A stretch of DNA of 36,872 nucleotides, taken from a virus. The stretch covers positions 1 to 36,872 of IMG/VR virus record IMGVR_UViG_3300044712_001861; one strand, 5' to 3'. The notes under the pieces were generated by a model, which saw nothing but the letters and a program-made list of their open reading frames with translations, ran no database searches and was not told the DNA's origin. The position numbers were made by a program, and so were the translations under genes. This document shows positions 1 through 36,872 of the stretch, in pieces (the first letter of the stretch is position 1; each line of letters opens with the position of its first letter).

Positions 1-562
1 GCACTCCCCCAGCCTCCAGCGCAGTCTCTCTCGCCTCGGTCGAATACCATTTCCCCCAAACCTCGACCAAGTATGTCCCATCCAGCGGTGGCATGATAAT
101 CACGCCATTATAGTTCTGATTCCCATTCACTGTTACATCCAGAAACCCTGCCAGATCCCCCAAGTTATCCAGGTCTCCCTGAGTCCACGCCTCTGGAATC
201 GGCCTCAGACACGCCGGAGCCCAGTACTTCGGAACTCCCTTATCCTCATCTCCCAATGCCTTCGAGAACTGTCCAAGCATCTCACCCAAGGGCATCGGTG
301 TCAGCTCAAATCTCCCATCCCCATTCGCCATCCACACAGTCTGAATCGTCCGAGCCTGTGTGAATGGTACCAAAAACGTCCCCTCAGTCCTCTTCGTAAA
401 GTGTCTCCCGACACTCTTCTTCACAGAACAGATCCGGTCCAGATATCGAATCCCTGCATTCAGAAAGAAATTCGCCCTCCCCAGATCACTCCCATCATCA
501 TCGACGAGATCATACCTACCACTCAGATCTCGCATCAATAGACGCAACTCCTGTATATTCAT
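1..562 (-). CDS. Adaptor-like head-tail connector protein, C-terminus cut by window edge
   Basis: The reading frame opens at the ATG at 562 and stays open to base 1, so at least 187 residues are encoded and the C-terminus is missing. It begins MNIQELRLLMRDLSGRYDL and continues with a helical region holding NFFLNAGIRYLDRI, a pattern I associate with small phage adaptor or neck proteins that sit after the major capsid gene. Its position after capsid protein and a 43-residue gene fits that role. A weak SD (GTGAGG) precedes the start, and a copy of the 25-bp palindrome lies 13 nt upstream. Function is inferred from order and general resemblance, not from a catalytic motif. Confidence 0.7.
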   Translation of the reverse strand, partial: MNIQELRLLMRDLSGRYDLVDDDGSDLGRANFFLNAGIRYLDRICSVKKSVGRHFTKRTEGTFLVPFTQARTIQTVWMANGDGRFELTPMPLGEMLGQFSKALGDEDKGVPKYWAPACLRPIPEAWTQGDLDNLGDLAGFLDVTVNGNQNYNGVIIMPPLDGTYLVEVWGKWYSTEARETALEAGGV

Positions 563-575
563 CTCGATGCCTCAC

Positions 576-600
576 TGAGTGGTTAATTGTTGACCGCTCA
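576..600 (-). repeat. 25-bp interrupted palindrome, copy 1
   Basis: Coding-strand arms are TGAGCGGTCAA and TTAACCACTCA around a 3-bp centre. It lies 13 nt upstream of the adaptor-like start at 562 and 22 nt from the small gene ending at 622. Confidence 0.9.
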
Positions 601-621
601 ATCTTTCTTCTTCGAGGGCTT

Positions 622-753
622 CTAACCATTCTCAATTGCGTTGAGCAGCATCATCTGAGCCTCAGCCTTCTGCTTCGTCGTGGCCTTGGCATGGACCATG
701 TTCGGCGTGGAGACCTGGTACTTCTCGCCCTTCTTCTTGATCTTTACAGGCAT
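622..753 (-). CDS. Small basic phage protein, 43 aa
   Basis: The ATG at 753 opens a 43-residue frame ending in TAG at 622-624. An SD (GGAGATGAGAG) lies just upstream. The product starts MPVKIKKKGEKYQVSTPNMV and is rich in Lys near the N-terminus, with a helical second half (ATTKQKAEAQMMLLNAIE). Very small proteins of this pattern are common beside head genes in phages, but their role is not known to me. It lies between the capsid gene, with its terminator, and the adaptor-like gene, so it probably depends on readthrough from the capsid transcript. Confidence 0.75.
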   Translation of the reverse strand: MPVKIKKKGEKYQVSTPNMVHAKATTKQKAEAQMMLLNAIENG

Positions 754-761
754 CTCTCATC

Positions 762-794
762 TCCAAGAAAGAGGAGGAGCCCGAAGGCCCCTCC
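762..794 (-). terminator. Intrinsic terminator after the capsid gene
   Basis: Read on the minus strand, a 9-bp GC-rich stem (GGAGGGGCC with GGCTCCTCC, one G-U pair) closes a TTCG tetraloop and is followed by the pyrimidine-rich run TCTTTCTTGG. It starts 11 nt after the capsid stop codon at 805. A terminator directly behind the capsid gene would let capsid message outnumber downstream adaptor message. The tail is not a pure T run, so partial readthrough is likely. Confidence 0.7.
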
Positions 795-804
795 CTCTCC
801 ATTC

Positions 805-2085
805 CTACGGATTGGCCTTCCCAACCCCGTACAGAATTCCGCAGGTCGCCGGGTGATGCATCTCGAGCCCACACTCAGTGAGATACTCATCCAACGTCCC
901 GTCAGTCCCATTCTCCTGCCTGTTGGGCAGGAAATTCGTGTCATCCAACGGCCGATAGATCAGGTTCTTCGGCTCGAAGATGACCATGCTGTTCCGGGTC
1001 GTCGCTTCGAAGGAGAACAGCGGGGCGGTCTTCAGATGGAGTGTTCCGAACGGGGTGATCCAGGTTCGGACGTCCATGCCATAGGTCTTCGCTCCAGGCT
1101 GGAGCTGAACGGTGCCACCAGCCAACGCAAGCTTGTTGATGCCGAGCAGCGCACCGCTCCCGCAGAGCGCGAGCTTCTCACCCGAGCCGTATCTGAAGAT
1201 CCGCTCGAGCATCTCGTTCATCCAGCTCTCACCACTGGTAGCCCACGAGGTACCAGTATAAGCTACGTCGAATCCAGAATCCGCTGTGACGAAGTCACTG
1301 ATGTTCGTCGCCGCATTCGCCTTGATCCAGGGAAGCAGCCCACCAGTCGTGCGCTCCACCTTCCCATTCGCGCCAATGTTCTCCGTCGCCACACCATGAA
1401 GAAATGCCAGCTCCATGTCAATGGAGTGCATCTCCAGCGCCTCTTTCTTGGCCTTCTGGTACTGGTTCCCAGTCCTCAACCGAGTCTTCTTCGCCGTCCT
1501 GGTCATGGCCAGCGAGGTGCGGAAGATCTGGGTGTAGTTCGAGAACTTCGTCGGATCCTTCGCCAGCGGCGGAGGAGTCGAACCACCCTCAGGGTTGATG
1601 TTACCGATGGCCATGATGACATCAGCGTCACTGATGTCGCCAGCGGTGCTGTTGTCATCGTCTTCCAGCAACTTGATCGCCAGATAGCTGGATGCTCCGT
1701 TGATGACCACATCCAGCACCTTCGCTGTGCAGTCCACCGTGTAGTCGCTGGCATCCCTCAGCAGGACCTGATGTCCTTCCCGAAACAGCGCTGCATCTGC
1801 AGCACTCATCTTGATGAACAGCGTGTTACCAGCCACGCCACCACTGGTATACGCCGCGCTCAGTGCTGCGTCGGTGTAAGCTCCGGTGACCGCTCCTCGG
1901 CTCGTAGCAAAGGTCTGCGTCCACCAATTAAACTCCGGATCATCCACACTCTCACTCCCCATCATCGACAGAATCGCCGTGAGCGGGGTCATCCCATTCG
2001 GATACAGATACAGAATCTGTTCGCGCCAATTCTTCGGCCGCTGGTCAGTCGCCCAATCACCGTTACCGCGCATTCCAAGGAACAT
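805..2085 (-). CDS. Major capsid protein, HK97-type (SU10/DUF5309-like)
   Basis: This 426-residue protein has the size and layout of the HK97-fold capsid subunits found in SU10-like phages. The N-terminal region carries LYPNGMTPLTAILSMMG and DDPEFNWWTQ, which I recognise from that group. The centre has the charged helix KKTRLRTGNQYQKAKKEALE and the MELAFLHG stretch typical of the spine helix. The C-terminal third runs through IFRYGSGEKLALCGSGALLG and ENGTDGTLDEYLTECGLEM. The start has a strong SD (AAGGAG), and a palindrome copy lies 25 nt upstream. It follows the scaffold and decoration genes in the usual order and is followed by a terminator. Confidence 0.88.
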   Translation of the reverse strand: MFLGMRGNGDWATDQRPKNWREQILYLYPNGMTPLTAILSMMGSESVDDPEFNWWTQTFATSRGAVTGAYTDAALSAAYTSGGVAGNTLFIKMSAADAALFREGHQVLLRDASDYTVDCTAKVLDVVINGASSYLAIKLLEDDDNSTAGDISDADVIMAIGNINPEGGSTPPPLAKDPTKFSNYTQIFRTSLAMTRTAKKTRLRTGNQYQKAKKEALEMHSIDMELAFLHGVATENIGANGKVERTTGGLLPWIKANAATNISDFVTADSGFDVAYTGTSWATSGESWMNEMLERIFRYGSGEKLALCGSGALLGINKLALAGGTVQLQPGAKTYGMDVRTWITPFGTLHLKTAPLFSFEATTRNSMVIFEPKNLIYRPLDDTNFLPNRQENGTDGTLDEYLTECGLEMHHPATCGILYGVGKANP

Positions 2086-2110
2086 TTGTTACTCCTTTCA
2101 GAAGTGTTTT

Positions 2111-2135
2111 TGAGTGGTCAATCTTTGACCGCTGT
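2111..2135 (-). repeat. 25-bp interrupted palindrome, copy 2
   Basis: Coding-strand arms are ACAGCGGTCAA and TTGACCACTCA. The first base overlaps the TAA stop of the decoration-like gene (2135-2137), and the element lies 25 nt upstream of the capsid start at 2085. Confidence 0.88.
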
Positions 2136-2821
2136 TAGGTCGTTGCCCAGGTACCATTGACAGAGACGACTTTCCAGTCGATCCCACCATCGGAGCGCAG
2201 GGTAACGCTATCTCCGACTGCATTCGAGGCAGCGGTGTTCTTGAGGTCCTTCGTAGCAGCCGCCGCCACAGTTCCAACGCCAGTGATGGTATACGTCGCA
2301 GCGCCGGGATCGATGTTGATCTCACCAGAGGCGTGAGAACAGACAAACGTGACCTCCATCCCAGGCGCGCTCGGAGGCGTGGGAAGAGTGATCGTCTGGG
2401 TAGCCGAACCCTTCGTGGCGCTGTAAACCAGGCCATCCATGGTAGGCAGCACAGTGAACGCCGCCTCATCACTGACGCGCGCCTTGGAGATGCCGTCACG
2501 GATGCAGTGCCACCGAGAGCCATCGCTCAGGAGAACAAGCTTGTCCTCATCCGTCCACATCTTGAAGTCGAACCACCCGATCGAGTCGTCCTTGTCCTGG
2601 ATGGTGATGATCTTCGTGGCGCTGAGACTCGCGACATGAAACGTGTAGAGCTTGCCCATGCAATCAGCCACGGGCGGCAGCGTGATGGAGATATCTCCCG
2701 TGCTATCCACTTGGACAAACTGCTGATACGGCTTCAGCAGCAGGTTCGCTGCCGTGGTCGCCTGGGTGATGAACACCCGAGCTTCCTGGTTGAACAGTTC
2801 ATTTCCAGACTTCTTGAACAT
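2135..2821 (-). CDS. Two-domain head decoration-like protein
   Basis: This 228-residue protein appears to hold two copies of a beta-rich module. Each copy contains a stretch like ITLPPVADCMGKLYTF or ITLPTPPSAPGMEVTFVCS, then a strand pair, and ends near LLSDGSRWHCI or LRSDGGIDWKVV. Such modules occur in phage head decoration and fibre proteins. Its place between scaffold and major capsid genes supports a capsid surface role. The start at 2821 has the SD GGAGAAGC, and the gene sits 18 nt after the scaffold stop, so the two are likely co-translated. The assignment rests on context and the repeat pattern rather than on a recognised family. Confidence 0.6.
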   Translation of the reverse strand: MFKKSGNELFNQEARVFITQATTAANLLLKPYQQFVQVDSTGDISITLPPVADCMGKLYTFHVASLSATKIITIQDKDDSIGWFDFKMWTDEDKLVLLSDGSRWHCIRDGISKARVSDEAAFTVLPTMDGLVYSATKGSATQTITLPTPPSAPGMEVTFVCSHASGEINIDPGAATYTITGVGTVAAAATKDLKNTAASNAVGDSVTLRSDGGIDWKVVSVNGTWATT

Positions 2822-2839
2822 TTGCTTCTCCTCTCTGTG

Positions 2840-3637
2840 TTATTGAAGTGCCTGATTCATCTCATCAATCTCACGCTGCAACTCACTCAAGTCTGGCTTC
2901 GCCGGACCCCTCGGGCCGCTACCAGTCTTGGCAAATGCAGGCTTCGCCGTCCGCTCCTGGGCCTTCGTAGATGTAGTCTGTTGTGCTGTCTTCACCAGCG
3001 TCAATCTCTTCCTCGCTTCCTCCTCGACCTTAGGGAACAGGTCCTTGAGTTGCAGCTCGGGCTCCTTCGCCAGAATCTCTTGTGCTACAACAGCCACAGC
3101 TCCCTTGAACTGGGCCAGGTCAGGGTTCTCGTCGTAGAACTTTTTGGTCTCCTCATAGAGGGACTGTTGCTGGACGACATTGGATCGCACTACCTCAGGC
3201 ATCGCGCGCAATGCGCGCTCCTGCCCAGCCTGCGCACCCTGTTTGTAAACCTTGTTCAGCATCTTGTTGAGCAGAGTCTTGTCAGTTGTAAGCTCGACAG
3301 GATCATCGTCTCCAACGAAGTCGATCTCGTTGTCCTCGGTCACAGTGGGTGTCGCTGTGGGCTGTGCCACTGTCAGCGGCCTCGTAGACAACTCCTCAAT
3401 CTGTGCTCGAAGTGCTGTGATCTGCTCCGCCTCAGTCGGAGTCTTTACCTCAGTCGCTGGCGTTTCGACCTTGGCCTCGACAGCAGGCGCTGTCTCAGTC
3501 TCAGGCTTCGTCTCCAGCTGCGTCTCAGGCTCATTCTTCTGCTCCACAATCTCGGTCCCAATCTCCTCATCCTCCCCATTCCCCAAATTCTGCATAGCTT
3601 CCAGTTCGTCAACCAGCTCCTCATTCTCTCCAGCCAT
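2840..3637 (-). CDS. Capsid scaffolding protein
   Basis: This 265-residue protein is strongly acidic and low in complexity in its first 100 residues (repeated Glu, Thr and Pro with TEIVEQKNEPETQLETKPET). It is helical and coiled-coil-like in the middle (QITALRAQIEELS) and ends in an Arg/Lys-containing helix (LSELQREIDEMNQALQ). This composition, plus a position upstream of the capsid gene, is typical of phage scaffold proteins, which fill the prohead and bind capsid subunits through a helical C-terminus. No protease motif is visible. The start has SD AAGGAG, and a palindrome copy lies 19 nt upstream. Confidence 0.75.
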   Translation of the reverse strand: MAGENEELVDELEAMQNLGNGEDEEIGTEIVEQKNEPETQLETKPETETAPAVEAKVETPATEVKTPTEAEQITALRAQIEELSTRPLTVAQPTATPTVTEDNEIDFVGDDDPVELTTDKTLLNKMLNKVYKQGAQAGQERALRAMPEVVRSNVVQQQSLYEETKKFYDENPDLAQFKGAVAVVAQEILAKEPELQLKDLFPKVEEEARKRLTLVKTAQQTTSTKAQERTAKPAFAKTGSGPRGPAKPDLSELQREIDEMNQALQ

Positions 3638-3656
3638 CGTTATGCTCCTTCGTTAT

Positions 3657-3681
3657 TGAGTGGTCACTTTTTGACCGCTCA
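3657..3681 (-). repeat. 25-bp interrupted palindrome, copy 3
   Basis: Coding-strand arms are TGAGCGGTCAA and GTGACCACTCA. It lies 19 nt upstream of the scaffold start at 3637 and 9 nt after the tailspike stop at 3691. A degenerate half-site (AGTGGTCAC at 3686-3694) overlaps the tailspike stop. Confidence 0.88.
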
Positions 3682-3690
3682 GTTTAGTGG

Positions 3691-5547
3691 TCACTCTACC
3701 ACTTCCCACGAGATTGGTTGCGGAGTACCATCATTGCCATCGTGCTTGGTAATGGTCACATCGAAGGTTGTAGCCGTGCGATTACTGAAGGTGATGATAT
3801 CTCCAGGAATCTGGCCCTCGACAAAGATTTCACTAGGTTCGACTCCCAGATTATGCGTTATGGTAGTACCAGTTGCGACCGTTCCAGTTGAGCCCACAAG
3901 CCTGCGTTTATCTTCCACCGTACCAACAGAGTCAGCAACCCCAAGTCCATTATCGTATCGTGTCCCACGAATCCAGGCGTTCTCACATCCAACTCCCAAA
4001 CGCATGGACCAGTCAGTAGTCTCTGCAATGCTCCCACCAACGATTTGTGGAGCATCAGTATTCTGAATATGAAGACCAAAGGATGCTCCGCCCCCCACAG
4101 CATTCTCGTCCCATCGAAATCGTTTGATTTTGCCCGTGGTGCCGTTGCTACCTTCTACATAAACGGCTGCCTGGAAGGGTCCATCAGGTCCAACTCGGAA
4201 GGTATTTCCCTGGAGAAGGATATTTGAGGGAGTCCCCTCCTGGTCTCCAACGATCATGCATGCGTAGTTTGCAGCATTTTCAACATGATTATGTGCAATC
4301 ACGAGATCATCAAAGTTCCCAGCACACTCAATACCATTGCGTCGAATCTGGCCAGCATCAGGATCCACCGGAGCTACTACGTTCTTGATCCAGTTTCCAA
4401 TGATGCGATTTCCCCTGCAAACTGGCTGTGCCTCAGATACACCTCTGCTGAAGACAATAATCACACCATTATTACAATTCAGAAATCGATTGCTGACAAC
4501 ATTGCATCTTGAGGCTCCAACACTTAGATAGACTGCATGACGCAGTACCCGCAGAAAGCGATTATCTCTAATCGTCACATCCTCGGCCCCATCGCAGAGC
4601 ACGGCATAGGCACCAGTTTGTCCGTCTACTCCCAGGATATCTGCAAATCGACAAGCCTCAATAAGCGTACCACCTGTGCTCTCTACCTGAACTCCGTATC
4701 GAATTTGTTCAATATCCATACTCAAGATCTTTGTTCCTTCTGCTGCTCCACGAACATAGATTCCACGCTCAACTCCAGCTGTTGCACCAGAACCTACGAT
4801 TCGGAATCTCCGAAACTCCGAGTCTACCCCACCATTGCACTCGAAAGCGTCTACGTTAGCATTGCCTATCGTTGCCACGATCCCAGGATGAAGACCTTCA
4901 GTGATTGTATAACTGGGAGCAAACACCGTATTATCTAGAGTGAAGGAAGAGGACAAAACTACCTTCCCCCCACCAGCGGAGTTGGCTGCTGTATATGCTC
5001 TCTCCAGCGCTGTGGTCCAGGAACTTCCAGCAGTATGATAGTCCCTGGTATACAGAATTGCTGAACTCAGATCATCCACTCTCTGGCTCAATCCAAGGCC
5101 GATCATCTTATCGACCAGAACAGCTCCATCCCCGTCCGAGTAGACAAGTGACTCAGTGTAAACCACACACTGCATGAAGCTAACAGTCACTCCCACAGCA
5201 GGCGAAATCACTGCACCGTTCCTCAGAATGATCGCCTTCCCCTCCGGGGCCCAGTTCGATTCGAACGAATAAACTGTATTCGGAGCGAACTCAATTACTC
5301 CCCCACCCTCCTGCTCATCACACCAGGCTGCAGTATTCCTAACGCCAGCATCCCCATGATCATTCAAACTCACCGAGGTCGAGATATACCATACTCCCCG
5401 AACCTTCCTCGTCTCCAGATCCGTTCGCTCAACCTGCGGCGTGATAGCCAATGACAGCTCGAAAAAGTTCTGATCAAACTCTGCTACATCCAACGGCGCA
5501 CCCTTCCCCTCACCCCACAGCCCATCCCCCACGAAAGTCAATGCCAT
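3691..5547 (-). CDS. Beta-helix tailspike or tail fibre protein
   Basis: This 618-residue protein has a short N-terminal virion-attachment-like region (MALTFVGDGLWGEGKGAPLD) followed by a long right-handed parallel beta-helix. Successive turns show the usual pattern of short strands with Asn and Val stacks, such as CRFADILGVDGQTGAYAVLC, VTIRDNRFLRVL, CNVVSNRFLNCNNGVIIV and NILLQGNTFRV. The last 60 residues form a compact beta domain (TGTTITHNLGVEPSEIFVEG). Beta-helix spikes bind and often cleave surface polysaccharide, but I see no catalytic pair I can assign. It has SD GGAGG and a palindrome copy 12 nt upstream. It looks less GC-rich than the block before it, which suggests separate acquisition. 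Confidence 0.8.
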   Translation of the reverse strand: MALTFVGDGLWGEGKGAPLDVAEFDQNFFELSLAITPQVERTDLETRKVRGVWYISTSVSLNDHGDAGVRNTAAWCDEQEGGGVIEFAPNTVYSFESNWAPEGKAIILRNGAVISPAVGVTVSFMQCVVYTESLVYSDGDGAVLVDKMIGLGLSQRVDDLSSAILYTRDYHTAGSSWTTALERAYTAANSAGGGKVVLSSSFTLDNTVFAPSYTITEGLHPGIVATIGNANVDAFECNGGVDSEFRRFRIVGSGATAGVERGIYVRGAAEGTKILSMDIEQIRYGVQVESTGGTLIEACRFADILGVDGQTGAYAVLCDGAEDVTIRDNRFLRVLRHAVYLSVGASRCNVVSNRFLNCNNGVIIVFSRGVSEAQPVCRGNRIIGNWIKNVVAPVDPDAGQIRRNGIECAGNFDDLVIAHNHVENAANYACMIVGDQEGTPSNILLQGNTFRVGPDGPFQAAVYVEGSNGTTGKIKRFRWDENAVGGGASFGLHIQNTDAPQIVGGSIAETTDWSMRLGVGCENAWIRGTRYDNGLGVADSVGTVEDKRRLVGSTGTVATGTTITHNLGVEPSEIFVEGQIPGDIITFSNRTATTFDVTITKHDGNDGTPQPISWEVVE

Positions 5548-5559
5548 CTCTATTCCTCC

Positions 5560-5584
5560 TGAGCGGTTAGAAATTGACCACTCA
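5560..5584 (-). repeat. 25-bp interrupted palindrome, copy 4 (reversed asymmetry)
   Basis: Coding-strand arms are TGAGTGGTCAA and CTAACCGCTCA, so the GTGG and CCGC halves are swapped compared with most copies. It lies 12 nt upstream of the tailspike start at 5547. Confidence 0.88.
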
Positions 5585-5592
5585 TAGTTATG

Positions 5593-6045
5593 CTAGATCC
5601 CGTTGATCAAGTGCTTGGTGACCAATGTTCTTGGTACGCCGAAGGCAATCAGGGCGCTGGTTGTTACAGATACGATGATTTTATATCTCTGTCCTCGCTC
5701 GATCTGGAACAGCGCATACATGGCCGACTGCCCCTCGTAATCCTGTGACCCAGCAATCACGATGAAATTTGAGAGATCTTCGCTATTATGGACTTTGGTT
5801 GCTGTAACAGTGATAGACTGAATGCTCTCACCATGTGCCATCAGTGGCCCAAAATCATGAGTGATCTGGGGCATCTCCCCTTCCTGTACATCGAACACTC
5901 CCTCAACCATTCCCGCTGCTCCTCGGCTGGAGATAGAGCTGAACAGCCGTTTGAAGGAGAAAGATTGTTTTACAGTCTCAAAGGTAAATGGAGGCCACTC
6001 GTGGAAAAAGCCACTTTGGAAGAAGTTGTCCTGAAAGCCGAACAC
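5593..6045 (-). CDS. Small beta-rich virion protein, GTG start
   Basis: I place the start at GTG 6045 because GGAGG lies 6 nt upstream and the previous gene stops at 6047. A longer frame from an ATG at 6090 has no SD and would overlap its neighbour by 44 bp. The 150-residue product has a central segment (MPQITHDFGPLMAHGESIQS) and a beta-sandwich-like second half ending in QIERGQRYKIIVSVTTSALI. This is the pattern of small Ig-like accessory domains common near phage head and tail genes. The first 30 residues are aromatic-rich (FQDNFFQSGFFHEW). The exact role is unknown; a virion accessory protein is the best guess. Confidence 0.6.
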   Translation of the reverse strand: MFGFQDNFFQSGFFHEWPPFTFETVKQSFSFKRLFSSISSRGAAGMVEGVFDVQEGEMPQITHDFGPLMAHGESIQSITVTATKVHNSEDLSNFIVIAGSQDYEGQSAMYALFQIERGQRYKIIVSVTTSALIAFGVPRTLVTKHLINGI

Positions 6046-6046
6046 C

Positions 6047-6571
6047 TCAATCCTCCAAATCGATCGTGCCGCGATCAGAGGTATTTCCATGTTGATCAGT
6101 TACGGGCAAACTCACCGCCACCCTGCCAGGATCATCATACCGCTCAATCACGCGAGCACCAGCACCCTGCCTTCCACCGGATCTCTTCCCGGCCAGGAGA
6201 GCTAGAACTGCTCGATAACTGCGCGTCACAAGTCCAGAAGCAGCTCCAAGCATAGCCTCTGTCGCGTACTCTGCGGCGAGCAGGGTGCGGTCTGCCAACA
6301 CCGTGCTATCCGTCGCTATCGTCGCTCCCGTCGAAGCCTCCACGATCTCCACCGTCCACGGTCCCCCAGCCGGCACCGTGATATCGGCCCCGTACCAACT
6401 CTGTACCGCGTCGCCCGAGTTGGGGTACTCGATCACGTAGAGAGCGGTATCGGAGCTTTCTCCGGTCACGATCTCCCCCGCGATCCAGTCCCAGAACTGC
6501 CCGAGGCGGCTCAGGCGTAGAAACAGCGCCGAATCCCCAAGCCCTGCCGTATGTCTAGTTCCGAAGACCAT
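6047..6571 (-). CDS. Hypothetical virion protein, 174 aa
   Basis: I do not recognise a family. The 174-residue product starts at ATG 6571 with SD TAGGAG. It has a beta-rich first half (LYVIEYPNSGDAVQSWYGAD and PWTVEIVEASTGAT), a helical stretch (LLAAEYATEAMLGAAS) and a Gly/Arg-rich segment (LAGKRSGGRQGAGARVIERY). It is followed directly by the next gene, whose SD is formed by the last codons of this one, so the two are translationally coupled. Its location between small structural genes and the glycosidase-like gene suggests a particle component. Confidence 0.55.
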   Translation of the reverse strand: MVFGTRHTAGLGDSALFLRLSRLGQFWDWIAGEIVTGESSDTALYVIEYPNSGDAVQSWYGADITVPAGGPWTVEIVEASTGATIATDSTVLADRTLLAAEYATEAMLGAASGLVTRSYRAVLALLAGKRSGGRQGAGARVIERYDDPGRVAVSLPVTDQHGNTSDRGTIDLED

Positions 6572-6580
6572 AGCCTGCTC

Positions 6581-6946
6581 CTACGAGTACGTCGGGTCCT
6601 TGATCTCCCAAATCTTCGTCGCCGGGCTTGACCATGTTTGCGCCGTCGTCACCGCCTGAGACGTAACCGGCACGGTCTTCAAGAGCGCCGAACCGTCGTC
6701 GATCGCCAGATAGGTCACGGTGCCATTGCTGCTCGGCGTGATCCCCGTAAGGGCTCCCAACGTGAGTTTCCTGCCGCTCGTGTCACCGTTTGCCTTGGCG
6801 AAGTCCGAGCTGTCCACCACCACTTCCCCGAGAGAGACGGCCGCGATACCAGCGAAGTTCGCGGGCTCCCCACTGCAAATGCTGACTCTGGTGCCGGTAG
6901 CGATCTTGTCCAGGTTGAGGTCCATTACCGCGTCGGGTACGCTCAT
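6581..6946 (-). CDS. Small phage structural protein, 121 aa
   Basis: The start at ATG 6946 is preferred because GGAAG sits 5 nt upstream; an in-frame ATG at 6985 overlaps the preceding gene and lacks an SD. The product contains ATGTRVSICSGEPANFAG, then SGRKLTLGALTG, SNGTVTYLAIDDGSALL and a final KIWEIKDP. I know this pattern from small proteins encoded among head, neck and fibre genes of many environmental phages, in which a beta-sandwich is predicted. No enzyme motif is visible. It forms one run with the genes at 6963 and 6047. Confidence 0.62.
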   Translation of the reverse strand: MSVPDAVMDLNLDKIATGTRVSICSGEPANFAGIAAVSLGEVVVDSSDFAKANGDTSGRKLTLGALTGITPSSNGTVTYLAIDDGSALLKTVPVTSQAVTTAQTWSSPATKIWEIKDPTYS

Positions 6947-6962
6947 CGTTGCTTCCTTTCCG

Positions 6963-9017
6963 CTAGAATAAGGTCCATTCTCCACCCATTAGGCGATAGA
7001 GATTCAGTGGGTTTCCATCTTTGGTTTTGATCTGAGGCAGGGCTGTCGTTCTCACAAGTCCAAGGAATGACACTGCAGCCTGCAGATAGTTAGTCCCCTG
7101 CTGGACTCCGTTGTCCACGCGCTCGTAGGGGGCCTGTGTCGAGAGCCCCACATCATCCAACAGCGCCCCCATAGCTGTCTGTGCCCTTGACGGGCTGTGC
7201 AGCGACATGGCGTAGATGGGCCATTGGCTGTAGCTGTAGAGGTATCCGCCGTTTTGGAATACGCCGATGGTAAAGGTGGATGGGTTCAACCAAGTGTAGG
7301 GGTAAATCATCCACGCGTCGTGCCAGGCATCCTCCGACCATGGGATGTGGCGATGAATGCTGCGGAGCCCGGCCCTCCGCAAGAACAGATCGCCGTCGCC
7401 CACACCGCTGTAGTCCGGCTTGTCCCAGTAGAGCGACATGAGCCGTCCCGCCTGAAGCGCCTGTGTCTCCGTGAGAATCCCCGCCCAGGCGGCAAATCCG
7501 GTGGCCTCGGGGGAGAAGCAGTTGCCTTCCGGCCCCGTCGTCCAAGGCAAGAAGCCCACGGTATCGGTGTCCGTGCCTCCTGTTGGCACGTCGTACCAGG
7601 TCATGTCGTCGTGGAGCACAGAGCCCACATCGGAGGCCGAGACCCCGCCCCGGTAAGTTAGGGTGGCGAGATTGCTCGCCGCCCCGTCCATCGCCACGGA
7701 GCCCTTGCTTGCGCCGTCGATTAACACCTCGACTTGGTGAGTAGTCCAGTCAAGGCCCGCCTCCACCGATATGCGAACATCAGCCGTGTACGTCGTATCT
7801 ACGGGCAGATTCGCCCAACTGCTCCCGTCCACGGTGTATTTGAGATGCCCGTCGGCGCCAAGGCCTAGCGCCAGCACTCGCCGAGGTCCCGAACTGTCGA
7901 GGATCTCCCATAGCCACATCGCCGCGTCCGTCTGGCTCGCCATGAACGCCGTCCGCAATCGTTGCCATTGGCGCCGATACTGCGAACGCGTGAAGGTGCG
8001 CGTGATCCCGATGGATGCGCTGGCCGAGTCGTCCTCAATCTTGAGAAGTTGGTTCGCTGCGTCTGTCGGATCGGAGACGATGTGTGTCTTGCCTGCGCCC
8101 CCGTTCCAAGTGAAGGCCCATGGCGCTCCGTTCGTCCATGTCTGCGGGCTGTATCGGTCCCAGTTGATGTGTACTCCATCCCACGTCGCCGGAGTCGTGC
8201 GGAACTGTCCCTGGATCGCCGTCCTTACTTCTGCCGCCCGATCGGCGTAGAAATCGACAACCTCTTGATCTTCCCCGGCCCAGTAGCAGCATTCGGCCAT
8301 CAAAAGACAGGCCACGTAGTACCAGTTGGATGCGGCTATTTGGTGGCCTGTCAGCTGAATGCCGTCCAGGGACGTGAAGGCTACACCGTGATAATCTCCG
8401 GGCCACTGCGTAACCAGACGTGCCGTCGTGTCATAGGGCACGACGCTGAAAGCGTCTACGATATTCGCTCTGTGGGCCTGCCACCAGGACAGCCACGACG
8501 CGTCCCAATTCGCTACGCGTCCATACCAACACAGGGCGATCACGGACAGCGAATGATTTGACAGGTCGGGCTTGTCCCCGAACGCAATCATGCACGCGTC
8601 GGAGGCCGGGGTCGCGTAGTCAATGGCGCCGTGGTAGAGCACACTCATGGGCAGGGCGCCCAGCGGGTACGTATCCGTTCCCCCGGAAAGCGGTCTTGTG
8701 TAATTCGTAATGTTGTTGCGAATCTGCTTACTGAGCAGCCAATTGAACATGTCCTGGTAGTTCTGCCGCGTTACGTACCCGGAAGGGTCGCCTCCAGCCA
8801 ACAATAGCATCCCGATCTCTGCCGGGTAGAAGTGCTGTATGTAGTCAGCCCCAGGAGAGAGGAACCTTTTGCCATAAAATGCCCCATCTTCCGTGATTGT
8901 GCCAAGATTGAGGGCCGCAAACCTCCCCACTCGGTCTGCTGCTGTCGCATACTGCTGCGCGTTTACCGCAACCGTATGGTAAGGAGGAGTCCACAGAACA
9001 GGAGGCACGAGTGGCAT
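6963..9017 (-). CDS. Six-hairpin-glycosidase-like protein with inserted lectin-like domain
   Basis: This 684-residue protein looks like an (alpha/alpha)6 toroid: helices rich in Trp and aromatic residues (residues 60-280, for example NHSLSVIALCWYGRVANWD) and a C-terminal half with NPSTFTIGVFQNGGYLYSY, resembling the Asn-Gly-Gly-aromatic segments of six-hairpin glycosidases. Residues about 285-478 interrupt the toroid with a concanavalin-like beta-sandwich (GHLKYTVDGSSWANLP, then HQVEVLIDGASKGS). The next gene upstream ends in a related sandwich. A role in binding or trimming host or environmental polysaccharide is inferred. No catalytic residue can be assigned without a structure. The start follows the upstream gene's stop by a few bases and has only a weak SD, which points to coupling. 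Confidence 0.6.
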   Translation of the reverse strand: MPLVPPVLWTPPYHTVAVNAQQYATAADRVGRFAALNLGTITEDGAFYGKRFLSPGADYIQHFYPAEIGMLLLAGGDPSGYVTRQNYQDMFNWLLSKQIRNNITNYTRPLSGGTDTYPLGALPMSVLYHGAIDYATPASDACMIAFGDKPDLSNHSLSVIALCWYGRVANWDASWLSWWQAHRANIVDAFSVVPYDTTARLVTQWPGDYHGVAFTSLDGIQLTGHQIAASNWYYVACLLMAECCYWAGEDQEVVDFYADRAAEVRTAIQGQFRTTPATWDGVHINWDRYSPQTWTNGAPWAFTWNGGAGKTHIVSDPTDAANQLLKIEDDSASASIGITRTFTRSQYRRQWQRLRTAFMASQTDAAMWLWEILDSSGPRRVLALGLGADGHLKYTVDGSSWANLPVDTTYTADVRISVEAGLDWTTHQVEVLIDGASKGSVAMDGAASNLATLTYRGGVSASDVGSVLHDDMTWYDVPTGGTDTDTVGFLPWTTGPEGNCFSPEATGFAAWAGILTETQALQAGRLMSLYWDKPDYSGVGDGDLFLRRAGLRSIHRHIPWSEDAWHDAWMIYPYTWLNPSTFTIGVFQNGGYLYSYSQWPIYAMSLHSPSRAQTAMGALLDDVGLSTQAPYERVDNGVQQGTNYLQAAVSFLGLVRTTALPQIKTKDGNPLNLYRLMGGEWTLF

Positions 9018-9020
9018 CTC

Positions 9021-10367
9021 TTATGTCCACAAATTGATGTAGTCAACATAATGGGTATTGGCTATACCGGCACCATCCTCATAGTTCAGAATTTCCAGAA
9101 CTGCCGCAGAGCCGGCCCAATTGGAATGGAACGCTAAACCCGACATCTTAAGCACTCCATCGATGTATATGTCGCACGTCTTCGACGAGTAGTTAATATT
9201 TCTCGCCTCTATATCTATCCAGGTGTCCGCTGTCCATGTGGTGTCGGTGGTTAGGTTGAAGTAAGAGTTTGCCGAATCGCTATACTGGATGTGTCCGTTT
9301 CCAGAAAGGACGATTGTACAGACATATCCGGCCGTGCTGGAGCCGAGCCTTAATGCCGATGACTTTGAATTTAGGTTATCTCTCCGTACGCGAGAGGATA
9401 TTTTCGTATAGGACCCCGGAGTAACCGCAAAGTTGTCCCAGTTGTACCCCCCAGCCGTGCCATCAAACACTTGCCGGGCCACTCTGTTGGCGACCGAACC
9501 GACCGTTGGGCCGTCTTGCACCGTAAACGACCCGTTCCTGTGAGTGTTAGTCCACGAGGTTGGTGTATTGCCGATGGTCTGTCCCAAGAACTCCGCCGTA
9601 AGATTGGGAATGTCTACCGCCACGCTGTCACTATCGACCGGCGTCGCGTCTCCTGTTCGTGCTGTGAGCCTTAGAATTACTGTGTGGCTGCCCGTGAGCC
9701 CGCCACATGTGACATAGACGACGTTTCCATTCCCGGGTATTTCGTTGGTAAAGATCGTCGTCCAACCTCCGCTACCATCGAACCGATACGCCACGTCGTA
9801 GTGATCGCCGTCAGGATCGGCAGTGTCATAGCCGAGATGGATGCCGCCATTCGTCACGCGAAGCGCGATGGGCTGAGACGTGAAGGAGGGCGGCATATTT
9901 TCAACCATGGTGACGTTCGTCCCCACTGTGTCCGATACTCCCACCTTGACCACAAACGCCCCGTCAGTCAGGGCGAGGGCCACCACGCCTCCAATGGTAT
10001 CTGACACCCCTGTCTCCACCGTGAAAGAATCACCCCCTGGGTCGAGCGCCGAAATCGCCCCCAAGGTGTCGGAAGAGCCTGTGCTGATAGTGAAGAGCCC
10101 ACTCACGAACTGTAGCGTTACCGCAGAGCCCACGGTCAGGGAACTACCGGCTTTGGGCCGCAGTGCGAGTGTTACATCCACCTCTGCCCACAGGATCGCG
10201 TCCTCGGGGATGCCGAGCGCCGCCGTGATCGCGTCGAGTTGCTCCTGTGTCGGAGCGTCAGGGCCAACAAACACGTACCCCATCCCCGGCAACCGACCCT
10301 GTGTGAAGTCCAGGTCGGCTTGCCGGAGTTGTCGCAGCTGCGCGCTATTGGCGTAATTCGGAATCAT
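9021..10367 (-). CDS. Multidomain fibre-like protein with 23-residue repeats and lectin-like C-terminus
   Basis: This 448-residue protein has four visible parts. Residues 1-80 are a unique N-terminus with QEQLDAITAALGIPED. Residues 92-160 hold three tandem 23-residue repeats, each starting with Phe (F92, F115, F138) and carrying G-x-SDT-[LIV]-G. Residues about 160-255 form an Ig/fibronectin-like domain (YDTADPDGDHYDVAYRFDG). The C-terminal 190 residues form a concanavalin-like sandwich (GHIQYSDSANSYFNL, CDIYIDGVLKMSG) related to the insert in the next protein. This suggests an elongated, glycan-binding virion appendage. The start ATG overlaps the stop of the 53-residue gene as ATGA. Confidence 0.6.
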   Translation of the reverse strand: MIPNYANSAQLRQLRQADLDFTQGRLPGMGYVFVGPDAPTQEQLDAITAALGIPEDAILWAEVDVTLALRPKAGSSLTVGSAVTLQFVSGLFTISTGSSDTLGAISALDPGGDSFTVETGVSDTIGGVVALALTDGAFVVKVGVSDTVGTNVTMVENMPPSFTSQPIALRVTNGGIHLGYDTADPDGDHYDVAYRFDGSGGWTTIFTNEIPGNGNVVYVTCGGLTGSHTVILRLTARTGDATPVDSDSVAVDIPNLTAEFLGQTIGNTPTSWTNTHRNGSFTVQDGPTVGSVANRVARQVFDGTAGGYNWDNFAVTPGSYTKISSRVRRDNLNSKSSALRLGSSTAGYVCTIVLSGNGHIQYSDSANSYFNLTTDTTWTADTWIDIEARNINYSSKTCDIYIDGVLKMSGLAFHSNWAGSAAVLEILNYEDGAGIANTHYVDYINLWT

Positions 10368-10525
10368 CCCTTACGTCTCCCCTTGAGGGTCATCGCCATC
10401 GCCGCCAGCCAATGTCTCAGGCAGAACTGCGTCGGGTATGTCCTACCGTCCACGCCCGTCACGCTCACGCCGCAAACGCCCATGCAAAAGGGCACCGCGC
10501 AGCGAAGGAGGTCGGGCAGCATCAT
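10364..10525 (-). CDS. Cys-rich 53-aa protein, possible zinc knuckle
   Basis: This frame is linked by ATGA overlaps to the genes on both sides: its start at 10525 overlaps the stop of the 101-residue gene, and its stop overlaps the start at 10367. The 53-residue product contains five Cys in its first 35 residues (LLRCAVPFCMGVCG and QFCLRHWL), giving C-x4-C-x3-C and C-x2-H pairs that could hold one zinc. A purine-rich AGAGGGG precedes the start, and a palindrome copy lies 32 nt upstream, so this gene heads the accessory block. Function unknown. Confidence 0.6.
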   Translation of the reverse strand: MMLPDLLRCAVPFCMGVCGVSVTGVDGRTYPTQFCLRHWLAAMAMTLKGRRKG

Positions 10526-10827
10526 CCCATCCCCTCTGGAAACTCCTCCGCCGACTCTGAGTGGTCAAGTTTTGACCTCTCAGTGTGGGCGATGGAGATA
10601 CTCTCGAGAATAACATTGGGCAATTCTCTCAGGAAGTTGATCGCCTCAAGGCGTCCCTGGATGTGACCCAGGGAGCGAAGCTCAGTGCATCCATCATATT
10701 CTGTCCGGCAAACCTGCTCCAGTTGTGCCAGTTCATTGAGCATGTCCTTCCAGACCAGACTCTCGATGAAAGACTCGAACTGGAGTTTGGTGGCCAGTAT
10801 CATCGTCAGGGCCTCTTGCGTCTCCAT
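10522..10827 (-). CDS. Small portal-adjacent protein, 101 aa
   Basis: The start ATG at 10827 overlaps the portal stop (TAATG), so translation is coupled to the portal. The first 80 residues are helical (LQFESFIESLVWKDMLNEL and GHIQGRLEAINFLRELPNV). The last 20 residues are unusual: codons for ERSKLDHSES come directly from a 25-bp palindrome copy at 10558-10582. The original stop may have lain before the palindrome, the tail having been added when the repeat arrived. Small helical proteins beside portal genes are common in phages, but I cannot assign a role. Confidence 0.62.
   Translation of the reverse strand: METQEALTMILATKLQFESFIESLVWKDMLNELAQLEQVCRTEYDGCTELRSLGHIQGRLEAINFLRELPNVILESISIAHTERSKLDHSESAEEFPEGMG
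10558..10582 (-). repeat. 25-bp interrupted palindrome, copy 5 (inside a coding region)
   Basis: Coding-strand arms are TGAGAGGTCAA and TTGACCACTCA. Together with copy 16, which overlaps only the last codons of the polymerase gene, it lies mostly inside a gene: it encodes part of the C-terminus of the 101-residue protein. It lies 32 nt upstream of the 53-residue gene start at 10525. Confidence 0.88.
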
Positions 10828-12773
10828 TATTGTACCGGCATCGAGGAGGCCATCTGGTTAACAGGAACCAGGTTACCTCGCTGTACCTGGTCCATCACTC
10901 TCTGATCAGGCATCACCTGAGTCTGCACCTGTTGCCTCTTGAAATCACTGATGTTCTTCACGCCCATACTCCTGGCGATCCAGGCAAAGATGCGAAACGT
11001 GTCGAACTGGCCCTGAAGTTCAGGCGTCGTCGCGATGGTCTGAAAGAGCTGAGTCATCGCCGGATTGAAATTCCCCCCACTGACGCTCCCATCCCTGGCG
11101 ATAATATCGTAGCCGATCAAAAGATCGAACGGCGAAATCTTGATTCGATTTCCAGAGACCCCCAACTCATCCATCATCCTCTGTTGAGTCTCCCCCGTGA
11201 TCATCGCCATCTGCTCTTCTTCCATCAGTTGCTGGGTGTGGGAGGCGAGCATCACTCCCAGGTCCTGCATACCCTGCATCCCGATTACCTTTGCGACTCT
11301 CTCCAGGCGTGACAGAGATCCTCCTCTCGTTCCCTGGAATTCCCCCGATGTTAGCCGCTCTGGGCCACCCTGTCTCAGGGCTCCCATCATAGACGAATCT
11401 ACAGCACCGAGACGTTCCATGTACTGGACAATCCATGACACATCTCCAATGTGTGTCTTCGTCACGTCATTCACATTGAGCTGCATCACGGAGTCTTTGA
11501 CTCCCCTGCCCCATGCAGGACGGCGCGTTCGGATGAGTTTCCCGGCCTTGGGATCTTCCAAATCTGCACCGTTGATCAGGTAGGGGTCATACACCAGCAT
11601 GTCGTTGATGGCCTTCCGCACGTTTTCAACATGCGAGTTGAACAGGAAGTCCACGCAACCCTGTAGCCCATACATGATCTCAAGCCGCGACAGCGGAACG
11701 CTGGAGTATCCGTCAAAGTCCGGCGCGATCATGCAGGCCGGGTACATATTGTGGATCAGCCCCAGTGGTTGGGCTCGCAGAATAACCGCATCCGCTGCCA
11801 ACGTGAACATCCACCTCTCAGGATCCTCCCCTCCTCCAAGCCCCCAGTCCTTCGGAATCAGATTCACATACATCCACATCACATCTACCCGATTCGTGAC
11901 GTTGGAGTCGATTGAGTCCTTTATGCTAGCGCCAGACTTCTTGTTTCGCGCAGAGTCATCACCATTCGCAAACGAGCTGCGCCTGCCCTTCAGTTCCTTC
12001 AGATACTTCACGTTGAACCATGAGTCAGGCTCCGAAGTCTCCGTGGAGAGCAGATTCATCAGATTATCCTGCGCCATCCACCCGAAGAATTCACCCTTCT
12101 GATAGTTGTGCACGCTCACATTTGGATCGAGCAGCAGGCAATAGGGATCAATATTCTCAACCCTGTTACCTTCATAGATCAGCTCCGTCGATTCATGCTT
12201 AATCGGCGCTCCATCAATCATGTTCTTCCTGAGAACCATCCCATACGTCCGCTCCCATAGCGGAGCCACGGCTCCAATCCCGTACGCCAGGGAGTCCCTG
12301 AACCACGTGTGCAGTGCCAGGCCGATCTTGGACCGATAGCACTGATACTGGACCGCCGCCTCCATCATGATGGAGCCGATCACATCCTCCGGACCCCTGC
12401 CCTCAAAGCGGAAGATCGGATCCTGGATGAATGCACCTACCAGATACGTGAGCAGGGTCTCCAGCATCGCATACGAATATGGGAACACAATGGTGATGGG
12501 CTTCTTGTCATCCTTCGACTTCAGATTCCGCTCTTTCTCCGTCGGCACCACAAACGCAGTAAGGGTCTCGTCAATCTTCTGCCATGACTTGAAGCGTGGA
12601 GTAATCGTATCCCTGGCCACACTCGCACGCTCAATCAGACGTTGCACGAGCTTGCGGTGCAGATCCGATGACGGACGCAGATCCAGTGACCCCGGATATT
12701 TGTATCCTAAATCCTTCGTATACCCTGAGAACGAGCCACCTGCACTCGTCTCGCCCTGCACTATGTAAGCCAT
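10827..12773 (-). CDS. Portal protein
   Basis: This 648-residue protein matches the large portal type of short-tailed and related phages in length, place and sequence features. The N-terminal wing has RDTITPRFKSWQKIDETL and PITIVFPYSYAMLETLLTYL; the clip and stem region includes WFRDSLAYGIGAVAPLWER; and the C-terminal part has GLQGCVDFLFNSHVENVRKA, SSMMGALRQGGPERLTSGEF and a long helix with ASHTQQLMEEEQMAMITGET. It forms the dodecameric ring through which DNA enters the head and to which the terminase docks. The start has SD AAGGGAT, with a nearly perfect palindrome copy 11 nt upstream, so the portal heads its own block. Confidence 0.85.
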   Translation of the reverse strand: MAYIVQGETSAGGSFSGYTKDLGYKYPGSLDLRPSSDLHRKLVQRLIERASVARDTITPRFKSWQKIDETLTAFVVPTEKERNLKSKDDKKPITIVFPYSYAMLETLLTYLVGAFIQDPIFRFEGRGPEDVIGSIMMEAAVQYQCYRSKIGLALHTWFRDSLAYGIGAVAPLWERTYGMVLRKNMIDGAPIKHESTELIYEGNRVENIDPYCLLLDPNVSVHNYQKGEFFGWMAQDNLMNLLSTETSEPDSWFNVKYLKELKGRRSSFANGDDSARNKKSGASIKDSIDSNVTNRVDVMWMYVNLIPKDWGLGGGEDPERWMFTLAADAVILRAQPLGLIHNMYPACMIAPDFDGYSSVPLSRLEIMYGLQGCVDFLFNSHVENVRKAINDMLVYDPYLINGADLEDPKAGKLIRTRRPAWGRGVKDSVMQLNVNDVTKTHIGDVSWIVQYMERLGAVDSSMMGALRQGGPERLTSGEFQGTRGGSLSRLERVAKVIGMQGMQDLGVMLASHTQQLMEEEQMAMITGETQQRMMDELGVSGNRIKISPFDLLIGYDIIARDGSVSGGNFNPAMTQLFQTIATTPELQGQFDTFRIFAWIARSMGVKNISDFKRQQVQTQVMPDQRVMDQVQRGNLVPVNQMASSMPVQ

Positions 12774-12784
12774 GCTATCCCTTT

Positions 12785-12809
12785 CGAGCGGTCAAGTTTT
12801 GACCGCTCA
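12785..12809 (-). repeat. 25-bp interrupted palindrome, copy 6 (most symmetrical)
   Basis: Coding-strand arms are TGAGCGGTCAA and TTGACCGCTCG, nearly perfect. The first three bases are the TGA stop codon of the 128-residue gene (12807-12809). It lies 11 nt upstream of the portal start at 12773. Confidence 0.92.
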
Positions 12810-13193
12810 GGTTGCGATTATGCCATTCGCCCGAAGAGCTGCGAGGATATCTAGTACCGCAGCACGAGCCTCAGAATCAATAGTGCCGCCGCCAATAGGA
12901 TCAGTAATAGCGGCCTGAGTAACAATGGGATTCTCGGGCGTGCCATGAGTGTGATCCTCCCTCGCATATCGGGCGGAGGTACCGACAGCTGAGTCGAGGC
13001 CGTACAGTTTCTCGTCGGCCACAGTCAGGGGACCACCAGGTACGACCGACAGATCATCCGCGCGGACCAGTTCATTGGCGCTGGAGGGCACGGTTTCCAG
13101 CACAGCCTGTCCCTCTCCCCGGAATGCAGAGAAGTTAACGTCATCATAGAGAAGAGGCCCAACTGAGCCATGCCAGTAGCGTTTGAGAGCCAT
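12807..13193 (-). CDS. Small fibre-like virion protein, 128 aa
   Basis: This 128-residue protein carries GTSARYAREDHTHGTP, a motif seen in many phage tail and head fibre proteins, often near a trimerisation segment. The first part (KRYWHGSVGPLLYDDVNFSA) is beta-like and the last 30 residues form a helix (SEARAAVLDILAALRANGII). It may be a short fibre or head fibre. It lies between the membrane protein gene and the portal. Its stop codon is the first triplet of palindrome copy 6. The start at 13193 follows the stop of a possible 26-codon frame. Confidence 0.62.
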   Translation of the reverse strand: MALKRYWHGSVGPLLYDDVNFSAFRGEGQAVLETVPSSANELVRADDLSVVPGGPLTVADEKLYGLDSAVGTSARYAREDHTHGTPENPIVTQAAITDPIGGGTIDSEARAAVLDILAALRANGIIAT

Positions 13194-13274
13194 TCAGTTT
13201 GCTCCACAGACGATAGACACGAGCACATAATAGTGCTGAGTGCCTGTGTCTATGCGAATGACAGAATCCCTCAC
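13194..13274 (-). CDS. Possible 26-aa protein, GTG start
   Basis: A GTG at 13274, 8 nt after AAAGGA, opens a 26-residue frame (RDSVIRIDTGTQHYYVLVSI) that ends in TGA 1 nt before the next ATG (13193). SD, frame and tight spacing support translation, but length and GTG start keep confidence low. Without it, the 93 bp between neighbouring genes would be unusually long for this module. Confidence 0.35.
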   Translation of the reverse strand: MRDSVIRIDTGTQHYYVLVSIVCGAN

Positions 13275-13286
13275 AGATCCATTCCT

Positions 13287-13625
13287 TTAACGCTTCTGAC
13301 GGGGGCATGAGAATTTGATTTCCTGCACCTCAGACTCCATCCTAGACATATCGCGCGTATGCTCAGCCAGTTTATCCGTGTTGATGCGAATCTGTACTGC
13401 GGCTACATGGAATTCTTCCTTCAGGTTTACCACGCCGGAGGATATTGTTCTAAATTCTGGGTAAATGAGAGTCAGGACCAGTGTGATTCCAAGCGCACAA
13501 GCAGCCGACGCCACTCCCAGTCCCCACTTCCAGAAAGTTGTGAACATCTTGTGCTCTCCACAGAAGGAATTTTCGCCACAGCTCCGGCGCCTCTCTGGTC
13601 CCGTGTAGACCTCTTCCTGCTCCAT
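13287..13625 (-). CDS. Membrane-anchored coiled-coil protein (holin or XhlA-like)
   Basis: The start ATG overlaps the large terminase stop (TGATG) with SD GGAG upstream. The 112-residue product has an N-terminal charged segment with GPERRR, a Cys-containing stretch (SCGENSFCGEHKMF), one membrane segment near residues 33-55 (GLGVASAACALGITLVLTLI), and a C-terminal coiled coil (INTDKLAEHTRDMSRMESEV). One-TM coiled-coil proteins of this shape are often linked to lysis or annotated XhlA-like. No endolysin lies beside it, so a lysis role is only a suggestion. Confidence 0.6.
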   Translation of the reverse strand: MEQEEVYTGPERRRSCGENSFCGEHKMFTTFWKWGLGVASAACALGITLVLTLIYPEFRTISSGVVNLKEEFHVAAVQIRINTDKLAEHTRDMSRMESEVQEIKFSCPRQKR

Positions 13626-15115
13626 CAGAGTGATCTCCAGTTATCAAGAGGTTTCTCGTAAGTTCTGCGTAGCTCCTCAAACTCATCCTCCGGTGGGAGA
13701 TCGTTCGCCCGGAGTTTGCCAAAATAGCGCTCGCCAATGTCCATCATGTGGACGAACTCGGACAGGGCGTCAGCTACGTCCTTCATCTTCGTACGGGGCA
13801 TTGCTGAGAGTTGGGCCTCCAAAGTCGCACAGCAGGCCATATTGTGATAGACCAAGCCCTGCCTGTAGTAGGGAACCATGGAAAAGATCCGCTGATCCTT
13901 AGATTCCGCTCCCTTTCCTCCACGCTCCTTCAGTTCCACTAGTTCAAAGAACGTTCCTCTCCGGTGCATCTCGTTTCTGAGTGGTTGCATGATGAATTCA
14001 TTGAGCGAGGTCATTTTTACACCGATGACTTTGGCACCCAGGCGAAAGCACATTGAAAAGATCTCGTCATACAACTGATCTGGGAGGAACTTTCCCTGTA
14101 CTACATCCCCCACGAAGATCTTGTTGGACTCTAGATCGAATCCCACACCCACCACAGCCGAGTCACATGCATCCTCAGATACAGTTTTCGCTGGGTCTGT
14201 TATGACTACCCACTCAACATCCTTTTGCATCAGCGTTTTCGAATGGTCATAATACCTGAAATACTCCTGTTTGAACTTCTGAGTCTCACTCCCCACTGGC
14301 AGGTTCATCATCTCCATGTAGAAGACACTCATCTTACCCTTGTCCCTGTGGGATTGAGCCTCAGCTTTTACCTCCTCAGTGGTCATGAAGTCTGGTGCCA
14401 GGGACTCAAAGTTCTCTGTGCAGACTGAGAGTACCGCTGAGTCCCACTCAGGATCATCCAAGCACATCTGGAGGACGGAATCCTCATGCTTGATCGTGTC
14501 GATATAAAGGAATTCGTGCTTTTTGGAGTAGCGATCGATGGATTTCATCACGTCCGAGAGAAACCAATTCTTCAGCGAGTCCCGGATCTCATCATTCTTG
14601 ATCTCGTCCTTGTTTTCCAGGTCGTCGATGATGTACAGGCCAGGACGATGACCATTCCAGTTCAAGCCTCGAATCTGCTGTCCCGGCCCTCTCGGCAGAA
14701 TAAACACCTCTCCGAACGCCGTCCACGCCAGCTTCGAGAAAGTCTCGTCCATGTCCGGATCCTTGGTGATCTTTATGGATCCGAACAACTGCTTGATCGC
14801 CGGATTGGTCAGCAGCTCTCGCTTCAGATTCTCCGTCTGCATCTCCGCGAGAGTGGATGAAGCACTGATATAAACGATGAAGGGCGTTTCCCGATAAAGG
14901 ATCGCTTTGCATGCCCTAGCCCTCGCCAGCGTAGTTTTGCCCAGGCCTCGTGGAGCGGCTATGGCATGTTTCTTGGCGTCAGGATGGAACTTTCCAGGCT
15001 TATCTATGACGCTGAAGATCTGGTCATGGAGCGAGCAAAATGGAGAGGTAAACAGATTGGGATGAAACGTCTGCGAGTACAGCCTCGTGTCAAACGCGCA
15101 CAGCCCCAGGAGCAT
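13625..15115 (-). CDS. Terminase large subunit (packaging ATPase and nuclease)
   Basis: The packaging motor cuts concatemeric DNA and pumps it into the head using ATP. Walker A is APRGLGKTT (Lys about residue 60 from this start), Walker B is LYIIDDLEN, and the RNase-H-like nuclease is marked by VVITDPAKTVSEDACDSAVV and by KMKDVADALSEF near the C-terminus. I chose ATG 15115 because GGAGCTTGAG precedes it closely. A longer frame from TTG 15166 adds 17 Gln-rich residues, but its start lies inside the palindrome and lacks an SD. The stop overlaps the next gene. About 496 residues is normal for the family. Confidence 0.9.
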   Translation of the reverse strand: MLLGLCAFDTRLYSQTFHPNLFTSPFCSLHDQIFSVIDKPGKFHPDAKKHAIAAPRGLGKTTLARARACKAILYRETPFIVYISASSTLAEMQTENLKRELLTNPAIKQLFGSIKITKDPDMDETFSKLAWTAFGEVFILPRGPGQQIRGLNWNGHRPGLYIIDDLENKDEIKNDEIRDSLKNWFLSDVMKSIDRYSKKHEFLYIDTIKHEDSVLQMCLDDPEWDSAVLSVCTENFESLAPDFMTTEEVKAEAQSHRDKGKMSVFYMEMMNLPVGSETQKFKQEYFRYYDHSKTLMQKDVEWVVITDPAKTVSEDACDSAVVGVGFDLESNKIFVGDVVQGKFLPDQLYDEIFSMCFRLGAKVIGVKMTSLNEFIMQPLRNEMHRRGTFFELVELKERGGKGAESKDQRIFSMVPYYRQGLVYHNMACCATLEAQLSAMPRTKMKDVADALSEFVHMMDIGERYFGKLRANDLPPEDEFEELRRTYEKPLDNWRSL

Positions 15116-15155
15116 CTCAAGCTCCGGGTCCTGTTGTTGCTGCTGCGGCGCAAAC

Positions 15156-15180
15156 AAAGCGGACAAAGTTTGACCGCTCA
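15156..15180 (-). repeat. 25-bp interrupted palindrome, copy 7
   Basis: Coding-strand arms are TGAGCGGTCAA and TTGTCCGCTTT, the most decayed right arm. The first three bases are the TGA stop of the small terminase (15178-15180). It lies 40 nt upstream of the preferred large terminase start and contains the alternative TTG start. Confidence 0.85.
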
Positions 15181-15753
15181 GTTCAGGTTGGAGGAGTCAG
15201 GGTGCTGAACGGTGCTCACTATGCGCGGCTTCGCCGCATCGACAAGTTCGGCCTCAGTGAATGGTTCGGGAGGAAGGATTCCGCAGGCACGGGCGGCAGC
15301 CAGGCCACGTTGCTTGAGTTGCTCAACGTCCTGGGCAGTATAGGTGGTGGTGCGAACATCGACCTTTTTCGGAGCGCCAAGGCCCGCGAGGTCCAAGAGG
15401 ACTGTGTTCGCGACCTGCACCTTGAGGGCAGGAGAGACGCCCTCTTCAGCATCCAGAATCTCGTGATAGATCTCGGTAGCCTTCCGGGCTAGCTCAGCGA
15501 GGCTCTCCTGATAATACACCGCATCCATATCCCGGGAACCTCGGAGGAGTTCCATCTTTTCTTTGGCCAGCGTGGAGTTCAGCGTGTTCGAAACAGTCTG
15601 TGAGGTGCAGCCCAGTTGAGCTGCAATCTCCGTCTGCTTCATCCCCGTCATGGCCAGGTCAATAATCTCATGGTGCAACTGCCAGAGATTCTTGACCTCA
15701 TAAGTGCGCCGACTGCTGGAGCGCCGATGATCATTCCTGTCGACTGGGAACAT
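15178..15753 (-). CDS. Terminase small subunit
   Basis: The small terminase recognises packaging sites and regulates the large subunit. The 191-residue product has a helix-turn-helix (MKQTEIAAQLGCTSQTVSN) near residues 37-55, followed by helices (YYQESLAELARKATEIYHEI) suited to ring assembly and a C-terminal region (YTAQDVEQLKQRGLAAARA) that may contact the large subunit. I start it at ATG 15753, 2 nt after the upstream stop, with GAGGG 8 nt before. An in-frame ATG at 15822 would overlap the previous gene by 66 bp and has no clear SD. Confidence 0.8.
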   Translation of the reverse strand: MFPVDRNDHRRSSSRRTYEVKNLWQLHHEIIDLAMTGMKQTEIAAQLGCTSQTVSNTLNSTLAKEKMELLRGSRDMDAVYYQESLAELARKATEIYHEILDAEEGVSPALKVQVANTVLLDLAGLGAPKKVDVRTTTYTAQDVEQLKQRGLAAARACGILPPEPFTEAELVDAAKPRIVSTVQHPDSSNLN

Positions 15754-15755
15754 GG

Positions 15756-15941
15756 TCAGGCCCTCGACTGCTCGGTCCCCGTTGGGGGACTCTGTGCATA
15801 CGGATTGTGAACTCTGGACCATTCAGGACCAGGATCTCTATCCTTCGAAACCACCACGATTCTGCCGCTGTCATCATGTTGCCACATGACTAGCTTGCCT
15901 GTAGCAAGACCCACTTCTTCGGTGAAATCGTATTCGGCCAT
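15756..15941 (-). CDS. Hypothetical small protein, 61 aa
   Basis: A 61-residue product starting MAEYDFTEEVGLATGKLVMW, with a beta-like core (GRIVVVSKDRD) and a polar tail (PYAQSPPTGTEQ). SD AGGGA precedes ATG 15941. It ends 2 nt before the small terminase start, so the two are co-translated. A 15-nt hairpin (GTCGTC, GAA loop, GACGAC) lies about 20 nt upstream. I do not recognise a family. Confidence 0.6.
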   Translation of the reverse strand: MAEYDFTEEVGLATGKLVMWQHDDSGRIVVVSKDRDPGPEWSRVHNPYAQSPPTGTEQSRA

Positions 15942-15961
15942 TGCAGGTTCCCTAGTGCTCG

Positions 15962-15976
15962 GTCGTCTTCGACGAC
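15962..15976. repeat. Short perfect inverted repeat, first copy
   Basis: GTCGTC-TTC-GACGAC is a perfect 6-bp palindrome with a 3-nt centre, between the genes at 15941 and 15995. A near copy (GTTGTC-TTC-GACGAC) lies at 18393-18407, and both are followed by CAGTGCT some 15-20 nt further on. Confidence 0.6.
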
Positions 15977-15994
15977 TCCCATTGGATACCAGTG

Positions 15995-16195
15995 CTACTT
16001 CTTCTTCAGCTTCATGGTTTCCTTCATCATGTACTGCATATCAGTATCTTCCCGCTGCTTCGGCGCCATCGGAGCACTCAAGGGCTTAGCCATATCAACC
16101 CTCTTCTGTGCCTCGGCCATCCCAGCAGGAAAGTTGATCTGATTGAACGCGCCCATTTCCTTGTGATGGTCAAGCACTGCAGGCTTTCCGGCCAT
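15995..16195 (-). CDS. Hypothetical Lys/Met-rich small protein, 66 aa
   Basis: ATG 16195 is chosen because AAGGAG lies 6 nt upstream; an in-frame ATG at 16210 has no SD. The 66-residue product begins MAGKPAVLDHHKEMGAFNQI, is rich in Met, Lys and Gln, and ends in a basic helix (MMKETMKLKKK). It is the first gene of the leftward packaging operon as seen here. No family is recognised. A small DNA-binding or virion-associated role would fit the charge but is only a guess. Confidence 0.6.
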   Translation of the reverse strand: MAGKPAVLDHHKEMGAFNQINFPAGMAEAQKRVDMAKPLSAPMAPKQREDTDMQYMMKETMKLKKK

Positions 16196-16199
16196 GGTG

Positions 16200-16613
16200 A
16201 ACTCCTTCATGTTTTGTCGCCACGGCGACTCCCAGATGCGTTCTCAGTGTTACACCCACGGTACACTAGGGCGCGTGCTGCAATCAAGTCATCTAGTGCC
16301 GGGATTCTCCGAGGAGTAGAATGGTCATCAAAAGCCGGCTTTGGCTGACAGTCCTGAAATTTTTTCAGAAAAATTTTTAGCCATGCGGGCGATCACCAGT
16401 CACCGCCGCCCAAGCGGTAATAGTTTGACCACTCATTCTCCTGGTTCCCATCGCCTCAATGCCATTATTTGATGACTTATCTGGAAATTTTTGACGCCAG
16501 ATGCAGCTGCCAACCCGCCGCCGCCAGGGGCCAAAATCCCCCATCGGGGGTGGGCCGAGGCGACCACTACGGGTAGTGGGTGGGCAGGCGAGGGACCACA
16601 AGATATTGGGGTC
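16200..16613. promoter_or_regulatory. Divergent control region between leftward and rightward operons
   Basis: No credible gene lies here. It holds a 12-bp palindrome AAAGCCGGCTTT (16331-16342), an A/T-only hairpin region (CTGAAA-TTT-TTTCAG at 16354-16368 and AAATTTTT-type arms to 16378), palindrome copy 8 (16411-16435), a CCCCC-ATC-GGGGG hairpin (16538-16550) and a CCACTAC-GG-GTAGTGG hairpin (16564-16579) just upstream of the rightward promoter. A leftward promoter must lie in or near it, but I cannot point to convincing -35 and -10 boxes. Confidence 0.6.
16411..16435 (+). repeat. 25-bp interrupted palindrome, copy 8
   Basis: Plus-strand arms are CAAGCGGTAAT (degenerate) and TTGACCACTCA. 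It lies in the divergent control region and has the rightward orientation, about 180 nt upstream of the promoter at 16614. Confidence 0.82.
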
Positions 16614-16641
16614 TTGACATTTGGGCTGGGTAGGGTATACT
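16614..16641 (+). promoter_or_regulatory. Strong sigma70-type rightward promoter
   Basis: TTGACA (16614-16619) and TATACT (16636-16641) are separated by 16 bp, close to the bacterial consensus. The predicted transcript would start near 16648 and give a leader of about 180 nt before the first rightward gene. This is the best candidate for the main early promoter read by host RNA polymerase. Confidence 0.72.
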
Positions 16642-16831
16642 TGCCGCAAGATCGGAGAACGGGACCGGGACGACCGGCCCGCCGATCCCAGGTCTTTGAC
16701 AATCTGAGTAGCACGCGCCACGCACCGATAGGGGAGCCTACCAAGGCCACGATCCGAAAGGGATGCAGGTTCACGCGCGAAGAGGGGAAGGAATCGGTGG
16801 GATGGTTGAGGGCCGGAAAGAGAATGAGACT

Positions 16832-17011
16832 ATGGACGTTATCTTGGCTCGGAAGGCAAAGGATTTGAAGAAGAAATGGACACTCATTGGAACAGCCGTT
16901 GACGACGAGGGCAAGGCCGTTGGCCAGACGTTTCGGCGTGAAGATGGATCGTTTGTTGTGGCTTTGGATGAGCCGGTAGCACCCGCGTATCAATACCTGT
17001 TGGACGACTAA
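16832..17011 (+). CDS. Hypothetical first early protein, 59 aa
   Basis: The frame from ATG 16832 gives 59 residues starting MDVILARKAKDLKKKWTLIG, with a basic helix and a beta-like second half (SFVVALDEPVAPAYQYLLDD). An in-frame ATG at 16802 would add 10 residues; neither start has a strong SD, so the start is uncertain. It is the first gene downstream of the strong promoter. First early genes of phages often encode host-takeover proteins, but nothing in the sequence shows the activity. Confidence 0.5.
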   Translation: MDVILARKAKDLKKKWTLIGTAVDDEGKAVGQTFRREDGSFVVALDEPVAPAYQYLLDD

Positions 17012-17100
17012 CCATTTTCGGGTCCTCTATCATCCTACCGATTCAAGAGAGGGATGCTTGCTACATAGGCGAGTCTCTCAAAACGACAGGAGAGACTCAA

Positions 17101-17598
17101 ATGGCGAAGAACTTTGTAGTGACGACGATCTCTGGGAGCCACATCATCCTCGAAGGGCTGACGCGCATCTCGCGGAACTACAACGAGAAGAGCGGGCAGT
17201 ATCAGGTTAGGCCCTGTTATTACACACTCAGGGTGAAGTGTCCGCAGGGCAAGGTGCTGAACGTGAACACGAGCAAGGATCTGAGCGATATCCTGGAGCT
17301 CGCGTTCGACAGCATGGCGATCAGGAGTTCGAGCTATCTCCTGGAGCGCACCACCAGCGAGCAAGGGATTCACGGCCTGTTGGGCGATGGGCTGACCAGA
17401 GTCGAGCCGACCGAGAAGGTCAAGGAAGTGACCTGGAGAGGTGGGAAGCTGGAGTTGGATTATGCAGACCTATACTCCGATGAAAAGCGCACACGAACGC
17501 CCAAGCCGCTGGATGTGAACGCCATGTCCGAGGAACAGGCTCGGGAACTGATGGCGAAGCTGATGGCGAAGCTGGGGCAGAGCGGGGGTGCAGCATGA
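17101..17598 (+). CDS. Hypothetical early protein with shared C-terminal motif, 165 aa
   Basis: SD CAGGAG precedes ATG 17101. The 165-residue product has a beta-rich core (KNFVVTTISGSHIILEGL, YYTLRVKCPQGKVLNVN), a middle helix (KDLSDILELAFDSMAI) and a charged region. The C-terminus is LDVNAMSEEQARELMAKLM followed by AKLGQ. A very similar tail (NAMS-x-E-E then LLAQL-type) ends the proteins at 28778, 21911 and 22755, although the bodies are unrelated. The tail may be a common docking helix. The stop overlaps the next start (ATGA). Confidence 0.65.
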   Translation: MAKNFVVTTISGSHIILEGLTRISRNYNEKSGQYQVRPCYYTLRVKCPQGKVLNVNTSKDLSDILELAFDSMAIRSSSYLLERTTSEQGIHGLLGDGLTRVEPTEKVKEVTWRGGKLELDYADLYSDEKRTRTPKPLDVNAMSEEQARELMAKLMAKLGQSGGAA

Positions 17599-17708
17599 GT
17601 GCCGAGGAGTTCAAGGAGGCCGTTCGGCAGATCCTTGCGAATTACTGCGAGGGGATGCTGACAGAACGGGATGTAGTGCAACAGATCGCAGAACTGTTGA
17701 TGCAGTAG
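17595..17708 (+). CDS. Small helical protein, 37 aa
   Basis: ATG 17595 overlaps the previous stop as ATGA, so it is translationally coupled. The 37-residue product (EEFKEAVRQILANY, then TERDVVQQIAELLMQ) is predicted fully helical, with two amphipathic segments. No family is recognised. Length makes it uncertain, but the ATGA overlap and regular hydrophobic spacing support it. Confidence 0.5.
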   Translation: MSAEEFKEAVRQILANYCEGMLTERDVVQQIAELLMQ

Positions 17709-17763
17709 CACACCACCATTTCACACAACCTGGGGACTCGCCTAGGTGGGAAGCATTCCTCTC

Positions 17764-17790
17764 TGAGAGGCGTAGATTGCTGGGCATGAA
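17764..17790 (+). repeat. Inverted-repeat arm, left of the gene at 17802
   Basis: TGAGAGGCG and TGCTGGGCA within this 27-nt arm are repeated in inverted form at 18034-18060, on the far side of the gene (23 of 27 identical; 25 of 27 paired when G-U pairs are allowed). It ends directly at the SD (AAAGGA) of the gene. Confidence 0.75.
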
Positions 17791-17801
17791 AGGACAGCAA
17801 C

Positions 17802-18029
17802 ATGGAATTCTGGCTAGTATGGTGTGCAAACTCCAATCCGAACATGCCCTCTCACTGGTTGTTCAGCACAAAGATTGCGGCCGAGCAGCATTGTTTGCTG
17901 ATGGAAACTGAGTGCCCGTATCTGACAATGTATGTGCAGTACTTCTCGCCGGCTGCTGTTGAAGGTAAGCGTTTGTCCTACAGCAGAAAGCGACACCAGA
18001 TCACTGAACCTCCTCCATTCCCAACATAA
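17802..18029 (+). CDS. Hypothetical small protein, 75 aa
   Basis: SD AAAGGA precedes ATG 17802. The 75-residue product starts MEFWLVWCANSNPNMPSHWL and reads FSTKIAAEQHCLLMETEC, resembling small phage proteins in which a beta hairpin precedes an Ala/Glu helix and a final strand (YLTMYVQYFSPAA). The gene is bracketed by a matching pair of inverted-repeat arms (17764-17790 and 18034-18060). Function unknown. Confidence 0.6.
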   Translation: MEFWLVWCANSNPNMPSHWLFSTKIAAEQHCLLMETECPYLTMYVQYFSPAAVEGKRLSYSRKRHQITEPPPFPT

Positions 18030-18033
18030 CATC

Positions 18034-18060
18034 TTCCTGCCCAGCAGTATGCGCCTCTCA
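18034..18060 (+). repeat. Inverted-repeat arm, right of the gene at 17802
   Basis: Complementary to 17764-17790, it starts 4 nt after the stop codon of the 75-residue gene. The sense sequence begins TTCCTGCCCAGCAG. Confidence 0.75.
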
Positions 18061-18066
18061 CCAGCA

Positions 18067-18090
18067 GTAAGTGTAGAATGATGGGCATGA
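18067..18090 (+). repeat. Inverted-repeat arm, left of the gene at 18103
   Basis: A 24-nt arm (GTAAGTGTAG then AATGATGGGCATGA) matching inverted 18329-18352 in 21 of 24 positions (23 of 24 with G-U pairs). It ends at the SD of the 70-residue gene, just as the first left arm does. Confidence 0.75.
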
Positions 18091-18102
18091 AAGGATCAGA
18101 CC

Positions 18103-18315
18103 ATGCATCTTATCGACCCACTGCGCAAGGAAACATACTTCTGTGGAGCATACAGAGGTGGAGCAGCCGAACAGGCCAGTGCTGATGTATGCCCACGATG
18201 TACAGCAGTTCAATATCTGCGTGAAGCGGAGCACATGATCCGAAACGAATCTAACGCGGATGACATCATTACACATCTTGCAATTACGGTTAGCTACATC
18301 GACAAACATCTGTAG
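18103..18315 (+). CDS. Hypothetical small Cys-pair protein, 70 aa
   Basis: SD AAAGGATC precedes ATG 18103. The 70-residue product has one Cys at 14 (YFCGAYRGG) and a CPRC pair near residue 30, enough for a partial zinc site, followed by two helices (AVQYLREAEHMI and DDIITHLAITVSYIDKHL). It is enclosed by its own inverted-repeat pair. No family is recognised. Confidence 0.58.
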   Translation: MHLIDPLRKETYFCGAYRGGAAEQASADVCPRCTAVQYLREAEHMIRNESNADDIITHLAITVSYIDKHL

Positions 18316-18328
18316 TTTAACGCACCAC

Positions 18329-18352
18329 TCCTGCCCATCATTCTGCGCTTAC
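18329..18352 (+). repeat. Inverted-repeat arm, right of the gene at 18103
   Basis: Complementary to 18067-18090, starting 13 nt after the stop codon of the 70-residue gene and ending 2 nt before palindrome copy 9. Confidence 0.75.
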
Positions 18353-18354
18353 GC

Positions 18355-18379
18355 TGAGCGGTCAAGTTGTAACCACTCA
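18355..18379 (+). repeat. 25-bp interrupted palindrome, copy 9
   Basis: Arms TGAGCGGTCAA and GTAACCACTCA. Unlike the others it has no gene start close downstream; it borders the gene-free AT-rich region. Confidence 0.88.
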
Positions 18380-18765
18380 TACACGGGACACTGTTGTCTT
18401 CGACGACTCAGCTACTATGTCAGTGCTGATCTACCATGACGGCAGACGCATGGAACGGTGTTTGTGTTGTGTTGTAAGTATTGTATTCAGTATGCGGAAT
18501 AGGGAAGGGGGGATTTCTGACTGACACATAGTACATACTTACATACAGTTGCTACTTACTATTACTACTCTAAGAAAAAAAAAAAATACTGATATTACAC
18601 ACTATGTATTAATAGATCAGTGTCCATATCCAGAATAGTATGTGTTGTAAGTATGTATTGTGTGTAGTGTGAGTCAGTAAGAAAGGGAACAGACCCTATT
18701 TCGAACACTGAATACAATACACACAACACTGTCAGTATCTTTTGTGTTGTCAGTAAAAATACTTC
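18380..18765 (+). other. Gene-free AT-rich region with inverted and direct repeats, possible origin
   Basis: No reading frame is credible here. Arms at 18469-18504 and 18694-18729 are inverted copies (31 of 36 identical) built on GTGTTGT, GTATTGTATTCAGT and ATAGGG. A third, direct, partial copy lies at 18642-18660 (GTGTTGTAAGTAT). Between them are a run of 12 A (18575-18586) and several TACTTAC words. Repeats around an AT-rich core, located among early genes, fit a replication origin or a regulator-binding region; the sequence does not decide which. Confidence 0.5.
18393..18407. repeat. Short inverted repeat, second copy
   Basis: GTTGTC-TTC-GACGAC, one base different from the perfect copy at 15962-15976, lies just after palindrome copy 9 in the gene-free region. 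Confidence 0.5.
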
Positions 18766-18795
18766 TTGACATGAGGTGCCGTTTCGTGGTAAGGT
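18766..18795 (+). promoter_or_regulatory. Probable sigma70-type promoter
   Basis: A perfect TTGACA (18766-18771) is followed after 18 bp by TAAGGT (18790-18795), which keeps the three most conserved -10 bases. Transcription would start near 18802 and serve the ribbon-helix-helix-like gene, favouring its start at 18862 over 18808. Confidence 0.5.
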
Positions 18796-18861
18796 AAGGG
18801 TGAAACAATGGACAGACAGACATTCCTGCCTGTCCGACGCTCACCCAGAAGGAACAATCTC

Positions 18862-19698
18862 ATGGCACCCTACGAGCGACTCTCTGGCAGACGATCTCAA
18901 ACAGCAACCGCGGTCATATCGCTCCGATATGATCTCCGGGTCTTCGACGTCTTGGAACAGTGGCTTGTCTCCAAGAATTTCCGCCCACGCTCCCGTAACG
19001 AGGTGCTCAACACAGCACTAAACGCATTCGCAGAGTTAATCTGCCAAGAAACTGGCATGCCTCTGCCCTCCACCGCGCAGGCTCAGGAAACCGCCTGCGT
19101 CCGCTGGGGTGATCCAAACGCAGATGGACGCCTGCGCTCCTCCATGACTGATCAGGTACAGCGCGAAGCCGAAGCAGAAATGTATGAGCGACCAATGCCT
19201 GGAATCCACACACCAGTCAAGGCCAGTGACGCCATCCTTACGCCAGCACAGCTGGAACTCGCAGCAAAGATTCTGAGCCAAGTTCAGGATCAGGAGCAGT
19301 GGAAAGGACTGGAGCATCTCAATCATGTCCAATCCAATCTGCCCCAGGCCAGTAACTCACGTCTCAGTTATGCAGTCGACACTCTGCGCAAACAGGGCAG
19401 TCTCGCAGAGACACCACAAATCGGCTCCCAGACTAACATCGCCTGTCCTCAGTGTGGCCCAGACGTTCTCATGCTGCGTCAGCCTCACAATGCCAAAGAG
19501 GACAGACTTGTCTGCCCTCAATTCCCTGAGAAACACTTCTCCCATACTCGCAAGGAAACCTCCAAAGAGGATGTCGGAGAGGCTGAATTTGACGACGCAG
19601 CCTTTGCTGAGAAAGAGCGAAAAAAGCAGGAACAACTCGACAGAGATGACGAGATCATGCTCGAAAAGATTCGTAAAGCCAAAGAAGAGAAAGAATGA
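18862..19698 (+). CDS. Ribbon-helix-helix-like DNA-binding protein with zinc-finger motif
   Basis: From ATG 18862 (SD AGAAGGAA) the product has 278 residues; an ATG at 18808 lies only about 6 nt after the predicted transcription start. The N-terminus (TAVISLRYDLRVFDVLEQWL and FRPRSRNEVLNTALNAFAEL) fits a ribbon-helix-helix: a strand with SLRYD, then two helices with the Ser-Arg-x-Glu turn. The middle is helical. CPQCG followed by a later CPQ suggests zinc binding. The last 50 residues are a charged helix (EKERKKQEQLDRDDEIMLEK). It is a candidate for binding either the AT-rich region upstream or the genome-wide palindromes. Both are inferences. Confidence 0.55.
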   Translation: MAPYERLSGRRSQTATAVISLRYDLRVFDVLEQWLVSKNFRPRSRNEVLNTALNAFAELICQETGMPLPSTAQAQETACVRWGDPNADGRLRSSMTDQVQREAEAEMYERPMPGIHTPVKASDAILTPAQLELAAKILSQVQDQEQWKGLEHLNHVQSNLPQASNSRLSYAVDTLRKQGSLAETPQIGSQTNIACPQCGPDVLMLRQPHNAKEDRLVCPQFPEKHFSHTRKETSKEDVGEAEFDDAAFAEKERKKQEQLDRDDEIMLEKIRKAKEEKE

Positions 19699-19708
19699 TC
19701 CACACCCA

Positions 19709-19733
19709 CGAGCGGTCAATAGTTGACCACTCA
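19709..19733 (+). repeat. 25-bp interrupted palindrome, copy 10
   Basis: Arms CGAGCGGTCAA and TTGACCACTCA. It lies 10 nt after the ribbon-helix-helix gene stop and 34 nt upstream of the start at 19768. Confidence 0.9.
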
Positions 19734-19767
19734 GGACTTCGTCCTGGAGAAGAAAGGAAGGCTGAAA

Positions 19768-19953
19768 ATGTCAGAAACAGATCCACCGCGCCCATGTCCA
19801 ATCTGTTACTCCTGGCCCTTGCGCCCTGAGAGCCCTGAGCCCATTCTCGAAGAATGGCACGGACAGCGCATCTCGCACCATCCAGAGTGTGGGATGCTGT
19901 TGGGGCCGGCAGGCTATCACCCACCGCAGAAGGAGGAAGAGGCACATGCGTAA
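19768..19953 (+). CDS. Small Cys/His protein, 61 aa
   Basis: ATG 19768 follows the SD GGAAGG and is preferred to an earlier frame opening inside the palindrome. The 61-residue product holds CPICYSWPLRP near its start and ISHHPECGM further on, giving a C-x2-C and an H-H-x2-E-C set that could bind zinc. It overlaps the next gene by 8 bp. Function unknown. Confidence 0.6.
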   Translation: MSETDPPRPCPICYSWPLRPESPEPILEEWHGQRISHHPECGMLLGPAGYHPPQKEEEAHA

Positions 19954-20296
19954 GATCGCTGTGAACAAGCAGTTTGGTGGCTTCGGGCTCTCCAGAGCAG
20001 CTATTCTCAGAGCGCGAGAACTCTCGGGCCTCCCACGATGGGGAGAGACACACATCGTTGGGGATACCTGGGAAGAGGATGGAACTCCTGTCGAGGAGGA
20101 CTATGATTCGATCACTGGCATTTCGCGGGACGACCCCATTCTTCTCCAGGTCCTCTCAGAGCTCGGTGCTGACGCAGACGGGCGATTCGCATCCATCGTA
20201 GTGCTGGAGATCCCTGAGTCCCACTACTGGGAGATCGACGATTACGATGGAATGGAATCCCTGGTTCACTCAGAGTCTCCAATCCTGCACGACTAA
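19946..20296 (+). CDS. Conserved phage protein, 116 aa (FGGFGLS family)
   Basis: The product begins MRKIAVNKQFGGFGLSRAAI, a start I recognise from conserved phage proteins of unknown function. It ends with the matching region DADGRFASIVVLEIPESHYW and EIDDYDGMESL. The middle (LPRWGETHIVGDTWEEDGT) varies in that group. The start at 19946 has AGAGG upstream and overlaps the previous gene; the longer in-frame start at 19889 would sit deep inside that gene. No activity is known to me. Confidence 0.72.
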   Translation: MRKIAVNKQFGGFGLSRAAILRARELSGLPRWGETHIVGDTWEEDGTPVEEDYDSITGISRDDPILLQVLSELGADADGRFASIVVLEIPESHYWEIDDYDGMESLVHSESPILHD

Positions 20297-20336
20297 CCAC
20301 CATGCACCAACGGCGCGCACTCAGAGGAGGCATGAA

Positions 20337-20546
20337 ATGGCCTACGCCGGAGGCAATCCCAAGACCAAGAAACAGTTGAAGGAATGGATCAGCAGTGGGA
20401 AAAGGGTGGGCATATTCTCTTCTGGCCCCTTCGGCTGCACAATGAATGGCACCGACACCATTGAGGGCCCACAGTACCCAGCACCACACAAATGGTACGC
20501 CCGCGTGGAGGTCGTGAACGGATACATCACGAAGGTCCTGGGCTAA
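20337..20546 (+). CDS. Conserved small phage protein, 69 aa
   Basis: SD AGGAGG precedes ATG 20337. The 69-residue product has a Lys-rich helix (NPKTKKQLKEWISSGKRV) and a beta region (IFSSGPFGCTMNG, then PHKWYARVEVVNGYITKVL). I recognise the general pattern of short proteins in phage early regions but no function. It is followed by palindrome copy 11. Confidence 0.68.
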   Translation: MAYAGGNPKTKKQLKEWISSGKRVGIFSSGPFGCTMNGTDTIEGPQYPAPHKWYARVEVVNGYITKVLG

Positions 20547-20549
20547 CTC

Positions 20550-20574
20550 TGAGCGGTCAACAATTGACCACTCG
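20550..20574 (+). repeat. 25-bp interrupted palindrome, copy 11
   Basis: Arms TGAGCGGTCAA and TTGACCACTCG. It starts 3 nt after the previous stop codon and lies 25 nt upstream of the start at 20600. Confidence 0.9.
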
Positions 20575-20599
20575 AACTTCCCTCGCAGGAGGCACACCG

Positions 20600-20869
20600 A
20601 TGGCACAGCACAAAATCCATTGCCCCTTCTGTCATGTAGTGCTCACATGCACCAAGAAGCACAAGGTCATGAAGTGCTCAGATTGCGGGGTGATGTTTGA
20701 TCCCTCTCCGTTCTGCGCCGCGCAGCCGAAAAGGAGGAAGGAACCGTTGGAGGAACCGAGGGACACTCGCCCTCTTCCTGTACCCTTCATGGCCAGTTAC
20801 CCTGCGCGCCTGCTGGACTATGCCCTGTCCAAGGTTCAGTGGGGCTCACTCAGTGTTGGGATTGTCTGA
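20600..20869 (+). CDS. Zinc-ribbon protein, 89 aa
   Basis: SD AGGAGG precedes ATG 20600. The first 30 residues form a zinc ribbon (CPFC, then CSDC, 18 residues apart). The rest is a basic, Pro-rich linker (PKRRKEPLEEPRDTRPLP) and a short hydrophobic end (YPARLLDYALSKVQWGSL). Such ribbons bind nucleic acid or partner proteins; no specific function can be assigned. Confidence 0.62.
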   Translation: MAQHKIHCPFCHVVLTCTKKHKVMKCSDCGVMFDPSPFCAAQPKRRKEPLEEPRDTRPLPVPFMASYPARLLDYALSKVQWGSLSVGIV

Positions 20870-20984
20870 GGCGCGTCAGCGCCTGAGCGACGAAGTCGCA
20901 GCTGCCCGCCGAGGCTCCTCCCGGCCCAGTCCAGTTCAACGGGAGATGGACGCCCATTTGGAGGAAGAAGGAGGCCACACTGCC

Positions 20985-21092
20985 ATGTCCAACCGGCGCT
21001 ACCTCATCCTTGTGTTCCTGGGAGCCCTCCTCGCAGGCTCCCTCCCACTCCTACTCCAATGGATCTGTGTCCACTGGAAACTTTTGAGATGA
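20985..21092 (+). CDS. Small single-span membrane protein, 35 aa
   Basis: ATG 20985 is preceded by AGGAGG with a 10-nt gap. The product is a basic N-terminus (MSNRRY) followed by one hydrophobic segment (LILVFLGALLAGSLPLLLQW) and a short tail. The frame is open further upstream (from 20697), so a longer protein with an internal start near 20854 or 20946 cannot be excluded. The 115 bp before 20985 hold no other gene. Small one-span proteins of phages include holins and superinfection factors, but nothing here decides. Confidence 0.45.
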   Translation: MSNRRYLILVFLGALLAGSLPLLLQWICVHWKLLR

Positions 21093-21106
21093 GAAAGGAG
21101 ACAGGC

Positions 21107-21460
21107 ATGATAACTCTGTTCAAAACCTTCGAGATCGAGGAGCGTTCCCTGACAGGATTCGAGTTCGAGCTAAAGTTCAAGATCTACCCTGGCTCCAGTG
21201 ACACCTGGGATGAGCCCGGCGATCCACCAGAGTGCGAGTTGCTGGAGGACTCGTTCGAGAAGGACCTGGAACTCTGGCTCAGCGAGCTGCGCAAGGCTGC
21301 CACCACCTGGCATGATGACTTGTTGCGAGACAGGGATCTGGACACGGAGATCCTGGAAAAGGCCGACGAGGAGTACGAGGCCAGTCTCGAATCCCAGGCT
21401 GAGCGAGACTTCGATGACTGGGAGCCCGTTGATATGTATCCCTACAGCGAAAAGGACTAA
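21107..21460 (+). CDS. Acidic hypothetical protein, 117 aa
   Basis: SD AAAGGAG precedes ATG 21107. The 117-residue product starts MITLFKTFEIEERSLTGFEF and is strongly acidic, with long helices (FEKDLELWLSELRKAATTW, DTEILEKADEEYEASLESQ). Highly acidic small early proteins sometimes mimic DNA, but the helices here could equally be a coiled coil. I do not recognise a family. Confidence 0.6.
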   Translation: MITLFKTFEIEERSLTGFEFELKFKIYPGSSDTWDEPGDPPECELLEDSFEKDLELWLSELRKAATTWHDDLLRDRDLDTEILEKADEEYEASLESQAERDFDDWEPVDMYPYSEKD

Positions 21461-21462
21461 CC

Positions 21463-21819
21463 ATGCCCTCTCCTCAGTGCAAACACATGTGTGGCCAGAA
21501 CGGATGGATCTGTCCTGACTGTAGCGCGGCGCTCGTTGCAGCGAATCACCGTCTCGCAAAGAAGGTAGAAGAGTTTGTAGCTCTGCAAGAGGACTGGCAC
21601 GAATGGAATGACAGACTATCTGCGGAGCTCAAACGCAGCACAAACGAAGCCATCGAGGTAATCGACAAGCTCTCCGTCGAGAAGGATATTCTGTCCTCGG
21701 GGCTTCGCTGGTTGTGGGAAGGCATGCGTGCGGACGAGCGTCCACTAATGATGAACGAAGCCTTCCATCTCGCCTACTCCAGCCAAACAATTTCCGTCTC
21801 CATTCAAAAAACCCCTTGA
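21463..21819 (+). CDS. Zinc-motif and coiled-coil protein, 118 aa
   Basis: The gene starts 2 nt after the previous stop with SD AAAGGA. Residues 6-20 contain C-x3-C and C-x2-C (CKHMCGQNGWICPDC), a likely zinc site. Residues 30-75 form a helical coiled coil (KKVEEFVALQEDWHEWNDRL), and the end is hydrophobic/aromatic. The -35 box of the promoter at 21816 overlaps its stop codon. Confidence 0.6.
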   Translation: MPSPQCKHMCGQNGWICPDCSAALVAANHRLAKKVEEFVALQEDWHEWNDRLSAELKRSTNEAIEVIDKLSVEKDILSSGLRWLWEGMRADERPLMMNEAFHLAYSSQTISVSIQKTP

Positions 21820-21845
21820 CACAGAAGCCACCCCCGTGGTACGCT
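21816..21845 (+). promoter_or_regulatory. Probable sigma70-type promoter
   Basis: TTGACA (21816-21821) and TACGCT (21840-21845) are separated by 18 bp. The -35 is perfect and the -10 keeps first T, A and last T. It would start transcription near 21852, about 60 nt before the gene at 21911, which has a strong SD (CAGGAGG). Confidence 0.45.
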
Positions 21846-21910
21846 TCACAAACAATCGGAGCACACAACGCTCCTAACTGGCACCTCAACACGACAGGAG
21901 GGACCACACC

Positions 21911-22258
21911 ATGACACCCGAAGAACTCGCCATGCATACCATGAAGCGCCTCCAAGCCCGCGAAGAATGCAAACAGATCCACACCCAGCTCTTCGAACTC
22001 GAGACGGCGCTCACTCAGCTTCGCGCCGACTTCGACACCGCACACAAGAAGTTCGCCTACCACGATCGCATCATCGCCAACCACGAGGGCAAGATCAGGG
22101 TCATCCCTGTGAATGCCCGCAGGCGCACTCGCCCAATCGTCGTAGTCCCTGCCGTAGTCCTCGACATTGAAAAAATGTCCCTCGATGACGCAGCCTCACT
22201 CCTCGCCCAGCTCACCGCGAAAATGGGCATCACCCTCTCACCAGAAGAAGGAGAATAA
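21911..22258 (+). CDS. Coiled-coil early protein with shared C-terminal motif, 115 aa
   Basis: SD CAGGAGG precedes ATG 21911. The first 55 residues are a coiled coil (QIHTQLFELETALTQLRADF), followed by a basic strand region (GKIRVIPVNARRRTRPIVVV). The C-terminus, IEKMSLDDAASLLAQLTAKM, closely resembles the tails of the proteins at 17101, 22755 and 28778. Function unknown. Confidence 0.62.
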   Translation: MTPEELAMHTMKRLQAREECKQIHTQLFELETALTQLRADFDTAHKKFAYHDRIIANHEGKIRVIPVNARRRTRPIVVVPAVVLDIEKMSLDDAASLLAQLTAKMGITLSPEEGE

Positions 22259-22260
22259 GG

Positions 22261-22530
22261 ATGATCGACATCACTGGACTCGACAAGGCAACCGTTCTCG
22301 CAGCCCTTTACAATCACTCCAAACCCCAGGGCATGGGCTTCCTCCACTTCGATCCCACTCCCATGACTCCCGAGGAGGCCGCCACCCACCTCCAGCGCTC
22401 CATGTACACCGATTACCTGAAGGGTCGCATCATCAAGGTTGATCTCAAGAATGACGAATTCAACGAAGCCTTGTACGACCGGGATCTTGGCTCCGGCGCT
22501 GCAGCAGAGGCCGTAGACAGCATCCGATAG
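22261..22530 (+). CDS. Conserved small protein, 89 aa (GLDKA-LYN type)
   Basis: SD AAGGAG precedes ATG 22261, 2 nt after the upstream stop. The product (MIDITGLDKATVLAALYNHS, KPQGMGFLHFDPTPMT, then DYLKGRIIKVDLKNDEFNEA and YDRDLGSGAAAEA) matches a group of short phage and bacterial proteins of unknown function that I recognise from this combination of motifs. No enzyme residue stands out. Confidence 0.7.
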   Translation: MIDITGLDKATVLAALYNHSKPQGMGFLHFDPTPMTPEEAATHLQRSMYTDYLKGRIIKVDLKNDEFNEALYDRDLGSGAAAEAVDSIR

Positions 22531-22542
22531 CCCATCCACTCT

Positions 22543-22623
22543 TCCTCCCTGCCTGTGACCAACTCAGACAAGGTCCTACTGGGGACCGACTCACCGGGTG
22601 GTGGAGAACACAGGCAGGGAGGA
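22543..22623 (+). ncRNA. Candidate structured RNA closed by a 15-bp stem
   Basis: TCCTCCCTGCCTGTG (22543-22557) pairs perfectly with 22609-22623. The 51 nt between can form GGTCC-TACTGG-GGACC and CACC-GGGT-GGTG hairpins, giving a branched structure. No T run follows, so it is not a simple terminator, and no reading frame fits. Confidence 0.45.
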
Positions 22624-22639
22624 CCCTCGCACACCACTT

Positions 22640-22664
22640 TGAGCGGTCACAAATTGACCACTCA
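22640..22664 (+). repeat. 25-bp interrupted palindrome, copy 12
   Basis: Arms TGAGCGGTCAC and TTGACCACTCA. It lies 16 nt after the structured-RNA candidate and 90 nt upstream of the start at 22755, the longest spacing in the family. Confidence 0.9.
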
Positions 22665-22754
22665 GCTCGAAAGGAAGGTGAACCGGCACAGCATACCACG
22701 CGCATCACCCACCTGGAGCCCACAACATTCATGCTCAATGAAAGGATCACTCTC

Positions 22755-23123
22755 ATGAAGACCGTTGAACTGGAAGTCAAGACGAAGAAGAAGGACTCGG
22801 ATGACGTCGTGAACGCTACCGTCAATTACAAGATGGCCGACTCGCTGGACGAGGCCGTCTCCATGTACGGCCAGGAGGTCGTGTGGGGCCTGCTGGAGAG
22901 CCAGATCCAGACCAACGCGCAGAACATCGCGCGCGCAGCCCTCCGAGACGGTCGGGACGCGCAGGCCGCCGCTGACGGTTACACTCCTGGTGTCCGCCGC
23001 GAGCGCGCTCCGGTGGATCCGATCGCCGCTACGCTCCAGCGCGCCGACAGCGGTGCCATGTCTGCGGACGATCTGCAGAACCTCATCGCGCAGCTCCAGG
23101 CTCGCCTGGGCGCCGCGGGCTAG
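22755..23123 (+). CDS. Early protein with shared C-terminal motif, 122 aa
   Basis: ATG 22755 follows AAAGGA; an in-frame ATG at 22731 lacks an SD. The first 70 residues combine strands and helices (VELEVKTKKKDSDDVVNATV, then EAVSMYGQEVVWGLLESQIQ). A basic linker (YTPGVRRERAPVDP) leads to the tail SGAMSADDLQNLIAQLQARL, one of four similar tails in the early region. An intrinsic terminator follows at once, so the message is probably made in quantity. Confidence 0.66.
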   Translation: MKTVELEVKTKKKDSDDVVNATVNYKMADSLDEAVSMYGQEVVWGLLESQIQTNAQNIARAALRDGRDAQAAADGYTPGVRRERAPVDPIAATLQRADSGAMSADDLQNLIAQLQARLGAAG

Positions 23124-23135
23124 TCGCTCAACACT

Positions 23136-23170
23136 GGGAGAGGGTGCAGTCCTGGCCCTCTCCCTTTTTT
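23136..23170 (+). terminator. Intrinsic terminator
   Basis: A perfect 9-bp stem, GGGAGAGGG with CCCTCTCCC, an 11-nt loop and a run of six T. It begins 12 nt after the stop codon at 23123. Confidence 0.88.
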
Positions 23171-23226
23171 GGGAGCTGGACAGCCATCACTTTGTGCCAA
23201 CAACGACAGCATTCAAGGAGACGGTC

Positions 23227-23436
23227 ATGCGCAACAAACAGCACTTCGTCTGGCTTCGAGGAGATAACCTCACACTGTGTGGGAAGGAGGATCCCTCACG
23301 GAGGGCGATCACCCCAACAGAGTGGTTCCCCATCTCTCACGACGCCGACTGTCCTGTCTGCATTCGTGCAGTTCGTGCTCACTTCTTCTCCCAGCGTCGG
23401 CTCGTAGAGTTCGATAAGCTGTGCGAGACCATCTGA
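23227..23436 (+). CDS. Small Cys-pair phage protein, 69 aa
   Basis: SD AAGGAG is 6 nt before ATG 23227. The 69-residue product begins MRNKQHFVWLRGDNLTLCGK and has a second site, DADCPVCIRAV. Such small proteins, with one Cys after an aromatic stretch and a later CPVC, are common in phage early regions and probably hold one zinc. Its stop overlaps the next start (TGATG). Confidence 0.62.
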   Translation: MRNKQHFVWLRGDNLTLCGKEDPSRRAITPTEWFPISHDADCPVCIRAVRAHFFSQRRLVEFDKLCETI

Positions 23437-23660
23437 TGAACCGCCGCTATTGGCTCACCCTGGGCCTCATCGCATTCCTTGGCTTCTCTGGATGGCACAT
23501 CATGTTGACTCTCCAGACACTCGCTATGCGGGCGGAGCTAGACCAGGTTCGAGCCGCCCAGGAGCTTAAGACTGAGGGCTATTACTGCGTAGTCGCTGAG
23601 GCTGTTACCAAGGAGCCTCGCAGGAACCATATGCTCGTTCTGGAAAGGTTCGTGCCATGA
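23436..23660 (+). CDS. Single-span membrane protein, 74 aa
   Basis: ATG 23436 overlaps the upstream TGA; a GTG at 23421 is also possible. The product has one N-terminal membrane segment (WLTLGLIAFLGFSGWHIML), then a soluble, mixed-charge domain (RAELDQVRAAQELKTEG, YYCVVAEAVTKE). Its stop overlaps the ligase start (ATGA). It has the topology of a signal-anchor protein; function unknown. Confidence 0.55.
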   Translation: MNRRYWLTLGLIAFLGFSGWHIMLTLQTLAMRAELDQVRAAQELKTEGYYCVVAEAVTKEPRRNHMLVLERFVP

Positions 23661-24535
23661 CCAGGACCATCCCTGACCAGCATCCACCGTCCAGTCGGCG
23701 GCGCGGAATCATGCTCGCCCAACCATTTGACGAAAAGCGCCTCGCCAAGTGGACTCCTCCCTTCATCGTGCAGCCCAAGCTCGACGGAGAGCGCTGTCGT
23801 GCAGTGATCGGGAAGAATGGGAATGTGGTGCTCCTCAGCTCCGAGGAACATATGATCCTCTCCGTTCCACACATCACCGAGGCTCTCCGCTCCCATAATC
23901 TCCATGACCTCGAACTGGATGGAGAACTGTACTGTCACGGCATGTCCTTTGAGGAGATTCACTCTCGCGTGGGCCGGACTGTGAACCTCCACGCAGACTC
24001 AGCCCAGATGGAGTACCACATCTTCGACCTCGCAGAGGCGGGGCTTCCTCAGCGTTTCCGCACAGATGTACTGGAGCTGCAGGGGCAGATTTTCCAGTCT
24101 CCCTTGCACATCGTCAAGTCCCTCCGTTGCCATTCTCTGGATGAGATCCTCCAGGCCTATGACAGTTTCATCGAACTGGGCTACGAAGGAATCATCGTTC
24201 GCCAGGCCGACGCTCTGTACGAGCGCAAACGCAGTCTCTGGGTCATGAAATTCAAAGGAAAGAAGGAAGATGTCTACGAAATCGTGGGCTCAGCTGAGGA
24301 GATCGACCAGCACGGTCTACCAAAGAATCGCCTCGGTTCTCTTACCTGCCGTGGCTCTGATGGCACTCTTTTCTCCGTTGGTACTGGCTTTACTGCTGAT
24401 CGGCGTGCCGAGCTGTGGCAAATGCGGATGAGCCTCCCTGGTCAGTTCGTCCGAGTCAAATACCAGCACCAGACCGAGAACCACGTTCCACGCTTTCCCG
24501 TCTTTGCTGAACTCTTCACCATCGAAAGGAGCTAA
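23657..24535 (+). CDS. ATP-dependent DNA ligase
   Basis: Seals nicks in DNA using ATP. Motif I is QPKLDGERCR with Lys41 as the residue that takes AMP; motif III is LELDGELYCHG; motif IV is YEGIIVRQAD (Glu177); motif V is WVMKFKGK (Lys198, Lys200). The last 90 residues (KEDVYEIVGSAEEID to FVRVKYQHQTEN) form the OB-fold. At 292 residues it is of the compact phage type without an N-terminal DNA-binding domain. Translation is coupled to the upstream membrane protein by an ATGA overlap. It likely joins Okazaki fragments with the polymerase encoded at 31048. Confidence 0.9.
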   Translation: MTRTIPDQHPPSSRRRGIMLAQPFDEKRLAKWTPPFIVQPKLDGERCRAVIGKNGNVVLLSSEEHMILSVPHITEALRSHNLHDLELDGELYCHGMSFEEIHSRVGRTVNLHADSAQMEYHIFDLAEAGLPQRFRTDVLELQGQIFQSPLHIVKSLRCHSLDEILQAYDSFIELGYEGIIVRQADALYERKRSLWVMKFKGKKEDVYEIVGSAEEIDQHGLPKNRLGSLTCRGSDGTLFSVGTGFTADRRAELWQMRMSLPGQFVRVKYQHQTENHVPRFPVFAELFTIERS

Positions 24536-24537
24536 CC

Positions 24538-24906
24538 ATGTCCACCGTTGAAATGCTCAAAGAAACTCCTGAACGCAAGGATCGTGCTGAGAGATTCAAC
24601 AAGCTCATTGAAGACCTCCGCTCCATCGGTCGAGAACTCTACGAGGACGTAAAGGATCTGCCCAAGGGTCAGCGCTCTGCCGGCCTGCTCACCATCGGCA
24701 CGATGCTCCGCGTGTTCGACATTGCGGTCGAGCAGCATGACAACCGCTTCATCACCTATCTCAACGAGGGCATCGACCGCTGGGAAAAGCGCACCCCGAA
24801 CGCATACGACCGACTCCTGAAACTCGCCTCGGAGATCTGTGATTGCTCTTCCTGCTCCGCTCCCGATTGTCCTGACCGCACTGCTCCTGAGTCCGCGGCT
24901 CACTGA
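24538..24906 (+). CDS. Hypothetical helical protein, 122 aa
   Basis: SD AAAGGAG precedes ATG 24538, 2 nt after the ligase stop. The product is mostly helical (AERFNKLIEDLRSIGREL, AGLLTIGTMLRVFDIAVEQH), with a Cys-rich C-terminus (ICDCSSCSAPDCPD) that could bind metal. No family is recognised. Confidence 0.6.
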   Translation: MSTVEMLKETPERKDRAERFNKLIEDLRSIGRELYEDVKDLPKGQRSAGLLTIGTMLRVFDIAVEQHDNRFITYLNEGIDRWEKRTPNAYDRLLKLASEICDCSSCSAPDCPDRTAPESAAH

Positions 24907-24917
24907 AAGGCTCAACT

Positions 24918-25211
24918 ATGCCCCGCGTATTCGTAGTGAACCGTTCCTCTCATGACCTCTCCAAGGCAGAGCCCTTCGGCGAGTTAATCTACCTCTCCGA
25001 AGGTCCCATGTCTCGTTACGCCACGAACAACATGCATCGTCAATTCAGCGAGATCCTGAGGGACTCTGATCCGGAGGACTATCTACTCCTGTGCGGTCTC
25101 AACATCATGAATTGCCTGGCCTGTTCCGTGTTCTCCCATCTCCACAATCGCCTGAATCTATTGCTCTTTAAGGAGGGTCGGTACATCGAACGCAACCTCG
25201 TCTTCGACTGA
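24918..25211 (+). CDS. Conserved phage protein, 97 aa
   Basis: ATG 24918 has SD AAAGG. The sequence (KAEPFGELIYLSEGPMSRYA, then DSDPEDYLLLCGLNIMNC and HNRLNLLLFKEGRYIERNL) is of a type I recognise as widely conserved among phages, with no known function. The stop codon TGA (25209-25211) is at the same time the first triplet of palindrome copy 13. Confidence 0.7.
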   Translation: MPRVFVVNRSSHDLSKAEPFGELIYLSEGPMSRYATNNMHRQFSEILRDSDPEDYLLLCGLNIMNCLACSVFSHLHNRLNLLLFKEGRYIERNLVFD

Positions 25212-25233
25212 GCGGTCAATCTTTAACCACTCA
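25209..25233 (+). repeat. 25-bp interrupted palindrome, copy 13
   Basis: Arms TGAGCGGTCAA and TTAACCACTCA. Its first three bases are the stop codon of the preceding gene, and it lies 32 nt upstream of the start at 25266. Confidence 0.9.
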
Positions 25234-25265
25234 GCCCACCCACGACAGACTAAAAGGAGCCCATC

Positions 25266-25499
25266 ATGTTGAACTACCAACAGGCCATCAAGCGTCTGAT
25301 GAAGATTCCGGGCGTGACTGATGTTTCGATTCAACGATCGGTGTGGCATAAGTACGAAGATAACAATGGATACAATGGCTTCCTGTTTGCTGGTTTGAAA
25401 ATCGTAGCCCATACTGCTGACATAACGCCCCATCCCCAGTCCCTCGAACAGGTCGTTGTGGCTCTGGAGAACAGGATGGCTGGAAGGAACCCAGAATGA
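25266..25499 (+). CDS. Hypothetical small protein, 77 aa
   Basis: SD AAAAGGAG precedes ATG 25266. The 77-residue product has an alpha/beta look (YQQAIKRLMKIPGVTDVSIQ, then GLKIVAHTADITPH and LEQVVVALENRMAG). The stop overlaps the nuclease start (ATGA), so it is made together with that nuclease and could be its partner. No family is recognised. Confidence 0.6.
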   Translation: MLNYQQAIKRLMKIPGVTDVSIQRSVWHKYEDNNGYNGFLFAGLKIVAHTADITPHPQSLEQVVVALENRMAGRNPE

Positions 25500-26488
25500 G
25501 CTTCACCGATCTCCGCTATCCCATTCCCACCCACCCTACATGGGACGTCATCGATCCTTCGAAGCTTCAGTGCTTCCTGGATTGTGAGCGGCAGTACTTC
25601 TACCAGTACGTCCTGGGCTGGAGACAGGATCGGATGGACAACCATTTGCACTTCGGTACCTCCTGGCATAAGGCGATGGAGTTCCTTCTGAGGAATGGCT
25701 ACGATCAGAACTCCATCATGGGAGCCTATCTCGCATTCGAGCGAGAGTACAGAAAGGTCTTTCCCAAGGACACCGACTACCTGATGAACCAAAAGACTCC
25801 TGCCAACGCCCTCATGGCCCTGGTAGAGTATGCAGCAAAGTACCGAGCCGACCTCACCAACTATGAGGTCCTCTACACCGAGGTCGGAGGCACTGCCCCG
25901 CTGTACGAGGACCTGGTCCTCCACTACCGCATCGACTCCATTCTGAGGGAGCGCAACACTGGCCTGATCATTTCCCTGGAACATAAGACTGCATCCAGTG
26001 AGTACATGTGGGACCTTCAGTGGCCCCTCTCGATCCAGGTCAACACATACACTCACGCGCTGTACTGTTTCTTTCCTCCTGAACAGGTGAAGGGCGTTGT
26101 CATCAACGGAGCCGTGTTCAAAAAGACTAAGGCTCCCACATTCGCATTCCCCCGTGCTCCTGTATACAAGCGTCCGGAGCAGCTTCAAGGATGGCTCCAG
26201 CACACCCAGTTGAGGGCCAAGCAACTCCAGACCGAGTTCGAGATCTTGAGCGGATCATCTGATTCTGACCCAGTTCTGGACGCCTTCCCTCTGCGCCCCG
26301 TGAGCTGCACCAAGTTCTTCGGCTGTCCCTATCATGCCTTCTGTGTGGCATGGCAGAATCCACTCCAACACTGTGAAAGTGTACCATTGGGCTTCGTACA
26401 AGAATGGTGGGATCCTCGTAGGGATGAAGTCAGCACTAAGGTAGAGAACGGAAAGCTTGTGGAGGTGACACATGAGGAAAGGTCATGA
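25496..26488 (+). CDS. Cas4/RecB-like PD-(D/E)XK nuclease with Fe-S type cysteines
   Basis: A DNA exonuclease of the Cas4/AddB-like family. The first region DPSKLQCFLDCERQYFYQYV and FGTSWHKAME resemble RecB-family nuclease starts. The active site is visible as Asp147 (HYRIDSILR), Glu162-x-Lys164 (SLEHKTAS) and Gln-x4-Tyr (QVNTYTHAL). Cys26/Cys30 near the N-terminus and Cys271, Cys277 and Cys283 near the C-terminus are placed as for an iron-sulphur cluster. Next to a Sak4-like ATPase and a probable ssDNA-binding protein it forms a recombination set, making the single strands they act on. 330 residues. Confidence 0.82.
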   Translation: MSFTDLRYPIPTHPTWDVIDPSKLQCFLDCERQYFYQYVLGWRQDRMDNHLHFGTSWHKAMEFLLRNGYDQNSIMGAYLAFEREYRKVFPKDTDYLMNQKTPANALMALVEYAAKYRADLTNYEVLYTEVGGTAPLYEDLVLHYRIDSILRERNTGLIISLEHKTASSEYMWDLQWPLSIQVNTYTHALYCFFPPEQVKGVVINGAVFKKTKAPTFAFPRAPVYKRPEQLQGWLQHTQLRAKQLQTEFEILSGSSDSDPVLDAFPLRPVSCTKFFGCPYHAFCVAWQNPLQHCESVPLGFVQEWWDPRRDEVSTKVENGKLVEVTHEERS

Positions 26489-26669
26489 TCAATCTCCGAA
26501 AGCCAGGATCGCATCCCAACGCAACTGGGCTATCTACAGAATGAAAGGAATAGCAGTGCAACTTGATTCGATGACGAGAGAGTCCTGCATTGATATAGAT
26601 GCTGTGGAGGCTCTTCGTCTGGCCCTATCTTTCCTCCACACTGCAATCAAGTATCAGAAAGGATCCTAA
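26472..26669 (+). CDS. Small helical protein, 65 aa
   Basis: SD GGAGG precedes ATG 26472 inside the end of the nuclease gene (17-bp overlap). The 65-residue product has a basic N-terminus (RKGHDQSPKARIASQRNWAI) and a helical remainder (DAVEALRLALSFLHTAIKY). I have seen short proteins of this type beside recombination genes in phages, but the function is unknown. Confidence 0.58.
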   Translation: MRKGHDQSPKARIASQRNWAIYRMKGIAVQLDSMTRESCIDIDAVEALRLALSFLHTAIKYQKGS

Positions 26670-26670
26670 C

Positions 26671-27384
26671 ATGGACCTCACCGAACTCTACGCAAACCAA
26701 GGCAGTGTCTTCATCATGATCATCGGTAAGTCCGGCAGAGGGAAGAGCGCCTCGCTGCGCAATCTCCCGCCGGAGGAAACCTACCTGGTAAACGTCGTTG
26801 GCAAGCAGCTTCCCTTCCTCGGAGGCTCCATGAAGTACCGCATCGGGCAGAACATGTCCGTCGCATCCGAAGCTGGCTCCATCCAGTACGACATGCAGAA
26901 AGCCTCCAAGGACTCCAAGATCAACTACATCGTCCTTGACGACATCCAGTACGTCATGGCCAGCGAGTTCATGCAGAAGGCCATGATCAAGGGTTACGAC
27001 AAGTTTACTCAGATGGCCAAAAACATTTGGGACATTCTCCTCCTCGGCACCAAACTCCGTCCCGGCCTGAAGGTCTTTGTCCTCGCTCATGAGGAAGAGA
27101 CTCAGTCCGGAGAAAGGAAGATGAAGACCCTGGGCAAACTACTCGACGAGAAACTCACTCCGGAAGGCATGTCCACCATCGTCCTCTACGCAGACGCAGA
27201 AGGAGAGAAAGACAAGCGCAGATTCTTCTTCACCACCCAGTCCGACGGCTACACCAATGCCAAGAGTCCAATGGAGATGTTCCCCCTTCGCATCCCCAAC
27301 GATCTCAAACTCGTCGCTGACAGGGTGGACGAGTACTACAGCGGGGTGCCGCTCAGTGAGTCGAAGCTGAAGTTTGACCTTTAG
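26671..27384 (+). CDS. Sak4-like recombinase ATPase (RecA-fold)
   Basis: A 237-residue P-loop ATPase of the Sak4 type, thought to assist single-strand annealing during phage recombination. Walker A is GKSGRGKS (Gly19-Ser26), and Walker B is INYIVLDDIQ with Asp90 and Asp91. GLKVFVLAHEEE after it is the sensor-like strand. The start at ATG 26671 has SD AAAGGATCC; upstream in-frame Met codons lie inside the preceding gene. The neighbours (nuclease, probable ssDNA-binding protein) are the usual company of Sak4. Confidence 0.8.
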   Translation: MDLTELYANQGSVFIMIIGKSGRGKSASLRNLPPEETYLVNVVGKQLPFLGGSMKYRIGQNMSVASEAGSIQYDMQKASKDSKINYIVLDDIQYVMASEFMQKAMIKGYDKFTQMAKNIWDILLLGTKLRPGLKVFVLAHEEETQSGERKMKTLGKLLDEKLTPEGMSTIVLYADAEGEKDKRRFFFTTQSDGYTNAKSPMEMFPLRIPNDLKLVADRVDEYYSGVPLSESKLKFDL

Positions 27385-27399
27385 CAGAAAGGAGCCGAC

Positions 27400-27543
27400 A
27401 TGAAATGCGGCGCATGTGGAGCAGAGATTTGTGAGGATTGTGGGAGAGAACTGGAACAGAATTCTCTGGGCATCTCGGCGTGTACCGAGTGTGATCCAGA
27501 AGAGTTCGTTGACGATGAAGAGTTGGTCGAGGAGGAAGATTAG
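27400..27543 (+). CDS. Three-CxxC acidic zinc protein, 47 aa
   Basis: SD AAAGGAG precedes ATG 27400. The 47-residue product holds CGAC, CEDC and CTEC pairs in its first 31 residues and an acidic tail (EEFVDDEELVEEED). The pairs suggest a compact zinc finger. It sits between Sak4-like and 82-residue genes in a tight run. Function unknown. Confidence 0.62.
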   Translation: MKCGACGAEICEDCGRELEQNSLGISACTECDPEEFVDDEELVEEED

Positions 27544-27545
27544 TC

Positions 27546-27794
27546 ATGAGAGCTGACCGATGGATCATGCTCACAGGAATTCAAGGAGGCGAACTGGCCA
27601 TTTATTGGCCTGACATTAGCGCGATGCAGCGGCATGAATCTCCTGCAATCAACAAACCTGATCCAAAAGCTGAGATGTCTCTGCCATCTCAGACAGTCAT
27701 CTCAGTACATCGTATCGGCCACATCTTTGCAAAGGAGACACCAACCGAGATACTCCAGCTCATTCGCACCCAGCAGGATCAGGAATACGCTTAG
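27546..27794 (+). CDS. Hypothetical small protein, 82 aa
   Basis: ATG 27546 lies 2 nt after the upstream stop; the acidic codons before it supply a GGAGGAAG SD. The 82-residue product (IMLTGIQGGELAIYWPDISA, then SQTVISVHRIGHIFAKETPT and LQLIRTQQDQ) has an alternating strand/helix pattern. No family is recognised. Confidence 0.58.
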   Translation: MRADRWIMLTGIQGGELAIYWPDISAMQRHESPAINKPDPKAEMSLPSQTVISVHRIGHIFAKETPTEILQLIRTQQDQEYA

Positions 27795-27802
27795 CAACAC
27801 AC

Positions 27803-27827
27803 TGAGTGGTCAAATTCTGACCGCTCA
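27803..27827 (+). repeat. 25-bp interrupted palindrome, copy 14 (reversed asymmetry)
   Basis: Arms TGAGTGGTCAA and CTGACCGCTCA, with the GTGG and CCGC halves swapped as in copy 4. It lies 34 nt upstream of the start at 27862. Confidence 0.9.
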
Positions 27828-27861
27828 AACAACGCCCACAGAGTGGGCAAAGGAGAGTACC

Positions 27862-28260
27862 ATGGCCTTGTATGACTTCACAGAACAGTTCAAGTCCTTC
27901 GTTCCCCCGCATGTCGTTCCGGAAGGGGAGTACAAAATCCGCATTATCGAAGTAAAGGAGGACAATGATAAGAACGGGAATCCCTACTGGCTTCCCAAGT
28001 TCGAGATCGTCGATGATCCGACTGCGAAGACCTTTACCTGTTTCATCGGCCTGCCCAGCGCCGGGAAGGATCCTCGTCGCTCCAATGACGATATGGAATA
28101 CGCCATGAAGTTCATGGCAGCCTTTGGAGCTGGAGACTTCTCCCGTACGATTGATCCTCAGTCCTGGATCGGCCGCGAGGGATGGGCCGTCCTGAAGATT
28201 AAGGCTGATGAGCAGTACGGCGACCAGAACGCCATCAAGGCCTTCACCACCAAGCGTTAA
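27862..28260 (+). CDS. Probable ssDNA-binding protein (DUF669-like)
   Basis: SD AAAGGAG precedes ATG 27862. The 132-residue product looks like a phage single-strand-binding protein: PEGEYKIRIIEVKEDNDKNG and NPYWLPKFEIVDDPTAKTF match the first strands of the OB-fold, and PQSWIGREGWAVLKIKADEQ the later ones. Position after Sak4-like and nuclease genes fits a protein coating single strands during recombination and replication. A terminator-like hairpin follows. Confidence 0.68.
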   Translation: MALYDFTEQFKSFVPPHVVPEGEYKIRIIEVKEDNDKNGNPYWLPKFEIVDDPTAKTFTCFIGLPSAGKDPRRSNDDMEYAMKFMAAFGAGDFSRTIDPQSWIGREGWAVLKIKADEQYGDQNAIKAFTTKR

Positions 28261-28272
28261 CAAGGAGTGAGA

Positions 28273-28313
28273 GGGAGAGTGGTGCTGTCCGGCCACTCTC
28301 CCTTTCCTTGTTT
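28273..28313 (+). terminator. Probable intrinsic terminator
   Basis: A perfect 10-bp stem, GGGAGAGTGG with CCACTCTCCC, 10-nt loop, then TTTCCTTGTTT. The T run is broken by CC, so it is weaker than the terminator at 23136, though the stem sequences are similar. Confidence 0.72.
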
Positions 28314-28327
28314 CAGGGAGTAAGGAA

Positions 28328-28528
28328 ATGAGCGTACAACGTAGTGAAGTTGTAACAGTTATAGTTGATGGTGAACATTACCAGTACATCGCCAATGCTT
28401 TGGAGCTGGCACGCAGATACATCGTCCACAAAAGAGGAGGGGCACACTCTGTAGGAAGAGTAGACGAGTTCTCTCCCGAAGAAATGCAGCATACAGAAGC
28501 TGCTATGCAAGAGTTCTGGGGAGTCTAA
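28328..28528 (+). CDS. Hypothetical small protein, 66 aa
   Basis: SD GGAG/AAGG precedes ATG 28328 directly after the terminator. The 66-residue product is a strand plus two helices (EVVTVIVDGEHYQYIANALE, LARRYIVHKRGG). No family is recognised. It is followed 1 nt later by the next start. Confidence 0.55.
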   Translation: MSVQRSEVVTVIVDGEHYQYIANALELARRYIVHKRGGAHSVGRVDEFSPEEMQHTEAAMQEFWGV

Positions 28529-28529
28529 C

Positions 28530-35965: not shown

Positions 35966-36872
35966 GCACGGAATCCTGTCACCTCCACCTTAGCCTTAGC
36001 CTGCCTCCTTGCCAGTGCTTCGTCAAACTGAGGAGAGAAGAGCTTAGCCTGCGCCGCTTCTTGGAACAGCTGGTCCTTCTCTTCCTCAGGTGTTTTCTCT
36101 ACCATCTCCAACCATGTCTCGGCCTTCACATCCATGGACTCGCCGATCATGCTCAGCCACCATGACCGATGGGGCAGGTCGCGCGTGTTCTCAGCAAACT
36201 CCCAATCAGCCATCATTTGCTTGTACTTGTTCTGATCCTCCTCCCCGGCCATGAATTCGAAGAGCTTGTTCGTTGCGGTCTCTCGGTCCTTGGCACGCAG
36301 GGTATTGCGGATCAGCTCATTGAATGTATTATTCTTGATAGCCTGCTCAGTATTGACCTTCTCCTTCGCATCATCCAGCACACCTCTCCGAGCAGCGCTA
36401 GGATTCGATGTTCCAATGAAGCGTCTGGTGGGGTCATACTTTTGGATAGTCTCCAGCGTCATATGCTTGCGCTGTCCTTCAGGTACATGTTGAAGCCACG
36501 TCTGATCAGCCAGTCCCATAAGTTGCGTGAACATATTGTTTCCCAGCAACTCCTGCGCTGCTGCCATTCCTCTTTCAGGACTAATTCCACCCATCCCAGT
36601 TACAGGATTCTTCGTGAGTTCTCCAATCTTTCTCCAGAACATTGGGGTCGTGGGCTTGTATTCAGTCCAGGGTGCGGCTCCGTCTAAGCCTTCCCAAATC
36701 TTATCCCCAGACCAGGTATCCGTGTTAGTTACATACGTCGTGTATGCCTTCCATATCGGAGGAGCCAAACTAGATACATCATTGACTGGACTGATTGTAT
36801 TCATCAATGATTTAACAATGGTACTTGGATCAGTCTGTATCCCAAGAGCCCGGTCTACAGCAAACTCAGCCA
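35959..36872 (-). CDS. C-terminal part of a large virion or polyvalent protein (LPD38-like), N-terminus cut
   Basis: The frame is open from the right edge to the stop at 35959; the Met-initiated part begins only at a TTG near 36807, so the gene is truncated at its 5' end. The first visible residues and the stretch PVNDVSSLAPPIWKAYTTY, with IGELTKNPVTGMGGISPERG, resemble the LPD38 region seen near the C-terminus of large phage internal or polyvalent proteins. A long charged helical tail follows (DRETATNKLFEFMAGEEDQ, KTPEEEKDQLFQEAAQAKLF). It converges on the plus-strand early genes, marking the end of another leftward structural operon. Confidence 0.6.
   Translation of the reverse strand, partial: AEFAVDRALGIQTDPSTIVKSLMNTISPVNDVSSLAPPIWKAYTTYVTNTDTWSGDKIWEGLDGAAPWTEYKPTTPMFWRKIGELTKNPVTGMGGISPERGMAAAQELLGNNMFTQLMGLADQTWLQHVPEGQRKHMTLETIQKYDPTRRFIGTSNPSAARRGVLDDAKEKVNTEQAIKNNTFNELIRNTLRAKDRETATNKLFEFMAGEEDQNKYKQMMADWEFAENTRDLPHRSWWLSMIGESMDVKAETWLEMVEKTPEEEKDQLFQEAAQAKLFSPQFDEALARRQAKAKVEVTGFRAQ

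Follow-up and report, generated by a model that had tools for sequence, protein, structure and literature searches.

Serial gene-enclosing helices behind a boxA-like element in a tailed phage, and their likeness to the leader-trailer helices of rRNA operons

Known boxA sites and paired transcript ends

Sites of the nut type are known from phages; in lambdoid phages boxA and boxB lie near the start of an early operon and serve antitermination, and we know of no gene-enclosing helix described for them. The early mRNA of T7 is processed by RNase III at local hairpins between genes, and in hok, IS10 and icaR the 5' and 3' parts of one small mRNA pair with each other, with arms over the translation start region and, in hok and IS10, fold-back inhibition. 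The combination of boxA with leader-trailer helices is best known from ribosomal RNA, and the E. coli boxA has the form TGCTCTTTAACAATTT. This element occurs at the start of the E. coli operon and again before the 23S gene, and RNase III cuts the leader-trailer helices of both the 16S and the 23S precursor (PMC10250234, PMC4807359). In these reports, the pre-23S helix measures 27 bp, a pre-16S helix of at least 17 bp is required, and the Nus factors bound to boxA are tethered with SuhB to the polymerase and thought to aid helix formation (PMC10250234, PMC4807359). BoxA sites outside rRNA are already on record, at suhB and at a gene for a ParE-like protein (PMC5725501). The SAS/ESAS elements of cluster K mycobacteriophages are another kind of phage-specific repeat near gene starts, in which 17-bp repeats mostly 4-13 bp apart lie upstream of starts (PMC3203893).

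The phage locus described here resembles rrn operons (the rrnTAC/RNase III system) in that a promoter and a boxA are followed by a long-range helix around each transcript unit, in the length of these helices and their start just past boxA, and in that a second boxA is possible, as in the relative L035. It differs in that its units enclose short protein-coding genes in loops of 0.2-0.7 kb, and no rRNA. With the lambdoid nut sites it shares the position of boxA, close to where a phage early operon starts, although an N-like protein was not identified in this phage. The outcome would be that of T7 if a phage early polycistron is split into single messages, but the T7 hairpins are local and intergenic whereas the repeats here enclose genes. 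In hok, IS10 and icaR too, both ends of one small mRNA pair; those are single genes, not serial and without boxA. The SAS/ESAS repeats recall, in the style of ESAS, the intergenic palindromes of this phage and do not resemble its gene-enclosing helices. Our searches of open-licence papers turned up no description of phage mRNA in which boxA accompanies helices that enclose genes.

Four abutting units behind a promoter and a boxA core

The window, by which we mean the whole 36,872-base virus record analysed here, comes from a tailed phage whose structural genes, among them those for terminase and head-tail connector, run leftward and whose replication genes run rightward; the gene-enclosing units are located where the rightward genes start. 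Its closest named relative is Desulfofustis phage LS06-2018-MD01 (48% identity in the terminase, 42% in the polymerase). The record L003 (15.6 kb; 15,638 bases) contains the same region, and since it is the same phage with one mismatch it provides no independent test. A nucleotide search of phage records gave no match, a search with the 165-aa gene for close relatives suited to covariation recovered the same phage alone, and no TerL relatives were found in bacterial genomes.

Upstream of the units, and like them on the plus strand, a consensus scan placed a sigma-70-type promoter, TTGACA-16-TATACT, at 16614-16641 (11 of 12 positions), and RNA folding placed a leader hairpin at 16650-16687, the position of boxB in rrn operons (the z of the region, -1.67, is modest). 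A match to the boxA core, TCTTTGACAAT, follows at 16693-16703, 51 nt past the -10 hexamer and 98 nt ahead of unit 1. A boxA shortly after a promoter on the sense strand is the mark of a boxA-dependent (Nus/SuhB) transcription unit, and the window bears this mark as a core only; a 17-nt boxA pattern with up to three mismatches found no match in the window. This leader of promoter and boxA, and the parallel to rRNA processing helices, had been overlooked in the sequence-only reading from which our analysis started.

That reading had described two small genes, each bracketed by its own inverted repeat. Both are real, and two more units (16791-17044 and 17046-17764), which it had missed, lie directly upstream. 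The four units abut between 16791 and 18352, with junctions at 17044/17046, at the shared position 17764 and at 18060/18067, and each is closed by its own helix of 23-28 bp and -37 to -49 kcal/mol. The leader arm of unit 1 (16791-16819) matches its trailer arm (17016-17044) at 24 of 29 positions, in a predicted duplex of 26 bp, and the two surround a gene of 59-69 aa (16802-17011) whose start is uncertain, being either 16802, within the arm, or 16832. Unit 2 is bounded by arms at 17046-17075 and 17735-17764 (26 of 30; 28 bp, -49.3 kcal/mol) and holds gene a, of 165 aa (17101-17598), and gene b, of 37 aa (17595-17708), joined by an ATGA overlap. With two overlapping reading frames inside one helix, what a helix surrounds is better called a translational unit than a gene. 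In unit 3, arms at 17764-17790 and 18034-18060 show 23 of 27 reverse-complement identities and two G·U pairs, giving the 25 of 27 originally reported (predicted duplex 24 bp, -42.7 kcal/mol), around an open reading frame of 75 aa (17802-18029). Unit 4 has arms at 18067-18090 and 18329-18352, with 21 of 24 identities and two G·U pairs, again the 23 of 24 reported (23 bp, -36.8 kcal/mol), around an open reading frame of 70 aa (18103-18315).

Four inverted repeats scoring at least 18 were found in 16400-18399, and just one of 300 dinucleotide shuffles of this region contained one or more. When 16740-18400 was folded as a single RNA, all four helices formed, with mean pair probabilities of 0.84-0.92 and with 27 of 29, 28 of 30, 24 of 27 and 23 of 24 positions paired in units 1 to 4. 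Units 3 and 4 resemble each other in their arms: as claimed, these have a GGGCA core in common, each left arm ends at the SD (AAAGGA), and a C-G pair of unit 3 is replaced by A-T in unit 4. By eye, the double changes between the two helices are C-G to A-U and U·G to A-U. The likeness is confined to the arms, the 75-aa and 70-aa proteins giving no match to each other at E≤1, and the earlier dismissal of a simple gene duplication holds. A search of the window against Rfam gave no match, in keeping with units that enclose no rRNA, and a tRNA search found none. A role of the arms as hairpin terminators was discarded, there being no U run at the arms.

Elsewhere in the window, an imperfect palindrome, GAGCGGTCAA-N3-TTGACCACTC, occurs in intergenic gaps at 17 sites between 577 and 33820, in many cases directly ahead of a start codon. 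The Desulfofustis phage has nine copies of another palindrome, CTATGTCCCAA-A-TTGGGACATAG, and other relatives have their own; these intergenic palindromes are probably operator-like. An AT-rich, non-coding stretch at 18469-18729, like one at 43054-43434 of L007, has a large inverted repeat around an A run and looks origin-like. The gene at 29035-30384 encodes a DNA methylase domain fused to a ParB N-terminal domain, its counterparts in relatives being annotated as ParB-like or as methylase, and that at 31048-33648 encodes a family A DNA polymerase with a uracil-DNA-glycosylase-like N-terminal domain (Pfam PF03167 at 7-154).

Helices in relatives, at other boxA sites and in rRNA controls

An alignment of terminases led to 80 viral loci, in which the 75 nt upstream of each of 1176 called genes were compared with the 95 nt downstream. 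On the early strand 13 of 238 genes scored at least 18, where swapped pairs predict 1.0. The opposite strand gave 8 of 938, against 9.1 expected, and seven of these eight were palindromes. In a scan of whole segments, the 57 early ones yielded 63 non-palindromic repeats, which formed 20 units in 12 segments, and the 45 early segments left without a unit were in many cases short. The 41 repeats in 79 late segments formed no unit in either direction, and early segments read backwards gave six apparent units. Two of the 20 units are distrusted: one in L063 is a pair of low complexity, and one in the window (33637-33837) is a palindrome pair. Tandem units occur also in L021, L035 and L077, where the trailer of the first unit and the leader of the second have 7 nt in common, and, by a separate look, in L031. 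In the whole-segment scan the helix mostly ends 11-34 nt from the start codon and 1-31 nt from the stop codon. In the Desulfofustis phage and in L025, its relative, homologous genes are flanked by no more than a 15-16-nt pair (14 of 15 and 15 of 16 positions). The gene test gave one match, with a score of 15, in Caulobacter phage Kuura, and no gene scoring 12 or more in MW202489, Mel-JY34, MW202554 or T7 (0 of 51 genes in T7).

The mismatches between arms reveal where the pairing matters. Those that are transitions become either G·U pairs or A·C mismatches in the mRNA, and our score weights both equally. In the 13 non-palindromic early genes scoring at least 18, wobble outnumbered anti-wobble 32:0 (two-sided p 4.7e-10), and at scores of at least 13 the ratio was 42:5; swapped pairs gave 369:363 and palindromic hits on the other strand 5:11. 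Since the mismatched arm positions form G·U in the message of the gene itself, selection acts on pairing of the transcript and not of the DNA. The homologous genes of L076, L068, L077 and L044 have arms of unrelated sequence, each pair self-complementary; pairing is conserved while the arm sequence changes, as in a leader-trailer helix of the rRNA type. The wobble bias, these homologues and the whole-segment fold give strong support to pairing of the 5' and 3' ends of the mRNA, which the sequence-only reading had offered as one of two options. Scoring that allowed for G·U separated the strands no better than plain scoring, since such similar arms score high under both schemes.

That reading had also held that loss of pairing in relatives would speak against it, and this was found in part. 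A search with the enclosed gene of L076 gave 15 loci, of which L086, L087, L088 and L091 are units known from the terminase set and L092-L094 keep a 14-nt pair. L089, L090 and L095-L100 retain the gene with no pair above a score of 10 and so without the long helix; since some orthologues do without it, the gene-enclosing helix is not universal. By eye, some of L089 and L095-L100 seem to have short local hairpins before or after the gene instead.

Many of the enclosed genes encode proteins of a loose group, 100-165 aa in length and with a long helix after a beta hairpin, to which clustering links the 165-aa protein of the window just remotely; the latter models poorly (pLDDT 52). The group matched no family, phage record or fold, and the confident model of the L282 member (pLDDT 87) had no fold match in PDB or BFVD at E≤0.001. 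Among the enclosed proteins, searches of Pfam and PHROGs gave no convincing match, the weak exceptions being GIY-YIG in L224 and a phage ProQ-like protein in L223.

Upstream of many left arms lies GYTCTTTGAYAATTGAATA or a close variant. In the early segments this 18-nt motif (up to two mismatches) occurs 11 times in sense and once in antisense, the latter in the trailer arm of L008, and its first letter lies 3 nt before the left arm in L008 and L035, 12-20 nt before it in L076, in L027 and at unit 2 of L035, about 23 nt in L013 (measured by hand), 80 nt in L077 and 243 nt in L031. The boxA core is found 13 times in sense and twice in antisense in early segments, with 1.7 expected per strand, and twice in sense and six times in antisense in late segments. 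L008, L027, L035 and L076 match the full boxA pattern. Promoters with 0-2 mismatches lie 24-74 nt ahead of boxA in the window, L008, L021, L027, the first site of L035, L063 and L076. In most relatives the leader strand starts at boxA+0 to +26. In the window the gap is 98 nt instead of 2-24 nt, boxA occurs once, at the head, and units 2-4 lack their own; in L035, boxA occurs again before the second unit.

We take the motif to be the rrn boxA, on the evidence of its bacterial occurrences. Scanning bacterial genomes with a 19-nt form gave at least 117 stretches; among the 80 loci read, 18 are ahead of a 16S start and eight in a 16S-23S spacer, so that at least 26 have an rRNA context, and 39 lie elsewhere. 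The remaining 15 have a contig end within 500 nt, which is to be expected because assemblies break at rRNA. Six of the eight spacer loci had enough downstream sequence to serve as rRNA controls. In three of the six, the strand next to boxA finds its partner some 3 kb further downstream, the pre-23S leader arm beginning at boxA+12 in L111 (score 19) and L185 (14) and at boxA+1 in L128 (32). The other three, L106, L161 and L157, scored 10, 10 and 8, the sequence of L157 being incomplete. Six of 38 bacterial boxA loci outside rRNA scored at least 14, against 2.75 expected.

The same boxA was found in 111 stretches of viral contigs, of which 80 were read, giving 71 sites with enough sequence. A helix scoring at least 14 is present at 37 of the 71, where random positions in these contigs lead one to expect 4.3-4.5, and 34 have no long helix. 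At 26 sites the helix encloses exactly one SD-led ORF, compared with 0.47 expected. It begins just past boxA in these 26, which have 24 distinct arms and a wobble ratio of 36:4, and four of them are on contigs of the terminase set (L268 twice, L288 and L293). With the Firmicutes-type boxA, 9 of 64 sites enclose an ORF (six distinct arms, 0.4 expected); with the gamma-type it is 2 of 77, one of which (L349) has hairpin-rich arms, and we draw no inference from these. In L224, L226, L267, L278 and L283 a near-identical arm, GAATATTGATAGTTGGT, follows boxA around different genes, the cargo comprising GIY-YIG, membrane-like and unfamiliar proteins; arms that stay the same while the cargo varies may represent another kind, resembling cassettes. 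L229, L241, L244, L251, L252 and L266 have the arm CAATTGAATATCGTATGTGATATGATAT after boxA, identical in all six, and enclose no called ORF.

Explanations and meaning of the paired arms

The explanation that we favour, with a probability of roughly two in three, is that the early mRNAs of these phages are laid out like rRNA operons and recruit Nus/SuhB and RNase III, yielding separate end-paired mRNAs. On this reading the region is the start of the rightward operon, with a promoter, a hairpin, a boxA and four units with their own leader-trailer helices. Host NusB-S10, with NusA, NusG and SuhB, would bind boxA and stay on the polymerase, making it resistant to termination, and the leader strand, held near the polymerase exit, would pair with the trailer strand. 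Host RNase III would then cut each helix to release one-unit mRNAs whose ends stay paired and may thus be protected, the helix closing just outside the SD and the stop codon. The sequence itself shows the helices, the enclosure of one translational unit by each, the selected pairing of the sense RNA and a boxA-like element at the head, and helix and boxA are well supported. That factors bind and that the helices are cleaved we infer by analogy: Nus/SuhB-assisted helix formation and RNase III cutting are expected because the order of the elements, their spacing and the helix length match those of rrn. Against this explanation stand the boxA of the window, a core match 98 nt from unit 1; the 34 viral boxA sites and some orthologues with no long helix; the 45 early segments that gave no unit; the 39 bacterial boxA loci in other contexts; the three rRNA controls that lack the pattern; and the six apparent units in early segments read backwards.

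It is also conceivable, though rather unlikely, that the helices stay in the mRNA and tie the ends of each cistron together, for protection from exonucleases or for recycling of ribosomes from stop to start, with boxA serving antitermination only. The short distance between the helix and the start and stop codons, which cutting alone would not need, and the local hairpins that by eye seem to replace the helix in some relatives, would fit such a role; the length of the helices and their start just past boxA match rRNA processing helices instead. Tying of the 5' to the 3' arm of a small mRNA, with left arms that reach the SD in units 3 and 4, also recalls the translational switches of hok, IS10 and icaR. 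We consider a switch improbable, because the SD lies outside the arm in most units and a separate switch for each of four unrelated genes, in addition to boxA, would be unparsimonious.

The other option of the sequence-only reading, that the arms are the ends of small mobile gene cassettes, or a variant of it with recombination sites acting in DNA, draws some strength from the exact abutment of the units and from the GAATATTGATAGTTGGT arms around different genes in L224, L226, L278 and L283. At this locus it is unsupported, and we regard it as very improbable: DNA-level ends give no reason for strand-specific G·U mismatches (32:0), the arms are private to each unit with no shared terminal sequence, and late genes have none. 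Chance, or a by-product of the intergenic palindromes of these phages, hardly comes into consideration. Pairs of palindromes do produce inverted-repeat hits, as in seven of the eight minus-strand hits at 18 or above, but the units are non-palindromic, and the shuffles, the swapped controls and the viral test starting from boxA contradict such an origin.

We see an even chance that early operons imitating those of rRNA form a widespread class among phages, in which the host's rRNA antitermination complex and rRNA-processing RNase serve to divide a polycistron into separate, end-paired messages, and that the enclosed gene often belongs to an undescribed family of small proteins that may act on this machinery. 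If the same arrangement truly surrounds ordinary genes in several phage groups, phages use the rRNA-making apparatus of their hosts for mRNA. It would then offer a simple test of what such helices do without the building of ribosomes, and a route to finding and annotating the first-expressed genes of phages.
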